A DNA stretch of 64,000 nt from a virus: the IMG/VR virus record IMGVR_UViG_3300030098_004191, positions 1 to 64,000 of that record; one strand, 5' to 3'. This document shows positions 1 through 64,000 of this stretch, one piece after another (within the stretch, counting starts at the first letter, position 1; each line of letters opens with the position of its first letter). The notes beneath the pieces are model-generated. The model was not told the DNA's origin. It saw only the letters and a program-made list of their open reading frames with translations, and searched no databases. Position numbers and translations under genes: made by a program.

Positions 1-728
1 ACTGCACTTGCATTAACTCCAGATGGTGATGTAGATATGGCAACAGTAGGAACTTGTGTGTATCCAGATCCATCATTATTAAGGAATATTTCTCTAATAT
101 AACCTGTTGGTTGACTTAAAGATGCTACTGCAGTTGCAGTAGTACCAGAACCAATTAGATTAAGTGTAGTAATAAATCCAGTATCTTGTACCTGTGTATC
201 AATTTCTTCAATATCAGTATCAATAACCTCATCCTCATATTCAAATAGTTCACACTTCAATTCAAAAATATAATTCTTACCTAACTGATAGAAAGGTTGC
301 TCATGCTCTACAAACTTAACTTCAAATAACCTACCTCCTAATGGAAAATATATAAGATCTCCTTCACGAGGTCTTGTATCAACATTAATTTCCTCATCTG
401 GTAATGCAGTAAGAAATGCTGCGATAAAATCTTCAAATCTCTCTTTGGATATTGAGACTACTAATTCATCCCGTAGACTCATTCCAAATTTTGTAAGAAT
501 ATCTCCTTGTCCACCATATCCTTCAAAAGTATTTACATATGCTTCTATTGTGAAATTATCATCAAATTTAGATGCATTCACTTCTTCTATTATAGTTTTT
601 CTATTAACATATTTTCTTGGAATATAAGTTACTTCAACTCCATAAATTTGAAGTTGTTCGTTAATTAGATCTTGAACAAGACGTTGTTCCTGATCGGAGC
701 CTTGGAGAAAAAATGGATTTAATGCCAT
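1..728 (-). CDS. 14: Neck protein gp14, 3' end cut by window edge
   Basis: Reading leftwards from an ATG at 728, the frame stays open to base 1 (242 codons visible). The N-terminus (MALNPFFLQG, then INEQLQIYGVEVTYIPRKYV) matches the conserved start of T4-like gp14, a head-completion/neck protein that joins head to tail. It follows gp13 by six bases, the T4 order 13-14. The visible C-terminal part contains a Gly-Ser-Gly-Tyr bead (DGSGYTQVPTVAIS) like those in the large baseplate proteins of this window, which is not expected in T4 gp14. The stop codon lies outside the window, so the full length is unknown. Confidence 0.88.
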   Translation of the reverse strand, partial: MALNPFFLQGSDQEQRLVQDLINEQLQIYGVEVTYIPRKYVNRKTIIEEVNASKFDDNFTIEAYVNTFEGYGGQGDILTKFGMSLRDELVVSISKERFEDFIAAFLTALPDEEINVDTRPREGDLIYFPLGGRLFEVKFVEHEQPFYQLGKNYIFELKCELFEYEDEVIDTDIEEIDTQVQDTGFITTLNLIGSGTTATAVASLSQPTGYIREIFLNNDGSGYTQVPTVAISTSPSGVNASA

Positions 729-734
729 GACTCA

Positions 735-1613
735 CTAACCTATAAAATCATAAGGAGGTAATTCAAACTCTTCTTTCATTCTTTGTCTGAGTTCTTCTAT
801 TTCTTTTACTCCATCATCATAAATTTCTCTACCATTAAGTTCGACTCCACCTGCTAGTTTTGTTCCTCTAAATTTCAATAAATTTTGACCCCATTGTTTT
901 TTAATCAATGCAGTAACATACTGTTTTAGGAAAAGATCATTAAACATATTTTCATATACATGTGGATTTATTGCCCTATAACAATCAAGAATTAACCAAT
1001 TACCATCACTTTCAGATCCCCAATCAATATCCAGATATAATCTATTTTGCCTTTTATTGAATCTTATTTGCTTATCTGTAGTTAATAACATATCAATATC
1101 TTCAAGATATGTTTTTGTCATAGCATATTGCATCAATTCCACTGAATTGAAATAATATAGATCATTTAAGAATAATTGATATTTAATACTAAACATTCCA
1201 CCAGAAATAGAACTAGTATCAAATTTAAATATCTTTTCTACACCAAGAACTTCTTCTGGAACTTGTAAGAAATTAGAAGTTTCATACCAATTAGAAGTTG
1301 TAGTTCCATAACCAGCTATAGATGTGGATATACCAGAGGTATTAACAATACCATGACCAGTACCTGTACCACCCATTGTGGTTGTAGTTGTACCGTGTGC
1401 TTTTCCTCTATTAATATCTTCTTCAGAAATTCTATACTTAAGATACATTCTTTCAACACCATCAAAATGACGTTCATTGAAATATTGAATACCATCATCA
1501 ATAGCATCTTCTACCTGCTCATCAGCAACATTAATCTCTAATACTGGAGCACCTAATCTTCTAAGGCAATATTCTTTTAGGCCACCCCTGTTACTTACAC
1601 TATGTCCTACCAT
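735..1613 (-). CDS. 13: Neck protein gp13
   Basis: 292 aa. Similar to T4-like gp13, a neck protein that acts with gp14 in head completion before tail attachment. The N-terminus has the typical YCLRRLGAPVLEINV segment followed by the acidic helix DEQVEDAIDDGIQYFNERH. A Thr/Gly-rich insert near residues 73-107 (TTTTTMGGTGTGHG and following) looks like a flexible loop. The C-terminus is strongly charged and helical. It sits directly upstream of gene 14 and 15 bases downstream of a small coiled-coil gene. The ATG at 1613 is the only sensible start. Confidence 0.9.
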   Translation of the reverse strand: MVGHSVSNRGGLKEYCLRRLGAPVLEINVADEQVEDAIDDGIQYFNERHFDGVERMYLKYRISEEDINRGKAHGTTTTTMGGTGTGHGIVNTSGISTSIAGYGTTTSNWYETSNFLQVPEEVLGVEKIFKFDTSSISGGMFSIKYQLFLNDLYYFNSVELMQYAMTKTYLEDIDMLLTTDKQIRFNKRQNRLYLDIDWGSESDGNWLILDCYRAINPHVYENMFNDLFLKQYVTALIKKQWGQNLLKFRGTKLAGGVELNGREIYDDGVKEIEELRQRMKEEFELPPYDFIG

Positions 1614-1628
1614 TACTCTGCCTCGATT

Positions 1629-1856
1629 TTAGTTACTGGTTTCGCCATCTTCTTCGATATCTGCTAATAGATTGTCGTATTTTTCTTGCAATTCTGCTAA
1701 ATTAGCAAGAAGTTCTTTCTTTTCATCTAAAAAATCTTGTGTAACAGTATGTAATTTTGCTTCAAGTAATACATTTTGATTTGAAATTTGTGAAAGTTTT
1801 TGATTATAAAGTTTAATCAAAACATTCACATCAACGTCAGTTTGATTATTTGTCAT
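1629..1856 (-). CDS. Small coiled-coil protein
   Basis: 75 aa, acidic, mostly heptad-like helix (LIKLYNQKLSQISNQNVLLE, then ELLANLAELQEKYDNLLAD). I do not recognise the family beyond it being a short coiled-coil protein. It lies between a fibre-like gene and gp13, 6 bases after the former, so it is probably co-transcribed with late structural genes. It could be a chaperone or a minor structural component; neither is shown by the sequence. Confidence 0.7.
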   Translation of the reverse strand: MTNNQTDVDVNVLIKLYNQKLSQISNQNVLLEAKLHTVTQDFLDEKKELLANLAELQEKYDNLLADIEEDGETSN

Positions 1857-1862
1857 AATTTA

Positions 1863-3473
1863 TTAGAAAGTTCCTCCATCGAGAGTAGTTGTCCAAGTTG
1901 GTGTTCCAGCTGCATTAGTAGTTAGAACATAATTTGAGGTGCTAATACCAGCAGCAGGTGCTACTGTTGAATTTTGCAATCCATTAGCATCAAAGTATAC
2001 CACACCACTAGTGGCATAATCACCAGATTGATAGTAAATACCTTTAATATCTAGGAAACCTTTTGTTCCACTAACTACACTAGCATTGATAGTTGCATCA
2101 GGAATAAATGTCCATTTTTGTGTAGAATCATCATATCCAAAGAAACCACTCTTACTATTACCTACACCAGAACTGGTATTGTAATCAAATGAAATACCAC
2201 GATCAGTGTTAGTGTCATAAGCATGAGTAACAGTTACTTGAGTAGTAGTAACTATACCTGCAGTAGTTGTTCCGTTAATAAAGACTGTACCAATTCCTGA
2301 TCCACTAGCTGGTGGAATATATGAATGAACAGTTGTTGTACCTGCACCAGGTAATCCTGTAGCAGTAAGAGTATCATTAGTATTAATACCTACAACAGAA
2401 TCAAGTACAATTGTTGAAGTACCAGAACCAACTGCTGTCATAACAGTTCTCTTACTGGTTACATCACCAACCTTCATTATAGCATCATTAATTGTTACAT
2501 TAGTGGAATTAACAGATGTGGTTGTACCATCTACCTGTAAGTCACCTTTAACAATTACTGTACCTTCATTACTTAACCCATCTGGATATGGGTCAATGTA
2601 CATTATATTACCACCACCAGATTTGGTATGAATAACATTGGATGAAATACCAATATTATCAATTCTCACTCCACCAGTAAAGGTAGAGAATCCAGTAACA
2701 TTTACAAAATTAAATGTAGAAATACCAGTTACTTTTGCATTTCTTGCAGTGAATTCATCAAATACTAGATCATCTAGTACATATAAGTCACCACCAACAT
2801 ATAAGTCACCACCAGTAGTTGTTATACCACCACCAGATGATAATGTTGTAATACCAACAGTATGGGTCATTCCACCCACATTGAGGTTCTTCTCTATACC
2901 AACACCACCCTCAGTAATAACTGATCCTGTATCTTTACTGGTAGATTGTGTAACAATATTAAATCTAACGTCAGCACCAGTAAATGTTAATTGATCTGTA
3001 CCATTTTCATCATATTCTATCTTAGAATCTGCAGCAGCAGCTCCATCTGCACCACCACCAAATCCGATGAAAGTGTCATCAGGAATCATTACCTCACCCG
3101 ATCCATTCGGATTAAAGATAATATCACCATCAGTATTACTTGATGATAATGTATTTGAATCTAACGTTAAATTATCTACGTTCCATTGATCAACTTTTCT
3201 GTTCTGGTCAAGAATTGCAACAAATCCATTAGCAGCAGTCGTTGGGTTTGTTTGACCTGCGACTAAACCTGGTCCAGTACTTAATAAATCTGTGAAATAT
3301 CTACCACCAATTACATCAACATCTCCACCTAGACCACCCTGATCTCCAACAAATAATCTATATCCTTTATCACCGTGGGTTCCTACACCATCTGTATACG
3401 CTAATTCACCAAAATTCAGAGCAGAAGGAGCAGCCGTTCCTGTAGATCGCTTTACCCTTATAATACTTGCCAT
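1863..3473 (-). CDS. Fibre-like virion protein with Mtd-like N-terminus
   Basis: 536 aa. The first 30 residues (IIRVKRSTGTAAPSALNFGE, then LAYT) resemble the N-terminal segment of phage receptor-binding proteins of the major tropism determinant type, where it anchors the fibre. The rest is Gly/Thr/Ser-rich beta-repeat sequence with recurring TGISTF and GGDLYVGGDLYV blocks, typical of trimeric fibre shafts. No chaperone end and no enzymatic motif is visible. Its place between small virion proteins and gp13 corresponds to the gp11/gp12/wac region of T4. Host-receptor binding or whisker function is inference. Confidence 0.72.
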   Translation of the reverse strand: MASIIRVKRSTGTAAPSALNFGELAYTDGVGTHGDKGYRLFVGDQGGLGGDVDVIGGRYFTDLLSTGPGLVAGQTNPTTAANGFVAILDQNRKVDQWNVDNLTLDSNTLSSSNTDGDIIFNPNGSGEVMIPDDTFIGFGGGADGAAAADSKIEYDENGTDQLTFTGADVRFNIVTQSTSKDTGSVITEGGVGIEKNLNVGGMTHTVGITTLSSGGGITTTGGDLYVGGDLYVLDDLVFDEFTARNAKVTGISTFNFVNVTGFSTFTGGVRIDNIGISSNVIHTKSGGGNIMYIDPYPDGLSNEGTVIVKGDLQVDGTTTSVNSTNVTINDAIMKVGDVTSKRTVMTAVGSGTSTIVLDSVVGINTNDTLTATGLPGAGTTTVHSYIPPASGSGIGTVFINGTTTAGIVTTTQVTVTHAYDTNTDRGISFDYNTSSGVGNSKSGFFGYDDSTQKWTFIPDATINASVVSGTKGFLDIKGIYYQSGDYATSGVVYFDANGLQNSTVAPAAGISTSNYVLTTNAAGTPTWTTTLDGGTF

Positions 3474-3475
3474 GA

Positions 3476-3703
3476 CTAGAAACTACCTCCGTTAATGTCT
3501 AAATTTTGAGTTGCTCCTGGAGTTAATTCTAATGTTGCATCCCACTTTCCAGTTGTTCCATTATATACAAGAACCATGCCATTCGTAGCTCCAGCCGCAT
3601 TAACATCAGATAAACCACCTAATGTCATTGATTGACTTCCTGCAATAGAAGAAACAACCTTTACAGCATTTTGCTGACCGACTCTAACTTTAATATCTGG
3701 CAT
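3476..3703 (-). CDS. Small virion-associated protein
   Basis: 75 aa. The sequence (MPDIKVRVGQQNAVKVVSSI..., then LGGLSDVNAAGATNGMVLVY) is a short Gly/Val-rich beta-type protein with a fibre-repeat flavour in its second half. Its start overlaps the stop of the upstream gene by one base (TAATG), which points to translational coupling. Neighbours on both sides are structural, so a baseplate or fibre-associated role is inferred; I do not know a named family. Confidence 0.65.
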   Translation of the reverse strand: MPDIKVRVGQQNAVKVVSSIAGSQSMTLGGLSDVNAAGATNGMVLVYNGTTGKWDATLELTPGATQNLDINGGSF

Positions 3704-4044
3704 TATTGTGTCACTCCTTTCCTAACAAGAACAGACCCTTCTACCACACTAGTTGTCGTATTACTACTATCAGTTATTAATACATTATAAACATGTCTCC
3801 CTGGAGATAAATCTGCAGTTTGAGAAGTAGTAAGTCCTACAGTTACTGTCCCATCATTAACATTTAATACGGCAGCATTCAAATCAGTAAAAGTTGGTGC
3901 TGCTGGATGCTTTCTCATCTGTGATCTAACTGTATATCCAGTCAGATTTAAAGCGGAATTTGAACCACTATCTTCTAATGTGAATGTTTGTGAAAACGTA
4001 GCACCAGTGTTTATAACAAGGTTACTAACATAAACAGCTGCCAT
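3703..4044 (-). CDS. Ig-like/baseplate-upper-type small structural protein
   Basis: 113 aa, predicted all-beta: TFSQTFTLEDSGSNSALNLT, then GYTVRSQMRKHP, then DGTVTVGLTTSQTADLSPGR and HVYNVLITDSS. The layout (gain of a Thr-rich strand, GYTVRSQMR, then SPGRHVYNV) is like small beta-sandwich domains found at the N-terminus of some phage baseplate upper proteins. It has its own late promoter at 4071-4078 (TATAAATA on the minus strand). It probably heads the late transcription unit that continues to genes 13 and 14. The exact role is unknown. Confidence 0.68.
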   Translation of the reverse strand: MAAVYVSNLVINTGATFSQTFTLEDSGSNSALNLTGYTVRSQMRKHPAAPTFTDLNAAVLNVNDGTVTVGLTTSQTADLSPGRHVYNVLITDSSNTTTSVVEGSVLVRKGVTQ

Positions 4045-4070
4045 TTAATATAAAATCTGGATCTAAAGTA

Positions 4071-4078
4071 TATTTATA
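4071..4078 (-). promoter_or_regulatory. T4-like late promoter (TATAAATA)
   Basis: Perfect match to the T4 late promoter octamer TATAAATA on the minus strand, 27 bases before the ATG at 4044. It lies in the gap between the 67-aa and 113-aa genes, where a late start would serve the small structural genes and 13/14. Confidence 0.7.
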
Positions 4079-4081
4079 CTC

Positions 4082-4285
4082 CTAACATCCTTTATCCCTA
4101 ACAATCTCTTTTAACAATCCTTTAATCTCAGCAATGTCTGATTTTATCTCTTCAATTTCATCCCTTTCGGTTCTTTTTTTAGATTTAGTCTTTATGTATT
4201 GAGAATATCCAATAGAATCTGTGCTAATAATAGCTCCAGATTCTTCATCTCTATATAAATTTTTATGATCTTTTACAGGGATCAT
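4082..4285 (-). CDS. Small charged helical protein
   Basis: 67 aa, with an N-terminal part IPVKDHKNLYRDEESGAIIS followed by a Lys/Glu-rich helix (RDEIEEIKSDIAEIKGLLKE). It overlaps the stop of the 2384-aa gene upstream by four bases (ATGA), so it is likely translated by coupling. Small proteins of this kind accompany baseplate genes in marine T4-like phages; I recognise no function. Confidence 0.65.
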   Translation of the reverse strand: MIPVKDHKNLYRDEESGAIISTDSIGYSQYIKTKSKKRTERDEIEEIKSDIAEIKGLLKEIVRDKGC

Positions 4286-7200
4286 GCTAAAGCAAGAACT
4301 CTTAGATCTTGTAATTTAGGTGGATTTGCTTCATCACTTCCACTAAACACAATCTTTATTCTAAATCCAGTAAATTCATCAAGTTCATCAACACTAAATT
4401 GATACTCATTAAATTCACCATCTCTACTTGCCCCTACAAAAGCATCTGGTAATCCACTATTACGTGTTACATCGATGATTTCATCACCAAATCCATCACC
4501 ATCAGTATCTCTTAGATTATCATATCCAGGGAATAACTCATAACCTTGTTCGACTCCACCAGAATCCGTTCTAAGCAATTGATATAAAACCCTAAAGTCA
4601 GAACTATCCTTTCTATGAGCACCAACTAAAACCTTCAATGATGTTGCAGGTTGTTTTAATTCAATCATCTTAGAAATATAACAAGCAGCATGAGGATCAC
4701 CAGTAATCTGATTAGATCTAGGATCTGATGCATAATCATCAACAGGTTTGTTGAGTTTGCTTCTTTCTAAGATAAAGGATATACCTTGCTTAGTATCTAA
4801 CACTGGAGATGTTTGATTGTTACTTGAAGTAAATCTAATTGAAGCCGTTACAGATCTATTCTTAGGTAAAGCAGATAATCTAGTATTTTCATTAATTTGA
4901 GAACAAAGTAATCGTGTAGATGATAATCTATTGTATTCATTAATTTCTACATTCTCATACCCCTGATCCCTGAATGATATTTCAGATCCACCAGCACTTG
5001 TACCAGAAACTGTTCTTAATTGAGCATTAACCGTTGTACCTTCACCAGGTGTAATAATATTAAATGATGGGATAATACCATTGAATTGTAAATTTTGTGA
5101 TGCAAATATATTATTTCCACCAACAGATCTTTCATCAGTAAATGATAGTAATCCATCACCCTGAGTCATAGAATTTGCCACATTACCATTTTGTGATCCA
5201 CGATCAATTTCTAGATAATATTTGTCAATATCACTAGCATTACTTAAAGTCGCATTACTAGGTAAATTATGATCAGTATTAATACCTGTCAATGAAATAC
5301 CATTTAATTCATACTTCTTAGAAACAGCACCAATAACATGTTGTCTTGGAAGAGTTCCTTCACAACCTCTTGTTGCAATACCTAATACTCCATTTCCAAT
5401 ACTGTTATAGAACATAATTTCACTTTCAACTCTAACATATCCAGAAGTTGCAGCTTCTCCATTCCATGTTGAGAATGAGGTAGTATCTGCAAATCCTATA
5501 TTACCTGTTTCACTAATACTAATTGGAGTTGTTGTAAGAATAGGAGGACCATTTGGTTCAATATCAGCCAGAGTAACTAAGTTATTATCTGCTTCCATAC
5601 CATGATTGTATTGAGTAACCTCAATAACATTACCATTATACAGATCACTTACTACACTAGAAGATGTAATATCAGTATTTGCAGCACCAACTGCAGTTCC
5701 TGCATCGTTAAACCAGACTAGATCTTTACCAGTTGTAAATTCTTCACCTTGAACATTCGTCAAGTATAGTGTATCAATCTTACTAGTACCACTAACTGTT
5801 ATAACACATCCAGCACCTTTTTGAACATTAGAAGTTTGAATTCCAATAGTATCACCAGCCACATATCCACTACCTTCGGTTGTAGTTAAAGTAACACCAG
5901 TAATAACACCACCAGTTATACCAGTAACATTAACTAAAGCACCAGATCCACTACCAGTAATAGCATAGGTAGGAACATTATTGGCAGTAGCACCATATCC
6001 TTTACCACCATTGGCAATAGATATACTATTAGCTGGTCCACCAGTTTTCTCAATATAACCATAGATTCCTGCTCCATTATCTTCACTAACTTTTCTACCA
6101 ACATTAAGTTGTGCTTGCATATCACCACTAGTAACTGGAGTAATTCCAACTTTTAATTTTCTTGGTAAAGTTTTAATTGTATTTGGAAGCAATCTTGGTA
6201 TTACATTATTTCTCTTTCCAAGTGATGGATTGTAGAAATAAGCATTACCTGCATTTGAAGTAAACTCTGCCTTATAAAGTTTAAACTTCATATCTTCAAA
6301 CTGACTTGGAGACCAAATAGTACCATTTTGAGACTTAAATAAACTTCCTCCCAAGTACTGACGTGTAACCATAACACTCTCAGCATCTGGTAAGGTTGTT
6401 GTATTAACTGTTCTTTCACCCATCTTAGCAATCCAAGATTCATAAAGATCAGAAGTTGGTGCAAGAAGTACCAACGCATACTCAGTATCTGGCTCTAACC
6501 AAATTGGAGATGGGAATTTAACATTAGTTGCAACTGTTCCATCTGTAGATGTATTAATCTGAGATGGTTCAAGTGTAACTGCTGCAAATTCTTGAACTAA
6601 TGTAGCTGTTGGTGTTCCCAATTCTACTGTTCTAAGTTCTACTCTTAATTTCTGTGAGGCATCTTTATTCGCCATGAATATGTCAACAGAAGTCAAGAAA
6701 CATCCAGAATTAACATCGGTAGTAAATGATTGTGCAAGAGGGTCACATCTACGTGGTGGTGGGGGTGGTGGAACAACTCTAACTAAGGTTTGACTGTAAA
6801 TATCAACTATTCCACTTGTACGGTAAGTAGTTTCACCACTACTAATTAAAAGACTTCCTGGTAATGGTTCAGCATTTGATTCACTTGATGTTAATTTAAA
6901 TGATCTAGTACCAGTTCTAAATCTTAAGCTTGGGGGTGGAGTTGCTAATGGATTTCTAAACCAGAATGCTCCAAATAAGTCACCAAATGTATCTGCAACT
7001 AATTTAACATCAGAAATAGTTGCTTGAGCACCACTTGTTGCACCAATTAATACTGTACCTTTTTCAACATATCCAAAATATTTACCTTGTGCCTCTTCTA
7101 CTAATGATGCAACATCTACGTTCACAACTGTAGAAGATGCTGCATATGAAGTAGATAAATCAATTGATGTATTATATGGATTGGCATTAAATGTTGTTGT

Positions 7201-10200
7201 TGGATCTAATGCTGGACCAGTTTTATGATTTGGTTGACATGTTCTAAATGATGCAACAAGTGTTGATCCATTATATGCCTCTATAGTTTCTCCATTACTG
7301 AAAATACCAGTATCCATAGAAACTTCCAGTAACTTAGGTACAATATCAATACCACTGGTTCCATCGAAGAATGGGTAGAATTTAGCAACAGGTCTTAATG
7401 CATTTGCACTAAATGCAACGTTTCTGGAGCGAATGTGAGTATCTGGTTCACTACCAATTTGAACTGTATCAATGTATTCTCCAACAAATCCACCTCTTTC
7501 GCCAGTTACTGTTCTTTCACCACCGTCAACATAAACATTTCTAACCCAAGTATCAGTTGATGGATTTAATTCTATAAATCCAATATATTCAACCATATTA
7601 AATGGGTTTACATTCTCAACTCTAGATGCTAATGGTTGTTCAATCCAACCTTTTTCATCATATTTAAGTGTTATTAAATCTCCAGTTTTTTGTAAATTAG
7701 AATCTAAAAGATTAAGATTTGATGAGAAATCTGCAGTCTCAGTATTAATATCAGGAGATAGTGCTAATTCAGGTTTAACTGTAAAGAAATCTAGAGGAAC
7801 ACGTAATTCCTTATCATCAGTCTTAATATCAACCTTACAGTCATCATTACCAACATCTACAAATGCATTACTCTTAAAGTCATCTACAAAGAAACCAGTC
7901 TTAAATCTAGAAAGACCATCTGCATCTTGTACTTGTAAAGTTTTAGTATCAAGCTCTAAAAGACTTAAAGATGTAGTTATTTCTAAATTCTCAACCCTAT
8001 CTTCAATCTTACCAATATCTCTCATGGTATATCTTCTATTATCCACTAAAACTACTCTAGCATCGTCTGGATCATAGAGATATGCAGGTAATATGATATT
8101 TGCAACATGCATTGAATTATCAATGGTTGCTGGAACTCCTGGTTCCAATGAACCAACTCCTTGAATTATTTCAAACTGACCTCTCTTATCACGAGCAACA
8201 CCATCTTCATCTAATCCTGGTGTAAGAACTAGTTTATCGATTCTTGGTAGATAGTAACTCATTCCAAGAACAGCACCTTCACCTGGAGCAACTACTAATG
8301 TTGGATTAACACCAGCAGTACCAAATAGTCTACTTTGCCATGCAAATGGACTAGAAGTTGCAGTTGATCCCCAATCTTGAACTCTTGGTCTAAAATCAAT
8401 AGTATCAGATGCTCTTAATCCATCTTTTAAATGAGGTATATCTTGGCCAAATCTTTCATCATCATATGATGCAACAGTATAAACATCTCCAGCATCTCCA
8501 GCTGGAACTTGATATTGGTTATAGACTATCAATAATTGGCTAGTAGGAGGGGCAAATGTACTTCTTCTAACTATTCTAGAATAATCATAATACTGCTCTC
8601 TTTGACCTTTATCTAAAGTAAACTTATCAGTAATATTTAAATAACTACCTAATGTTGTATTGATTAAATTAGCAATAATATTAGATTCTTGGAATGTAAC
8701 AGTTTCCCCAATAATAAATTTCTTATCATTCAAATAACCAATTTCTATTTGTGTTGCAGAATCTCTTGATGTTATTTGAGCAACAGCACCACTTGTAGAT
8801 CCAACAACTCTTTCACCAAGAATAGAATTAGTATTTAATCCCAATCCACCAACAAAAATTAACTTGTCTAGAATAGGTACATTACCATCTAAGGATTCAT
8901 ATATGCCAACAATATTTGCAACATCAGGAACATTTAATGATATTTCTTTATCTTGAACTCTAAGCCCATAAAATTTATTTTCAGTTAATCCATTTGAAAC
9001 TGTAGATACGCCAACTATTGTCTTATTTACAGACATTCTTTCACTTCTTACATAAACTTTCTGCTTACTTTGAATAGCATCTTTTCTTATTGTCGTATTA
9101 ACTATAACATCTTTAGATGCTGTACATCCTGTAATAGTTGCTGTTAAACCACCATTAGTTAATGTAAATTGGTCTGATGTTAGATCTTCAATAGTACCAT
9201 CAGCATCATAATGTATAGAATATCTTTCTGCATCAAATGCACTATAAAATGCACTTGATATTCCACTATCAGCTATATTAAATGATAATACTCCAGTACC
9301 ACTAGTAGTTTTACCAGTTATTGCCTTTGTTACTAATAATGTAGAACCTGTAAGATTTACATCAGAAACATCATTAAAACCTAATGGTGCATAGAGTCCA
9401 GAACTCTCATTATTGAGAATAGTAGGAGTCATAACTCTAAGTCCAGTTGGAGATACTGTAGTTGTAGGTAATCCACCATCAGTAACACCTGTGATGGTAC
9501 TAACTCCAGCAACAGTCATTGAAAGACCATCTGCTTCAACAGAAACCACTCTGTTAAATGTTTCTAAACCATTATGAGCAGCATCTTGTATTGGATATGA
9601 AATAATAGAATCACTTCTAATACCTAAGAAATTCCTACCTGGTGCTGTAACTGCACCAGCTGCTGTTATGGAAATTTCATCACCAGCACCAAATCCTTTA
9701 GGAGTTTTTCCTTGTAAAACAGTATCGGCACTAAAATCTTTAGTATAACCACTATATGCTGCTGTAGCTTGATATACAGATTTAATATCTGATACTTCCC
9801 AAACTTTTACTGATACGGTACTTCTAGTAACTGATTCATCGTCATTAATTATTATTTGCTCTCCTTCAATAAAAGTACCAGAAGTTTGTGTTACATTAAT
9901 AGCAGTTCCACCACCACCTGCTCCTACAGAAAATCCAGTTGCACCACTACTTACACCTCTAATATATGAAGTAGCTGGCATTTCTGTATTAGATAATGCT
10001 AAATTTACAGTTAAATATTGATAAGTTTGAATATCAAAAAGATATAAATCCCAAGATGTAGATGCATTAGTATATGCTGCATCAGTTACACCAAAAGAAT
10101 AAACTCTAGCTTTTCCTATTACTGTTGATCCAGTTGGTTTAGCATTAGTAACACCATTCTTTTTCCTATAATTGATTAAATCAATTGTATTAGCATCATT

Positions 10201-11436
10201 ATTAACACCAATAAATGGTGTTCCAAATGCATTATTAACTCTTAATAAATTACCTAAAGTAAAGGAAACATTAGCTCTATCAATAGTTTCCTTATCTCTT
10301 GGTTTTGCAACATCTAGTATACTTGTACCATTTCTATTAACTTCCCATCCCTGAACAAATGCTTTACCTGGTGAAACTTTATAACATAAAAGATCATCAC
10401 TAGGAGTATTACCTTGATCTGTTTTTCTATCTGATGAGAAAGCACCCTCATTAGATATACCATCATTTAATGATTCTGTTGGTTGAATAGTAAATGGTTC
10501 TACTGTATAATGACCAGATTCTTTAAATGTTCTTCTGGCAAATTCTTTACCAAGATATGAATATACCGATTGATTCTGTAATTTTTTAATTACTCCTTCA
10601 TCTATTTTTACTAATTCAATAAATGTTTTATCATCATAATCATTTAATGATTTTTTAATTAAAGTTGTTGATATTTTTAATCTGTCTGCACCTGGTGCTG
10701 CATAGTTAGTAAATCCTCTAGCATTATCAAATAATGATGCATCATCTTTAGCACTAATTAACTCTTCTTGAATGTTTAATCCTATTCTATAAGATGGTAA
10801 ATTCTCATAAGGATCTAAAACAAGAACATCAGCAGCTACATCTACAAAAGTTCCTCTAATAAAATATACACCTTCTCCAATACTTACAGCACTACCAATA
10901 GCACATGCATTATCAGCAACCAAAGTAACTACAGTATCTCCAATATTAATAGGGGTATTTCCATATACAAATGCATTCTGAGTTATAAGAACTTCACCAT
11001 CATCAAGAGTTCTTATAGTATTATCTGGACCAGCATCCAAATAACTAACATAAAGTGTTAAATCTGTAATATCTGTTCCAGATGCAGGTAATGCATATCC
11101 ATTTACAGAAACAATAATACCTGATGTTTGACCTTTTAATCTTACTCCTTTTAATTGCTCTGCATATAATGCTACTGGTATACCTAAATGATCTGTTTCT
11201 ATCTTTACTGAATGATAATCTGTATCAACATTAATATTACCAGGAACCACCATTGATCCCTCTTTAAATACATGACTACCAAAAGATTCAACCTGATTCT
11301 GCAGCATAGACTGCAGGGTAGTTAATTCTCTAGCCTGTACTGGTTGACCTGGCTTAAATAATACCTTGTAAAAATTATTTGCCTTATCGAAATCATCGTA
11401 ATAAGGACTTACATTTAAATTAGTCTTTTGTGGCAT
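4282..11436 (-). CDS. Giant virion protein at gp10 position, DUF4815-like N-terminus
   Basis: 2384 aa. The N-terminal part (LNVSPYYDDFDKANNFYKVL, then FKPGQPVQARELTTLQSMLQ) matches the domain of unknown function that I recall as DUF4815, common in large cyanophage virion proteins. The middle is beta-rich with GGKGYG and EGSGYVAGD beads near residues 1770-1830. A Pro-run (VVPPPPPPRR) lies near residue 1555. The C-terminal 150 residues resemble a jelly-roll-like end (FRVLYQLLRTDSGGVEQGYE, then EYQFSVDELDEFTGFRIKIV). It follows gp8 by six bases, which corresponds to T4 genes 9/10. T4 gp10 is about four times shorter. A wedge/fibre-network role is inferred from position. Confidence 0.78.
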   Translation of the reverse strand: MPQKTNLNVSPYYDDFDKANNFYKVLFKPGQPVQARELTTLQSMLQNQVESFGSHVFKEGSMVVPGNINVDTDYHSVKIETDHLGIPVALYAEQLKGVRLKGQTSGIIVSVNGYALPASGTDITDLTLYVSYLDAGPDNTIRTLDDGEVLITQNAFVYGNTPINIGDTVVTLVADNACAIGSAVSIGEGVYFIRGTFVDVAADVLVLDPYENLPSYRIGLNIQEELISAKDDASLFDNARGFTNYAAPGADRLKISTTLIKKSLNDYDDKTFIELVKIDEGVIKKLQNQSVYSYLGKEFARRTFKESGHYTVEPFTIQPTESLNDGISNEGAFSSDRKTDQGNTPSDDLLCYKVSPGKAFVQGWEVNRNGTSILDVAKPRDKETIDRANVSFTLGNLLRVNNAFGTPFIGVNNDANTIDLINYRKKNGVTNAKPTGSTVIGKARVYSFGVTDAAYTNASTSWDLYLFDIQTYQYLTVNLALSNTEMPATSYIRGVSSGATGFSVGAGGGGTAINVTQTSGTFIEGEQIIINDDESVTRSTVSVKVWEVSDIKSVYQATAAYSGYTKDFSADTVLQGKTPKGFGAGDEISITAAGAVTAPGRNFLGIRSDSIISYPIQDAAHNGLETFNRVVSVEADGLSMTVAGVSTITGVTDGGLPTTTVSPTGLRVMTPTILNNESSGLYAPLGFNDVSDVNLTGSTLLVTKAITGKTTSGTGVLSFNIADSGISSAFYSAFDAERYSIHYDADGTIEDLTSDQFTLTNGGLTATITGCTASKDVIVNTTIRKDAIQSKQKVYVRSERMSVNKTIVGVSTVSNGLTENKFYGLRVQDKEISLNVPDVANIVGIYESLDGNVPILDKLIFVGGLGLNTNSILGERVVGSTSGAVAQITSRDSATQIEIGYLNDKKFIIGETVTFQESNIIANLINTTLGSYLNITDKFTLDKGQREQYYDYSRIVRRSTFAPPTSQLLIVYNQYQVPAGDAGDVYTVASYDDERFGQDIPHLKDGLRASDTIDFRPRVQDWGSTATSSPFAWQSRLFGTAGVNPTLVVAPGEGAVLGMSYYLPRIDKLVLTPGLDEDGVARDKRGQFEIIQGVGSLEPGVPATIDNSMHVANIILPAYLYDPDDARVVLVDNRRYTMRDIGKIEDRVENLEITTSLSLLELDTKTLQVQDADGLSRFKTGFFVDDFKSNAFVDVGNDDCKVDIKTDDKELRVPLDFFTVKPELALSPDINTETADFSSNLNLLDSNLQKTGDLITLKYDEKGWIEQPLASRVENVNPFNMVEYIGFIELNPSTDTWVRNVYVDGGERTVTGERGGFVGEYIDTVQIGSEPDTHIRSRNVAFSANALRPVAKFYPFFDGTSGIDIVPKLLEVSMDTGIFSNGETIEAYNGSTLVASFRTCQPNHKTGPALDPTTTFNANPYNTSIDLSTSYAASSTVVNVDVASLVEEAQGKYFGYVEKGTVLIGATSGAQATISDVKLVADTFGDLFGAFWFRNPLATPPPSLRFRTGTRSFKLTSSESNAEPLPGSLLISSGETTYRTSGIVDIYSQTLVRVVPPPPPPRRCDPLAQSFTTDVNSGCFLTSVDIFMANKDASQKLRVELRTVELGTPTATLVQEFAAVTLEPSQINTSTDGTVATNVKFPSPIWLEPDTEYALVLLAPTSDLYESWIAKMGERTVNTTTLPDAESVMVTRQYLGGSLFKSQNGTIWSPSQFEDMKFKLYKAEFTSNAGNAYFYNPSLGKRNNVIPRLLPNTIKTLPRKLKVGITPVTSGDMQAQLNVGRKVSEDNGAGIYGYIEKTGGPANSISIANGGKGYGATANNVPTYAITGSGSGALVNVTGITGGVITGVTLTTTEGSGYVAGDTIGIQTSNVQKGAGCVITVSGTSKIDTLYLTNVQGEEFTTGKDLVWFNDAGTAVGAANTDITSSSVVSDLYNGNVIEVTQYNHGMEADNNLVTLADIEPNGPPILTTTPISISETGNIGFADTTSFSTWNGEAATSGYVRVESEIMFYNSIGNGVLGIATRGCEGTLPRQHVIGAVSKKYELNGISLTGINTDHNLPSNATLSNASDIDKYYLEIDRGSQNGNVANSMTQGDGLLSFTDERSVGGNNIFASQNLQFNGIIPSFNIITPGEGTTVNAQLRTVSGTSAGGSEISFRDQGYENVEINEYNRLSSTRLLCSQINENTRLSALPKNRSVTASIRFTSSNNQTSPVLDTKQGISFILERSKLNKPVDDYASDPRSNQITGDPHAACYISKMIELKQPATSLKVLVGAHRKDSSDFRVLYQLLRTDSGGVEQGYELFPGYDNLRDTDGDGFGDEIIDVTRNSGLPDAFVGASRDGEFNEYQFSVDELDEFTGFRIKIVFSGSDEANPPKLQDLRVLALA

Positions 11437-11442
11437 TTTTCT

Positions 11443-12987
11443 TTAGAATTCCAGGATGATCTTAACGTCTTCTTTTTGTCGAGTATTTCGAGCAATCGAG
11501 GCTCTATTATCTAAGTAGATAATTTCCCCTGATCCTTTATTTATCTCAGGACTAGCAAGTCCATTTGCAAAATTAACACCCAAACTAATAACTTTATTGT
11601 TTACGGTTGTAATACCTACATTAAAGTTAGTATCTATAGCACCATTTCCACTAGGGAAATTTACTTGAGATGCTGAAGATTCAAAAGGTATTACCTTACC
11701 AGACGTAGATACTCCAACATAATCAGTTTGATCATGAGAAGTAGAGTTATAATAAAGATTTCTATCTTGATAGTATTTAACGACTAAAGTTTCCGAATCA
11801 TATGATGCAACATACCCTTTAGCAATTCCACCCGCTTGTACTTGTGTAATTAAATTTCCAGCAACAGGAGCAGTTCCAGTAATACTTGAGAATTTAATGG
11901 AATTTAATGAAGAGAATTGATTATCTATAAAAGTTGTAGCTGATCCAGCAACTGTTGGATTTTTTACTATACCAATTTGTGAGAACTTAGTGTCTATTGG
12001 AAAATCCTTATCTTTATCATCAAATCTGGCATAAATTAAAATCTTATCAGTACCTAATTCTTTGTAAATATCATATCCATGTCCTTTTGTTGGAGGAATA
12101 ATAGGAATTAGTTTTGCTGATACTGAAGCAGTAGAATTAATCCTACCTAAATCAACAAATCCCCAAGTATAACCTTTACCACCAGAAGATACTATAGCTT
12201 TAGTTATTTTTCCACTAACAACATCAAGAACGACTTTACCACCAGTACCATCACCAACAATATCAAATTCTTGACCCAATCCACCAGAATACCCAGATCC
12301 TTGATTATCAATATAAATCTTCTTAATTTGATTATTATTTACCGATGAATCGGCATTATCACGAACTGATTGTATCTGAGACTCAGTACTAGTTGCCCAT
12401 TGATTTGGAACAGTTATATACTCCGTAGAATCAAATTTTATAATATCACTTGGAGAAACGGTAAACAAATACTTCCAAAGATATCCATCTCCACTACTAC
12501 CTGCAGCAGATGGTTCTAAATCAGTAAATAATGGTTCATCTTGAGATGCATTACCAGTAGTAGTGATTCCAGAGGATCCATTATCAATACAAACATATAC
12601 ATTGTAATTTTTATTCATTACATAGTAGTTTGCATCATAAAGTCTAGTTGCTTGTGTTATTGGAGCAGGATTTGTTCCACTATAATCATGACGATACATT
12701 TCATATCGTGTTCCTTGAATCCAATTAGTTCTTCTAATTAATCTACGGATATTAGCAGCACCTACCTTTTTACCAAACATCATAGTATCAGCAGTATGAT
12801 TTACTATATCAATACTGTCTGTTGGGTTTGGTATATTATCATCCCAATTATTTGTTCTACCAAATCCAACCGTAGATGGATTTGTCAATCCTAGAAATAC
12901 ATAATAAGAATTTGCAGGACTTTCTACAGTCTCTACAAAGTTATTTGCATTTAAAATCCTAAATTGATCTGTTACAATGGCAGCCAT
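11443..12987 (-). CDS. 8: Baseplate wedge protein gp8
   Basis: 514 aa. The start (TDQFRILNANNFVETV, then NSYYVFLGLTNPS) and the run ANYYVMNKNYNVYVCIDNGS followed by DGYLWKYLFTVSPSD match T4-like gp8, a dimeric wedge protein of the hexagonal baseplate. T4 gp8 is 334 aa; the extra length comes mainly from an inserted segment of about 100 residues with two Gly-Gly-x-Gly-Tyr beads (DNQGSGYSGGLGQ and SSGGKGYTWGF). It lies between the giant gp7-position gene and the gp10-position gene, the T4 order. A late promoter precedes it at 13006-13013. Confidence 0.85.
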   Translation of the reverse strand: MAAIVTDQFRILNANNFVETVESPANSYYVFLGLTNPSTVGFGRTNNWDDNIPNPTDSIDIVNHTADTMMFGKKVGAANIRRLIRRTNWIQGTRYEMYRHDYSGTNPAPITQATRLYDANYYVMNKNYNVYVCIDNGSSGITTTGNASQDEPLFTDLEPSAAGSSGDGYLWKYLFTVSPSDIIKFDSTEYITVPNQWATSTESQIQSVRDNADSSVNNNQIKKIYIDNQGSGYSGGLGQEFDIVGDGTGGKVVLDVVSGKITKAIVSSGGKGYTWGFVDLGRINSTASVSAKLIPIIPPTKGHGYDIYKELGTDKILIYARFDDKDKDFPIDTKFSQIGIVKNPTVAGSATTFIDNQFSSLNSIKFSSITGTAPVAGNLITQVQAGGIAKGYVASYDSETLVVKYYQDRNLYYNSTSHDQTDYVGVSTSGKVIPFESSASQVNFPSGNGAIDTNFNVGITTVNNKVISLGVNFANGLASPEINKGSGEIIYLDNRASIARNTRQKEDVKIILEF

Positions 12988-13005
12988 ATTACTAGCTTTT
13001 TCCTA

Positions 13006-13013
13006 TATTTATA
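13006..13013 (-). promoter_or_regulatory. T4-like late promoter (TATAAATA)
   Basis: Perfect minus-strand TATAAATA, 19 bases upstream of the gene 8 ATG at 12987 and only six bases before the stop of the giant gene ends. It gives gene 8 and the 2384-aa gene their own late start inside a tightly packed block. Confidence 0.72.
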
Positions 13014-13018
13014 CTAAG

Positions 13019-16000
13019 TTAAAGACTCTTTCTCAGAGGACCGTTATTTCGGAGTCCAAATCCTCTTCTTTGGATTGTTGGATATGTTGATAATCCAGAT
13101 TGTCCATTAGTAAATCCAGTAACTCCCAACCCAATTGGTGGAACTCCTGTTCTAGTAAATCCTGAAAGTTTACCCCATGAGAATTTACCAACTGGACGTG
13201 TACCCTGAGTAGATAATCCAACTACAGGAGAATCAGAATGTACATTACAAGTAATAACACCAGCATTAGTATCAAATTCAGATACTAAGTAGATATTATT
13301 TAAGAATGTAGTTCCAGTACTAACCACATCATCATCATTGGTATATATGGAAGTTACTCCAGTGCCAATGGTTGTATCACAAATATAAATTGGTTGATTA
13401 TCTGTCAATGCATAAGCACCACCAACAAAGAATCTAACTGCTAAAGTTGTACCAATACCAACAGAAGTACTAATTCCAGTAATAATACCAGTAGCTCCAT
13501 TGAAAGTGCTAATCTTAGTGACAATTTCTGATGAAAATGTAGGTGCTTGTGCAATTACTTGTGGTGGATGTGCCTGAGAATATCCAAATCCAGGATTAAC
13601 TATAGATGATCCTGTAACAACACCATTTGTTAATGAGAGTGTAGCAGTAGCAGTTGATCCAATACCACTTACAGTATTTGTACCATCAGGTACAAATGTA
13701 GTTGTCATACCAACTGAGAATGGATTAGCAATTTTAACAGTTACTGACCCACTATATCCACTACCTCCACTAGTAATATCTAATGAAGAAATTGTTCCAT
13801 TAGTAGCAACTATTGCAGTAAGACCAGCAGCAACTGGATTTGAACCATCCACAATTATTCCACCAGCACTATCAACACTTATACCAGCAGCTGATCCTCC
13901 ATTTTTTAATGTAGTATTTTCATATAGGAATAATGATCGTGCATTTTGATCAATCCATACAAAGTCATCAGTTGGTTTGAGATCACCAATAATTCTTGCT
14001 GTTGGATAAACTTGTCCTTCAATAGAATCTCTTGATTTAGAAACTAAATCACCATTAATTGTTCTATCTGTTTTCTGCTTAATCCAAGATAATGGCTTGT
14101 AATTAACATCATCTACACCCTGCTTAGAATATAAATTAGTCTCTATAGTATCTGATGATTGAATATCATAAACAGTTCTAACATCTTGATTTACAGTAGT
14201 ACTAATACCATTATGCTTGAATATTTGAACACTATCACCCATCTTTAATGTAGGTACTACATCTGTTACTTGCTCAACATCATTTGCATTACCACCATCA
14301 ATATCTGTACCTTTATAGAAGAATATTGCAATATTATCATCTGCATCTGGTGCTTCAGTGAACACAAATGAAGTTCCACCTTCAAAAGTAAATGCCTCAC
14401 CAGGTATTTGAAGAATACCATTTACGTAAATCATTAATAATGATTTTGGATCTATTAATGATGATTGAGGATCTAATTCATCAATCTCAAAACTCAATAA
14501 TTCTCCATTATAGAAAAGTGGGAATCTTGTTCTGCGTCCATTTTGAAGGTTTTTAATAGTATCAATATAGTCAAATTCACCTACATTCCACGAAGCATAT
14601 GAATCATTAAAGATTTCAAGTATTTCAAGTTCAAAATCATCTCTAATATGTGTTAGTGATCTATCAGTAACAACTCCAACAGGTCTTATAACATCACCAA
14701 CTTCAAATGAATATCCAGGATTTGTAATTCTAAATGTCTTAACATCAGATAGAGAAAGAGAACTAACAGTTCTTGTTGATGGTAATTGTGCAGCATTATG
14801 AGTAAGAACTACATCAGTTACGATTCCGACTAAAGTTGTGATTGCAGATTGAACATTTGCACAATTGCCTGGATCGTATGTAATAGTATCATCAAATACT
14901 TGGGTTCTAGTTGTAAGTGCAGTATCAGAGACACCCACATTTACAGTAAATGTATTTCCAGCAGTTGCTGCAATAGCAATATTTGTATTGTGTATAGGAT
15001 CAGTTGTTCTTGGATAATCATGATTAGTTGCATTATTATCTCTATCACATGTAAATCTTAATGAATTTGTAGTAATTCTGACAAGATTAGATGCCTTTTG
15101 GATAGAACCTGTAGAAGAAGATTTAAATGTATGAGCATACTGATTATTTGCTGCAGGTAAACCAACATCAATAGTAAATGTATTGACTGTGGTTGATGCA
15201 ATAGAAACCCAAGTATCATACTTAGGATCTGATCTTCTAGGATAAGTATGCTCTGTTGCATGATTATCTCTAGCACAAGTAAATGTCAAAGAATTTGGAA
15301 CAATTTTAACCAAATCTCCTGTATGGAATCCATGTCCATTAAGTGTTAATTTTAAATTACCAGTTGTATGGAAATATTGAGCAGTACTTGGAGTATGTGT
15401 AGATGGTGCATGAACTGGATATATGTTATTTGGAACTGTTAATACCAAATCACCAGTTTCTGCATCATAAGTTGCTGTTGTAGGTGTAGTTGCACCAATT
15501 GCAACTCCTCCATCATTTCTTATAGAAATACCACCTGCTATAGGAGCACTAACGAAAGTATGATTATATTGTGCTCCAACTTGTGCAGAAACATCTACAT
15601 TTCTAATGGCTCTATTTGCCATATCAACAGCTTCTCTAAATGCATAGATTACTTGTTGTTCTTCTCCAGTAACAGGTGCTGGAGTCGAATAAACACCATT
15701 TACAAATAGATTTGCAGCATCATATGTCTTATCATTACCACCATATCTTAAGTTGTAGGCAACTGCCTCAAGAACATCTACAACATCATCAATACAATCT
15801 TGCTCAGTAAATCCAGATGGATAGTTATAGGAAGTAAACTTATCCTTCATTCTTCTTGCAGCAAGATCACCAATAAAGAGTTTGTTCTTTTCTATCAAAT
15901 CTGCTGCATCAGCAAACTTATTATCAGATCCAATTCCAATAGATGGTCCCATTCCAAGTGTAACAGATAATCCAATACCTGTAAGAGTTGTATTTCCCAA

Positions 16001-19000
16001 TCCACGTCTAAAGACACCCTCTACAGGAAGACTTTCATAAGCTGGTTGAGGTACAATTGGTTTTGGTTTTGTATATCCACTACCAGCATTATTAATAACA
16101 AATCCTGTTATTGTTCCACCAGCACCAATATTTGCTGTAATTTGTGCAGCAGTTCCAGTATGTCCACCTGCTTTACCTACATTAACAGAGATTGTATTTG
16201 CATCTACTACAGTAATTGCTAAGTTTGCATTACCACCAGCTGGATCAGTTGATCTTGGATAATCATGTCTAGTAAGATGTCCATCTTTAGAACATGTAAA
16301 TGTTAGTGAATTCTCTACTAATTGTACATTACCACTACTTCTTCCATGACTAGGAATAGTTAAAGTTAATACACCAGTTTCAGATACGTATGTTGCATTT
16401 GTGGGTGTAAATGGACCTCCTGTACCTGTTACAGCACCAGGAGCAGCACTAATGAAGGTGTGTGCGTATGCAGGATCAGTTATTCCAATTGCAATAGTTG
16501 ATGTATTATATCCAGATCCATATGACCAATTGAATGAATTAAGAGCACCAGTTGTTGCAATACCAACAGTACTAATACCACCAGAACCATTAATCTGTAC
16601 GGTTACAGCAGCACCAACAAGAGGAGCAATACCTAATCCACCTGTAGATCCAACAGAAACAACTACACCACCTCTAGGCAGATTGTTTTGGTTTACATCA
16701 GAAGTGCTTATAACTTGAGCTCCACTTACAGCAGAACTAACTCCAGTAAAGGTAATACTTGATATTCCAGAATTCTCAATGAAAGAATAATTATTATCTG
16801 GGTTATTATCTGTAGAGGGTTTCTGGAATATACCATTTATAAGTGTAAGAGTACTTCCAGTCTCAATACCAACAGTATTACCTCCACCAACACTTACTCT
16901 ATAAGTCTGTCCTATTCCAGTAAACGCCTCAGATATGTCATCAAAAATAACGTTTTTACTATAATTATTTCTCAAATATACCATTCCACCAAAATTAGAT
17001 CTCACAATATCAAGATTAGAATTATCTTTTTTGGTATTGCTACTACCTTTTGGAGAAGATGCAAAGTATACAGTACTTCCAACAATATTAAAATCTCCAT
17101 TATATAATCTAACTGTAGCATTATGATTATGTGTTGCAGGAGCAGTTCCAACAAATCCTCTTTCTACTTCTATCAAATTTGCAGATCCTGTATTAGTAAT
17201 AGGACCAAGAGCAGTAGTTCCTAAACCAACAGAAGTAACTTGCATATATTCATTATCAATTTTAATAACATCTTCAGATGTTATTGTTGCAATACCAGTA
17301 ACTTCAAATATAGTTCTAGAAGTTGATATTGATGCACCATTATTTGTTAAATTAGTAGTTACTGGTGTAAATGCTAATGGAGCTTGGACAACATTATCAA
17401 TACTCATTAAAGTTTTTTCAGACCTTTTACTCATTTCTAATTCATGAGCATTACCACCACCAACACTTGGGAAAGTGACACCAGTTCCAGAATTAGCATT
17501 TGATTCTGTTAATGCAAGTTTAAAGGTGTCTTTAGTTAATCTAATTGCATATACTTCAGTAGGTAAATTAGTCTGAGATGCATGTTGCAAATGAGTACCA
17601 GCAATACCTATAAATGTTGAATTTGGTGTGTATACTAATTCTTCACCAGTAGCAAAGAAATGATCATTAATAGTAAATATTCCAGTTACTGGATCTAATA
17701 CATTAGTGTCTGCTGGATTAAATATCTTTTCAAAAATTGGAACTCTATTATGCTTTAATGGGAAATCTTTCTTATTAATTCTATCTCCATTGAATGCATT
17801 AAATCTAAACAAAGATAATCCTTCACGAACAGTTCCATATGTAAGTTCTGGAGCAGTATTTAAATCATCATTTAGGGTATAAACTACTTCACTAAAACGT
17901 TGAATTTCTAAAGGTTGTCCATTTACTTCAGAATCTGGTTTAAAATATAATTTAATCTTACCAGAAGCATAATCTGAAGTAAAATGTCCCAATCCACCAG
18001 TACTTCCTATTGATAAAATTGGATAACTTGTTGTATGTACCGTATCTTTATTATGTACTGTTAAAAATTGATGAACTGCACTAGTATTTCCAGAGGATAC
18101 TCTTACAATATTTTTAACCGTAGAACAAACATCAGAACTAATTCCAGTATTGATTGAATAATTAGTACTTGGATTTGCAGCTGCAATATTGTGATATTCA
18201 GCATCGTATCTTAAAGATCTTTCAGATCCATCTGATTGTCCAGACTGCTTGAATCTATAAGTTCCAATACCAGCAGAAGTTACACCAAATCCAACAATTT
18301 TAGATCTTACAAGTAATTCACTACCAGAAGTAGGGTTCTCATACTGTAATGACAAAACATTTGAAGCTAATTTAGAGGTTATTATTCCTATAGAAGGACT
18401 AGCATATCCAATATATTCTGATGTATCTGTATAATACTCAGCAATATATGAATTTGTACCATCATGAGTTACTACAACTTCAACTAAATTCTTTTCATTT
18501 GTACTCTTATTAATAACTTCAATAGAAGCAAAGTAAGATTCAACAGCAGTTGTAGCTCTTGAAATTAATTCTGCAGTTGATCCAATACCAACAGTAGCAT
18601 TTACACCAGTAAGATCAACATATCCAATAGACTGTGTACCAATACCAGGTAAATCATTATTAAATGAATTCTTAACAACCTTTAAATCAAGGTCATCATT
18701 GTATATGTCTGTAGGTGTAAATCTTATAGTTCTATTATCAACATTATTAATTGTTGATAAAATACCTAATTTCTCTGAAGAATTTGTTACAGATCCTTTT
18801 TCAAGAACAAATGTATTTTCACTATCACCAAATGTAATAAACTCAGTAGATTCAATATCATTAGTGGATGGATTAATAACCTGTACCAAAAATCTTGAAT
18901 ATCCTTCTTCTATTGAAAAATCTACATATGGATATTGTGTACCTGCCTCAGAGAATAATGGACTAATATCATCTATAGTTAATACTCTATTTGTCTTACA

Positions 19001-22000
19001 TAACACATAATTTGCTAATTTTTTACTCTTAAATTCTACAAATTTAGATCTAGTTCCTAAAATATCAACATCTTTCGTCATATCGAAAGAATGTATAGTA
19101 TCAACTCTATTTTCAACAATAAAATCACTAACTATTGTTGTTGCATTAGTATTTGCAGTAGAACCAACTCCTACTGAAGATGAAATACCAACATCAGCAA
19201 AATTCTTAAGACCACTTGTATGAAGAAGCCTATTTACTGGGTTTACTAATTCTTCATATGTTATTGGACTTTTAACTGTATATGATAAATTTTGATAATA
19301 ATTATTATCAGGTACTACTTGGAAATCTTCATTTAATTTACCAACATCATTACTCCATCCATAATCTTTTCTTAAAGAATAATCAACGTCAAATCTAGCA
19401 ACATTCTTAACTATTTCATTAACTGTTGCGACAGATCCACTAAGAGCACCTAATATCCTTTCACCAACTTCTAATTCATAGGATCCTTTAATTTTAATTG
19501 TATTAGTAATACTTTCTGTTACTTTTAAATCAACTCTTGTATATTGACTATTTGTAAGAACTAAGAGATCTTCACCAAGAAGGAATTTAGTTGGTACTTG
19601 GGATGATTTAAATCTAGGATAAGAATTATAATTAACAATAGATCCAAATCCATTTTGTGCTGTTTGAGCAAGTCCGACAATAGATGTACTAATACCAGTT
19701 GCTATTCCCGTCATGTTCCATTCTACCTTATCAGCAGCACCAGAACTATCATATCCACTTACAGTAAAGAATTTATACCCATAATCTTCAGAATTAAATC
19801 CACTTCCTTGAACATAGGACTGCAAACCTTCAACAAATATCTTATCTCCCGTATTAAAAGGTTGAATACCAAAACCAGTAATAGGTGTAACTAATGTACA
19901 AGTTGTAAGACCTGTAGTACCATCATAGTCTAAAGATTTAACAGAAACACCATTAGTATTATTAATAGCAACTATTCTCTGTTCTATAGGAGTCAATCCT
20001 TTAGGTTCTTCAATAATATCAACAGAATTGAGTGTAACTCCGTTCATTACTGCTTCTAATATTCCAGTAGAAGCTTGTTTTCCTGTAGTTGGATCTACAA
20101 TAATTAAATCAGGTTCATTAGTATATCCAGTTCCACCAAAAGTAACATCAATTGCCTTAATAGTGTATGAATTTATTAAAGAAACTTTAGGAGGAACAAA
20201 TGCTTCTGGTCTAAGAGTTTTATCTGAAGAATATTCAAAACCTGGATCAATAATCCTAACATTACCAATTCTATTAATATTCTTAGATACTGGTAAAATC
20301 TCTGCGTTTATTCCTTGTGTAGATCCAATACTTACAAAGTGTGGTAATTGATTATATCCAAATCCACCAAAATTCAACTTAAGACTATCAACACCACCAA
20401 TATCTGTTGGTGAAGTCGTTGTATACTTTAAATTCTCAGTATCTGTTTGTGTGTATGAAAGTACTTCTGGTACTTCTGGCAATGAGACACTAAACGTAGT
20501 TGATCCAACTCCGAATATTGAATATTTTCCAGTATAAGTACTATCAACATAATTAATTTCAGAATTATTAGTTACTTCAGTATCTGCAGTACTAATAAAC
20601 CCAGATTTCTCTAATGTATAATATACACGAGATGGGTTAGTGGAAGAATAATTGAAATTAGATGACGTTCCAACTCCAACTACACTAAAACTATCTGTAC
20701 TTCCTGTAGAAACAAATTCATTATTAAAATCTGCATCATGAAAGAACTTTACATTATATCCATTAAGAGAACTATCTGATGTATCAAATGTTAAATCATT
20801 ATTATTAATTACTGGTATTGGTGGATTAATTAAAGCCAATTCTTGAGAAGATCCACCAGTACTACTAAAGTTTATTACTGTTGGTGGGAAATTAGATACA
20901 TCATAATGAGTTTCTGCTAATTGAATATTGTCATCATCTACTCTATAAACAAAATATGCAGTATCTTTTGATAAATTTCCTATAGCAGTATTTGCACTAT
21001 AAAAAACTTTATCTCCTGTTTTAAATCCATGTGCAGCAAGTGTAATTTGATTAGTTGTTGAACTAACATTAGATGCAGCAAATAATACTGGATTTACTAA
21101 TAAAGTCTCATTCTTATACTTTAATTTAACAGATATTGAAGTACCAATTCCAACAGATTGATCAGAATTTGCAGTGATATGTACAATATCACCATAAGAC
21201 ATACTATGTGGAGTAGTAAGAGTTACTTTTGCATCAATCTTCTGTACTTTTGCTGTTACTTGAGTATAATCAGATTTTATAGAATATTCAAACTCATTAG
21301 AACCTTTAGTATGGAAAAATAGACCGTCTGTAGATGTTGTTAATCCAACTTCAGTAGTAACTCCAATATAATCTTTAGATTTTTTAATAACATAAAGAAT
21401 CTGATCTGAACCAGACATTGGAATACCAAATGCAGTAGCACCAGTATTTGATACTTGTAAAGCCGAAGTACCTTTTGTAAGTATTACTTTTTGATTAGTT
21501 TTAAATGGATGATTTGGTAAGTATATGGATTGTGTAGGTGTAGATGCAGTAAATTGCACTTCACCAATAGTATATGGACTTGTAGATCCAATACCAGCTA
21601 TTGTACCAACACCAAGTGCTTGTGAAGGATTGAAATAAACAATATCATCTACTTTAGATTCAAAATATGGAGATTCTACTGGTAATGTGAAATAACTTGG
21701 GATTAAATCAACTAAAGTTGAAGCTGTGTGTGCAGAACCTACAACGCCCCTCTTGACCCTTATTACCTTATTATCATCAAATGTATTAAGTACTAGTAAC
21801 TTCTCTGTTCCAATGCCTATACTACTACCTACAGAGACATTATCTGGTATATGAGATACATATATGTCAGTTATAATTCCTGCAGTTGCATTTGCAACAA
21901 TATCTTTTGTTATTACAGTTCTATCTGTAACTATACCAATTGAATGGGTGTCAGTTAATGATTTTATAAAAGTTGATACTCCAGAAATCGTTAAATTATC

Positions 22001-25000
22001 AGTTTCATTAAATGCATGAGATGTTGAAATATATCCAGATATTTGATTAGGACTATCCCATACCATTACTACATCTTGATAAGTATCAATATTTGTTTGA
22101 ATATTAAGAATTGATTTACCAGTTATAGTACTAACAGTAGCATTTAATCCACCACCAATTCCACTATTAGTAGTAAATTTAGCAACTTCACCAACTTTAT
22201 ATCCAGTTCCACCTTCAACAATATCAAATGAATCTACAGATCCTTTCTTAACAGATTCTACTAAAGAGATTTGTTCTATTGCTTCATTAGATTCAATTAG
22301 ATAATCATTATCTGCATATTTGTCTGATACTTTATATGGAAGGGTGTTTCTTATTAAAGATGATGATCCAAAATCAAAATTATTCTGATTTATTAAGAAA
22401 TTATCACTAACTGGTTCAGATCTATAAGTATCTCCTATGAAATAAGGAAATTCTGGCAAAGTACTAATACTATTAATACCTGCAACATATACATAAGCAC
22501 CCTGTGGATATTCAGGAGTTTTAGTGAAAATACCATTATTTTCATCCAAATCACCAGAATTATCAAAAGTATAATCTTCTACAAAGAATCCAGGATTAAA
22601 TCCAATTGGCCTATCACTAACAATTCCACTAGTATTAGTATAACCACTTCTTAAAATTCTTATCGGTGAGTTTCTATCAGATGGATCTGTATGTCCATAT
22701 GGACCATAAATTGGATTACCGTCATATGCCCATCCAATAATTGGTGAATGATCTGCTCCAGTATCACCAAATTCTACAGAACCAATAGAAGTTGAATATC
22801 CAATATATGAATATCCAATTCCCTTATCCGAATCTAATAAACCAGATATATTTCCATCAAAGTTATTAATAGTTAATTTCCTAACATGAGAATCTAAAAT
22901 AGCATTAGATCCTGCTGCAATAACTTTTATAGATGTATTATTTTGAGTGTAATTAATACCAGGATTAATTATAGTAACATCAGTAATCTTACCATTAGTA
23001 ATATCTGCTCTTAATTTAGCACCAATACCATCACCAACAACTTCTAATGTAGGAGCAGAACTATATTCTCTTCCACCAAATTGTATATCAATTGCAGTTA
23101 TAGACCCACTAGTTGTCCCAATACCTATTGCATTATTAGTAATAATTGGTTTTAATGAGGCATCTTTTCCATTTTTAATTGTTATTATTGGTTTTCTTTC
23201 AAGATTTAATACAGTACTACCATATCCAGTTCCACCATCATAAACATAAGTATCAATAATAGATCCACGAACAACAGGAACAGCCGTTATTATACCAACT
23301 TCACCAGAATACTCAATATCTAAATTAAGTTCTACAGGTGGATATTCAAAATTTTGTAATCCAACCCCATTAGATCCAAATTTAATATAATTTTTTCTTA
23401 CATAATTTGATGTTATTGTTCCAGCAATTCCAGCATCAGCAAGTTGGAAAGCATGATCATCAACCTTAATAACCTGATATTGATTACTTGTTGTTGTAAT
23501 TCCAGTTTTTGCTGTTAATCCAGAAATTACCGTACCAGCAGTAGAATATAATATCTTATCACCATCATTAAATCCATGATTTTCAAAATTAACTGTTGAT
23601 GTAACTGTAGAAATACCTGTTTCACCAACAATTAATTTTCTATTTGTGTATCCTTTACCTGGATTGATTACTTTAAGTGCATATAATGTATCTTTACTTT
23701 CATATATTCTAAATTTTTGAGTACCAGTATTTGTAAATGATGTAAATCCAACAGTATTAATACCTGCATTATAGTCAGATTGAGTTGGATATAATTTAAT
23801 TGTAGAAGAATTAACTATTTTTGGCCAATATTTGTTTCCTGATTGTAAAAATTTATTCTGATTTGCATTATTACTTACTTCACCAATACTAAGAGCACTA
23901 TTTCCATTACTATTATAAATCAATACTTGTCCATTAGATAAGTTATGCTGACCTATAAAGGTTATTGTATCATCTGTAAGATCAACACCACCACCTCGAT
24001 TACTCAAACGAGCATCAAAAAATACATCTCTGAATCTTTTAGTTAATACTGGTTCTAATACAGCACCATCACCATTACCACCCGAAATATTAGCAGATAA
24101 TACACGTTCAATATCATAATCTTGAGGATCTATTAGAATATCTTCAACACTACCACTAATTACTGGTTGAATTTTAGCCGTATTTCCTATACCACCTGTA
24201 CTGATTGTATCTGCAGCAGATACAACAATATCTGGAAGATTAATTACATCATACCCAGTTCCACCATTTAAAACATCTATATGTGTTATTGGACCATAAA
24301 ATATATTATCATCAGTTTTATAATTGGCAATTTGAACGCCATTAACTAGCATTCCTGTTGCCCCAGATTCAGTTTTAGTGGATTTTCCAGACTTAATATT
24401 AGTTTCTATTGGAAATTTCTTTAATAATCCTTGAGCACTAATTTTTCTATTTTGTTGTTTATTAAGTGTAAATGTATGATTACCAGTAGATGATAATAAT
24501 TGTATATTTTTTTCTGTACCATCAGCATCTGGTATTATAAAAGATCTAGATGGATATATCTTAATTTGGTTAGGTTGTGATAATATTTTAACATAATAGG
24601 TTCCTTCTTCCAATCCATCTATAGGATCTGAATCTGGAGAATAATATACAGCGTCTCCTGTAATAAATGGAACAGGTGCAGGGAAAGATAAAATATTATA
24701 TCTTAATGTAGTAGTATCTTGATCTTGTAAATATCCAGCCACAACCATATCAGTTGAGGTTGGTATAGTTGTCGATGCAAGAGATACATTTATATCATAT
24801 GATGGTAATGAATTGGATGCTACGTAAATATTTTTATCATCATCATTATATACATTAGTAATATCTGATGTAAGAATATTTTGACCATAATCAATTTCTA
24901 TACCAGAACTTGTTGCCTTATTAATTTGTCTTCTAACATCATATTCACTGTTTACTGTCTCTGGTAAAGGAGATATTCCTGGAAGAAGTGTAAAATTATC

Positions 25001-26515
25001 AATTCTTATAGTTTTATTGGTTGGAACATTACCAATTTTACCTGTTGCAACAACATTTTGCTCCCCACGACGCACAATATCAACATTATCACCTACTTTT
25101 AAGCTGGATTTATCTATTTCAGAGTATAAAGTGTATATTGAACCAGACCATTCCTTAATTTGATATCTTGAAGCAGTGTTATAAATCCATGAATTAGCAA
25201 GAATTTGCTTTTTAGTTGCATTTATTTCTGGATTTAATATACTCTCACCAAGGTTTTTAACAACAATTTCCTCACCTTCATTTGTTAATTTAATATCAGA
25301 AACAGGAACAAATTTTGATATAACTCCCGTTATACGTACCTCAGTTTTTTTAGTCAGATCTCCGTTCTCATATCCAAAATATACTTCATCAGCCCTCAAA
25401 TCTGAAGTTGTAGTAATTGCAGATCCTACATTAGTACATCCTAAGAATTGATTAATTGTCTTATCTGTGTAAGAAATTGCAGTATTAAGACCAGATATAA
25501 CAGTTCCTGTTACCCCAAATCCTATTGTAGAGTCTACAGTAATAACAGATGACCCTATAGAAACTGGTCCAATAACCTTTGTCTTACCTGGAATGGTAAA
25601 TGTACCTTGAATTAGATCTTGATCGTTATATCCAACAAATAAACCTATCTTATAATAAGATTTTGCACCTCTAGTAACAATTTCAACTTCTGATACTGAT
25701 GCTTGTGTACCAGAATCAGTGGATTTTCTAAGTGTTTGACCAACTAGATTATTAGGGTTGCCTGAAATTTGCTCTGCAAGTACGAGTTCTCGTCTAATAA
25801 ACTGAGCAGATGATGGTTTAATTAAAAATTGCTCCAAATCAACGATTTTTGGATCAATTCCGTATAAAACATTAAATAAAATCCTAAAAGATTCCTCAGT
25901 TCCTTTAGATTGGTATAAGGATCTAGCTTCTTTTATGAAATTTCCAGCATCAAGGCCAGTAACAAATGGAGTATCTTCTAACCCTGGAGTTAATTGTGCC
26001 TTGATTTTCTTATAAAATTCTTTTAAGAATAATGCACTTAAATTATGAACAACTGAATTCTGAGCATGTGCAGCAGAATCAGAGTTTGTGAACACCAATT
26101 CTCCTGGATTATTTGGTGCATGATATGTGGTAATTCCACTAAATCCACGTTGACAACCAGTAAAGGTATTGGTTGTTATACCAGTATATGTAAAAATTTC
26201 ACTGTCTACCTTAAATAGACCATATTCACTAGGAAATCCTTTTGTACTTTCAACATTTATTGTAGTATCTGCAGTACCAATACCTACGGAAAGAGTAGTT
26301 CCAGAATTAACTATTTTATCGGTAAAATTATCTAATTTTAAATATTCATTTAAATTATCAGTAAGATCAACAGTACCACCTTGAAATTCCTGAGAAATAT
26401 AATATTGTTTTAAAAAATCAACAGCCTTAGGACTTTCAGATAATACAAACTCAGGAAGCTGATTATCAATAATCTGCTGTATTTTTACCTTCTTATCAAA
26501 CCCAGTTGTGATCAT
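13019..26515 (-). CDS. 4498-aa giant baseplate-associated protein at gp7 position
   Basis: One uninterrupted frame of 13.5 kb, 21 percent of the window. It starts four bases inside the end of gene 6 (ATGA) and ends just before gene 8, exactly where T4 places gene 7 (1032 aa). The N-terminus (DKKVKIQQIIDNQLPEFVLS) is followed by a helical segment FLKEFYKKIKAQLTPGLEDT typical of cyanophage proteins in this position. Most of the rest is repetitive beta sequence with at least twelve beads of the form (I/V)xxGGxGYxxxPxI. Three copies of a Cys-Asp-His-Tyr-Pro-Arg repeat fall near residues 3400, 3740 and 3815, flanking a helical segment (CIDDVVDVLEAVAYNLRYGG). A wedge role is inferred from the N-terminus and order; the function of the expansions is unknown. 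Confidence 0.82.
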   Translation of the reverse strand: MITTGFDKKVKIQQIIDNQLPEFVLSESPKAVDFLKQYYISQEFQGGTVDLTDNLNEYLKLDNFTDKIVNSGTTLSVGIGTADTTINVESTKGFPSEYGLFKVDSEIFTYTGITTNTFTGCQRGFSGITTYHAPNNPGELVFTNSDSAAHAQNSVVHNLSALFLKEFYKKIKAQLTPGLEDTPFVTGLDAGNFIKEARSLYQSKGTEESFRILFNVLYGIDPKIVDLEQFLIKPSSAQFIRRELVLAEQISGNPNNLVGQTLRKSTDSGTQASVSEVEIVTRGAKSYYKIGLFVGYNDQDLIQGTFTIPGKTKVIGPVSIGSSVITVDSTIGFGVTGTVISGLNTAISYTDKTINQFLGCTNVGSAITTTSDLRADEVYFGYENGDLTKKTEVRITGVISKFVPVSDIKLTNEGEEIVVKNLGESILNPEINATKKQILANSWIYNTASRYQIKEWSGSIYTLYSEIDKSSLKVGDNVDIVRRGEQNVVATGKIGNVPTNKTIRIDNFTLLPGISPLPETVNSEYDVRRQINKATSSGIEIDYGQNILTSDITNVYNDDDKNIYVASNSLPSYDINVSLASTTIPTSTDMVVAGYLQDQDTTTLRYNILSFPAPVPFITGDAVYYSPDSDPIDGLEEGTYYVKILSQPNQIKIYPSRSFIIPDADGTEKNIQLLSSTGNHTFTLNKQQNRKISAQGLLKKFPIETNIKSGKSTKTESGATGMLVNGVQIANYKTDDNIFYGPITHIDVLNGGTGYDVINLPDIVVSAADTISTGGIGNTAKIQPVISGSVEDILIDPQDYDIERVLSANISGGNGDGAVLEPVLTKRFRDVFFDARLSNRGGGVDLTDDTITFIGQHNLSNGQVLIYNSNGNSALSIGEVSNNANQNKFLQSGNKYWPKIVNSSTIKLYPTQSDYNAGINTVGFTSFTNTGTQKFRIYESKDTLYALKVINPGKGYTNRKLIVGETGISTVTSTVNFENHGFNDGDKILYSTAGTVISGLTAKTGITTTSNQYQVIKVDDHAFQLADAGIAGTITSNYVRKNYIKFGSNGVGLQNFEYPPVELNLDIEYSGEVGIITAVPVVRGSIIDTYVYDGGTGYGSTVLNLERKPIITIKNGKDASLKPIITNNAIGIGTTSGSITAIDIQFGGREYSSAPTLEVVGDGIGAKLRADITNGKITDVTIINPGINYTQNNTSIKVIAAGSNAILDSHVRKLTINNFDGNISGLLDSDKGIGYSYIGYSTSIGSVEFGDTGADHSPIIGWAYDGNPIYGPYGHTDPSDRNSPIRILRSGYTNTSGIVSDRPIGFNPGFFVEDYTFDNSGDLDENNGIFTKTPEYPQGAYVYVAGINSISTLPEFPYFIGDTYRSEPVSDNFLINQNNFDFGSSSLIRNTLPYKVSDKYADNDYLIESNEAIEQISLVESVKKGSVDSFDIVEGGTGYKVGEVAKFTTNSGIGGGLNATVSTITGKSILNIQTNIDTYQDVVMVWDSPNQISGYISTSHAFNETDNLTISGVSTFIKSLTDTHSIGIVTDRTVITKDIVANATAGIITDIYVSHIPDNVSVGSSIGIGTEKLLVLNTFDDNKVIRVKRGVVGSAHTASTLVDLIPSYFTLPVESPYFESKVDDIVYFNPSQALGVGTIAGIGSTSPYTIGEVQFTASTPTQSIYLPNHPFKTNQKVILTKGTSALQVSNTGATAFGIPMSGSDQILYVIKKSKDYIGVTTEVGLTTSTDGLFFHTKGSNEFEYSIKSDYTQVTAKVQKIDAKVTLTTPHSMSYGDIVHITANSDQSVGIGTSISVKLKYKNETLLVNPVLFAASNVSSTTNQITLAAHGFKTGDKVFYSANTAIGNLSKDTAYFVYRVDDDNIQLAETHYDVSNFPPTVINFSSTGGSSQELALINPPIPVINNNDLTFDTSDSSLNGYNVKFFHDADFNNEFVSTGSTDSFSVVGVGTSSNFNYSSTNPSRVYYTLEKSGFISTADTEVTNNSEINYVDSTYTGKYSIFGVGSTTFSVSLPEVPEVLSYTQTDTENLKYTTTSPTDIGGVDSLKLNFGGFGYNQLPHFVSIGSTQGINAEILPVSKNINRIGNVRIIDPGFEYSSDKTLRPEAFVPPKVSLINSYTIKAIDVTFGGTGYTNEPDLIIVDPTTGKQASTGILEAVMNGVTLNSVDIIEEPKGLTPIEQRIVAINNTNGVSVKSLDYDGTTGLTTCTLVTPITGFGIQPFNTGDKIFVEGLQSYVQGSGFNSEDYGYKFFTVSGYDSSGAADKVEWNMTGIATGISTSIVGLAQTAQNGFGSIVNYNSYPRFKSSQVPTKFLLGEDLLVLTNSQYTRVDLKVTESITNTIKIKGSYELEVGERILGALSGSVATVNEIVKNVARFDVDYSLRKDYGWSNDVGKLNEDFQVVPDNNYYQNLSYTVKSPITYEELVNPVNRLLHTSGLKNFADVGISSSVGVGSTANTNATTIVSDFIVENRVDTIHSFDMTKDVDILGTRSKFVEFKSKKLANYVLCKTNRVLTIDDISPLFSEAGTQYPYVDFSIEEGYSRFLVQVINPSTNDIESTEFITFGDSENTFVLEKGSVTNSSEKLGILSTINNVDNRTIRFTPTDIYNDDLDLKVVKNSFNNDLPGIGTQSIGYVDLTGVNATVGIGSTAELISRATTAVESYFASIEVINKSTNEKNLVEVVVTHDGTNSYIAEYYTDTSEYIGYASPSIGIITSKLASNVLSLQYENPTSGSELLVRSKIVGFGVTSAGIGTYRFKQSGQSDGSERSLRYDAEYHNIAAANPSTNYSINTGISSDVCSTVKNIVRVSSGNTSAVHQFLTVHNKDTVHTTSYPILSIGSTGGLGHFTSDYASGKIKLYFKPDSEVNGQPLEIQRFSEVVYTLNDDLNTAPELTYGTVREGLSLFRFNAFNGDRINKKDFPLKHNRVPIFEKIFNPADTNVLDPVTGIFTINDHFFATGEELVYTPNSTFIGIAGTHLQHASQTNLPTEVYAIRLTKDTFKLALTESNANSGTGVTFPSVGGGNAHELEMSKRSEKTLMSIDNVVQAPLAFTPVTTNLTNNGASISTSRTIFEVTGIATITSEDVIKIDNEYMQVTSVGLGTTALGPITNTGSANLIEVERGFVGTAPATHNHNATVRLYNGDFNIVGSTVYFASSPKGSSNTKKDNSNLDIVRSNFGGMVYLRNNYSKNVIFDDISEAFTGIGQTYRVSVGGGNTVGIETGSTLTLINGIFQKPSTDNNPDNNYSFIENSGISSITFTGVSSAVSGAQVISTSDVNQNNLPRGGVVVSVGSTGGLGIAPLVGAAVTVQINGSGGISTVGIATTGALNSFNWSYGSGYNTSTIAIGITDPAYAHTFISAAPGAVTGTGGPFTPTNATYVSETGVLTLTIPSHGRSSGNVQLVENSLTFTCSKDGHLTRHDYPRSTDPAGGNANLAITVVDANTISVNVGKAGGHTGTAAQITANIGAGGTITGFVINNAGSGYTKPKPIVPQPAYESLPVEGVFRRGLGNTTLTGIGLSVTLGMGPSIGIGSDNKFADAADLIEKNKLFIGDLAARRMKDKFTSYNYPSGFTEQDCIDDVVDVLEAVAYNLRYGGNDKTYDAANLFVNGVYSTPAPVTGEEQQVIYAFREAVDMANRAIRNVDVSAQVGAQYNHTFVSAPIAGGISIRNDGGVAIGATTPTTATYDAETGDLVLTVPNNIYPVHAPSTHTPSTAQYFHTTGNLKLTLNGHGFHTGDLVKIVPNSLTFTCARDNHATEHTYPRRSDPKYDTWVSIASTTVNTFTIDVGLPAANNQYAHTFKSSSTGSIQKASNLVRITTNSLRFTCDRDNNATNHDYPRTTDPIHNTNIAIAATAGNTFTVNVGVSDTALTTRTQVFDDTITYDPGNCANVQSAITTLVGIVTDVVLTHNAAQLPSTRTVSSLSLSDVKTFRITNPGYSFEVGDVIRPVGVVTDRSLTHIRDDFELEILEIFNDSYASWNVGEFDYIDTIKNLQNGRRTRFPLFYNGELLSFEIDELDPQSSLIDPKSLLMIYVNGILQIPGEAFTFEGGTSFVFTEAPDADDNIAIFFYKGTDIDGGNANDVEQVTDVVPTLKMGDSVQIFKHNGISTTVNQDVRTVYDIQSSDTIETNLYSKQGVDDVNYKPLSWIKQKTDRTINGDLVSKSRDSIEGQVYPTARIIGDLKPTDDFVWIDQNARSLFLYENTTLKNGGSAAGISVDSAGGIIVDGSNPVAAGLTAIVATNGTISSLDITSGGSGYSGSVTVKIANPFSVGMTTTFVPDGTNTVSGIGSTATATLSLTNGVVTGSSIVNPGFGYSQAHPPQVIAQAPTFSSEIVTKISTFNGATGIITGISTSVGIGTTLAVRFFVGGAYALTDNQPIYICDTTIGTGVTSIYTNDDDVVSTGTTFLNNIYLVSEFDTNAGVITCNVHSDSPVVGLSTQGTRPVGKFSWGKLSGFTRTGVPPIGLGVTGFTNGQSGLSTYPTIQRRGFGLRNNGPLRKSL

Positions 26516-28437
26516 CCTCTTATTAAATCTCCGTTTGTATAACTTGAAGTAACTTTATAACCAACACCCGATATTTGTTCACCAGAAGTGATGGTGTCTT
26601 TAACCATATTTATCGTACTATTAGAAATGTCAAAAACAAGGTATAAATCCTTAAGTCCAAGAACATCATTAGACTCTGGAACTGCTTGAATTTCTATAAT
26701 ATTATTAATTCTGCTCGTTTCTGTTATATTAATAGTTGTTAAAATAACTTCTCCTTTAAAATAATCTACAGTTCCAGCTGATTTAACAACTACTACTTTA
26801 TCACCAGTTTGTAAATCTTCTCTAACAATAGCAATATCACCCATATTACTACCATCTAAATTCCCATCTAGATCTTTTTTAGGTATATCTGTTAGATAAA
26901 GAAGATTGGAGTTTCCAGCAACTTTAAAACCAGTACTCTTAATATTTAATCCTTTTGGATTAATATGGAATTTATTACCGAAACAGAGTTCATATTGGGC
27001 AAATGTATTTAAAACTGCCTTTAAATTTCTTCTAATTGTAACTCTAGTAATGTTAGAAGTAATTCCTTTATCAATACCATCAATAATATTCAATACTTTA
27101 CTATATTTAAATCTACCACCAAACTTATTAATATCATTTGAATCAGCATATGTAGTCAATCCATCCATAACTCTAGTCTTAAGATCACTTGCTTTCTCAA
27201 CTGCAGCAGTATTGTAGTAAACAAAACTATCAACCTCAACATAAAGTACCTTAAGATCTAATATCTTCTGATTAATACCAGCAAGTGAATATGACTTCAA
27301 TTTAGTAAGGATTTGTTCCTTATCAAAATCAGATACTGTATCACCATTTTTTGGCTTAATTGTAAGTAGAACTGTACCAAATTGTGGTGGATCTAACTCC
27401 TCACCACCCACAACAGAGACTGATTCAGTATTTGGATAGATTGTTTGTATTATTGATTCATAATCTCTTGCTGTAACTGCTCTATATTGTGCAGAATACA
27501 GTCTAGGAGCGAAGTATTTAACAGAATCGATTGGTTCAATATCACCACCATTAATAGCACCTTGTACGGTTGTTATGGCAGGAGTAGAGTTTATTGTAAG
27601 TAAATTACCTAAAGAATCACTTATACTACCTGTATAAGAGAAATTAGCAGGTCCATTACCCGATTTTCCATTTGTAAGGATATAATCTACAGTAATTTCA
27701 TTACCATCTTCTAATTTTTTACCAAAAATACCATCACCAAAGAGTAATTCATACTTCTCATCTTGTATCTCTTGTAACAAATATGTCTCAGATGTGTTAG
27801 TAATACCTATAATATTGTCAATTTTCTTATATTCTGGTCCAATTCCAACATCTCCTACACCTTTCACGTAAACTACGATAGTAGCAGTGTCAATAAATGG
27901 ATTATCTAGTACAAATCTCTGGTCTAATGACCCATCTACTGTGAATTGATTCCTTACATATGTACCTTCATAGACTGTAATTGGATCAGTACCAGTACCA
28001 AAGGTGGCAATTCCAGTTACACTATCAACATTTGATGTAATACTTTCAGGTATAGAGAATGTATATGTAGTATCTTCTTGAGCACCAACACACACCAGAC
28101 CTGCCTGTAAGGTCGCTGTAGGAGTAGCAGTGCTTACACCAACCTCAAACGCTATATTTGCTGTAGAAGCAGTCCTAGAACGTGGTACATACCCTATATT
28201 TCTTGCTAATGATACTACATTTTCACGTAATACTGCTGAATCCAAAAAGGATTCATTAACAGTCATATTAGAGTTAAATGCAGTAATGTAAGTATTATAT
28301 GCCAGAGTATCAATTATAACCGACATATTCGACCCTTCATAGTCAAAATCAGTAAAATCTGAGTTTGCACGAAGATAATCTTTTATCGATTCTTTAATTT
28401 GATCAAAATCGAGGTTTGTGTACTTGGTAAAAGGCAT
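26512..28437 (-). CDS. 6: Baseplate wedge protein gp6
   Basis: 641 aa, similar to T4 gp6 (660 aa), the dimeric protein that forms the inner ring of the baseplate wedge. Diagnostic parts are LDFDQIKESIKDYLRANSDF, MSVIIDTLAYNTYITAFNSN and the following FLDSAVLRENVVSLARNIGY, shared with the baseplate J-like family. The segment YRAVTARDYESIIQTIYPNT near residue 320 is also typical. It starts one base after the gp25 stop and overlaps the giant gene by four bases, giving a coupled 25-6-giant unit as in T4 genes 25, 6 and 7. Confidence 0.93.
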   Translation of the reverse strand: MPFTKYTNLDFDQIKESIKDYLRANSDFTDFDYEGSNMSVIIDTLAYNTYITAFNSNMTVNESFLDSAVLRENVVSLARNIGYVPRSRTASTANIAFEVGVSTATPTATLQAGLVCVGAQEDTTYTFSIPESITSNVDSVTGIATFGTGTDPITVYEGTYVRNQFTVDGSLDQRFVLDNPFIDTATIVVYVKGVGDVGIGPEYKKIDNIIGITNTSETYLLQEIQDEKYELLFGDGIFGKKLEDGNEITVDYILTNGKSGNGPANFSYTGSISDSLGNLLTINSTPAITTVQGAINGGDIEPIDSVKYFAPRLYSAQYRAVTARDYESIIQTIYPNTESVSVVGGEELDPPQFGTVLLTIKPKNGDTVSDFDKEQILTKLKSYSLAGINQKILDLKVLYVEVDSFVYYNTAAVEKASDLKTRVMDGLTTYADSNDINKFGGRFKYSKVLNIIDGIDKGITSNITRVTIRRNLKAVLNTFAQYELCFGNKFHINPKGLNIKSTGFKVAGNSNLLYLTDIPKKDLDGNLDGSNMGDIAIVREDLQTGDKVVVVKSAGTVDYFKGEVILTTINITETSRINNIIEIQAVPESNDVLGLKDLYLVFDISNSTINMVKDTITSGEQISGVGYKVTSSYTNGDLIRG

Positions 28438-28438
28438 A

Positions 28439-28840
28439 TTATCTTGTTGCTTCTAGCATAAACGTAAATTCTTGGGTTGGAAAATCTTGTCCTACAATAT
28501 TAAAAAAGACATCAACTTCAAATTCATTCGTATCTGGCCTTGGTAATACCTCAATACTTACATCATCTATTCTTGGTTCAAAGTTTTGTAGTGTAATCTC
28601 TATTTCACGCTGTATTGACGATGCAGTACCATAATCACATAGGTCAAATAACTTAGAACGAACCTCAGAACCTAAGAGAGAATTAAAGAATCTTTCGGTT
28701 GGTATTGTTTGTACCAAATTCCTTACAGCCTTCTTAATTGCATTCTCATTTTTAAGGACTAACAGGTCATTAGTCACTGGATGTCTGTCAAAAGATAGAC
28801 TAATATCTTTAAATGCTCTTGATATCCGAGTAACTGCCAT
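28439..28840 (-). CDS. 25: Baseplate wedge protein gp25 (lysozyme-like fold)
   Basis: 133 aa, the length of T4 gp25. Matches the gp25/gpW family: RISRAFKDISLSFDRHPVTN, then VRNLVQTIPTERFFNSLLGS and the C-terminal beta part FEVDVFFNIVG. gp25 clamps the wedge and helps to nucleate sheath assembly. It is the first gene of the baseplate unit and is preceded by a late-type promoter at 28863-28870. Confidence 0.94.
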   Translation of the reverse strand: MAVTRISRAFKDISLSFDRHPVTNDLLVLKNENAIKKAVRNLVQTIPTERFFNSLLGSEVRSKLFDLCDYGTASSIQREIEITLQNFEPRIDDVSIEVLPRPDTNEFEVDVFFNIVGQDFPTQEFTFMLEATR

Positions 28841-28862
28841 TGAATTAGAGTTTTTCCTGATT

Positions 28863-28870
28863 TATTTATG
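28863..28870 (-). promoter_or_regulatory. Late-type promoter (CATAAATA)
   Basis: Minus-strand CATAAATA followed by AA, one base off the T4 late octamer, 23 bases before the gp25 ATG at 28840 and just downstream of the terminator at 28901-28923. Position and sequence fit a late start for the 25-6-giant unit. Confidence 0.62.
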
Positions 28871-28900
28871 TCGGAAATATGAATTAATACTCTATTTATT

Positions 28901-28923
28901 AAAAAAACGCCTCTTTCGAGACG
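28901..28923 (-). terminator. Intrinsic terminator with GAAA tetraloop
   Basis: On the minus strand CGTCTC-GAAA-GAGGCG forms a six-pair stem (one G-T pair) closed by a GNRA-type loop and is followed by seven T. It lies 18 bases behind the stop of the 48-aa gene and ends the transcription unit of the glycosyltransferase-like gene before gp25. Confidence 0.8.
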
Positions 28924-28940
28924 CTTTCGGGGGTTTTCTT

Positions 28941-29087
28941 CTATTTTCCCTGCCCTCTAGACTTCTTTCGAGCCGAGTTACGGGAGGTTGCGGCATATTT
29001 CGTGTGTTTTCCTTGCCCTTGTCGAGTCTTTTTCGGGGTCGATTCCAACTCAACGGTTCCCCATGTACCTGTTTTTGCTTTTGCCAT
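28941..29087 (-). CDS. Small highly basic protein (48 aa)
   Basis: 48 aa: starts MAKAKTGTWGTVELESTPKK and ends in SARKKSRGQGK, with about a quarter Lys/Arg. Only one base separates it from the upstream 66-aa gene, and a terminator follows. Short basic proteins with this TGTWGTVE start recur in marine T4-like phages as far as I recall. A nucleic-acid or capsid-associated role is possible but not shown. Confidence 0.68.
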   Translation of the reverse strand: MAKAKTGTWGTVELESTPKKTRQGQGKHTKYAATSRNSARKKSRGQGK

Positions 29088-29088
29088 G

Positions 29089-29289
29089 TTACTTTTTCTT
29101 AGTGACCTTTGCGATTGTGTCTGATGGTAATAGTGCCGTGACTACTATACCTAATAAAACTGAGAGTAATATCTTAGTAGACAGTAATTGTAGCACAAAA
29201 ATTACTAATGTGCTTATACCAAAGAGTCCCCACTTTTCTTTGACATATTTAATAACCTTTTCAACGGTTAATGATGACTTAGTAGTCAT
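29089..29289 (-). CDS. Small membrane protein
   Basis: 66 aa with a hydrophilic N-terminus (TTKSSLTVEKVIKYVKEKWG), then two adjacent hydrophobic stretches (FGISTLVIFVLQLL and ILLSVLLGIVVTALL) and a basic end KVTKKK. This fits a short inner-membrane hairpin. An AAGGAG ribosome site lies 7 bases before the ATG, inside the end of the 58-aa gene it overlaps by 11 bases. Holin-like size and shape are compatible but no lysis gene is nearby, so no function is given. Confidence 0.66.
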   Translation of the reverse strand: MTTKSSLTVEKVIKYVKEKWGLFGISTLVIFVLQLLSTKILLSVLLGIVVTALLPSDTIAKVTKKK

Positions 29290-29455
29290 TGTTCTTCTCC
29301 TTGTTAATTTTATAAGAGATGTCGTTTGGATGTGGAGTACCTGTCTGATAAAATTCTATCGACAGATCCTCCATAAGATCGAAGTACTCCATTCTAGTCA
29401 GAGAATTGAACTTCTCTTTACCATTAATATAAACAGTGTACGTTTCGCCTGACAT
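29279..29455 (-). CDS. Small conserved-looking protein (58 aa)
   Basis: 58 aa beginning MSGETYTVYINGKEKFNSLT and continuing EYFDLMEDLSIEFYQTGTPH. The ATG follows the stop of the glycosyltransferase-like gene with no gap (TAG then ATG). Too short to recognise a fold; the first part looks like a beta hairpin and the second an amphipathic helix. It overlaps the membrane-protein gene downstream. Confidence 0.68.
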   Translation of the reverse strand: MSGETYTVYINGKEKFNSLTRMEYFDLMEDLSIEFYQTGTPHPNDISYKINKEKNNDY

Positions 29456-30208
29456 CTAAATCACCCTTGTTTTCTCGTGACCAACTCTAATACGTGGATC
29501 ACACCAAATATCAAAGCCTGCTTCCTTAGCATCTAGGCAGAAACTCACATCTTCTCCACACATATCCTGTACTTCACCTGATTCAAAGACTTGCATCTTA
29601 GGAGCAAACCAAGGATAAGGCATACCTTCATCTTCAAATACACCTTTCTTGATTAATAACCAACCAAAACCAGTGTAGTCTACAGTGAAAGGCTTCTTAC
29701 GCTTAGTAATACTTTCAGTAGTTTCATGATTCATAACACCACCAGACTTTCTGAAGTCTTCTTCCTCTAACCAGTGTGCAACAGAAGTAGTTCTTCCATC
29801 CTCTGTAACATACCAACCACCAGCAATATCCTTATCCATAAGAACTAATTGCCAGAACTTCTCAGGACTGAATACTATATCACTATCAATCCATAACTGA
29901 TAATCATAATTAAGTTTTCCATCCCAAGGTAATTGATTAGGTCCACGTAAAACGTTCGCACCAAGACATTTACATCTTGCGAAGTTCACCATAGAACTAT
30001 AATCCTGTGAAATTTGTATTGAAGCACCACTTTGTACCAAATCAAAACAAAGTTGAACAAAAGATTTCAAGAAGGTATATGATACACCTCTTCCAGGTAG
30101 ACAGAACACCACTGTCTTACCTTTGATCATTTCTTTTGCCTTGGCATAATCCCACTCTGGTGCTTTTGTAGTAGGAGTCTTTGCTTTAACTGTAAATCCT
30201 TTTGCCAT
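29456..30208 (-). CDS. GT-A type glycosyltransferase-like protein
   Basis: 250 aa. The core looks like a GT-A glycosyltransferase: KTVVFCLPGRGVSYTFLKSF at residues 31-50, a DxD metal/sugar-nucleotide motif WIDSDIVFS at 107-115 (D108, D110), and GEDVSFCLDAKEAGFDIWCD near 220-240, which would hold the catalytic acidic residue. No signal peptide. Donor and acceptor are unknown; glycosylation of virion protein or DNA is possible. It is transcribed from a good sigma-70 promoter (30231-30259) and followed without a gap by three small genes and a terminator. The placement beside baseplate genes is common in cyanomyoviruses as I recall. Confidence 0.78.
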   Translation of the reverse strand: MAKGFTVKAKTPTTKAPEWDYAKAKEMIKGKTVVFCLPGRGVSYTFLKSFVQLCFDLVQSGASIQISQDYSSMVNFARCKCLGANVLRGPNQLPWDGKLNYDYQLWIDSDIVFSPEKFWQLVLMDKDIAGGWYVTEDGRTTSVAHWLEEEDFRKSGGVMNHETTESITKRKKPFTVDYTGFGWLLIKKGVFEDEGMPYPWFAPKMQVFESGEVQDMCGEDVSFCLDAKEAGFDIWCDPRIRVGHEKTRVI

Positions 30209-30230
30209 GACGTATTGTAATTACCTTTGT

Positions 30231-30259
30231 ATTATACATCAATCTCTTCGTAACGTCAA
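30231..30259 (-). promoter_or_regulatory. Sigma-70 promoter TTGACG-17-TATAAT
   Basis: Minus-strand -35 TTGACG (30254-30259) and perfect -10 TATAAT (30231-30236) with a 17-base spacer, ending 22 bases before the ATG at 30208. It would be read by host RNA polymerase without the late factors. Confidence 0.75.
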
Positions 30260-30426
30260 TCCTTTTCTGTGATTATTACTTCCTTTCCGTCTACCTTAAA
30301 GTGAACCTCTGTATCTTCATACCAATTCATATCATTGATCACCCATTCAGGTATTTTAACATAAAACTCCCCTGTTATATTATCGACTTCTAGGGGCGAA
30401 AAATTTTCTGGGGAATTTTTTTGCAT
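30256..30426 (-). CDS. Small AbrB-like protein (56 aa)
   Basis: From the ATG at 30426 the protein is 56 aa: ITGEFYVKIPEWVINDMNWY, then EVHFKVDGKEVIITE. The alternation ITGxxxVKIPEW...VxFxVDGxEVIIT resembles swapped-hairpin AbrB-type DNA-binding subunits. The frame extends to another ATG at 30537, but the extra 37 residues are Lys/Phe/Ile-rich from an AT tract and have no ribosome site, so I prefer the short form. A role as a small transcription regulator is inference. No promoter is obvious. Confidence 0.6.
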   Translation of the reverse strand: MQKNSPENFSPLEVDNITGEFYVKIPEWVINDMNWYEDTEVHFKVDGKEVIITEKD

Positions 30427-30540
30427 AAGACGGATTATTTTTGAATTTACGGTATATAGAATTTTTTTAAAATCAAAAAAATTTTTATATCGCTTCCGTA
30501 ACACTTTATAGCTTAGGGGATCCACGAAAATTAACATTTA

Positions 30541-30594
30541 AGGGGCATAATCACCAACGACTGTCTAATAACGAACGAATGGTGATTAGCCCCT
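30541..30594. other. Long hairpin between ligase-like and AbrB-like genes
   Basis: AGGGGC plus TAATCACCA (one bulged A between them) pairs with TGGTGATTA plus GCCCCT, giving a 15-pair stem around a 23-base loop. It starts 12 bases after the stop of the ligase-like gene. The downstream minus-strand sequence has only short T runs, so it is a poor terminator; an RNA-stability element, processing site or operator is possible. Confidence 0.65.
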
Positions 30595-30606
30595 GCTAAG
30601 TGTTAA

Positions 30607-31584
30607 TTAAGCAACTACAATCTGTTTTGATTTCTTTTTACTTACACCTGCAAACTTATCATTATTAAAGTTATAATAAGAGAAGAGATTGCGTCTGACT
30701 AATTTATAACAACCGTATTCAGTATTCATAACAAAACCCTCTGCAATTATGGGTTGATTGTAGTTAATGAAAGAATCGAAATTACCCTCATGGAAACAAT
30801 CACTTAGTGCCATACGTTTTATATCCCTAACTATTAACCAGAGTTCAATTAGGTTTGTATCACATAGACCCTCAAATAATTCGGGTTTAATATCATTTTC
30901 AGTACGGATCAAATAGTTAAGATTGATCTTTAATTTCTTTGCTTTATTATCATCTACGAACTGAACAGTTTGTGATACTTTCTTTGCCCAATCTATCCAC
31001 CCTTTAAGATCATAAAAGGCATCTAATTTCTCTCCATAATTAGCACCGTAACCAGGGCGAATATATGCCTTTGGTTGTACATAATGTACGAAGGAATTAC
31101 TCTCTAATGTATTAGTTAATGGAGAGGCGATTGCATCACGTAAATTATTAGTTTGTGTATGATATTGTGTATGTGGGGCTATTACTAACTTAGCATCAAT
31201 TTGCTCTGGAAACTTATAAGTTATTGTGTTAGGTCTGTAATTCTTAGCACCACCTAACCCGATGAAATCACCCTGATAAATGTTATTAGTTATGGGCAAA
31301 TATGAGAGGCAATGATATAATATATGGCGTAAACTTCCAGTGTAATACTTATCAATATCTTCAGTAGATTCGCATATCTTAATTAACTTTTTATTGAACA
31401 CGGATTTAGTGCCTACAAATTGTCTATTAGTGGCAGGATTACGTCCCCAAACTATACTTGGAGCACCGTCAATCTTAACGCTAAGTATTAATGAAGGCAG
31501 TAAAAAAGCATCTAATACTGATAAATTACCAGTTAAGATGCTGTCTTCGGGGTGTTCAATGTGAAGGTTTAAGTTTTTAGTCAT
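30607..31584 (-). CDS. Nucleotidyltransferase/ligase-fold-like protein
   Basis: 325 aa. The spacing of motifs resembles covalent nucleotidyltransferases (DNA/RNA ligases, capping enzymes): motif I K37-I-D-G40 (LSVKIDGAPSIVWG), a motif III-like YQGDF at 103-107, motif IV E282-G-F-V-M and motif V K294 (CYKLVRR). K37 would be the adenylated lysine. The order and distances (about 66 and 175 residues) fit that superfamily loosely; the long middle part is unlike T4 ligases. I recall a cyanophage family of unknown function with this KxDG core. It is a single gene with its own leader (31585-31718). Activity and substrate are inference. Confidence 0.6.
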   Translation of the reverse strand: MTKNLNLHIEHPEDSILTGNLSVLDAFLLPSLILSVKIDGAPSIVWGRNPATNRQFVGTKSVFNKKLIKICESTEDIDKYYTGSLRHILYHCLSYLPITNNIYQGDFIGLGGAKNYRPNTITYKFPEQIDAKLVIAPHTQYHTQTNNLRDAIASPLTNTLESNSFVHYVQPKAYIRPGYGANYGEKLDAFYDLKGWIDWAKKVSQTVQFVDDNKAKKLKINLNYLIRTENDIKPELFEGLCDTNLIELWLIVRDIKRMALSDCFHEGNFDSFINYNQPIIAEGFVMNTEYGCYKLVRRNLFSYYNFNNDKFAGVSKKKSKQIVVA

Positions 31585-31718
31585 AGAAAAAACGAAGGTA
31601 AAAAAACTGTTGTAGGTTGATTAAGTCTTTATCAGTCTAGCAATACACACTTCTGAAAGAGTGGCATGTATGCCCCTGATAACCTAACTTAACCCCCCCA
31701 CTCTTTTATAATACCAAT
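31585..31718 (-). promoter_or_regulatory. Leader and extended -10 promoter of ligase-like gene
   Basis: Minus-strand TGG-TATTAT (-10 at 31708-31713) sits right behind the T tract of the terminator at 31719-31741. It leaves a leader of about 120 bases with no convincing gene; a small hairpin GGCAT/ATGCC lies near 31670. The same TTTTATTGGTATTATAA junction recurs at 32011 and 33219. Confidence 0.5.
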
Positions 31719-31741
31719 AAAAAACCCCCTGTGGGGGGTTT
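31719..31741 (-). terminator. Intrinsic terminator with 3' element
   Basis: Eight-pair stem AAACCCCC/GGGGGTTT with loop 31730-31733 and flanking T run on the minus strand. It ends the 76-aa gene. The 15-base 3' element (CACTTTCTTAAGTGG on plus, 31748-31762) comes between the coding end and the hairpin, and the TAA stop lies inside that element. Confidence 0.85.
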
Positions 31742-31754
31742 AGTGGACACTTTC

Positions 31755-31985
31755 TTAAGTGGTTAGTGCGTCAAGTGTTTCCTGGGGAACTGTGGTAGCA
31801 TTAACGCCCTGTAACCACTTGTTAATGTGACGGGATGTTGTGACGGACCATTTGGTAGCAGTTCTTACGTATTTTGCCTGATCTGCTAGGTATGCTGCCA
31901 CGGGTGTTCTGTAAGAGAAAAATACCTGTGTGCCGTTACTGAGTGTGAGTTCAGTTTGGTTTGCTGCAATAGGGCGAAGTTGCAT
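31755..31985 (-). CDS. Small conserved-looking protein (76 aa)
   Basis: 76 aa: RPIAANQTELTLSNGTQVFF, SYRTPVAAYLA, then TSRHINKWLQG. The pattern of a short beta sheet followed by TSRHINKWL is one I associate with a widespread family of short phage proteins of unknown function. Its stop codon TAA is part of the 3' element at 31748-31762. Promoter is the TGG-TATTAT at 32011-32016, and CTCCTTTT (AAAAGGAG on minus) supports the ATG at 31985. Confidence 0.72.
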   Translation of the reverse strand: MQLRPIAANQTELTLSNGTQVFFSYRTPVAAYLADQAKYVRTATKWSVTTSRHINKWLQGVNATTVPQETLDALTT

Positions 31986-32010
31986 AGATGCTCCTTTTGA
32001 TTACTTTCTT

Positions 32011-32016
32011 ATAATA
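32011..32016 (-). promoter_or_regulatory. Extended -10 promoter TGG-TATTAT
   Basis: Minus-strand TTGGTATTATAAG directly follows the T tract of the terminator at 32022-32043 and lies 26 bases before the ATG at 31985. No clear -35; the TG two bases before the hexamer would compensate. Confidence 0.5.
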
Positions 32017-32021
32017 CCAAT

Positions 32022-32043
32022 AAAAAAACCCCCTGTGGGGGTT
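32022..32043 (-). terminator. Intrinsic terminator with 3' element
   Basis: AACCCCC/GGGGGTT stem with a three-base loop and seven T on the minus strand, behind the 134-aa gene. The 3' element (CAGTTTGTGAACTGG, 32051-32065) lies between the TAG stop at 32067-32069 and the hairpin. Confidence 0.85.
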
Positions 32044-32066
32044 CGGTGGTCAGTTTGTGAACTGGT

Positions 32067-32471
32067 CTACTTAGAGACTAATTTCACTAACTGTGCGTGG
32101 TAGGGTTTCACTGCCTCAAATCCTTTGATAAGATCTGAAATCAATTCTTGGATTTCAAAATTGTGGATTTGCCAACGGGTCTGTATATCTTTGATATAAC
32201 GATCCGTTGAAATAAGACGGGCAGTAGAAGGGCGTTTGAGAGTTGTTTTCTTTGCAACGACCTTGCCACCTTTGAAAGTTGTGACAGTAACACGGGGTGA
32301 AACTGGTTTTTTTGCCTTTGCTGGTTTGGTTTCTCTTGGAGCGTCAAGCACTGCCTGAACTTCTTTGATTACCTTATCAACTCTAGCAGATTTGGTTGAA
32401 GTCTTACGGGTTCTGGTCTTACGTGCTTTAGGGGCAGTTACAGACTTAGAAGCGGTTGACTTAACAGGCAT
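32067..32471 (-). CDS. Basic, Lys/Ala-rich protein with helical C-terminus
   Basis: 134 aa. Residues 1-85 are Lys/Arg/Thr/Ala/Pro-rich (KARKTRTRKTSTKSARVDKV, KPAKAKKPVSPRV), similar in composition to histone-tail-like or nucleoid-associated proteins. The last 45 residues are likely helical (RWQIHNFEIQELISDLIKGF). DNA or RNA binding is inferred from composition only. It is monocistronic: promoter near 32500, terminator at 32022-32043. Confidence 0.68.
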   Translation of the reverse strand: MPVKSTASKSVTAPKARKTRTRKTSTKSARVDKVIKEVQAVLDAPRETKPAKAKKPVSPRVTVTTFKGGKVVAKKTTLKRPSTARLISTDRYIKDIQTRWQIHNFEIQELISDLIKGFEAVKPYHAQLVKLVSK

Positions 32472-32499
32472 AGGAATGAGTTCCGATGTTTACTCCCCT

Positions 32500-32505
32500 A
32501 TTATA
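32500..32505 (-). promoter_or_regulatory. -10 element TATAAT for 134-aa gene
   Basis: Perfect TATAAT on the minus strand, 29 bases before the ATG at 32471 and seven bases behind the T tract of the terminator at 32511-32533. No good -35. Confidence 0.5.
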
Positions 32506-32510
32506 AACAT

Positions 32511-32533
32511 AAAAAAACCCCCGTAGGGGTTTT
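32511..32533 (-). terminator. Intrinsic terminator with 3' element
   Basis: Eight-pair stem AAAACCCC/GGGGTTTT around a CGTA loop (plus strand) followed by seven T on minus. It ends the 43-aa plus 78-aa unit. The 3' element (CACTTTGTCAACTGG) is at 32540-32554, just after the TAA stop of the 78-aa gene. Confidence 0.85.
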
Positions 32534-32556
32534 AGTGGACACTTTGTCAACTGGCT

Positions 32557-32793
32557 TTAGCAGTCGTTTAGGGGTGATCTGCCACGGTATGCCGTAAACG
32601 GTCTCTGTAACTGATCTTCCTGGCGAGCAAACTCACTTAGGAAGTAATCCACTGTGAATTCATTTTCATTACAAAATGTTTCAATTTCAGAGTAGATAGA
32701 TGCTGGATAGGAATTCATGTGAAAATCAATTGTGTTTACTTTAGGGAAAGAATTCATATTAGGCAAATGATAAGAACGAAGAGAATTAACCAT
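32557..32793 (-). CDS. Hypothetical protein (78 aa)
   Basis: 78 aa with a helical middle (SIYSEIETFCNENEFTVDYF, then LSEFARQEDQLQRPF) and an Arg-rich end YRGRSPLNDC. I do not recognise it. It follows the 43-aa gene by 14 bases and shares its transcript and terminator. Confidence 0.6.
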   Translation of the reverse strand: MVNSLRSYHLPNMNSFPKVNTIDFHMNSYPASIYSEIETFCNENEFTVDYFLSEFARQEDQLQRPFTAYRGRSPLNDC

Positions 32794-32807
32794 TCAGTTT
32801 GTTTCAT

Positions 32808-32939
32808 TTACCAATCAAAGTTTGAATTTTCGATGTAACTTTCTACATCAAATTTGTCATCTTTCATTTCAGGTAAATCAAAGATTTCACCTGGAGAGTC
32901 CATTAACTCCTGGAGAATTGTGTCTTCGTAATCATTCAT
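32808..32939 (-). CDS. Small acidic protein (43 aa)
   Basis: 43 aa, very acidic: MNDYEDTILQELMDSPGEIF, then LPEMKDDKFDVESYIENSNF and DW. The ATG at 32939 is preceded by a -10-like TATTAT near 32968 behind the terminator at 32976-33005. Acidic short proteins of this type can be host-protein inhibitors or DNA mimics, but that is speculation. Confidence 0.58.
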   Translation of the reverse strand: MNDYEDTILQELMDSPGEIFDLPEMKDDKFDVESYIENSNFDW

Positions 32940-32975
32940 AATTGAGTGAAATTTGGTTGACTATTTAATAATAAC

Positions 32976-33005
32976 AAAAAAATGCCCACTGTGGTGAAAC
33001 AGTGG
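32976..33005 (-). terminator. Intrinsic terminator with 3' element
   Basis: Minus-strand CCACTGT/ACAGTGG (seven pairs, loop of six) followed by GCA and seven T. Unlike the others it lacks a C/G-run stem, and the stem borrows bases next to the 3' element (CACTTTGTTTACTGG, 33007-33021). Confidence 0.78.
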
Positions 33006-33014
33006 ACACTTTGT

Positions 33015-33194
33015 TTACTGGCACATGTCTTGGAATTTCTTCCATGCCATCGCTTCAACTGCGTCAAGTGTGCCAGTTGAAATTCTGCACAGTTCGCTCA
33101 TCTGATCACCCGTGAGTTTGTTAGACTTCATAAACTCATCAAATGACTCGTCAAAACAAGTTTCATAGAGTGCTTCGTGATGTAGGGTGCTCAT
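33015..33194 (-). CDS. Hypothetical protein (59 aa)
   Basis: 59 aa, mostly helical: MSTLHHEALYETCFDESFDE, then LTGDQMSELCRISTGTLDAV and AMAWKKFQDMCQ. A helix-turn-helix is conceivable but not convincing. The TAA stop lies within the 3' element. A ribosome site AAGGAACC precedes the ATG at 33194. Confidence 0.62.
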   Translation of the reverse strand: MSTLHHEALYETCFDESFDEFMKSNKLTGDQMSELCRISTGTLDAVEAMAWKKFQDMCQ

Positions 33195-33218
33195 AATTGG
33201 TTCCTTTACTACTCTTTA

Positions 33219-33224
33219 ATAATA
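33219..33224 (-). promoter_or_regulatory. Extended -10 promoter TGG-TATTAT
   Basis: Third copy of the TTTATTGGTATTAT junction behind a terminator T tract (33229-33236), 25 bases before the ATG at 33194. Confidence 0.5.
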
Positions 33225-33228
33225 CCAA

Positions 33229-33250
33229 TAAAAAAACCCCTTTGGGGCTT
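33229..33250 (-). terminator. Intrinsic terminator with 3' element
   Basis: CCCC/GGGG stem with a TTT loop and eight T on the minus strand, weaker than its relatives. It ends the 64-aa gene; the 3' element CAGTTTCTTTACTGT is at 33259-33273 and contains the TAA stop. Confidence 0.72.
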
Positions 33251-33266
33251 TTGTGTGACAGTTTCT

Positions 33267-33461
33267 TTACTGTCCGTTACGGTACTCACCCATTAGGCAT
33301 TTACCGTACCAAATTTCAGAGTGTCCGTACTCTTCAGATAAATCGAGGCATAGACCCCAACATTCATCTAAAGTTCTGAAAACTGTGTTTTCATGTGGTG
33401 CCGATGCACACACGACAGCATAAGGGAATGCTGGATTGAAAGTGGTATTAGGATTAAACAT
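33267..33461 (-). CDS. Hypothetical protein (64 aa)
   Basis: From the ATG at 33461: MFNPNTTFNPAFPYAVVCAS, then VFRTLDECWGLCLDLSEEYG and IWYGKCLMGEYRNGQ. Alpha/beta look with four Cys; no family recognised. An upstream ATG at 33497 is in frame but lies inside the previous terminator and upstream of the -10 (TATAAT at 33468-33473), so it cannot be on this transcript. Confidence 0.64.
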   Translation of the reverse strand: MFNPNTTFNPAFPYAVVCASAPHENTVFRTLDECWGLCLDLSEEYGHSEIWYGKCLMGEYRNGQ

Positions 33462-33467
33462 AAACAC

Positions 33468-33473
33468 ATTATA
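33468..33473 (-). promoter_or_regulatory. -10 element TATAAT
   Basis: Perfect TATAAT on the minus strand seven bases before the chosen ATG at 33461 and just behind the terminator at 33478-33503. With a start this close the leader would be extremely short, so either the ATG context or the -10 assignment may need revision. Confidence 0.4.
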
Positions 33474-33477
33474 CACA

Positions 33478-33503
33478 CAAAACGACCCCTTTTGCAAGGG
33501 GTC
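33478..33503 (-). terminator. Intrinsic terminator with 3' element
   Basis: Eight-pair stem GACCCCTT/AAGGGGTC with a four-base loop, then TCGTTTTG on minus. It ends the 55-aa plus 49-aa unit. The 3' element CAGTTTGTGAATTGT (33510-33524) abuts the TAG stop at 33525-33527. Confidence 0.78.
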
Positions 33504-33524
33504 TTGTGTCAGTTTGTGAATTGT

Positions 33525-33674
33525 CTAGAATCGGGGGTCGTCGTTTACCCTGATCAGTTCAGAGTTTGGGGGTGCTTGACACAGTGCGGTGTCAAGATCA
33601 TATGCACTGAATGTGGTTTCCTTTCCATCGGATGTTCTGAAAGTGTAATCAGTGGGGTCTTGAAATTGTCCCAT
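33525..33674 (-). CDS. Hypothetical protein (49 aa)
   Basis: 49 aa: MGQFQDPTDYTFRTSDGKET, then TFSAYDLDTALCQAPPNSEL. Its ATG follows the TAA of the upstream 55-aa gene with no gap (TAAATG). A longer frame on the same strand (33554-33787) overlaps both small genes but is a shadow. Function unknown. Confidence 0.62.
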   Translation of the reverse strand: MGQFQDPTDYTFRTSDGKETTFSAYDLDTALCQAPPNSELIRVNDDPRF

Positions 33675-33842
33675 TTAATTATACTCCCAAAATGCGGGTT
33701 CGCAAATCTTTTCACATAGGGTGTCATAATCCTCTGAATTAATATCATCGGGGAGACCCAAATCGTTGAAGTATTTAATAATTTCAACGAGTGCAGTTTC
33801 TTCTGCTTCAGTGATACTTAGTGTTCGTACAGTTTGTGACAT
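33675..33842 (-). CDS. Hypothetical acidic protein (55 aa)
   Basis: 55 aa: MSQTVRTLSITEAEETALVE, then YFNDLGLPDDINSEDYDTLC and EKICEPAFWEYN. The N-terminal SITEAEETALVEIIKYF looks like a helix-turn start. It heads a two-gene unit from the promoter at 33871-33876. Function unknown. Confidence 0.62.
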   Translation of the reverse strand: MSQTVRTLSITEAEETALVEIIKYFNDLGLPDDINSEDYDTLCEKICEPAFWEYN

Positions 33843-33870
33843 TTAGTGCCTGTGATTTGTGTACAATGTT

Positions 33871-33876
33871 ATAATA
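33871..33876 (-). promoter_or_regulatory. Extended -10 promoter TGT-TATTAT
   Basis: Minus-strand TTGTTATTATAAC, with TG placed for an extended -10, immediately behind the terminator T tract at 33877-33884 and 28 bases before the ATG at 33842. Confidence 0.5.
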
Positions 33877-33878
33877 AC

Positions 33879-33904
33879 AAAAAATCCCCACGAATGGGGG
33901 ATTT
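33879..33904 (-). terminator. Intrinsic terminator with 3' element
   Basis: AAATCCCC/GGGGATTT eight-pair stem and T run on the minus strand, ending the 82-aa gene. The 3' element CAGTTTCTCAACTGG (33911-33925) contains the TGA stop; on minus it reads CAGTT-GAGA-AACTG, a perfect five-pair hairpin with a GNRA loop. Confidence 0.85.
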
Positions 33905-33917
33905 GTGTGACAGTTTC

Positions 33918-34166
33918 TCAACTGGTTGAATTGTTTACATTTTCTGAAACATATTGTGGTAAGGTGTTATTACAAATGACCTTGTAATTCCTGGCAAGTC
34001 TTCTATTAATACCATCAATCATCTGATCTTTAGTAACAACTTCTTTCTTCATAGTTTCGCCACTAAATGTTAATACCTTGAGAAACTTGTCTGGATTAAT
34101 AACATCATCCAACCAAGATTTAGTGGGATAAAAGTCAACAACCATGCTTCCAGATTGTAATCTCAT
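33918..34166 (-). CDS. Hypothetical protein (82 aa)
   Basis: 82 aa: MRLQSGSMVVDFYPTKSWLD, then KFLKVLTFSGETMKKEVVTK and MIDGINRRLARNYKVICNNT. Looks like a small alpha/beta protein with a basic helix; not recognised. It is the first gene downstream of the large non-coding region, whose 3' element copy at 34233-34247 lies 67 bases before its ATG. Confidence 0.62.
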   Translation of the reverse strand: MRLQSGSMVVDFYPTKSWLDDVINPDKFLKVLTFSGETMKKEVVTKDQMIDGINRRLARNYKVICNNTLPQYVSENVNNSTS

Positions 34167-34566
34167 AAGGGTGAAATCCGTGGGACAAATGTAATATAAA
34201 CGATTTCAACCACGAATAGGAAAAATGTGTGCCACTTTGTCAACTGGATTCCAGCCTAAAAAAAATCCAGCTGACCGTGGGACGGTAGCGGAATTGTCAC
34301 AACATAGGGATTACGATGCCCCTGTGCCGATCTACGAATTGTCATATCTTGTTTATTACTATCTCGAAATTATGTTATAATATTATATTAATTACAAACA
34401 CCATAAGTTATTAACACATAGTGTGCTATATTGCATGTCTAGTTGTTATACACAATGCTCGTGCAATTAGGCATAATGTATGTAAGCTAGTGCCTGATAG
34501 TCTGTACTATCTCGTGCATAATCATCATCTGATGTGTATGTATCTTGTTGCGTGTGCATGTGATAC

Positions 34567-34791
34567 ATCTCGTCGAGATAATCATGTGATGACATCTCGT
34601 AATCCCACACGAATTCGCAATCGTAATCTTGCATGTTTCTAGTCGAGATTGTTATTTGATTATATGATTATTATACATGAATCTCGTTGAAATGTCAAGT
34701 GCAAATCTAGTCGAGATTGTATAATGCTGATAGTATATATGTATTCTAGTCGAGATTGTTACGAAACGTGAACATAAGATCTAGTCGAAAT
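34567..34791. repeat. Cluster of six near-palindromic 13-mers
   Basis: Copies at 34567-34579 (ATCTCGTCGAGAT, a perfect 6+1+6 palindrome), 34637-34649 (TTCTAGTCGAGAT), 34681-34693 (ATCTCGTTGAAAT), 34705-34717 (ATCTAGTCGAGAT), 34744-34756 (TTCTAGTCGAGAT) and 34779-34791 (ATCTAGTCGAAAT). Start-to-start distances are 70, 44, 24, 39 and 35 bases. Half sites ATCTCG occur at about 34361, 34509 and 34594. The symmetry suggests binding by a dimeric protein. Confidence 0.72.
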
Positions 34792-34978
34792 TTTATGTGA
34801 CTCTGTGTAAAATTTTGCGTCCTGTGTGTTGACAAATCGCCTTCCTCATGGTACGCTCGGTAAGGTCGCATAAGATATGAAGTTTAACAGCGTATAAGAA
34901 GCGTATTTAGACAGTAAATAAGACCCTATAACCCTATAAAGATACTATAGGATACTATCCTTATAAAACACGAAGATA

Positions 34979-34986
34979 TATTTATA
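34979..34986 (-). promoter_or_regulatory. Late octamer TATAAATA in non-coding region
   Basis: Perfect minus-strand late promoter octamer. A transcript from it would run through the whole 13-mer cluster before reaching the 82-aa gene, about 810 bases away. It may instead make an untranslated RNA, or be chance in AT-rich DNA. Confidence 0.4.
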
Positions 34987-35043
34987 AAGGTATTTAAAAC
35001 GTTATTTTTAACATAAATGGTATAAATTGATACAGAATACTTA

Positions 35044-35820
35044 TTACATTACCAACTTACGTCTTTCTATGTCATTCTCATTTAACAGTGCTGATTCACC
35101 CCTCCAAATCTCTATAATATGGGCAGGATTATCACTCTCATTTATACCTTTGTGCCATGTATTTACAGGGATGAATATACCTTTATGTTCCTTTAGTTTG
35201 TGCTTAATTATATTTGGCTGATTAATACCATTATCCATTATTACATAACATTCTCCTTTTACCACATTCCATGTTTCAGTCCTGTGTTCATGTTTTTGCA
35301 TTGATAGAGAACTATGAGGATTAATCACTAATTCTTTTACCTTATAACCTTCTCCTTCATACAGTACTCTATAGTATCCCCATGTTCTTATTGTCTTTGG
35401 ATTACTATACTCATTCAATAGAATACTACTACTATTCTTCTTATCATTTCCTCCTATTCCCCACTTGAATACTACTCTTGCATCACACCAGTACTTATCA
35501 TGTTCTGGTACATTATCCTTTTCTCTATCTCCACCATTACAGAATATAATAGGACTGTGTTGTATTAACTGTTCTATTGCATCATTACTACTGTCATCAT
35601 CATCATTAAAGGAAATTACTTCATCGACACATGACAATGATAGAAGGATTTCTTTCCTTTCATCATAGTCCATGAAGTATCTTCCCTTCTTACGGATTAA
35701 CCATTCATCGGAATTTAATCCTACTACTAAGTGTGTACCATATGCTCTGGCATGTTTAAACAGTGCAATGTGACCACTGTGTATTGGATCAAATCCACCT
35801 GTGACTAATACTTTACTCAT
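35044..35820 (-). CDS. Cytidylyltransferase-cupin fusion protein
   Basis: 258 aa from ATG 35820 (an in-frame GTG lies two codons upstream). Residues 3-130 form a nucleotidyltransferase of the HxGH class: VLVTGGFDPIHSGHIALFKH, then VVGLNSDEWLIRKKG, like the adenylyltransferase half of HldE/RfaE and glycerol-3-phosphate cytidylyltransferase. Residues 150-250 form a cupin like the C-terminus of mannose-6-phosphate isomerase type II: NPHSSLSMQKHEHRTETWNV, then VKGECYVIMDNG and GIFIPVNTWHKG, with the H, H, E and H metal ligands in place. This suggests sugar-nucleotide or surface-sugar chemistry. It overlaps the upstream gene by eight bases and is last in a long operon. Confidence 0.8.
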   Translation of the reverse strand: MSKVLVTGGFDPIHSGHIALFKHARAYGTHLVVGLNSDEWLIRKKGRYFMDYDERKEILLSLSCVDEVISFNDDDDSSNDAIEQLIQHSPIIFCNGGDREKDNVPEHDKYWCDARVVFKWGIGGNDKKNSSSILLNEYSNPKTIRTWGYYRVLYEGEGYKVKELVINPHSSLSMQKHEHRTETWNVVKGECYVIMDNGINQPNIIKHKLKEHKGIFIPVNTWHKGINESDNPAHIIEIWRGESALLNENDIERRKLVM

Positions 35821-36163
35821 TTCCACTTATATCATCATATTGTGACCAGTGTTGTACCTCTCTGGTACTTCTTCTTTTTACAAATTTTAATTCGTGCCAA
35901 TACGTGTCATAGCACAACAGTAGAGTATGAATGTATTTGTGCGGATCATTTTTAGTGTGCTCACAATATGGTTTCGGTCTTATACCAGTCTCTATGGTAA
36001 TGTACCTTGCAACAGGATTCCACCCTTGTTTGATTCTGAGATCATTATCTACTGGGTCTCCTTTGAAATACACCCATCCTTCATCAGTACTTCCATTCTC
36101 ATGTTTCCAGATGACATAATCATCTACCTCTGGCTCATAGGGGGTACTTTCCATCTTCATCAT
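35813..36163 (-). CDS. Hypothetical protein with WVYFKGDP motif
   Basis: About 116 aa from ATG 36163. The frame is open further, but only to a TTG. Key segments: VDDYVIWKHENGSTDEGWVY, FKGDPVDNDLRIKQGWNPVA, then LLCYDTYWHELKFVKRRSTR. I associate the DYV-W-GWVYFKGDPVD pattern with a widespread phage protein of unknown function. It overlaps the 63-aa gene upstream by about 29 bases and the cytidylyltransferase gene downstream by eight. Alternative ATGs at 36160 and 36154 cannot be excluded. Confidence 0.65.
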   Translation of the reverse strand: MMKMESTPYEPEVDDYVIWKHENGSTDEGWVYFKGDPVDNDLRIKQGWNPVARYITIETGIRPKPYCEHTKNDPHKYIHTLLLCYDTYWHELKFVKRRSTREVQHWSQYDDISGNE

Positions 36164-36326
36164 GGACTGCACGTAGTCTATCGGTTGGAAGACCTTCTGC
36201 CATGTATGCTTCAAGTCTTACTTTTGCATCCTCTCTGGACAATCTTAGATCTCTTTTAGGATCAATGACTTCCCATCCAGTTGTAGTAAATTCCTCTATG
36301 CGATAGAGTTTATTTCGTGCCTTCAT
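36135..36326 (-). CDS. Hypothetical protein (63 aa)
   Basis: 63 aa: MKARNKLYRIEEFTTTGWEV, then RLSREDAKVRLEAYMAEGLP and DRLRAVHDEDGKYPL. Looks like a beta hairpin followed by a helix. It overlaps the 78-aa gene upstream by four bases (ATGA) and the next gene downstream. This start and length are typical of short cyanophage proteins I recall; function unknown. Confidence 0.68.
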   Translation of the reverse strand: MKARNKLYRIEEFTTTGWEVIDPKRDLRLSREDAKVRLEAYMAEGLPTDRLRAVHDEDGKYPL

Positions 36327-36559
36327 AATATCTCTCCAAGATTAATTTCGGGAACTGATGTATCTATTTCAGTTATTATACTGTTCTTTTCTTCTATTGT
36401 CAATCGGGTCAAAATTTGCGTTAACTCGATTCGGAGATCTGAAAGATTCTTGGAAACAGTAGGAGAATTGAATGATGTACAAACATTCATCAACTCAGTA
36501 ACCTTCTGTAGTGCAAAAAATGCCTTCTGTCTCTCTGTGACATTTTCATCTAGGATCAT
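36323..36559 (-). CDS. Helical protein (78 aa)
   Basis: 78 aa, almost entirely helical: VTERQKAFFALQKVTELMNV, then SDLRIELTQILTRLTIEEKN. Unrecognised. Its start overlaps the 27-aa membrane peptide gene by 14 bases and its stop overlaps the next gene by four. Confidence 0.62.
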   Translation of the reverse strand: MILDENVTERQKAFFALQKVTELMNVCTSFNSPTVSKNLSDLRIELTQILTRLTIEEKNSIITEIDTSVPEINLGEIL

Positions 36560-36629
36560 AATACCTCACTATTGCATAGGTCGAAATGATAGTGAGAATT
36601 AATAGGACTGCCAATACTTGAAAAATCAT
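36546..36629 (-). CDS. 27-aa membrane peptide
   Basis: MIFQVLAVLLILTIISTYAI then VRYYDPR. It is a single hydrophobic helix with a short polar end. The ATG overlaps the stop of the zinc-ribbon gene (ATGA), which supports translation by coupling. A longer frame at 36556-36771 covers the same bases in another register and lacks any plausible composition. Confidence 0.5.
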   Translation of the reverse strand: MIFQVLAVLLILTIISTYAIVRYYDPR

Positions 36630-36814
36630 TGTTCAATACTCCAGTGTGATTTGTCGATACAGGTCTTACACTGTTGGCACTGTAGACCAGACCAACTGAA
36701 ATGGTAAACCTTACTAATTGATCTGCAATTAGGACACATAATGTGCTTACCCCATTTACCAGCACGTGCATACTTGGTAATTGGTTTGAATTCGATTGTT
36801 GTGCTAATCATCAT
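36626..36814 (-). CDS. Zinc-ribbon protein (62 aa)
   Basis: 62 aa with two CxxC knuckles: C27-P-N-C30 (GKHIMCPNCRSISKVYHFSW) and C46-Q-Q-C49 (GLQCQQCKTC), 15 residues apart, a compact zinc ribbon. Possible roles are nucleic acid or protein binding; small zinc ribbons are common in marine T4-like phages. Overlaps the upstream gene by 11 bases. Either of two adjacent ATGs (36814 or 36811) may start it. Confidence 0.72.
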   Translation of the reverse strand: MMISTTIEFKPITKYARAGKWGKHIMCPNCRSISKVYHFSWSGLQCQQCKTCIDKSHWSIEQ

Positions 36815-37037
36815 TTTCCTCCTTTACATAACATGGGACACAATCAGGATCTAACCATTTCGTATATTCAAAATCCTCAATGGCTTGGGTTAGTTGCATA
36901 CCATTATCACATAGATACATGTCACTGTACCTATTGGTATAACTTCCCATCTTTTGAATACGGAAATCAGGTTTTCCATTCTCTAATGTACCTACTTCCA
37001 CATAACGATATGGAAAGCGTTCCATAATTACAATCAT
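36804..37037 (-). CDS. Hypothetical protein (77 aa)
   Basis: 77 aa: MERFPYRYVEVGTLENGKPD from residue 5, then YTNRYSDMYLCDNGMQLTQA and WLDPDCVPCYVKEENDD. A GGAGGG ribosome site seven bases before ATG 37037 fixes the start. The gene abuts the upstream 81-aa gene without a gap. No family recognised. Confidence 0.66.
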   Translation of the reverse strand: MIVIMERFPYRYVEVGTLENGKPDFRIQKMGSYTNRYSDMYLCDNGMQLTQAIEDFEYTKWLDPDCVPCYVKEENDD

Positions 37038-37283
37038 TTAATTACCCTCCCAGTACAGTGCATTAAACTCTGCAATGTTCAAGTACTCATCATCATGTAA
37101 ACGGTCACTGAATCCACCGTCCTCATCAATGAAAATAAACTCTTCACAAAAATGCTCAACAGATGCAATACCCAAACGTTCAATACATCTGAGCATCTCA
37201 CCAATTTGGTCATCATTCATCTCACATTGGTCAATACAAAATCCAATGTTCTTTTCAAGTTGTAGTTTGACTTGCTTTTTCAT
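37038..37283 (-). CDS. Hypothetical acidic protein (81 aa)
   Basis: 81 aa, rich in Asp/Glu: VKLQLEKNIGFCIDQCEMND, DQIGEMLRCIERLGIASVEH, then FIFIDEDGGFSDRLHDDEYL. One-base overlap with the upstream gene. The function is unknown. Confidence 0.64.
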   Translation of the reverse strand: MKKQVKLQLEKNIGFCIDQCEMNDDQIGEMLRCIERLGIASVEHFCEEFIFIDEDGGFSDRLHDDEYLNIAEFNALYWEGN

Positions 37284-37603
37284 TAGGAAACCTCCTTCAT
37301 AAGATCGGATACTTGAATGTTCTCTATCAATTCCTCATACAATTCACCATCATCATAAACTGTGATTCTCTCTTCTAATTCATTATCATCAAACTTACTA
37401 TAATCATCAATCAGTAAATCGGTCACAAACTCAACCAAAGTTTGAGTGTCCATGTTGTCAACCTGTATCTCTACAAATTGTTCGATTAGTTCATCTCTCT
37501 GTTCGGATGTAAGAGATCTGATCTTACTGGGTTTGATAATCACCTTTGCATCCAATTCACTATTGGTTGCATTTGGATTTGCGATGAATAGTTTTTTGGT
37601 CAT
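37283..37603 (-). CDS. Hypothetical acidic protein (106 aa)
   Basis: 106 aa, acidic and helical: KIRSLTSEQRDELIEQFVEI, MDTQTLVEFVTDLLIDDYSK, then ELYEELIENIQVSDLMKEVS. Four-base overlap (ATGA) with the upstream gene. Several neighbours share this high Asp/Glu content and length class. Not recognised. Confidence 0.64.
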   Translation of the reverse strand: MTKKLFIANPNATNSELDAKVIIKPSKIRSLTSEQRDELIEQFVEIQVDNMDTQTLVEFVTDLLIDDYSKFDDNELEERITVYDDGELYEELIENIQVSDLMKEVS

Positions 37604-37809
37604 GTCAGTAATTGAACCTCATAGTTAATGTTTTTGATGCACCACCCTGTCGCAGTGGTAATTTCTTCAATTAAATCATCCTCATCCTCTGCTTCCCAAC
37701 ATCCAATACTATCTTGAATGATTTGGGATTGTTCATCTAATGTGAGTTGATACTCTTCTGATAAACTATCATTGAAATCAAACTCAATGTCAGTAACTAA
37801 GTAAGTCAT
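37600..37809 (-). CDS. Hypothetical acidic protein (69 aa)
   Basis: 69 aa: MTYLVTDIEFDFNDSLSEEY, QLTLDEQSQIIQDSIGCWEA, then DLIEEITTATGWCIKNINYE. The phrase EEITxxTGWCIxxxxYE is one I recall from cyanophage small proteins. One-base overlap (TAATG) with the upstream gene. Confidence 0.64.
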   Translation of the reverse strand: MTYLVTDIEFDFNDSLSEEYQLTLDEQSQIIQDSIGCWEAEDEDDLIEEITTATGWCIKNINYEVQLLT

Positions 37810-38036
37810 TAAACCCCCTGAAGTGAAAGTGAATTGTAATGATCCTGTTTGTTGAAAATACAGGTTTTGTAGATCTTAAAGAGTAAATCCATGTTTACTC
37901 CTTCCCAATCTGTCCAGTCTGATACATAATCTTCACATGTGAAGTCACCCGTACCATCTATATTCTGTGGGCATGACATAAAATCGAAATCATCATTAAC
38001 CCAGAATAGTCTTCCAAATGTTTCTGAAGAATACAT
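37809..38036 (-). CDS. Hypothetical protein (75 aa)
   Basis: 75 aa, Asp/Trp-rich: MYSSETFGRLFWVNDDFDFM, then FTCEDYVSDWTDWEGVNMDL. Unrecognised; two bases separate it from the upstream gene. Part of the acidic small-protein operon. Confidence 0.6.
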   Translation of the reverse strand: MYSSETFGRLFWVNDDFDFMSCPQNIDGTGDFTCEDYVSDWTDWEGVNMDLLFKIYKTCIFNKQDHYNSLSLQGV

Positions 38037-38038
38037 GA

Positions 38039-38290
38039 TTAAACTCCTCCATGAGATAGTGTGAACTTTGGATTTTCAAGAATAATATCTCTGACTCTCT
38101 CTCTGTCTAAACTGTCTCCACCACCCCATGAATAATGTACATACTCAAGATCACCCTTCTCAATCCTGTTAATATACTCAAGGATTGCTTTGCGAGTGAT
38201 TTTCCTTGTTAATCCTGTAATAGGATAGAGTGGATCTTCATTACCATAGAATGACCAAACATAATCCACAAACTCATCTAAACTGTTCAT
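38039..38290 (-). CDS. Hypothetical protein (83 aa)
   Basis: 83 aa: MNSLDEFVDYVWSFYGNEDP, LYPITGLTRKITRKAILEYI, then DSLDRERVRDIILENPKFTL. The central TRKAILEYI and final RERVRDIIL helices are typical of small phage proteins with a winged-helix-like profile, but this is weak. One-base overlap upstream. Confidence 0.62.
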   Translation of the reverse strand: MNSLDEFVDYVWSFYGNEDPLYPITGLTRKITRKAILEYINRIEKGDLEYVHYSWGGGDSLDRERVRDIILENPKFTLSHGGV

Positions 38291-38715
38291 TAGTGGTCTC
38301 CTTTGTTGATTACATTAGTATTATAACCCATATTCGTCCAAGGCGTAACAAAGAATGTGCCACTTCCATAGCTGTCCCAGAACTCCTTGGCAAGGATCTC
38401 TTCCATGACGTATGCTTCTTCTTCTCTTAGATCATGGTCTTTCAATCCTTCTATGGTCTGTCTTACATGGACTAACTCATGGCATAGAGTCTCAGCATAC
38501 CCAGTTGGTACTTGGTCATTATGAATATGAATCAAAAACTCTCCATCCTCATCCACCTGACAGAATCCCAGACCATATTCATCTGTCAGATCAACTTGAT
38601 TAACTTCTACTACAACATCATTCAACTGTGGATATTTCTTACACATGAAAAGATATATTTCCTCTGTAAGGATCTTACTTTGATCGCAATGCCAGTCTCC
38701 AGATGTTAATAACAT
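38290..38715 (-). CDS. HExxH zinc metallopeptidase-like protein
   Basis: 141 aa. Residues 74-86 (AETLCHELVHVRQ) hold the zinc-peptidase signature H79-E-L-V-H83; a third ligand may be among the Glu in LREEEAYVMEE about 15 residues later. The N-terminal half is beta-rich with GLGFCQVDEDGEFLIHIHND, which resembles the strand before the active helix in SprT-like and other minimal gluzincin-type folds. Substrate is unknown. Sits in the small-gene operon with one-base overlaps on both sides. Confidence 0.68.
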   Translation of the reverse strand: MLLTSGDWHCDQSKILTEEIYLFMCKKYPQLNDVVVEVNQVDLTDEYGLGFCQVDEDGEFLIHIHNDQVPTGYAETLCHELVHVRQTIEGLKDHDLREEEAYVMEEILAKEFWDSYGSGTFFVTPWTNMGYNTNVINKGDH

Positions 38716-38852
38716 TAGTCTACCTCCATAGAAAAATCAATAGCAAACTCAGTGGAATTGTCCTCATAATTTGTGATCTTAATCGGACACTGATTTAACC
38801 ACTCTTGGAACTGTTCATACTGTTCCTCTTGACTCTCTTCTGAAACGTACAT
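38715..38852 (-). CDS. Small acidic protein (45 aa)
   Basis: 45 aa: MYVSEESQEEQYEQFQEWLN, then QCPIKITNYEDNSTEFAIDF and SMEVD. TAATG overlaps at both ends tie it to its neighbours. Unknown function. Confidence 0.62.
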   Translation of the reverse strand: MYVSEESQEEQYEQFQEWLNQCPIKITNYEDNSTEFAIDFSMEVD

Positions 38853-39019
38853 TAAACTTCCTCCACTAAATTGATTTCATAGTCCTGAACTCTTTCATAG
38901 ATTACCTCATACTTGTTTACATCTGCATTAACAAGATCTCTTGCTTGATCTTCATCTTCTGCCTCAACTTCTACAATAAATGTAGTAGTTTCCATGCACT
39001 CAACTTGAAATGTTTTCAT
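38852..39019 (-). CDS. Small protein with beta-alpha-beta look (55 aa)
   Basis: 55 aa: MKTFQVECMETTTFIVEVEA, then EDEDQARDLVNADVNKYEVI and DYEINLVEEV. The pattern strand-strand-helix-strand with DEDQARDLV resembles a widespread phage small-protein type also seen in the 46-aa gene at 46485. One-base overlaps on the downstream side; TAA ends adjoin the 45-aa gene. Confidence 0.64.
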   Translation of the reverse strand: MKTFQVECMETTTFIVEVEAEDEDQARDLVNADVNKYEVIYERVQDYEINLVEEV

Positions 39020-39199
39020 TTACTTAACCTCCATCCATTTGATAGGGTTCCCCTGAGTCAGTTTCCAGATGAAAACTGATCCTACTTCTTCACTCCAGTT
39101 CTTAGCATAGTGTTTTGCACTTCCAAACTCATAGAAACCGATAGAAGTTGCCTTCTCCCAGTTATATGTACTTGTTAATGCCCAGTTGAATGATTCCAT
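39020..39199 (-). CDS. Hypothetical protein (59 aa)
   Basis: 59 aa, aromatic-rich: MESFNWALTSTYNWEKATSI, GFYEFGSAKHYAKNWSEEVG, then VFIWKLTQGNPIKWMEV. Adjoins the next gene with TAAATG. Not recognised, but the composition is clearly protein-like. Confidence 0.62.
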   Translation of the reverse strand: MESFNWALTSTYNWEKATSIGFYEFGSAKHYAKNWSEEVGSVFIWKLTQGNPIKWMEVK

Positions 39200-39204
39200 T
39201 GTGA

Positions 39205-39318
39205 TTAAAATGCAAGTTTGGTTATTGCTAAGTCAATTATATTTACACCCCAGTGCATGAACCAAAAGAATGAAAGGAGAAAAATTAATTTCTCCTTTGC
39301 TGTCATGTTTTTTGCCAT
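39205..39318 (-). CDS. 37-aa membrane peptide
   Basis: MAKNMTAKEKLIFLLSFFWF, then MHWGVNIIDLAITKLAF. One hydrophobic helix after a basic N-terminus. The GAGGT just before the ATG and the one-base spacing behind the 165-aa gene support translation. Role unknown. Confidence 0.58.
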   Translation of the reverse strand: MAKNMTAKEKLIFLLSFFWFMHWGVNIIDLAITKLAF

Positions 39319-39319
39319 A

Positions 39320-39817
39320 TTACCTCATGTATAAGTATCCACCTGCCCATCCGCAGTTTTGTGGATTAAGTACATACTCACGCTCTTTAATCACTCTCAT
39401 ATCATATCTTACATACTTTGCTGGAGACTTCCATGATGCTGCCTTGTAAATCTCTCCTGTTTTCTTATCAACAAAAGCATGAACACTTCCATCACGATAC
39501 TCATTTCTATCTTGGAATGTATCATAATCCTGTTGGATGATCTTATAATACTTCTTACCATTCTGTATTCTAAATCTCATCAACTTAGCAGTTCCATTAT
39601 CCATTGCATCTAACTGATCCTGAGCATACTTGGATAGTTCTTTCTTACTATCATCACCATTGAAGTATGCACTGTTTCTTTCAATCATTCTTCTGTGATA
39701 CAACTTGTAGTTCTCTGCAAGTGATTCACATAATTGCTCTGTCCACTCCAACACTCTTGTTTCAAGAGTTTTTGTCTCATACTCAGCACTTGTAAGTGTT
39801 GTTGTTTGAAATGCCAT
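39320..39817 (-). CDS. Hypothetical protein, first gene of small-gene operon
   Basis: 165 aa. N-terminal helix (RVLEWTEQLCESLAENYKLY, HRRMIERNSAYFNGDD), a middle KLMRFRIQNGKKYYKIIQQD and a C-terminal beta part (GSVHAFVDKKTGEIYKAASW, SPAKYVRYDM). The C-terminal phrase VHAFVDKKTGEIYKAASWKSPAK recurs in cyanophage proteins as I recall; no function known. AAGGGAGC is the ribosome site. Its promoter at 39846 probably drives about 17 overlapping genes down to 35044. Confidence 0.68.
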   Translation of the reverse strand: MAFQTTTLTSAEYETKTLETRVLEWTEQLCESLAENYKLYHRRMIERNSAYFNGDDSKKELSKYAQDQLDAMDNGTAKLMRFRIQNGKKYYKIIQQDYDTFQDRNEYRDGSVHAFVDKKTGEIYKAASWKSPAKYVRYDMRVIKEREYVLNPQNCGWAGGYLYMR

Positions 39818-39845
39818 AAATGCTCCCTTGATTGTTTACTCTTAT

Positions 39846-39873
39846 ATTATAGCAGTAAAAAACCCTCTGTGAA
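39846..39873 (-). promoter_or_regulatory. Promoter TTCACA-16-TGC-TATAAT
   Basis: Perfect -10 TATAAT (39846-39851) with an extended TGC before it and a possible -35 TTCACA (39868-39873) whose bases are the loop of the terminator hairpin at 39857-39878. Start of the small-gene operon. Confidence 0.62.
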
Positions 39874-39878
39874 GAGGG
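39857..39878 (-). terminator. Intrinsic terminator with 3' element
   Basis: CCCTCT/AGAGGG stem, four-base loop and six T on minus, ending the 37-aa gene. The 3' element CACTTATTCAAGTGT (39886-39900) abuts the TAG at 39901; on minus it is CACTT-GAAT-AAGTG, a perfect small hairpin. Confidence 0.85.
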
Positions 39879-39900
39879 CTTGTACCACTTATTCAAGTGT

Positions 39901-40014
39901 CTATAGATCGGTTCCTCCTGTCTCTACTACCTCTACAATGTCCTCAAGAACTGCTAGGATCTCATTTCCATTGTTAGTAGTGTCCAAAAGGAATTCTGCG
40001 AAATTAGGTGACAT
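39901..40014 (-). CDS. Small acidic protein (37 aa)
   Basis: 37 aa: MSPNFAEFLLDTTNNGNEIL, then AVLEDIVEVVETGGTDL. Helical and acidic. It has its own terminator and a long upstream leader (40015-40299). Short, but composition and context support it. Function unknown. Confidence 0.58.
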   Translation of the reverse strand: MSPNFAEFLLDTTNNGNEILAVLEDIVEVVETGGTDL

Positions 40015-40299
40015 GACTAAATTAGTGTCGGGTTTACAAAAAAAGTATTGAGAGAGTGGGGCATCGACATAGGTTTCACCTATATGCCCAAATTTACCCT
40101 ATAGGAATCGCTTACACCTGAACCCCTACTAACACAACTCCTAACCAAAAATGGATGTATGTTGGTTTACAAGGACTTACAACAATAAGAGCGAATCGTT
40201 GATGTACGCCTTGTGCTTTTGGGTATAGGAACCACTTATCTCTCAACTTCTATAGTATAGCAGTTTTACGTCATGCTTCAAGGACGGATGTTACAGTTC
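40015..40299 (-). ncRNA. Structured leader or small RNA, candidate
   Basis: Without a gene. Minus-strand TGC-TATACT at 40254-40259 gives a promoter-like start about 240 bases before the 37-aa ATG. At 40059-40089 GGGCAT/ATGCCC encloses ATAGG-TGAAA-CCTAT with a small side bulge, followed on minus by an ACTTTTTTTG run, so the transcript may stop or be attenuated there. I recognise no riboswitch class. Confidence 0.4.
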
Positions 40300-40734
40300 T
40301 TAAGCTGGCACACCAGATGGAATTTCCTTCGGAACTACGTTAGTCTGAAGAACCTCTGTGAAATCCTCATTATACTTCTGATCTATGGCAAAACATTCCC
40401 ACTGATGATCTAATGTAAAGATGTAAACAAATTCTGCATCATTAGCAGGATTCTCTACATAATCATCAAAGTTTAGATCCAAACGTGGTTCAGTATTGTC
40501 TCCTCTGTCATTATAATATTGAACATGAGGTTCTACCTCATTTCTATCCCAATCTGTATCAGAATCACAGCATGAAATGTCTCCACCATCAAGTAACTCT
40601 GCAACCTTCTCTCTTGTGTTAAACTTTGCATTTAAAGTAACACCTAGCCATTGAGGATAACCATCCCAATGATGATACACAGATAGAATAGCACCATCCG
40701 CAAGTTGTAATCCAATCCTTGATCTTGTTGCCAT
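40300..40734 (-). CDS. Hypothetical protein (144 aa)
   Basis: 144 aa. The start MATRSRIGLQLADGAILSVY followed by HHWDGYPQWLG is a phrase I know from many phage and bacterial proteins of unknown function with this RSRIG...YxHxDGYP core. The rest is acidic (DISCCDSDTDWDRNEVEPHV). The TAA stop lies inside a 3' element (CAGTTCTTAAGCTGG, 40294-40308), here without a good terminator behind it. Confidence 0.74.
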   Translation of the reverse strand: MATRSRIGLQLADGAILSVYHHWDGYPQWLGVTLNAKFNTREKVAELLDGGDISCCDSDTDWDRNEVEPHVQYYNDRGDNTEPRLDLNFDDYVENPANDAEFVYIFTLDHQWECFAIDQKYNEDFTEVLQTNVVPKEIPSGVPA

Positions 40735-41069
40735 TTAAAAAAAGGGGGTTAAAAAACACGTGGGATGTTAGTTCTTTCTTCGGTTGCGAACCGAGAGGCA
40801 CATCCATCTCCTCGTTTTTGTGTGTGGGACTTACAACTTCAAAACTGTCTTTTCAGATGTCTAGGACATCAGCAGTACAAGAGGTCTCCAAACATAAAGA
40901 GCAGTTTTCCACAGAATGAATCAAAGATCATCTGATTGTTGCTCACCCCTGCCTTGCGTTTGCCCAATGGTGAGAGAAACAAAAAACGGAGACAGTGCAT
41001 TACTCTTTCGGTCATGTGTCTGCTTCTGAGTCAGACTAGAAAGAAACCGTCTTTGTTTCCCATGTGCTT
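40735..41069 (-). ncRNA. Structured 330-base leader, candidate RNA
   Basis: No convincing gene between the methyltransferase stop and the 144-aa ATG. Inverted repeats on minus: AAAACTG/CAGTTTT (40841-40847 with 40902-40908) enclosing GATGTC-CTA-GACATC (40856-40870), and CGGTT-CGC-AACCG (40781-40793). A -10 TATAAT at 41070-41075 is embedded in the preceding stop codon. The base composition is more even than in neighbouring genes. It may be a regulatory leader or independent RNA. Confidence 0.4.
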
Positions 41070-41075
41070 ATTATA
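41070..41075 (-). promoter_or_regulatory. -10 TATAAT overlapping methyltransferase stop
   Basis: The TAA stop of the gene ending at 41071 is part of a perfect minus-strand TATAAT. The -35 is not clear. A transcript would start in the 330-base leader at about 41062. Confidence 0.48.
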
Positions 41076-42051
41076 GTGCATCAAGCAATGGATTCCACTC
41101 AACCTGTGACTCTTTCTCAAGTGGCACAAGCCCCACTAGCGATTTGTTGAATAATGCTCTACCATCATCATTCAGATCAAATAGTATGTAGTTTCTACCA
41201 TTCAGTATGGCAGATCTACCTACTGTTCCACTACCAGCACAAGGATCTAATACTGTTGATCCTTCATTACTAAACATGTTCACAATCCTATTCAACAGTG
41301 ATATAGGTTTCTGTGTAGCATAATCTAACTTCTCTATACCTTGAATCTGTTTAATATCAGTCCATACATCCTTAACAGGAATACCATCCATTTCATCAAA
41401 ATACTTCTTGACTCTTGGAATACCTGTCTTTGGTGAATATTCAAGTCTATTATCTTCATCTAACATTATCATTCTTTCTTTTGATATATGCCATTGAAGA
41501 TTATTACCCTTCCATGTATATCTTAAGTTAGGTCTTGATACTACATTAGGTTGTCTATTAACTAATGCACTCGTTTGATATTTCTTATTACGATATGGAC
41601 AAGTCTTAGCTTTCTTAATAGTTTCAGGATCATATTCTTTATGTTCAGGATTGTAAATTGATTCTTTACCTTTCTGATAAACAATTATACTATCATGGTG
41701 ACGTTGTAATTGTTTCTTAGACTTGTGATTCCCACCTGAAACCCATACTATCTCGTTCTTAAATCTATTCTCACCAAATATATCATCTAGTACAATTCTA
41801 ATGTGGTGAGATACTTTTGGTTCAACATGTACTACGATATTACCAACATCACTCAACACTCTATAACATTCTAGTAGTAATGGTCTTATCAATAATTCCC
41901 TATAATCACTACTAGATTTAAACTTGTCATCAAAGTGATAAAAGTCTCTTCCAGTACAATAGGGTGGATCAACATAAATGAGATCCACCGAATTAGAATC
42001 TACTTGCTTAAGTAGTTCTCTACTGTCACCTATTCTATACTCGTTTAGCAT
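41071..42051 (-). CDS. DNA N4/N6 methyltransferase (DPPY class)
   Basis: 326 aa from ATG 42051. Catalytic motif IV D-P-P-Y near residue 28-31 (DLIYVDPPYCTGRDFYHFDD) comes before the AdoMet-binding motif DPCAGSGT near 269-276, the beta-class order of amino-methyltransferases; DPPY points to adenine-N6 or cytosine-N4. The region KNEIVWVSGGNHKSKKQLQR and CATQKP-like YATQKPISLLNRIV are typical of the family. It overlaps the nuclease-like gene upstream by 17 bases, so the two may form a modification and cutting pair. Target sequence unknown. Confidence 0.9.
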   Translation of the reverse strand: MLNEYRIGDSRELLKQVDSNSVDLIYVDPPYCTGRDFYHFDDKFKSSSDYRELLIRPLLLECYRVLSDVGNIVVHVEPKVSHHIRIVLDDIFGENRFKNEIVWVSGGNHKSKKQLQRHHDSIIVYQKGKESIYNPEHKEYDPETIKKAKTCPYRNKKYQTSALVNRQPNVVSRPNLRYTWKGNNLQWHISKERMIMLDEDNRLEYSPKTGIPRVKKYFDEMDGIPVKDVWTDIKQIQGIEKLDYATQKPISLLNRIVNMFSNEGSTVLDPCAGSGTVGRSAILNGRNYILFDLNDDGRALFNKSLVGLVPLEKESQVEWNPLLDAL

Positions 42052-42598
42052 TTTCAAGTGAGAGTACCGTTTCCTTTGCTTTACCTCTATACTTATCCAT
42101 TATAGCAGCAGGAACATTCTTTAACAATATGTCGGGATGATTAGGATTAACCAACTCATTCACTGGAATAGCAATGACTTCAAATCCATTTGTATTCATA
42201 AAGTCAAACTCACTTGTAGGTACTACAAATAATGCAGCATCAAATTCATCTGAACCGTAGGCAACATGACCTGATGCACTCTTAGCACCAGCGTTCTTCT
42301 GACTATTTCTACGTGTTGTCTCTAAGAATAGTTTTGGTCTTCCTGATTTCTGCTTACCACCACGATACTTAACTTGATCTCTTACTGTTGCTTCAGTTAA
42401 TATATCCCATGTGGATTCATTACCATTAGCATCATTCTCTGCACCTTCACTATTGATGCCACACTCTTCTTTCAACCAACGTCTAGCATATCCTTCAGCA
42501 ACAAACTGAAGAAACTTGCCGATGTCTCTTATATTATTTTCTTGGACTTTCTCTTGATATGCTTCAAGAATCAAGTCCTGTATGCTGTAATTACGCAT
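42035..42598 (-). CDS. Nuclease-like protein paired with methyltransferase
   Basis: 187 aa. The core WDILTEATVRDQVKYRGGKQ, then KLFLETTRRNSQKN and YGSDEFDAALFVVP resembles the PD-(D/E)XK endonuclease arrangement (an acidic strand, a QVK in the place of ExK, then a following hydrophobic strand), as in type II restriction enzymes. D54-55 region assignments are uncertain. It precedes and overlaps a methyltransferase gene and has its own sigma-70-type promoter (42624-42652). Restriction enzyme is a hypothesis; it might instead be a recognition or accessory subunit. Confidence 0.5.
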   Translation of the reverse strand: MRNYSIQDLILEAYQEKVQENNIRDIGKFLQFVAEGYARRWLKEECGINSEGAENDANGNESTWDILTEATVRDQVKYRGGKQKSGRPKLFLETTRRNSQKNAGAKSASGHVAYGSDEFDAALFVVPTSEFDFMNTNGFEVIAIPVNELVNPNHPDILLKNVPAAIMDKYRGKAKETVLSLENAKRV

Positions 42599-42623
42599 TG
42601 AGGATTAAATGATTTCTATAGGC

Positions 42624-42652
42624 ATTATAATACCTCTCACATAAAAATGCAA
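42624..42652 (-). promoter_or_regulatory. Promoter TTGCAT-17-TATAAT
   Basis: -10 TATAAT at 42624-42629 and -35 TTGCAT at 42647-42652, 17 bases apart, 25 bases before ATG 42598. The -35 lies inside an inverted repeat ATACCTCT/AGAGGTAT that may terminate the 88-aa gene, another case of terminator and promoter sharing bases. Confidence 0.62.
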
Positions 42653-42679
42653 GAGGTATGTGAAGCTTTTTAAACTGTC

Positions 42680-42946
42680 CTATTCGTCGTACACTCTGCA
42701 CTCAAATGCGTCAGGATGATTATCACAGTAAACTTCTAAGTGTTGATCTTGGTGTCTAGTGTGATAGTCATTAATAGCACCATCATTTGAATCTACCTTA
42801 TCATCTTTATGATACTCATCATAATTAGCATGAACATCTTTCAGATCTGCTTCTGTGTACTCTAACATTCCATGATTAACATGTTCTTTATGATCTTTAG
42901 GATCAAGATATACTTCGTGTTCTAAATCGTGTTTGATTTCAGACAT
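42680..42946 (-). CDS. His/Asp-rich protein (88 aa)
   Basis: 88 aa with 15 His and about 20 Asp: MSEIKHDLEHEVYLDPKDHK, EHVNHGMLEYTEADLKDVHA, then INDYHTRHQDQHLEVYCDNH. The composition suggests metal binding, but no defined motif is seen. Overlaps the upstream 72-aa gene by eight bases. Confidence 0.62.
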   Translation of the reverse strand: MSEIKHDLEHEVYLDPKDHKEHVNHGMLEYTEADLKDVHANYDEYHKDDKVDSNDGAINDYHTRHQDQHLEVYCDNHPDAFECRVYDE

Positions 42947-43157
42947 CTAGTAAGACCTCCCTGAGTGGTTCCATTTTAAGGAATTGTTCATCCATATTAT
43001 AATATAATTTATAGTTTTCTGTCGTCAAATAGTATCCTTTTATGTCATTTCCATCACAATGCCAACCATAGGCATTAAGACGTTCATCAACACCATCTAT
43101 TCTTAACTTTTTACCACCTGAAAGGTAGTCGTGATATCTTTCGTCTAAGTTAATCAT
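42939..43157 (-). CDS. Hypothetical protein (72 aa)
   Basis: 72 aa: MINLDERYHDYLSGGKKLRI, RLNAYGWHCDGNDIKGYYLT, then YYNMDEQFLKMEPLREVLLD. Beta-rich, not recognised. Promoter: extended -10 TGT-TATAAT at 43181-43186; AGAGG is the ribosome site. Confidence 0.62.
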   Translation of the reverse strand: MINLDERYHDYLSGGKKLRIDGVDERLNAYGWHCDGNDIKGYYLTTENYKLYYNMDEQFLKMEPLREVLLDV

Positions 43158-43180
43158 TGCCTCTGGAAGTATGTGTTGGT

Positions 43181-43186
43181 ATTATA
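43181..43186 (-). promoter_or_regulatory. Extended -10 promoter TGT-TATAAT
   Basis: Perfect TATAAT on minus with TG one base upstream, 24 bases before ATG 43157, in the 86-base gap behind the 172-aa gene. No terminator is obvious in that gap. Confidence 0.52.
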
Positions 43187-43243
43187 ACATAAGTGCTATA
43201 TCTTATCTATAAACTTTATATTTGCTTTATACTACCTACACAT

Positions 43244-43762
43244 TTATTCATCATCTTGCTTTGGCCACCAAAAACCGTCTGCTGTCATCTCGTAACCAGC
43301 ATCAATCATTTCTTGATATGATTTATGTGCTGTATGTGGATCTTGTTCCATAGCATTATATGAATCTAATGTATATGGTGGTGCTATTCCATCCTCATTA
43401 GGATGTAAGTTTGGTGAATCTAACTTAAATCTTTTTTTATCTTCAGATGTTGGTGTATATTCATATCCATACTTCTGCAAGTATTTGTTAAACTCTCTTT
43501 CAGGTACTTCACCATTCCAATATTCACTCTCAGTATATTCTTTATCCAAATTGACATCATCAGAATTTCCATTTAACTTAGAATATAATCTCACACTTGT
43601 ATTAAAACATGCCTTATGATATCTCATGTTATTTCTAACAGTTTCTAAGATAGTATTATATATTTCATCAGAATCACAATCAGACTCTATTGCATCATTC
43701 ACCCACATTTTTAGGTTTTCGAGAGAATAACTTTTTGGATCAGATTCTTGAGTCATTGTCAT
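43244..43762 (-). CDS. Hypothetical protein (172 aa)
   Basis: 172 aa, acidic and helical in the first half (LENLKMWVNDAIESDCDSDE, IYNTILETVRNNMRYHKACF), more open later (HPNEDGIAPPYTLDSYNAME) and ending DAGYEMTADGFWWPKQ. Not recognised. It overlaps the upstream gene by 23 bases. Confidence 0.64.
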   Translation of the reverse strand: MTMTQESDPKSYSLENLKMWVNDAIESDCDSDEIYNTILETVRNNMRYHKACFNTSVRLYSKLNGNSDDVNLDKEYTESEYWNGEVPEREFNKYLQKYGYEYTPTSEDKKRFKLDSPNLHPNEDGIAPPYTLDSYNAMEQDPHTAHKSYQEMIDAGYEMTADGFWWPKQDDE

Positions 43763-43904
43763 ACTTAATTGCTTGATCTATAATAACTTGTATCTCTTTA
43801 CTTGTCAAGTCATTTAAGAATTTCCAATTAGGATCTTGTCTGTCCCATTCAAGAGAAAATGAACCATCTTCATTCTGATTCACTTTTAGACTGTCGTTCA
43901 TCAT
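43740..43904 (-). CDS. Hypothetical protein (54 aa)
   Basis: 54 aa from ATG 43904: MMNDSLKVNQNEDGSFSLEW, DRQDPNWKFLNDLTSKEIQV, then IIDQAIKYDND. The phrase NxDGSFSxEWDxxDPxWxFLN is typical of a small cyanophage protein I recall without function. An upstream in-frame ATG at 43934 would lie deep in the 52-aa gene, so the later start is preferred. Confidence 0.64.
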   Translation of the reverse strand: MMNDSLKVNQNEDGSFSLEWDRQDPNWKFLNDLTSKEIQVIIDQAIKYDNDSRI

Positions 43905-44028
43905 CTTTGATTTGTTTTCTAACCTGTTTAGCATAATATACTTCCTGTTCTGTGTACCAGTCAGGGTGTTTCTTGGCTCTCTTTATTAATTTCTTTGCTG
44001 CTTTCTTGGTACTCCAATCTGCTGACAT
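43870..44028 (-). CDS. Small basic protein (52 aa)
   Basis: 52 aa: MSADWSTKKAAKKLIKRAKK, HPDWYTEQEVYYAKQVRKQI, then KDDERQSKSESE. Lys/Arg-rich helix followed by a Trp-Tyr segment. I recall near-identical starts in cyanophage genomes. Overlaps the coiled-coil gene upstream by 68 bases and the 54-aa gene downstream by 35, which is high even for this genome. Confidence 0.66.
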   Translation of the reverse strand: MSADWSTKKAAKKLIKRAKKHPDWYTEQEVYYAKQVRKQIKDDERQSKSESE

Positions 44029-44218
44029 ATTTACGGATTTGTGATATTCTACTGAATAAGGTATTTATATCTGATTCTAATGTGTATAATTGCTTAGAAT
44101 AATACATATTCTCTTCAGTCAAATACTCAACTTCATCCTCAAGTATCTCAATCCTAGTCAGTAGTTGATCTCTCATCAACAACATCTCATCATAGAGGTT
44201 ATTTCTTCTTAAGTTCAT
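43961..44218 (-). CDS. Coiled-coil protein (85 aa)
   Basis: 85 aa, nearly all heptad helix: YDEMLLMRDQLLTRIEILED, EVEYLTEENMYYSKQLYTLE, then DINTLFSRISQIRKYVSRLE. Leu/Ile spacing fits a parallel coiled coil of about 60 residues. Its C-terminal third overlaps the 52-aa gene in another frame. Unknown role. Confidence 0.6.
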   Translation of the reverse strand: MNLRRNNLYDEMLLMRDQLLTRIEILEDEVEYLTEENMYYSKQLYTLESDINTLFSRISQIRKYVSRLEYQESSKEINKESQETP

Positions 44219-44342
44219 CTAATACCTGTGTTGACTTATCTAATTGGTCTAATGCTTCCAACACCTCAGATGTTTCTTCCCAACTCCATTCTTGGTTGTG
44301 CTGTTCATTCTTCTTTTCAATCTTATGTGTTTTAGTTGACAT
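44199..44342 (-). CDS. Small helical protein (47 aa)
   Basis: 47 aa: MSTKTHKIEKKNEQHNQEWS, WEETSEVLEALDQLDKSTQV, then LDELKKK. Charged helix. Overlaps neighbours by 20 and 11 bases. Function unknown. Confidence 0.58.
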   Translation of the reverse strand: MSTKTHKIEKKNEQHNQEWSWEETSEVLEALDQLDKSTQVLDELKKK

Positions 44343-44499
44343 TTCTCTTCTGAGTAGTTACATCATACTCTATCACAATCTTTTTAGATTGTCTACCTGT
44401 ACTATCGTAGGTTGTAAAACTTTGCAGTGTACCACCTAACTCATTTACTCCCATGTGAGTAAATGCTGCTAGTATTTCCTTTTCATTTCTTTTGGTCAT
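44332..44499 (-). CDS. Hypothetical protein downstream of heme oxygenase (55 aa)
   Basis: 55 aa: MTKRNEKEILAAFTHMGVNE, LGGTLQSFTTYDSTGRQSKK, then IVIEYDVTTQKRNVN. Helix followed by three strands. The ATG overlaps the heme oxygenase stop (ATGA), so it is coupled to it, but no link to heme chemistry is visible. Confidence 0.62.
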   Translation of the reverse strand: MTKRNEKEILAAFTHMGVNELGGTLQSFTTYDSTGRQSKKIVIEYDVTTQKRNVN

Positions 44500-45173
44500 G
44501 TTAATTTACCTTTAATGAATCCTATGATAATCTGGATGAATGACTTTAAAGAATTACCTTCTAATTGATCGAACATGTGCATGTTTAATCTAAATGCCCA
44601 GTTTGCCTCAACAATTATTGCATTTTGTTGTGCTTCTGTCAATGGTAGTTCATCAAGTATGCTACGATACTTAGTCTTGTACTCCTTGGCATTATCTATC
44701 TTATCAAACTCATAGAAGTATAATCCTTCACCATTTAAGTTCATTGCCTTTTCAGCAATATTCTTAAGTATCTGTCCACCTGATAGATCACCCAAGTATC
44801 TGGTATAATGATGACCAACTAATAGTTCGGGTTCAGTTTTTGCAACCTCATGTATTCTATCAACATATCTCTGACATGCTTCAGTTGGTTGAATCAATGA
44901 CCTCCACATTGGACCATAATAATATCTCAAATCCCGTTCAAGGCTATTAACTCTCTCTAACTCTGGTAGATATAATTTACCAATAACAGGATCATTCTTA
45001 AATATCCTGAAGTCTTCCTCTATTGCAGTATAAACAAAGTATAGGTCAGCAACCAATACTTTATAACTGTCCTTACTAACAACACCACGTAAGAATGATT
45101 TTACAAATGCTGTATTCTCTGCTGCTGAATGTGATTTTTTAGTTCCTTCTTTAATCTCTTTTGAAAATGTCAT
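44496..45173 (-). CDS. ho1: Heme oxygenase (biliverdin-forming)
   Basis: 225 aa from ATG 45173; the in-frame 11 upstream codons lie in the previous gene and start with a GTG-like position, and ATGA overlap at 45170 supports the later ATG. Close to cyanobacterial HO1: EGTKKSHSAAENTAFVKSFL with the proximal heme ligand H15, DLYFVYTAIEEDF, and the distal-helix signature RYLGDLSGGQILKNIAEKAM. It opens heme to biliverdin IX-alpha with ferredoxin, feeding phycobilin synthesis (PcyA or PebS elsewhere). A C-terminal hydrophobic stretch FIQIIIGFIKGK replaces the cyanobacterial tail. Expressed with the 130-aa gene from the promoter at 45585-45613. Confidence 0.95.
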   Translation of the reverse strand: MTFSKEIKEGTKKSHSAAENTAFVKSFLRGVVSKDSYKVLVADLYFVYTAIEEDFRIFKNDPVIGKLYLPELERVNSLERDLRYYYGPMWRSLIQPTEACQRYVDRIHEVAKTEPELLVGHHYTRYLGDLSGGQILKNIAEKAMNLNGEGLYFYEFDKIDNAKEYKTKYRSILDELPLTEAQQNAIIVEANWAFRLNMHMFDQLEGNSLKSFIQIIIGFIKGKLT

Positions 45174-45562
45174 TTCTTTTTCCTGACTGGTACTTCTAGT
45201 GTCCATGATGATGATTCCAATTTAACCATATCAAAGTTCTTTTTAAACTCTTTCTCTCTTGCCTTCCTCTCTTTCTCCATTGTTAGTTCAATGGTTTCAA
45301 TACTTCTCTCACCATAATGAGATTTCTGTGGATGTTGCAAACCCATGTAATCATAGATCGCAGTATCTACCATAAAGTAAAGTGTATCCCAAGTCAAAGT
45401 ATCTCTCAAGTTAGATGCAATTCTATCTACATCATTTTCATCAAGATACTCACCAGTTGCTACTGCCTTTGAGTAATCTTCATATTGAGTCAAGAGTTTT
45501 GCTCTAATCTCTACCAACTTATTAAGGTTGATAGTAATTTTCACATCATCGTCTATAGCCAT
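45170..45562 (-). CDS. Hypothetical protein upstream of heme oxygenase
   Basis: 130 aa: VKITINLNKLVEIRAKLLTQ, ASNLRDTLTWDTLYFMVDTA, then ELTMEKERKAREKEFKKNFD and a basic end VRKKK. Mostly helical with a charged C-terminal arm. First gene behind a perfect-consensus promoter, coupled to heme oxygenase by a four-base overlap. I recognise no family; a partner role is possible only by position. Confidence 0.68.
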   Translation of the reverse strand: MAIDDDVKITINLNKLVEIRAKLLTQYEDYSKAVATGEYLDENDVDRIASNLRDTLTWDTLYFMVDTAIYDYMGLQHPQKSHYGERSIETIELTMEKERKAREKEFKKNFDMVKLESSSWTLEVPVRKKK

Positions 45563-45584
45563 GATAAGTTACATGTGTCTGTAT

Positions 45585-45613
45585 ATTATAAAACCCCTGA
45601 CACGATGTGTCAA
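45585..45613 (-). promoter_or_regulatory. Perfect TTGACA-17-TATAAT promoter inside a terminator
   Basis: Minus-strand -35 TTGACA (45608-45613) and -10 TATAAT (45585-45590) with 17 bases between, the full consensus. The -35 is in the upstream arm of the terminator hairpin at 45594-45616 and the -10 follows its T run. It drives the 130-aa gene and heme oxygenase. Confidence 0.82.
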
Positions 45614-45616
45614 GGG
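45594..45616 (-). terminator. Intrinsic terminator overlapping a promoter
   Basis: Ten-pair stem CCCTTGACAC/GTGTCAGGGG (one G-T pair) with an ATC loop, followed by TTTT on the minus strand. It ends the unit with the 52-aa gene. The same bases carry the -35 of the next promoter. Confidence 0.82.
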
Positions 45617-45696
45617 TTGTTGTGATTCTTTAATTACCGTTAAGGTGGATGCGTGTATTTTATCATTTGTTTGTTAAGATTAAACGTGTACTCGTT

Positions 45697-45855
45697 TTAG
45701 ATTAAAACCTCCTTACATATACGTTTACAAACATGTTGGTCGTCTTCACAGTCAATTAGACACTCGTAGTATTCTGTGAGTAAATCATCTTGTGAATCTG
45801 CATATTCCATATGTTTTGATCCAGCGAGTTGATTAAATGAAATTAAGTTGTGCAT
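45697..45855 (-). CDS. Cys-rich small protein (52 aa)
   Basis: 52 aa from ATG 45855: MHNLISFNQLAGSKHMEYAD, DLLTEYYECLIDCEDDQHVC, then KRICKEVLI. GGAGG five bases upstream fixes this start; an open frame to 45921 is rejected. Four Cys in a CxxxC/CxxxC layout (CLIDC, CKRIC) suggest a helical hairpin held by disulfides or metal. Frequent in cyanophages as I recall; function unknown. Confidence 0.7.
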   Translation of the reverse strand: MHNLISFNQLAGSKHMEYADSQDDLLTEYYECLIDCEDDQHVCKRICKEVLI

Positions 45856-45919
45856 AATTGCCTCCAATGAACTACAATAACAAAGAGTTTTAGTGCATCT
45901 TGTTATTCCTAATTCTATC

Positions 45920-45939
45920 ACTATTTAGACAAATAGTGT
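45920..45939. repeat. Perfect 8-base inverted repeat with CTAAATA
   Basis: CACTATTT and AAATAGTG separated by four bases; the minus strand contains CTAAATA, a late-promoter-like heptamer, in one arm. No T tract follows, so it is not an intrinsic terminator. It lies 65 bases before the ATG at 45855. Confidence 0.5.
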
Positions 45940-45986
45940 CTGTATTCCCTGATACATTTAACAAAAATTTATGCCTATTAGTAATA

Positions 45987-46295
45987 CTAATACTCTCTTT
46001 TCTCTGACATATAATATGCACCCAACGCTCCACTCATTAGAGTTTCACTAATATCACCATTAGGAGTTTCAACTGTAGGTGTTACATAATTATTCTTCTT
46101 ACCAAATGGTATTGGATCAGCATGTGGATTAGGTATATCTTTAATATACTCAATGACACTATCTCTTAGTGCCATCATTTCATCATAACACCCTTGATTA
46201 TAAGCACATCCTCTGAGCTTACTGTCAGGTTTATATAATGACTCTAATAATAGAGTCTTACCACGATCCCATTTTTCAATCTCAGTCTCTTTCAT
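45987..46295 (-). CDS. Hypothetical protein (102 aa)
   Basis: 102 aa: EIEKWDRGKTLLLESLYKPD, GCYDEMMALRDSVIEYIKDI, then TPNGDISETLMSGALGAYYM. Starts with an ATGA overlap on the previous gene. Unrecognised; the conserved-looking C-terminal ETLMSGALGAYYMSE suggests a structured helix. Confidence 0.63.
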   Translation of the reverse strand: MKETEIEKWDRGKTLLLESLYKPDSKLRGCAYNQGCYDEMMALRDSVIEYIKDIPNPHADPIPFGKKNNYVTPTVETPNGDISETLMSGALGAYYMSEKREY

Positions 46296-46498
46296 TTCTT
46301 CCTAGATTCTTTTAGTATGTATGATCTGGCAGAGTCAAAGTTTCTGCAAGTATGTACCCATTCACCATTATGGATGATGGCAAGTTTCTTACCACCCTCC
46401 ATAGTTGGTATTGCTGCCCATGTTCCATCTTTGGTTACATAACCTTGTTTCTTTTGGATGGCATCTTTATAGAATGTTTGATAATTAGAATTTCGCAT
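46292..46498 (-). CDS. Small basic protein (68 aa)
   Basis: 68 aa from ATG 46498 (the frame opens two codons earlier at a GTG): MRNSNYQTFYKDAIQKKQGY, TWAAIPTMEGGKKLAIIHNG, then WVHTCRNFDSARSYILKESR. Beta sheet plus helix. Overlaps the 46-aa gene by 14 bases. Confidence 0.62.
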   Translation of the reverse strand: MRNSNYQTFYKDAIQKKQGYVTKDGTWAAIPTMEGGKKLAIIHNGEWVHTCRNFDSARSYILKESRKK

Positions 46499-46625
46499 TA
46501 ACACTCACTACTCTGGCAGTTGGGTTCCTTGCAAGTGCAGTCTGTCTTGCCTCATCATAATTTCTGGCATAAACTTCTTCCTTGAAAAGTGTACCAGCAA
46601 CATAGAGTTGGACTTCACATTTCAT
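46485..46625 (-). CDS. Small protein (46 aa)
   Basis: 46 aa: MKCEVQLYVAGTLFKEEVYA, then RNYDEARQTALARNPTARVV and SVNAKF. The pattern CEVQLYVAGTxFxExVYARxYxxARxxALARNP is one I recall from many cyanophage small proteins. AAGGAGAAC is a strong ribosome site. A -10-like TATAAT at 46651-46656 overlaps the stop of the upstream methyltransferase gene. Confidence 0.7.
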   Translation of the reverse strand: MKCEVQLYVAGTLFKEEVYARNYDEARQTALARNPTARVVSVNAKF

Positions 46626-46651
46626 AGTGTTCTCCTTTTGATGTACCCATA

Positions 46652-47611
46652 TTATATAATATCCAATATGTTTACGGTGGCTTCTTGTGACACTTCTTCA
46701 ACTGGATGATATTCTTCAATTCTTTTCTGAATTAGATTACCATAGTCTTCATGTAACTCACACCCTATGTAATCTCTACCTAATGACTTAGCAACCATAG
46801 CAGTGGTTCCTGATCCCATGAATGGATCTAATACACAATCACCTTCCTGACTACCTGCCTTGATACATGGTTCAATCAAATCAGGTGGAAATACTGCAAA
46901 GTGTGATCCTCTGTATGGTTTATTGGTTATTGACCATACACTTCTCTTATTCTTAGTTGGATATGATTTAGAAAGACCTGAATGTGGTTGTAGTCCTGTT
47001 CCTTCATTGTGATACTTACCATTAGTTCTATCTCTGGTTCCCCAGTCCTTTGCTGGTTCCTTTATTGCTTCATTATCATAGAAGTATTTCTTATTCTTAC
47101 TCAACAGAAAAATATACTCATGTGACTTGGTACATCTATCTCTCACACTCTCAGGCATAGGATTAGGTTTATGCCATATAATATCCTGTCTCAAATACCA
47201 TCCATCTGCTCTCAATGCAAACGCAAGCATCCAAGGAATACCAATGAGATCCTTCTCTTTGAGTCCATCTAATCTATTACTACGTTTAGGTGAATACTCT
47301 GGTAGATCCTGATTATTACTTGCAACAGTCTGTTTAACGTATGCTTTTCCAGGTCTATAGTTATAATAACTATCACCAATGTTTAACCACAATGTACCAT
47401 CATCAGTCAGAACATCTCTAACACCTCTGAATACCTCTACAAGGTTTTGTATGTACTCTTCAGGTGTATTTTCCTGTCCTATCTGTTTATCCTCATCTCC
47501 ATAGTTCCTCAGACCGTAGTATGGTGGAGATGTAACACACATTCTGGCAGTCTTTGGTAGAAATGCCGACAGTGTTTCTTTACAGTCACCAAATAATATT
47601 GTATCTCTCAT
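46652..47611 (-). CDS. DNA methyltransferase (SPPY class, N4-cytosine type)
   Basis: 319 aa. Motif IV is T27-S-P-P-Y31 (MCVTSPPYYGLRNYGDED), typical of N4-cytosine or some N6-adenine methyltransferases of the beta class, and the AdoMet motif DPFMGSGT is at 262-269. Other family features are GTLWLNIGDSYYN, ADGWYLRQDIIWHKPNPMPE and KSHEYIFLLSKN. Target and whether it protects phage DNA are unknown. No nuclease gene is adjacent, so it looks orphan. It overlaps the 87-aa gene upstream by four bases. Confidence 0.92.
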   Translation of the reverse strand: MRDTILFGDCKETLSAFLPKTARMCVTSPPYYGLRNYGDEDKQIGQENTPEEYIQNLVEVFRGVRDVLTDDGTLWLNIGDSYYNYRPGKAYVKQTVASNNQDLPEYSPKRSNRLDGLKEKDLIGIPWMLAFALRADGWYLRQDIIWHKPNPMPESVRDRCTKSHEYIFLLSKNKKYFYDNEAIKEPAKDWGTRDRTNGKYHNEGTGLQPHSGLSKSYPTKNKRSVWSITNKPYRGSHFAVFPPDLIEPCIKAGSQEGDCVLDPFMGSGTTAMVAKSLGRDYIGCELHEDYGNLIQKRIEEYHPVEEVSQEATVNILDII

Positions 47612-47868
47612 TTTGTCTGTTCTGATACTATTGCCTTCAACTTACCATCATCAATGGTAATGTTTATTTGATGTTGTAGATCCTTATCAGTATTCATAAG
47701 TCTAATATCTATTGCAGCACCCTTCCCATAACATTGCATGAATAACTTATTACACTTGACCTCCCATCTCTCTGGACTCTCAGCATGTTTATATACAGGA
47801 TTTGAGTGCTTGTCCTCATATCCCTTCACCCAAGGTGTATTATCATTTAAGTTTAACCAGTTCTTCAT
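47608..47868 (-). CDS. Hypothetical protein (86 aa)
   Basis: 86 aa from ATG 47868, chosen because it overlaps the stop of the membrane-protein gene by four bases (ATGA): MKNWLNLNDNTPWVKGYEDK, ERWEVKCNKLFMQCYGKGAA, then HQINITIDDGKLKAIVSEQT. Beta-rich. Unrecognised. Confidence 0.64.
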   Translation of the reverse strand: MKNWLNLNDNTPWVKGYEDKHSNPVYKHAESPERWEVKCNKLFMQCYGKGAAIDIRLMNTDKDLQHQINITIDDGKLKAIVSEQTK

Positions 47869-48110
47869 GTTGTCCTCCATGCCACATAACATATAAAACC
47901 TAATCCTAATAGTATTGCAAAAGGAATAGGAAAGAATGGTAATACCATCATAGCATGAATTACTTGTACAAGCACAATACCATAAAATAGGAACATGATA
48001 GTCATGCCTATTTTATTGTGCCTACTTCCACGTTTATATGGGTGACAGCCAATCGGTCCTCTGTCCCATCCATCCACCATGTATTCTTTTGTAGGAATTT
48101 CTTTGCTCAT
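47865..48110 (-). CDS. Two-helix membrane protein (81 aa)
   Basis: 81 aa: hydrophilic N-terminus YMVDGWDRGPIGCHPYKRGS, then two membrane helices IGMTIMFLFYGIVLVQVIHA and FFPIPFAILLGLGFICYVAW. ATGA overlaps on both sides. Role unknown; it sits between helicase and methyltransferase genes. Confidence 0.7.
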   Translation of the reverse strand: MSKEIPTKEYMVDGWDRGPIGCHPYKRGSRHNKIGMTIMFLFYGIVLVQVIHAMMVLPFFPIPFAILLGLGFICYVAWRTT

Positions 48111-49285
48111 TTTCTTACCACACTAATTGCAGGTTCGCCCCTCTCAAATACAGTATCAACTACTGCCTGTACTCTACGTGCTGTACTAATACCAACCTTA
48201 GAATACACAGGAATACATACTAACCCATGAGTCTTCTCTTTGCCACCCTTACGAATCACTCTACCGATTGTTTGACTAATGCCAATGTAATCCATAGATC
48301 TTAAGAATAAGACTGCTTCAAGTCCTTTTACATTGATCCCTTCTGCTAAGATGCTATGATGTAAAACAACAAACTTCTTATCAGGATCTTGACCCCATGC
48401 ACTCAGTACATTAAAGAACTCATCTCTGGTTACTTTTTCACCATCAATGACTGCACCAGTCTTGGATGTAATATACATGCAAGTATAACCTCTCCATGCC
48501 AGTTCGTCAAGAAACTTGTCATATGATACTAATCCTGTGATCTGTCTGGTAGACTTAGCACATACTAGAATCTTCTTAGTATTGTGGTCATCAATATTAT
48601 CCATGATCTGATTACATTCTACATCAAATGTAATTTCATCCTTCTGTCTTATGTCACTCTTATATACTTTCACCTTTGGTGGTAGGATGTAACCCTCATC
48701 CACTAACTTAGGTGCTGGTACATTACAAATAACCTGACCAAATATATCAGGTTCATTCATACCCACCTTGAATGGTGTTAAACTATGCTTTGGTGTTGCA
48801 GTAAAGAAGTATGATCTCTCAGCATACATTGAGAAATACTCTACTGATGGGATAAAGTTTTTCCTAACTGAGTTGTGTGCTTCATCAAAGTATATTGTAT
48901 CAACATGAGCATAACTCTGTTGTATTCTATGAAGTGAATGATATGTTGTAAAGATGATCTTTCTACCTTTACTGAACTTACACCACTCAGCAATTTCTAC
49001 TGGTTTAGTAGTGCTGAAATACTTTGTATCACCACTATGAACGTGCATTACCTGAACATATTTGTATTTCTCTCTTATGACTTCCATGAACTCAGAACAT
49101 AATTGCTCTGCTAATAGGAGACGTGGAGCGACTACAACAATAGTCTTCCAACCCTTATCAAATTCTCTAATAGCATCCTGAATAGCAATAAGAGTCTTAC
49201 CACCACCTGTAGGTACGATGACTTGTCCCTTAGAATGTCTTGCTAGTGCTTCCAGTGCTTTATTCTGGTGAGGACGTAACTGCAT
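48107..49285 (-). CDS. uvsW: SF2 DNA helicase, UvsW-like
   Basis: 392 aa. Superfamily 2 helicase: Q-like LRPHQNKALEAL, Walker A V24-PTGGGKT31, DEAH box D134-E-A-H137 (IYFDEAHNS), SAT-like motif TAT at 162-164, and motif VI SQTIGRVIRKGGKEK near 335. Shorter than T4 UvsW (503 aa), lacking the N-terminal DNA-binding part, as in the cyanophage versions I know. UvsW unwinds recombination intermediates and R-loops, moving replication from origin- to recombination-driven. It has its own promoter at 49309 and is first in a unit reaching the methyltransferase. Confidence 0.85.
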   Translation of the reverse strand: MQLRPHQNKALEALARHSKGQVIVPTGGGKTLIAIQDAIREFDKGWKTIVVVAPRLLLAEQLCSEFMEVIREKYKYVQVMHVHSGDTKYFSTTKPVEIAEWCKFSKGRKIIFTTYHSLHRIQQSYAHVDTIYFDEAHNSVRKNFIPSVEYFSMYAERSYFFTATPKHSLTPFKVGMNEPDIFGQVICNVPAPKLVDEGYILPPKVKVYKSDIRQKDEITFDVECNQIMDNIDDHNTKKILVCAKSTRQITGLVSYDKFLDELAWRGYTCMYITSKTGAVIDGEKVTRDEFFNVLSAWGQDPDKKFVVLHHSILAEGINVKGLEAVLFLRSMDYIGISQTIGRVIRKGGKEKTHGLVCIPVYSKVGISTARRVQAVVDTVFERGEPAISVVRK

Positions 49286-49308
49286 CTATGCTCTATTAAT
49301 ATGAAGAT

Positions 49309-49314
49309 ATTATA
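49309..49314 (-). promoter_or_regulatory. Extended -10 promoter TGC-TATAAT
   Basis: Perfect TATAAT on minus with TGC before it, 24 bases before the helicase ATG at 49285 and four bases behind the terminator T tract. No good -35. Confidence 0.58.
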
Positions 49315-49317
49315 GCA

Positions 49318-49343
49318 TAAAAAAAGACCCTACATGGGGTCTT
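49318..49343 (-). terminator. Intrinsic terminator with 3' element
   Basis: AAGACCC/GGGTCTT seven-pair stem, loop of six and eight T on minus. It ends the fibre and 110-aa gene unit. The 3' element CACTTTCGCCACTGG (49348-49362) precedes it, 55 bases after the TAA stop of the 110-aa gene. Confidence 0.85.
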
Positions 49344-49417
49344 GTGACACTTTCGCCACTGGTTGCCTTAAAGTATTATAGAACTTGCCTTGCAACCATA
49401 CAAAGGTATGTATAACT

Positions 49418-49750
49418 TTATGATTTTTGACTGTCTTCTACTTTCTGTGCGATCTCATCAAACTTACCGTTCATCCAATCATCACTATGCTCAGACCATG
49501 AACCAATAGGACAACTCTCTATTGATATTTTTGCTTTCATTTCTAATGGACATCCACAATGCTTACACATGTGTGGTCCTATATCATACCATTCACATTG
49601 CTGACATATCTTCAGTCTCTTTGTTAATACTTCTTCAGATACAAAGAAATCTTGTTGATTAGCTAAGGCATGTTTAATAACATCCCATGTAAATTTTGCC
49701 AAATTCTCACCTCTTTTAGGAAGTGACGGATAATCATGTTCAGTAGTCAT
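49418..49750 (-). CDS. Cys-rich zinc-binding-like protein (110 aa)
   Basis: 110 aa with C49, C52, C62, C65, C67 and C80 (KICQQCEWYDIGPHMCKHCG, then CPLEMKAKISIESCP). The CxxC-x9-CxxC core is a zinc-ribbon-type knuckle, in a form I recall from cyanophage proteins located beside fibre genes. N-terminus is charged (TTEHDYPSLPKRGENLAKFT). A late-type octamer ACTAAATA lies at 49771-49778. Assembly chaperone or structural role is speculation. Confidence 0.68.
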   Translation of the reverse strand: MTTEHDYPSLPKRGENLAKFTWDVIKHALANQQDFFVSEEVLTKRLKICQQCEWYDIGPHMCKHCGCPLEMKAKISIESCPIGSWSEHSDDWMNGKFDEIAQKVEDSQKS

Positions 49751-49770
49751 AATTATATAATCTAGTGTAC

Positions 49771-49778
49771 TATTTAGT
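49771..49778 (-). promoter_or_regulatory. Late-type promoter (ACTAAATA)
   Basis: Minus-strand ACTAAATA, 21 bases before ATG 49750 and overlapping the stop of the 1571-aa gene. The same octamer precedes the 1796-aa fibre gene at 61947. Confidence 0.55.
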
Positions 49779-52700
49779 ACCCTCCTTTGATATTACCTGT
49801 AGACCCTGCCACCGCATATCCTGTACCTCGTACTGCTCTACCAGCAGATCCACCACCTCCACCAGCTTGTGGTCCAGGTCCAGTATTTCTTCCATAATCA
49901 TTAGGTGGAATTATATCATTTCCACCTGCCGTACCAGGTTGACCCCAATCTCCACCTGCTCCACCAATACCACCTGTATTACCTACACTTGCATAAGTAG
50001 GACAATTCTTTGGAGTTCCAGCAAGACCATTCATTCCATTAGTTTCTCGATTTTGATTACCACCTTGTCCTAATCCACCATATCCACCAGCACCACCTGG
50101 AGCACCTGGTTTTTGTGCTGGATCATCAACAGTACAATAAGCTGCTTTTATACATGTTTTATGACATACAGCTCTCCAACCCCAACAATCACATCCTATA
50201 CCTGATTGATGACTCGCATAAGTTCCATTACCAACGGTTAAACTATCTCCTACACTATCACCATTACTATCATGTGTTTGCGTGTCATAAATTCTTCCAT
50301 GTAAGTATCCACCAGGATCATTAATTGTTATTTGATTATTTCCAGCTTCATCTAAGAAGTTTCCACATCCAATATACCATTCACACTGACAATCACCACC
50401 TCTTGAGTATGAATACCATTCACCATAACCATTATTAACATTACCTACTGTCACTTTTGGCAACCAACAAGGACCATCTGGACCTTTAGTACCACCGCCT
50501 CCACGACCTCCACCGCCTCCTCCTCCAAAGAGTTCGGAATTAGATCTTAACCATACTCCAAAATTATTACTATTGGCAGTACCAGTCATTCTAACTGCAT
50601 CACCACCAGGTCCACCCTCAGTGATAGAATTTGGCCAATTAAATGCAGAACTAGAAGGAGTCTCACCACCTCTAAGTCCACCAGCACCATGAACAATCGC
50701 TGCAATATCTAGTGTGAAATTAACTACTTCTTCATTAATATTAAATGCAGGTTGATTTGGATTGAATGACTCACAATCATGTTTAATATAATACCACTTA
50801 CGAATATTCTTATTCATATTACTATTCCATGCCAATCCACCAATATTAATAGTGGATGTAGATGTACTAGAAGTCTCTATCATATAATACTTTCTACTAT
50901 TCTGGAATTGTGATACTTTCCAATTAACAGTAGTTGCAATAGGAGTATTCTCAGTTGAATCAGGAACAACAGGATCCATATTAGTTTTAGATGTTCTCCT
51001 TCTTAATTCAGATGCTTTAATAGTTCCTGATGGATTCTTATCTCTAAAAGTATTTCTTAACTGACTAAATTTAACATTAGACATCACTGGAAAATGTACT
51101 GTATTAAGTACATCCTTTTGTTCTAAATTATTATTACCACCTGGTGCATATACACAACTACCATCATCAATAGTAGCATTAGGATTATAGTTTGTTGCAT
51201 TAGGATCGGTACATCCTGAAATTGGACCATAAGTACAACTACCATCATCCACGTTTGCATTTGGATCATAGTTTGTTGCATTAGGATCAGTACATCCTAG
51301 AACCTGAGTATTTGGTGTTGGTGTTGGTTGTTGACCAACATTCAATGATGTTTTTAATACAGTACCAGAAGCATTTGTAGCTACAAATGCAACACCACCT
51401 GGATTTGCTGGCCATGTATTAGGGAATGAAGTAGCAGAAGTATTGTTAATTCTAACTGTTAATTTACGATTTCCAGCAGGTACTCCATTTTGGAATGAAG
51501 ATATTAAACTATTACCAAACCCTGAACCTCCAACAGTAATAATATCAGATGTTAAAGGATTACTCGTAGATCCTACTATAACATCATCAATGAGAAATGT
51601 TGCTTCACCATCAGCAGCAACTTCTAATATAACTTGTCCACCTTCATGTGTAAACACATAAGTTGTTTCTATTGTCTGACCTACTAATGGATCAGTGGTA
51701 GATGGGAACACAGCATAGGTATTCATAAATGATCCCCATGCACCACTAGCAGTTTGTGGGAAAGAATCACTTGATCTAGCAACTATATCTCCAAAGGTTG
51801 GTAGTCCATTTCTTGCGTCCTTCAATATCCATGCAACACCACCTGGATTCATATTCCATACAGATCCACCACCAATATTGTTTATAGTGGCAGTAATCCA
51901 ATGATCTCTATGTGAAGTTGTACTAACTCCAAAATTTGTAGATGTATTATGAGGACCAATAGGTAAAGCACCCGAAGTAATAGTTCCTAATGTTTCCTCT
52001 GTATCCCATACAAATGTTGCTCTACCATCACACTGACATTCAAGTGTATAATCTCCAGGTTGTCCAGGAAGATTAAATCTCCAAGTAGCTGTATGATCTT
52101 GATCTGGTAATGGATTAGTATTAGAAGGGAACATTGCATAGTCCTTCATAAACTGTGACCAACCTTGAGGATCAGTCAAATACCAACCAGAAGCACCTTC
52201 AGAAGCCTTAACCCATGCAGTTTGTGGTGTCCATTTTTCCCAACCAACAAACCAATCTGATGGAGCAAATTCACAACTACCATCATCTACAGTAGCATTT
52301 GGATTATAGTTTGACGCATTAGGATTAGTACATCCATAAACAACAGGATCATCATCTGGTATAGTAACAGTAGAAGCATCCCAAAGTACTTTTGGAGTTC
52401 CACCCATTAAACTTTCTAAATCTGCCCATCTAATATCTGTTGCCGTATTTGGTTCTTCACCATAATAAAAATCATCTTCAGATTGAACACCACATTTATC
52501 ATTAATCCAATCTTTTATTTCAGACCATCCCCAAGATCTATTTGATTGTAATTTAGTGGCAATTATACCAGCAGCAGTAGGACATGCTGAACTCGTTCCA
52601 TCAAAATATCTATCATAAGGAGTTAAACTAAGTCCAGAATAACTATCCTGTCTTTGATAAACTGAACTATTAGTACCAGAAGTTGCAGCAAGAGTTCCAT

Positions 52701-54489
52701 CTCCAGGAGTATAGCAATCAACTGCTTCTCCCATTACACTATAATCTACCTTTCTTTCCTTTCCAGTTGGGGGGTAATGATAATTACCATCATCATCGTG
52801 CTGGTCATCTAATGCACCAACATTAATTACTGGATAAACAACTTTACCAGTGTTACTATCAGTATATTTTCCTGCTGCTTGTGGCCATCCCCATCTACTT
52901 ATAGATCTATAAAAACCATCATAACTAACAGCCTCATTGTATGGTGTACCAGGTCCTTCTGCATTGGTAGAGTAATAGTTGTTGTAATCAGGATGATCCG
53001 AATTAACCATTTTTTGATTACTATTACCAGCAGCAACAAGTACAATAACACCTTCTTCAATACATTCATCAGCTGCTGCTGAAGTAGCATCAGGTACTTT
53101 TTCTTTTTGACATCTCCCTCCATCTCCTGGTACACCAATATCAGCCAAAAATGCAGGTTTGGAACTAAAAGCTACACCACCACTTCCATCAAGTCCTTGT
53201 CTATAATAATACGTTGCAGGAGTGAAGATATGAGATCTAAATCCCCAACTATTACTACAAACTGTTGGATTCTTTGTATTATCTGAAGGTCTATTTGGTT
53301 TGTGTTTGTGAAATACATTCACTATTTCCCAATAAGAGTCTTCTCTTATGTTTCCAATTCTATGAGCGTGCCATTTATTAGCATTAAATGCCCATCCCTG
53401 TGTTCTACCACATGCTTGTGCCATACATGGAGTACCATGAGTTGCAGTGCTAGTAGGATATGCTGTATTACTACCATTACATCGAGCTCTAGTATAAGTT
53501 TGATCGCTTACACTAATACTACCAAAGTCGGGAAAAGTATAACTAAATCCACCGTCAATAATATCATTACCTGGTCTAATTATGGGATCTACATGAGATC
53601 TAGCATAATTATTTTGCCACCATCTTCTAGCCCATACCTCTTTAGGAACTATAGTTCCATCCCAACGAGTCTCTAACTTCTCAGGATCATTATTATCAAA
53701 AATAGCGTAAAGAAAATAATAACCAGGTTGTCCAGGAGAATTAGGTGTTTGAAAAAATTCTGGGTCAAGGTAGTATGGAGCATCTAATACTAAATCTAGT
53801 ATATCACATGTACCATTTCCTGGTAAAACATTACCTCCAGTATATAATTGTGGACCATCTCCAGTATTATTACAAAATTCTGGATGACCATACCAAACAC
53901 CATTATCTCCAACAATTACATCAATATCTTTACCATCACCAATATATTCAATCTTATCCTCAATCACATCAGTAGGTGCTTTACCCTTCCACGGATCAAC
54001 CTTTGCCGTACTTCTTAATATTTGAAATCCAGATCTATTAGTAGAATAACCACCTAAACTTTGTCCATTATTATGAACTCTATAATTCTTAACATTACTA
54101 GAATATCTATCCAAGTATAACAGATCATCTGGAAACGGCTCAAATGAACCTGGATATGCACTTTGATCTATACGAACAAATTTTACTTTTGGGTGATTCC
54201 TTAAGGATTCAACTTCAGCATCATCAAGTAAATATACTGCTCTAGTCTTACTAATTTTTTTATCATTAACACATTCAATACTATCCTTTGGAATATTATC
54301 TTCTAATGTTCCATCTTCCATTAATACTTTATGAATATGATCCCAATCTTCTGGAGTATGACATCCAACAGCATATTGTTTTTTACCACTACCAGATGGA
54401 ACTTTTGGTAATGTATCCAAATATTCTTGCCAATACGACCTTCTCTCTTCTTCAGTAAAATCTGGAGATAAAGCTTTATCAAGACTCAT
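49774..54489 (-). CDS. Virion subtilisin-like protease with repeat and Gly-rich tail
   Basis: 1571 aa. Residues about 38-108 look like a protease I9-type prodomain (LDDAEVESLRNHPKVKFVRI). Then a complete S8 catalytic set: Asp195 (IDVIVGDNGVWYGHPEF), His351 (THGTPCMAQ), oxyanion Asn489 (VLVAAGNSN), Ser633 (DGTSSACPTAAGIIA). After residue 720 come three repeats of the type GCTDPNATNYNPNA-DDGSC, two flanking jelly-roll-like segments (GDIVARSSDSFPQTASGAWG), and a Gly/Cys-rich C-terminus (GGGGGGGRGGGG, PGGAGGYGGLGQ) as in phage adhesin tips. It lies between fibre genes, so it is probably a virion enzyme that cuts host surface protein or matures a fibre. Inference. Confidence 0.85.
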   Translation of the reverse strand: MSLDKALSPDFTEEERRSYWQEYLDTLPKVPSGSGKKQYAVGCHTPEDWDHIHKVLMEDGTLEDNIPKDSIECVNDKKISKTRAVYLLDDAEVESLRNHPKVKFVRIDQSAYPGSFEPFPDDLLYLDRYSSNVKNYRVHNNGQSLGGYSTNRSGFQILRSTAKVDPWKGKAPTDVIEDKIEYIGDGKDIDVIVGDNGVWYGHPEFCNNTGDGPQLYTGGNVLPGNGTCDILDLVLDAPYYLDPEFFQTPNSPGQPGYYFLYAIFDNNDPEKLETRWDGTIVPKEVWARRWWQNNYARSHVDPIIRPGNDIIDGGFSYTFPDFGSISVSDQTYTRARCNGSNTAYPTSTATHGTPCMAQACGRTQGWAFNANKWHAHRIGNIREDSYWEIVNVFHKHKPNRPSDNTKNPTVCSNSWGFRSHIFTPATYYYRQGLDGSGGVAFSSKPAFLADIGVPGDGGRCQKEKVPDATSAAADECIEEGVIVLVAAGNSNQKMVNSDHPDYNNYYSTNAEGPGTPYNEAVSYDGFYRSISRWGWPQAAGKYTDSNTGKVVYPVINVGALDDQHDDDGNYHYPPTGKERKVDYSVMGEAVDCYTPGDGTLAATSGTNSSVYQRQDSYSGLSLTPYDRYFDGTSSACPTAAGIIATKLQSNRSWGWSEIKDWINDKCGVQSEDDFYYGEEPNTATDIRWADLESLMGGTPKVLWDASTVTIPDDDPVVYGCTNPNASNYNPNATVDDGSCEFAPSDWFVGWEKWTPQTAWVKASEGASGWYLTDPQGWSQFMKDYAMFPSNTNPLPDQDHTATWRFNLPGQPGDYTLECQCDGRATFVWDTEETLGTITSGALPIGPHNTSTNFGVSTTSHRDHWITATINNIGGGSVWNMNPGGVAWILKDARNGLPTFGDIVARSSDSFPQTASGAWGSFMNTYAVFPSTTDPLVGQTIETTYVFTHEGGQVILEVAADGEATFLIDDVIVGSTSNPLTSDIITVGGSGFGNSLISSFQNGVPAGNRKLTVRINNTSATSFPNTWPANPGGVAFVATNASGTVLKTSLNVGQQPTPTPNTQVLGCTDPNATNYDPNANVDDGSCTYGPISGCTDPNATNYNPNATIDDGSCVYAPGGNNNLEQKDVLNTVHFPVMSNVKFSQLRNTFRDKNPSGTIKASELRRRTSKTNMDPVVPDSTENTPIATTVNWKVSQFQNSRKYYMIETSSTSTSTINIGGLAWNSNMNKNIRKWYYIKHDCESFNPNQPAFNINEEVVNFTLDIAAIVHGAGGLRGGETPSSSAFNWPNSITEGGPGGDAVRMTGTANSNNFGVWLRSNSELFGGGGGGGRGGGGTKGPDGPCWLPKVTVGNVNNGYGEWYSYSRGGDCQCEWYIGCGNFLDEAGNNQITINDPGGYLHGRIYDTQTHDSNGDSVGDSLTVGNGTYASHQSGIGCDCWGWRAVCHKTCIKAAYCTVDDPAQKPGAPGGAGGYGGLGQGGNQNRETNGMNGLAGTPKNCPTYASVGNTGGIGGAGGDWGQPGTAGGNDIIPPNDYGRNTGPGPQAGGGGGSAGRAVRGTGYAVAGSTGNIKGGY

Positions 54490-54498
54490 AAGTAATAC

Positions 54499-56499
54499 CT
54501 AGAATAGATCTTGCCAACCCGTAGGTGTATAGCATTGAAGTTTATTTGTAGTAGAGTTATAAACAACGCCACCAAAGACAGTCTGGAGTCCTACCTGATT
54601 TGCTGTTGTTATAACTGGAGGAAGCATATAACCAACAGTTCCAATACCACCAACCATACTAAAGTCAACTACTGCTCTTGTCATAGTAGTACCAATACCA
54701 ACAAATGATTTAGATGTACCATCAAGATTAATTCCACCATTTCTTATAACAATATCATTGTTATGTACTTGTATTGCTCCTGTACTTCCAATAATATCTG
54801 GATTAGGAGCAGTCGTTCCAAATCCTACAGTAGATGAAAATGCTGCATTTCCCTGTACTAACAATTCATTGCCATATAATCCGACAGTATCAGTATTAAT
54901 ACCAATACCACCAAGTAATGCTTTTTTACCTTTACCATCCAAATCTGTTGTTGGAAGAGCAGAAGTAAGACCTACTTTATTGGTTATATTTACATTATAA
55001 AATGTAGAAATACCAGAAGTATTATTAAGATTAGTTCCTGTAAGTATAGATGGCCAATTAAATGTACCACTTATAGATCCACGAACATCAAGATTTCCAC
55101 CAACCCAAGCATTACCTGTAACAGTAGAAGTACCAACCACATGTAATGTATTAGTTGGAACAGTCTGATTAATACCTAACTTACCATCATAAGTAAGAGA
55201 CATTAACTCATTATTAGTCTGTCCATATTTCCAACCAAATCTACCTGTACTCAAACCAGCAGGTCCATTATGAAGAACCATATTAAGACTACCAGTGTCA
55301 TTATTAATAACTTCTAGTGTCTTATTAGTACTACCATATCGTATATAACCAACACTACTACCAGCACCAACAGTCTGACCAATACTAACTTGTGCAACAC
55401 CTGAATCTGCAACAACTTCTATCTTACTTCCATTAGACTTTCTAACTTGGAAGTCAGTTGTTGGAGTTGCAGTTCCTACACCTGCCTGGCCTGTTGCTAA
55501 TGTTGTAAATGCAGTACCACCAGTTCCAACTTTTACTTGTCCATTCGCATTAACAACACCAGTGAATGTTGATACACCAGATATACTTAGATTAGTTGTA
55601 TCTAATTGAGATGTTATAGTAACACCAACTCCAGAAGTTGATAATACTTTAGTAGGTGTACTTCCATAATATAATTCAACTGAACCACCTGCATACGCTC
55701 TCAAAGCATCTTTAATTGTTCCTGTACGCAGTCTTACATCATTAACAGAATCAAGATATAATGTTCCAGAACTGTTCAATATAGATGAACCAGTATTCCA
55801 ATCACCTCTAAGTTCTAATAGATTAGTAGATCCAAATAGAACATGAGCATTTCCAGCAAATTTTAAACTATTAGCAGACTTATCCCACTGTGCATTATGT
55901 GATGTGCCAATAAATTTTGCATCATCATTAAATGTAGAAATACCAGTTGCATTTAATGTAGATGCTGTTATATCACCAGTAATATCACCAGTTACATTAC
56001 CAGTGAGATTTCCAGAGAAAGTAGTAGCAGTTACAACACCAGTTGCATTAATATTACCCGTTGAATCTATACCAACACCCGTAGAATTATCAGGATTCTT
56101 ACCAACTTGGAATTGATAAACTGGATCGGTAGTACCTACACCAACCGAACCTGAATTGTATATTGAAGTAACACCAGCACCTATATTAACATCCGTCCAT
56201 TGTGAAGTTGGTAGATTAGAAAGAGTAGAACCATCACCTTTAAAACTCGTAGCAGTTATAACACCACTCGAATTCATATTAATACCAGTACCAAGTTTAA
56301 CTTCAGCAAAAGTTGAAACTCCAGTAACATTTAATTCTGTTGTAGTAACCAGTCCTGCAACAGCAATATTTCCTTTTACATCTAACCTTTCTGTAGGAAC
56401 TGTAGTACCAATTCCAACCAGATTACCTCTGACGATAAAATCATCGTCATCAACCTGGACACCATCTCTAAAGCTAAAGCTCTTCCTTATATTAGGCAT
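54499..56499 (-). CDS. Fibre-like repeat protein (666 aa)
   Basis: 666 aa. N-terminus MPNIRKSFSFRDGVQVDDDD, then recurring GNLVGIGTTVPTERLDVKGN-type repeats (GIGTTxPxxxLxVxG) along the length, plus VTGVSTF and ATSFKGDGSTLSNL blocks. These are fibre-shaft repeats of the kind followed by chaperone ends, but the end here (VVYNSTTNKLQCYTPTGWQD) is a short phage fibre-tip motif instead. It lies between the 1796-aa fibre and the protease, so it is part of the tail-fibre cluster. Late-type promoter at 56517-56524. Confidence 0.78.
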   Translation of the reverse strand: MPNIRKSFSFRDGVQVDDDDFIVRGNLVGIGTTVPTERLDVKGNIAVAGLVTTTELNVTGVSTFAEVKLGTGINMNSSGVITATSFKGDGSTLSNLPTSQWTDVNIGAGVTSIYNSGSVGVGTTDPVYQFQVGKNPDNSTGVGIDSTGNINATGVVTATTFSGNLTGNVTGDITGDITASTLNATGISTFNDDAKFIGTSHNAQWDKSANSLKFAGNAHVLFGSTNLLELRGDWNTGSSILNSSGTLYLDSVNDVRLRTGTIKDALRAYAGGSVELYYGSTPTKVLSTSGVGVTITSQLDTTNLSISGVSTFTGVVNANGQVKVGTGGTAFTTLATGQAGVGTATPTTDFQVRKSNGSKIEVVADSGVAQVSIGQTVGAGSSVGYIRYGSTNKTLEVINNDTGSLNMVLHNGPAGLSTGRFGWKYGQTNNELMSLTYDGKLGINQTVPTNTLHVVGTSTVTGNAWVGGNLDVRGSISGTFNWPSILTGTNLNNTSGISTFYNVNITNKVGLTSALPTTDLDGKGKKALLGGIGINTDTVGLYGNELLVQGNAAFSSTVGFGTTAPNPDIIGSTGAIQVHNNDIVIRNGGINLDGTSKSFVGIGTTMTRAVVDFSMVGGIGTVGYMLPPVITTANQVGLQTVFGGVVYNSTTNKLQCYTPTGWQDLF

Positions 56500-56516
56500 T
56501 ACTCGATATTTTTAGT

Positions 56517-56524
56517 TATTTATT
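56517..56524 (-). promoter_or_regulatory. Late-type promoter (AATAAATA)
   Basis: One base off the late octamer, 18 bases before ATG 56499 and overlapping the stop of the 1796-aa gene. Confidence 0.5.
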
Positions 56525-59500
56525 AGGATAGTGCATCGACCTTTGCAGACAATTCCTTAATTGCTTCAATTAGCAATGGAACAAGTCTCTTATAGTCAAC
56601 GGCTTTAAGTTCATTACCTAGACTAGGATCATAACCTTCTGCTTCACTCAAATCTCTTGTTTGAGTAACACCAGGTAATCCAAGTTTTTCAACTTCTTGT
56701 GCAATAACACCAGTATCAGTTTGGCCACGCAAATGTTCATAGTTTTTATCATTCCAAGTAAATGTATTACCTGAAATTGATTTAACCTTATCAAGAGCAT
56801 TAGGAATAACTGTGATATTATCTTTTAATCTTTCATCAGAACTGGAGAAAGCAGTAATGTCACCACCAACGTATAGATCATTATTAATACCAACACCACC
56901 AGATACTACAAGAGAACCTGTAGTCTTACTGCTAGAGTTTGTTGTTGCTTTTGCTCTCAACTGTCCATTAGATTCAAGTATATCATCAACTGTTGTAGTT
57001 CCACCAGCAGAATCAATCGTTAAATTACCAGTAGAAGTATCAAGTTCATTGGCTCCAGTAAGACCAACTTGGATATTACCAAATGTAGCACCATTACCAC
57101 CACCAATTTGATTGAATGTGGCAATACCAGCAACATTCAAATCTCCACCAATGTTGACATTCTTAGCAACACCGAGTCCACCTTTAAGTACAAGGCAACC
57201 TTCATTAATATTATTGGACTGCTCAGTACCAGCAATCTTCAAGGTACTATTCATAACAGTAGTACCATTCAACCTAACTTCTGAGTTGAATGTAACAGGT
57301 CCATCAAACTGAGATAGAATCTTATCAGATGTACCACCCTCAACAATTAATCTGTCTTTAATTACAACTTCATCAAAAATAACACTAAGTTTTGATGGGT
57401 CTTGTCCAGTGACAGTAGGAAGAGGAGCATCATATGTTTGTTCTGTACCTGTTGCAGAACTTACTCTCTTATTACCAATAAAGAAATCACCTCTGTTATT
57501 CATACCAGTATAGACAACAGCACCACAAGATCTTTCTTGTGCTTGAACTAAGAACTCTTCTCTTTCAGATAGAGTTGTAGTCTGAATCTGTGGTAAACCA
57601 GTTGAATAGTTTCCTGGTCCATAACCAAGGTATTCAAATGTATGACCAGAAGCACGAATAATAGATGGTCGTCTAAATTCAACTGCTAATGGATCAATCT
57701 TCTTAATCTTTGTTTTATCAACATGATTAGTTCTAGTAGTTCCTAAGTAACCACGAATTACTGTAAGTTCATTATTACCAGAACCACTAAGATTATTACT
57801 AACTACCCTTACTATTTCATTGTCAATCTGTAATAAAGATCCAAGTGAGAACTTAGATCTTAAATTAATCTTATCAGCAGCAGTAGGAATATCATTAATA
57901 ACAATCTTATTACCACTTCCTAATGCTGCACCAAGATCATATGTAGAACCTTGATAGAAAGAGAATCCTCTTGCACCTACACTCTCATTACCTGCATCAG
58001 AAATTGCATCAGCAGCAGACATTCCATGAGGTATATAACGAGCAGGAGTTATATTTGTATCAGTTTTAACAGAGAAATTAGAGGCACTTACTTTCTCTTT
58101 TACATAAAAATCTCCAAGACTAACATTTGAAGAGTTAAGTAATCTTACTTTACTACCAGATACTAATCCATGAGCTGCGACACCACCACTACCCCAAAAT
58201 GTAGATATTCCAGTTGTTGCATCAAACTGAGTAACACCTATTGATCCTGCAGGTCCAGTATTGGCAGCATATTGGCCAACAATAATAACAGGATCAGCAG
58301 CAGCATGAGCAATAGCAACTTTATTCTTAGCAGGAACGTCTGTAATTCTATATTGTCCACTAGCAGTAGTACCAATACCAGTAATTTCTAGACCATCACC
58401 AACATTAGATATAATTTGTTCACCTGAAATAGTATATCTTGCAGCACCATTACCACCACCAACTTTAGTTTGATCAAAATATAATGGAGTTGTAACACTA
58501 GCATTATAACCAGAACCTGGGTCAATAATTTCTACATTAGAAATACCACCACCAGCTACAACTACTCTTGCAGTTGAACCATTCCATGCGTTTGTTGCTG
58601 GATTTGCTCCACCACTTAATAACTTAACATCCTGATATGTTCCATTATCATAATTTGCACCAGCAGTAACTGTTCCAGTAGCAATACCATTAAAGTTATG
58701 ATTCTCAGTAAATGTAATAGTACTAATACCAGCAGTATTATCTCTACCAACTGCACTAATCTTCTTACCTACAGCAAAATCAGTTAAGAATTGATCTACA
58801 CATTCTCTAGTAATACTCTTCTTAAGGTCATTAGTTACAACTTCACCAAGAGGATCTCTTTTTGCATAAGAAACTGCTGCATTTGGGTTGTCGTCTGGAT
58901 TATCCTTATCTTGTTGTGGATAAAGATCAGTAACATTCTGACCATACTTAAGTTCAGTAAATTCTTCACTAACACCTTGATCTGCTTTTAATACAAATAG
59001 ATGATATACACCATCCTGAACATTATATTCATATTCACTTATAACTTCAGTTCTATAAACATAGTAATTGGATTGAATATCATTCCTTTCAAATCTTGGT
59101 AATGCAAGATCTCTAGTAGTTACATCACTGGTAAATGTTCCAGGATCATGTGTAACTCCTACTATATCAGTTGTTGAATAAGTAAATGTCTTATTATCAG
59201 CAGTTGTAGTAACTTTAAATGTACTGTTATATCCACTATTACCAGCACCAATAGTATTATTTGTACTCTTTACATTTACTATTTTAACTAAATCATTAGC
59301 CTTTAAATTATGTGGTAATGCAGTTCGTACAGTAACTACATTAGAAGATTCTGTACATGTACTAATAAACCTATGATTTCTCTTATAGGCATAATCAGTT
59401 GCATCAATAGTATTATCTGTAAAGTCAGTAGTTGCTTTAGCACCAGTAAAGCTTGAATCCTGAATTACAAAACCTTCATTTGGATTTCTTGCATTGAATG

Positions 59501-61913
59501 ATTCTTTAGGAACAACAACACGCATCTTATAGATCTTATCATCTAATGATCTACCATCCTCTTTTCTTGTTAAGTAAGATACTTCTGTTTTAACATCAAC
59601 AGCAGGTAATGTATTAATTTTAGTATAAAGATTACTATTAGTACCTACATGAACAAACCAATTATTATTTGCGGAGTCCCACTGAATTGGTGATCCAAGA
59701 TCACCTGATTCTTTATCATGTACTCTACTTGTAATATAAAGATCCGAACCACCATATACTGTAAGGTCTTTTGAATTATCAGCATTAGTTTTAGATGATG
59801 CTAATTTAATACCAGTACCATTTCCTAATCTAATAGCATAATATGTTGTTTCATCTTCTAAATTTTCTGGAAGATCACCAATATCACTATAAATTCTTAC
59901 ACTTTCACCTGTTTGTATAGTGTGTCCACCAACAGCACCAATAGTAAACTCATTATTTGTTGGACCAGATGTAACTTTATATGATTTTTGAGAAGTATCA
60001 GTACCTATGGCAACTGTTGCTGAATTCATATCAACATCAAGCATATGCACAGGTGCTTGATAAACAGTTCCATCTATACTTACTGAAACTACTTCATCAT
60101 TCTTTGCACCAATTCTATATCCTCTTAAAGTAGCTGGTGGTGCATCATCTTTATCATCGTATCCATAGAGATAAAGATGACTTGAAATACCAACACCAGT
60201 AGATCTCGTCTTAGCTACGTCAATGGCAATCCAATCAACAGCTTGGTCTGTTTTGGTAATTGCTTTTGGTGTAATAATATTGGTTACAAATGCATTATCA
60301 TCCTTAGTAAATGCTTTATTCTTGAATCCTTCAGCAGAAAGTGAGATCTGACCAAAGTTGGAGTTAGAGTTTGTAATTGAAGCATCAGATCCAGATTGTA
60401 TATCAAAATGTTTGTTATAACCAATAGCAAACACAGAAACTATCTGAAGAACAGCATCATTTGTAATCTTAATATGACTTGTTTCCCATCCACTTCTATA
60501 AATCGCATTAGGATCTGAATGATAAACAGTATCTGGGTTTAATGAAGATGCTCCTTGAGATAATGCAGATCCTTTTACAACTTGAATTGCAATATTATCA
60601 TATTGTCTAGAAGATTTATTATACTTAACAAATGCTCTATCATCTTTTTGTAGTGAGACACCAGTAAACTGTGCAACAACCATTGATCTGAAACCAGATG
60701 CCTTATGGCCATCTGCTTTCATACCATTCATACCCCATACAGAACGTAAAGAGCAGTTGAATATATATGGAGATGCACCAGATACAGTATCAGTTTCAAT
60801 TTCTACTGAAGCAGCAGATACGGTAGGTTGAGGTGGTAAATTATCTCGTACAAATGGTAATAAGTAAGTAAACTCAGTAGCACTAACAACACTTTGTACT
60901 ATAGTAGAAATATTATAATCTAAAGTATCAACACCCTTAACCTTAATAGGTGTTCCTGCATTTAAATTATGATCTGCTGTTGCAGTAACAGTTACAACTG
61001 TACCAGGTGTAAATCCATCTCCAGATTTAATATTAGAAATTTGAATAGGATCTGTGGCAAATGCACCAACAATTTCCCACTCAGGTCTTTGCTTGGAAAA
61101 TCCACCAGAAGCACTAGGGAATTTCTGATCAATATCCCTTGTAGATGCAAGGTTAAATGCGTTTGATAATTTACTATAATATTGATCTAAATCACTTATA
61201 TCGAATCTCTGAGGAATAGTAACACCATCAGCATATTCAAAACAAGTTAATTTATGGTGAGAGAAAGTAGGTTTGGCTTGGTTATTAGAAGAGAAATCAG
61301 ATTTATCTGTATATACTAGACTATCTTCACTACCATCAAAGAATGTAAACTGGAAGAAATAACAAGAACCAGTAACTCTGAAAAGAGCAGTTGGTGGAGC
61401 TGCACTATCTGAAGCAGTTGGATTTGGTACATATTTTGGTCTAATCTTAGTTTTTCTAAGATCCATACCAACAATAGAAGTACCACGAGGAATTATTACA
61501 CCACCATGAATACTATTAAACTTATAAAGATCATTATTTTCTTGATTTAAATCAAAATTAGAATCTAATGTTAATGAAAGAATATTTTGTGCGTTCTGAG
61601 TATCATCTCCTGCTGGTGTTACTGCTTTTGCTACACCACCTACATCTCTGACTCCATAACCAGGTCTATTATCAACAAAATGTTCTCCAGGATATACAAG
61701 TATTGTTGTCTTCTCTACTATATCATTATCATTACCCTTTAAATATGAAAATCTTGCCGATTCAAGCAATGCTCTCTGAATCGTCTTAAACGGTTGTGTT
61801 AATGAATTACCCTGATTCGTGATCGCATCAGTTGCATCAAGATCACTCGGATTGACGTAAAGAATACGTCCTTCCGTATTCTTCACAAAATTCTCTAATT
61901 TATTAAGAGGCAT
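56523..61913 (-). CDS. Large tail fibre with S74-type chaperone end
   Basis: 1796 aa. The N-terminal part (ILYVNPSDLDATDAITNQGN, SLTQPFKTIQRALLESARFS) then FNSIHGGVIIPRGTSIVGMD resembles the beta-helix (pectate-lyase-like) start common to big cyanophage structural proteins. The middle is Gly/Ser/Thr-rich beta sequence with a VVAGGGISNVEIIDPGSGYN bead near 1160. The last 110 residues are an intramolecular chaperone of the S74/endosialidase type: FSSSDERLKDNITVIPNALD, then DTGVIAQEVEKLGLP and KRLVPLLIEAIKELS, with the SD dyad that is the self-cleavage site. Probably a host-binding fibre. Confidence 0.85.
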   Translation of the reverse strand: MPLNKLENFVKNTEGRILYVNPSDLDATDAITNQGNSLTQPFKTIQRALLESARFSYLKGNDNDIVEKTTILVYPGEHFVDNRPGYGVRDVGGVAKAVTPAGDDTQNAQNILSLTLDSNFDLNQENNDLYKFNSIHGGVIIPRGTSIVGMDLRKTKIRPKYVPNPTASDSAAPPTALFRVTGSCYFFQFTFFDGSEDSLVYTDKSDFSSNNQAKPTFSHHKLTCFEYADGVTIPQRFDISDLDQYYSKLSNAFNLASTRDIDQKFPSASGGFSKQRPEWEIVGAFATDPIQISNIKSGDGFTPGTVVTVTATADHNLNAGTPIKVKGVDTLDYNISTIVQSVVSATEFTYLLPFVRDNLPPQPTVSAASVEIETDTVSGASPYIFNCSLRSVWGMNGMKADGHKASGFRSMVVAQFTGVSLQKDDRAFVKYNKSSRQYDNIAIQVVKGSALSQGASSLNPDTVYHSDPNAIYRSGWETSHIKITNDAVLQIVSVFAIGYNKHFDIQSGSDASITNSNSNFGQISLSAEGFKNKAFTKDDNAFVTNIITPKAITKTDQAVDWIAIDVAKTRSTGVGISSHLYLYGYDDKDDAPPATLRGYRIGAKNDEVVSVSIDGTVYQAPVHMLDVDMNSATVAIGTDTSQKSYKVTSGPTNNEFTIGAVGGHTIQTGESVRIYSDIGDLPENLEDETTYYAIRLGNGTGIKLASSKTNADNSKDLTVYGGSDLYITSRVHDKESGDLGSPIQWDSANNNWFVHVGTNSNLYTKINTLPAVDVKTEVSYLTRKEDGRSLDDKIYKMRVVVPKESFNARNPNEGFVIQDSSFTGAKATTDFTDNTIDATDYAYKRNHRFISTCTESSNVVTVRTALPHNLKANDLVKIVNVKSTNNTIGAGNSGYNSTFKVTTTADNKTFTYSTTDIVGVTHDPGTFTSDVTTRDLALPRFERNDIQSNYYVYRTEVISEYEYNVQDGVYHLFVLKADQGVSEEFTELKYGQNVTDLYPQQDKDNPDDNPNAAVSYAKRDPLGEVVTNDLKKSITRECVDQFLTDFAVGKKISAVGRDNTAGISTITFTENHNFNGIATGTVTAGANYDNGTYQDVKLLSGGANPATNAWNGSTARVVVAGGGISNVEIIDPGSGYNASVTTPLYFDQTKVGGGNGAARYTISGEQIISNVGDGLEITGIGTTASGQYRITDVPAKNKVAIAHAAADPVIIVGQYAANTGPAGSIGVTQFDATTGISTFWGSGGVAAHGLVSGSKVRLLNSSNVSLGDFYVKEKVSASNFSVKTDTNITPARYIPHGMSAADAISDAGNESVGARGFSFYQGSTYDLGAALGSGNKIVINDIPTAADKINLRSKFSLGSLLQIDNEIVRVVSNNLSGSGNNELTVIRGYLGTTRTNHVDKTKIKKIDPLAVEFRRPSIIRASGHTFEYLGYGPGNYSTGLPQIQTTTLSEREEFLVQAQERSCGAVVYTGMNNRGDFFIGNKRVSSATGTEQTYDAPLPTVTGQDPSKLSVIFDEVVIKDRLIVEGGTSDKILSQFDGPVTFNSEVRLNGTTVMNSTLKIAGTEQSNNINEGCLVLKGGLGVAKNVNIGGDLNVAGIATFNQIGGGNGATFGNIQVGLTGANELDTSTGNLTIDSAGGTTTVDDILESNGQLRAKATTNSSSKTTGSLVVSGGVGINNDLYVGGDITAFSSSDERLKDNITVIPNALDKVKSISGNTFTWNDKNYEHLRGQTDTGVIAQEVEKLGLPGVTQTRDLSEAEGYDPSLGNELKAVDYKRLVPLLIEAIKELSAKVDALS

Positions 61914-61946
61914 CTTCTTATAATGGCCAAAATATTTCTATGTTTC

Positions 61947-61954
61947 TATTTAGT
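61947..61954 (-). promoter_or_regulatory. Late-type promoter (ACTAAATA)
   Basis: Minus-strand ACTAAATA, 34 bases before the 1796-aa fibre ATG at 61913 and against the stop of the 99-aa gene. Same sequence as at 49771. Confidence 0.55.
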
Positions 61955-62253
61955 TAGGTAAATTCTTCCTCTTGATAATAGAACTCCATATCAGGTGGTA
62001 ATTCCTCTGGATTTTCTATTTCAAGAGGAAAAAATTCTGGATGAACTTCTTCTTCTACCAAATAACTAAAAGACTTGTACATATCTAATGGGTCATATGT
62101 ACGATTTTCATCTGCTATTTTACACAGATCCTCATCCCATAAATGACCGTCTGGTAATTCGTCAAATGTAAATGGCATTTCATTTATTAAGAACATCTTT
62201 ACGATTTTCTTACCATCATCAAACCAACAGAATCTAGTAGTGATTTTATACAT
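61954..62253 (-). CDS. Acidic protein (99 aa)
   Basis: 99 aa: YKITTRFCWFDDGKKIVKMF, LINEMPFTFDELPDGHLWDE, then YLVEEEVHPEFFPLEIENPE and DMEFYYQEEEFT. Beta start, acidic Pro-rich end. Not recognised. Late-type octamer TCTAAATA at 62276-62283 lies 23 bases before its ATG. Confidence 0.62.
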   Translation of the reverse strand: MYKITTRFCWFDDGKKIVKMFLINEMPFTFDELPDGHLWDEDLCKIADENRTYDPLDMYKSFSYLVEEEVHPEFFPLEIENPEELPPDMEFYYQEEEFT

Positions 62254-62275
62254 AAAACCCCTGCAGAATTAACGT

Positions 62276-62283
62276 TATTTAGA
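62276..62283 (-). promoter_or_regulatory. Late-type promoter (TCTAAATA)
   Basis: Minus-strand TCTAAATA, two bases off the canonical octamer, in the 32-base gap between the 50-aa and 99-aa genes. Confidence 0.45.
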
Positions 62284-62285
62284 TA

Positions 62286-62438
62286 TTAAGTTTCAGCACC
62301 ACCGCCAGTCCTTTGAAGACGGATCCATTCATCCTCTTCTTTCTGAGGATCATCAACTAATCCTTCTTCTTTTAACTTCTTATAATTATAACACCCATCA
62401 AATGTAAGTTTTATTTTAGGGTCATTTTGTTTTTTCAT
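62286..62438 (-). CDS. Small basic protein (50 aa)
   Basis: 50 aa: MKKQNDPKIKLTFDGCYNYK, KLKEEGLVDDPQKEEDEWIR, then LQRTGGGAET. The CYNYKKLKEEGLVDDP phrase is like a cyanophage small protein I recall. Overlaps the 66-aa gene by 17 bases. Confidence 0.64.
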   Translation of the reverse strand: MKKQNDPKIKLTFDGCYNYKKLKEEGLVDDPQKEEDEWIRLQRTGGGAET

Positions 62439-62622
62439 GAATGGAAAGTCCAGCGTACTCTATTCGCTCTGGTTCAAGTAACTTAGTCACCACTTCTTTA
62501 ACATCCATAAATTGCTCAGTTGTTTCGCATGTTATAATTCTCTCCTCACCATCATCAGAGATAATGAGAAAAGATCTATTACATACATCAATAACCGTGC
62601 GGTTTACCCAATCATCTTCCAT
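62422..62622 (-). CDS. Small protein (66 aa)
   Basis: 66 aa: MEDDWVNRTVIDVCNRSFLI, ISDDGEERIITCETTEQFMD, then VKEVVTKLLEPERIEYAGLS. Beta-strand pair, DDGEERIITCETTEQFM loop and helix; similar short proteins occur widely in marine T4-like phages. Promoter at 62644-62672. Function unknown. Confidence 0.68.
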   Translation of the reverse strand: MEDDWVNRTVIDVCNRSFLIISDDGEERIITCETTEQFMDVKEVVTKLLEPERIEYAGLSIHEKTK

Positions 62623-62643
62623 AATCTAACCTCTTACCAGAGC

Positions 62644-62672
62644 ACCATAGCATATGTAGCCAAGTTTGTCAA
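62644..62672 (-). promoter_or_regulatory. Promoter TTGACA-17-TGC-TATGGT on a stop codon
   Basis: Perfect -35 TTGACA (62667-62672) contains the TGA stop of the 272-aa gene; 17 bases later TATGGT (62644-62649) with TGC before it. It would let host polymerase transcribe the three small genes separately from the upstream late fibre genes. Confidence 0.65.
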
Positions 62673-63487
62673 GACCAACCAGTTATTTCAATCTTTGCTC
62701 CAAAGTCTGTTCTACCATAAGTATTAAGATCTCCACAACATGCACCATTATCATGTACTGATAGATGTTGTCTTGTATGAGATGCTATACCAGCACCTCC
62801 ACCTTGGTCTTCTCCACCACAGTAAATACCAGAAACTCTTCTACTGTGATCATGTGTTCTAAACATATAATACAATCCACCCTTTAAATAATAAGTAGCT
62901 GAAGATTGATTTTCACTAAAAGTTGCCCATAGTGTTCCACCAAGATTATTATTATAAATATCAGAATTTCCTTGAAAATTATATCCACCAGTAAAGGGTG
63001 TAGATCCACCAGAAGAATTTTGAGGACCATAAAGTCTAATATCTAAAAAATGACCAGAATTATTTTCCCATTTAGTAAATCTTACATTAACTGTTTGAGA
63101 TGTTGTCCATCCCGTAAGATCAAGATATAAACCATTATGTTGAACATCTGCCTCTAAAGTTGTAGGAAATAATTGATGTGGTTTTCTTATGATTCTTCCA
63201 ACTTTATGATTGAACCAATCGGCAAATCCAATTTGAACATCATAAGGTAATGTAGTATCTTGAGGAATACTACAAAAATTACCATCAAATCCATTAGTAC
63301 CATTACAAGGAACTAAACCATTACATTTGTAATATGCATAAGTATTATAACCATTCCACTGATGTCCACCACCTCCAAATTGTTTCTCCATCTCAACCAT
63401 ACTGATTCCTAAATGAGCACTCGATAAAGCATCAGCTGCTGATGTTGGAATCCAACCTCCTACACAACTACCATTTCCACCAGCCAT
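62669..63487 (-). CDS. Gly/Cys-rich virion-like protein (272 aa)
   Basis: 272 aa. Unusual start MAGGNGSCVGGWIPTSAADA, then MEKQFGGGGHQWNGYNTYAY, and a middle resembling a carbohydrate-binding-like sandwich (VRFTKWENNSGHFLDIRLYG). The C-terminus is Gly/His/Cys-rich: HDHSRRVSGIYCGGEDQGGG, DNGACCGDLNTYGRTDFGAK. It adjoins the chaperone-ended fibre with no gap. Adhesin tip or assembly factor for that fibre is plausible; no family recognised. Confidence 0.68.
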   Translation of the reverse strand: MAGGNGSCVGGWIPTSAADALSSAHLGISMVEMEKQFGGGGHQWNGYNTYAYYKCNGLVPCNGTNGFDGNFCSIPQDTTLPYDVQIGFADWFNHKVGRIIRKPHQLFPTTLEADVQHNGLYLDLTGWTTSQTVNVRFTKWENNSGHFLDIRLYGPQNSSGGSTPFTGGYNFQGNSDIYNNNLGGTLWATFSENQSSATYYLKGGLYYMFRTHDHSRRVSGIYCGGEDQGGGAGIASHTRQHLSVHDNGACCGDLNTYGRTDFGAKIEITGWS

Positions 63488-64000
63488 TTACTTACCCTCC
63501 AGTTTTTCTAATCTAGATTTAAGATCATCTATAGTACCTTGCTGTTCTTTTATAGCTTCAATCAATAAAGGTACTATTTTTTCATACTGTACTGTCATAT
63601 ATTCTTCATTGCCAGGTGCAGGTTTAATTGCTTCTGGTAATACTTTCTGTACATCTTGAGCAATGACACCTACCTGTACATCATCACAATCATATCCAAG
63701 TTCTTTTGCCTTCTCATTCTCCTTATAATATACACCCTTAAGATTCAATACTTTTGATATTGGATTGTCTATTTTACCTATAACATCCTTTAACCTTTCA
63801 TCAGAGTAGTAAGCAATGACGTTTCCTTGGAATTGTCCTTCTCCATTAGACCTAAGTTTTATTTTCCAAGTTCCACCTTGACTTGCAGAATAAACTGTAA
63901 CTCCTTCACCAAATCTAAATGCACAAGTATTATCACCAGGATCAACAATATCGCCTTTATTGCTGAGTTTTATTCCAACCCAAGCAGATGCTTGTGTATC
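63488..64000 (-). CDS. C-terminal part of tail fibre with S74-type chaperone
   Basis: The frame is open from 63488 to the window edge (170 codons), so the N-terminus is missing. A TTG at 63748 is not the true start. Visible parts: shaft-like sequence VTVYSASQGGTWKIKLRSNG, then the chaperone core YYSDERLKDVIGKIDNPISK, VGVIAQDVQKVLPEAIKPAP and EKIVPLLIEAIKEQQGTIDD. The SDER site is the self-cleavage position of S74-type endings. This is a second, separate chaperone-ended fibre beside the 1796-aa one. Confidence 0.85.
   Translation of the reverse strand, partial: DTQASAWVGIKLSNKGDIVDPGDNTCAFRFGEGVTVYSASQGGTWKIKLRSNGEGQFQGNVIAYYSDERLKDVIGKIDNPISKVLNLKGVYYKENEKAKELGYDCDDVQVGVIAQDVQKVLPEAIKPAPGNEEYMTVQYEKIVPLLIEAIKEQQGTIDDLKSRLEKLEGK

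Follow-up and report, generated by a model that had tools for sequence, protein, structure and literature searches.

A cluster of near-palindromic 13-mers around a predicted early promoter of T4-like cyanophages: putative operators next to a leader that is origin-like in some relatives

What a tight cluster of near-palindromic 13-mers might do in a viral genome is the question raised by record IMGVR_UViG_3300030098_004191, an 85.9-kb viral contig of which we analysed the first 64,000 nucleotides (the window). Genes for baseplate, tail-fibre, helicase and methyltransferase functions find matches in phage families and cyanophages, and members of the Kyanoviridae, namely P-SSM2, P-SSM5 and Marine virus AG-345-L05, match the DNA around the array. 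The window comes from a T4-like cyanophage of that family, close to P-SSM2. The control of early and middle transcription in T4-like cyanophages has been described as unclear, with motA and asiA lacking and no middle promoter found in P-SSM2 (PMC2984593).

All six members of the ATCTMGTCGAGAT family that the original prediction had placed between 34567 and 34791 are there on the plus strand (Table 1), with no mismatch to ATCTMGTCGAGAT at 34567 and 34705, one at 34637, 34744 and 34779, and two at 34681, and with uneven spacings of 70, 44, 24, 39 and 35. When up to two mismatches are allowed on both strands, the window holds 11 matches to the 13-mer, whereas 100 dinucleotide shuffles of the window averaged 1.84 and never exceeded 8. 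The motif is not equally common elsewhere, an outcome that had been named beforehand as counting against it: exact and one-mismatch copies in the whole record are confined to the array, and when near-palindromic 13-mers in clusters were sought de novo, nothing but the array came up, either in this record or in the 252-kb P-SSM2 genome. Some details of the first description need correcting. The first copy is not a perfect palindrome, which a site of odd length cannot be, as the central base breaks the symmetry; the single direction of all copies holds within the window but not in relatives, where directions are mixed; and the region, described as gene-free, contains a conserved 55-aa ORF that starts inside the array and has as its neighbour an 82-aa ORF (33918-34166) matching phrog_500. 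Searches of the region against Rfam and for tRNAs gave no match. No description of the motif was found in the open literature searched, which yielded five chance occurrences only; an occurrence in the T4-like phage DLP6, rejected as chance, sits within a terminator.

Table 1. Coordinates of the 13-mer array and neighbouring elements in the window
Feature	Position	Strand	Remark
13-mer site 1, ATCTCGTCGAGAT	34567..34579	+	within small ORF, encoding LDE there
13-mer site 2, TTCTAGTCGAGAT	34637..34649	+	between inferred P_L start point and ORF start codon
13-mer site 3, ATCTCGTTGAAAT, degenerate	34681..34693	+	in P_L -35/-10 spacer
13-mer site 4, ATCTAGTCGAGAT	34705..34717	+	upstream of P_L
13-mer site 5, TTCTAGTCGAGAT	34744..34756	+	between P_L and P_R
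13-mer site 6, ATCTAGTCGAAAT	34779..34791	+	between P_L and P_R
P_L, predicted consensus sigma70 promoter TTGACA-N17-TATAAT, perfect hexamers	34670..34698	-	
Conserved acidic 55-aa ORF (MQDYDCEF...ALAYIHYA), first P_L operon gene	34467..34634	-	
P_R, predicted sigma70-like promoter TTGACA-N17-TACGCT, kept in relatives	34829..34857	+	
P_R leader, AT-rich; origin-like in some relatives	34858..35040	+	
T4-late-type TATAAATA element, within conserved block 34969-35011	34971..34986	-	late promoter role inferred
MazE/AbrB-fold small protein (phrog_661), candidate regulator	30256..30426	-	P_L strand, 4.3 kb downstream

The array recurs widely. Viral contigs were scanned for pairs of 13-mers 8-38 bases apart, which gave at least 120 stretches. 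Nearly all of these carry clustered sites, as many as 10; the few that have none (for example L019, L032 and L068) are probably chance matches. In P-SSM2 and S-T4 the 13-mers occur only at the equivalent locus, and in S-SRM01 within about 5.4 kb. The region is conserved in relatives, and its absence or scrambling there was the other outcome that would have spoken against the original prediction. The 55-aa ORF has a counterpart annotated in P-SSM2 as PSSM2_098, and an acidic ORF of about 42-68 aa, identified by its C-terminal motif, lies downstream of P_L in 70 of 95 arrays; its substitutions outside the operator-like stretches fall 517, 437 and 793 at codon positions 1, 2 and 3, the pattern of a coding gene. 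The P_R leader stretch 34820-35008 is about 74% identical to P-SSM2 and P-SSM5. In the S-T4 reference record (L132 2747-2935 and L135 24916-25104) about 9.5 kb are present at either end, which puts the array region in the record twice and gives gp001-gp024 and gp203-gp226 a double annotation.

The position of the sites is informative. We surveyed promoters in those arrays that have five or more sites, 95 in all, each oriented by the strand of most of its sites; near-identical contigs are included in the counts. A P_L-type promoter scoring at least 9.5 out of 12 lies within 62 of them, compared to 11% of control stretches, and in 50 of the 95 a 13-mer overlaps the P_L spacer, its start nearly always coinciding with the end of the -35. 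Where P_L is perfect (12/12), the spacer holds a 13-mer in 24 of 26 arrays, the window and P-SSM2 included; some relatives have a weaker P_L or lack the spacer site. On the other side of the array the divergent P_R is conserved. Beyond 400 bp from the array, extra sites with at most one mismatch are found 41 times in the 329 kb downstream of P_L and not once in the 278 kb upstream, and several secondary clusters lie in gaps between genes in some relatives, often without a strong promoter. The spacings between sites show a roughly helical periodicity, in arrays that are related and hence not independent.

Repeated near-palindromic sites overlapping a promoter are the mark of a phage early-promoter operator array, and the earlier suggestion of operators gains support from this arrangement of a site within a consensus promoter, flanking divergent promoters and further sites in the downstream operon only. 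From such sequence evidence we consider it reasonably probable that the array consists of operators for a phage-encoded, probably dimeric regulator of two divergent promoters that host RNA polymerase would use for the first early genes. P_L would fire upon phage entry, and the regulator, once accumulated, would sit on the site between -35 and -10 and on the flanking sites and shut P_L down, perhaps together with P_R. The extra sites between genes of the P_L operon in some relatives could then be secondary operators or roadblocks. On this reading the array would let the virus itself switch its earliest infection genes, and it adjoins a stretch that is origin-like in some relatives. The same operator-like array stands on the predicted first early promoter of P-SSM2 and S-T4, isolates with known hosts, which makes the question of early control directly testable.

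Clustered repeats next to an AT-rich leader could also mark a replication origin, in which the 13-mers would be iterons bound by an initiator and the P_R transcript would open or prime the AT-rich region, a mechanism that has been proposed for origins at early promoters such as T4 oriE. Some 140-180 nt past the -35 of P_R the AT fraction climbs to 0.79, P_R opposes the direction of the neighbouring genes, and tandem repeats of at least three copies occur in 9 of 61 P_R leaders compared to 3 of 288 controls. The DnaA box of cyanobacterial oriC is TTTTCCACA (PMC4674748), and counting it together with TTATCCACA we found clusters in 9 P_R leaders, some of them near-duplicates, an enrichment of about 19-fold. 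Such clusters adjoin the array in S-SKS1, where the P_R leader holds the only DnaA-box cluster of the genome, and in several contigs; in DSL-LC03 a single intergenic gap (80113-80717) that looks like the equivalent of the array region contains variant sites and a P_R-like promoter, both flanked by boxes, seven in all. Conversely, when triple DnaA boxes were the sole search criterion, 13 of the 119 viral loci obtained had a 13-mer within 1 kb, with under one estimated by chance. However, the array locus has no DnaA-box cluster in the window, P-SSM2, S-T4 or S-SRM01, no turn in GC skew was seen at the array in four related genomes, and the extra 13-mers are one-sided, lying along the P_L operon. 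It is mainly this one-sidedness, a better fit to gene regulation, that leads us to prefer regulation over a pure origin, which we consider rather unlikely. The origin part of the original prediction keeps some support, as a possible origin in the P_R leader of some relatives; because the window's own locus has no DnaA boxes, an origin there is argued from those relatives. The box clusters also narrow down where an origin of cyanophages might be sought. We offer tentatively, as a conceivable reading, that the locus is early switch and origin in one: a phage regulator on the 13-mers would silence the first early operon and, coupled to this, make an origin in the P_R leader fire, with some lineages recruiting host DnaA, which T4 is not known to do.

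The remaining explanations carry little weight. Both promoters are of sigma70 type and host RNA polymerase should read them, so a host transcription factor, turned to the phage's use or directed against the phage, might bind the 13-mer, but 101 host-family genomes contain 17 exact matches compared to about 21 for the reversed control, with none in Synechococcus WH7803, the host of S-T4, and we consider this improbable. A role in RNA, as hairpins of the P_L transcript, seems a little less probable still: a single 13-mer is able to fold into a short stem, and untranslated leaders include some of the sites, yet half of the window's sites lie upstream of P_L and so outside its transcript. The inner pair is also commonly an A-G combination, which breaks the stem and has no compensating changes, and this argues for recognition as DNA. 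Clustered near-palindromes found once per genome could suggest a partition-like, packaging or recombination site, the first of which had been proposed. Against this, T4-type phages are lytic and package by the headful, the sites run one-sidedly along an operon and no partition gene was noticed nearby, so that the proposal finds no support and we regard such a site as very improbable. Least probable of all is that a repetitive gene coding for DLDE gave rise to the repeats as a by-product; sites within the ORF do encode (D)LDE, but most lie outside it, in the promoter and upstream.

Returning to the operators, the regulator itself is likely to be a phage protein, since the hosts show no enrichment of the 13-mer. 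One candidate is the small phrog_661 protein. Wherever its gene could be located, it lies with few exceptions 3-9 kb downstream of P_L and on the strand of P_L. The AF2 model of the protein (mean pLDDT 89.8) has a fold of the swapped-hairpin type, with MazE, AbrB and VapB as the top Foldseek matches (1ub4, TMq 0.74, though with E above 0.01), and the homologue in DSL-LC03 is annotated AbrB/MazE/SpoVT. Autoregulated operators of the CopG, MazE and AbrB type are short, pseudo-symmetric and overlap a promoter. The cyanophage array is similar in having pseudo-symmetric sites over a promoter and an operon that encodes a small protein with a predicted MazE/AbrB fold, but no toxin partner was seen and the candidate is acidic. 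Being acidic, and present too in phages without the array, phrog_661 may not be the binder. A PDB sequence search with a MazE/AbrB-like profile gave no match, comparison of gene content between three array and three non-array genomes gave many spurious frames and no clear binder, and a survey of protein clusters in the P_L operon found mostly small acidic proteins and no obvious DNA-binding family.

Among phages, the array invites comparison with two described systems. In mycobacteriophage L5 and cluster A, 13-bp repressor sites in promoters and short intergenic gaps act as operators and stoperators (PMC9283540). The cyanophage sites are likewise 13 bp long and found at a predicted promoter; by inspection, some relatives, but not the window, also have sites in short gaps of the early operon. 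Unlike L5, the array is clustered at one locus of a T4-like phage with no known lysogeny, a homologous repressor was not found, and the sites are near-palindromic and in both directions in relatives, whereas those of L5 type are asymmetric and fixed in direction relative to transcription. In T4 oriE, clustered 12-13-nt repeats of undefined function accompany an early promoter (PMC3016281), and the cyanophage locus similarly joins a predicted early promoter to a short-repeat cluster in a T4-type phage. However, the repeats of T4 are evenly spaced and direct, and those of the cyanophage are unevenly spaced near-palindromes, one of them in the promoter spacer. Because one defining feature of each system is missing, we assign the array to neither; by analogy, it may work like L5 stoperators and adjoin something like T4 oriE.

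Several further observations concern the neighbourhood of P_R. In S-SKS1 (L130 3820-3980) P_R is directly followed by about five 22-nt tandem repeats and then three DnaA boxes 21 nt apart. A second motif, TATTGAGAATC, and its complement are frequent in many P_R leaders (e.g. L006 3220-3420) and occur near some gene ends. Evidence for a structured RNA from P_R is weak, with a mean fold z of -1.1 over 30 leaders and a few outliers. In the window, a single chain on the minus strand at 35044-35826 combines cytidylyltransferase-like and mannose-6-phosphate isomerase C-terminal domains. GIY-YIG endonuclease-like genes lie just downstream of P_R in 11 of 68 loci (L062, L043, L064, L017, L033, L073, L088 and others), and Pfam confirms both of those tested. 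A different picture emerges for S-CAM7, which has no 13-mers and carries another repeat array, of the TACGCAGCATATA type (L138 2590-2790), ahead of a homologue of the second early gene.
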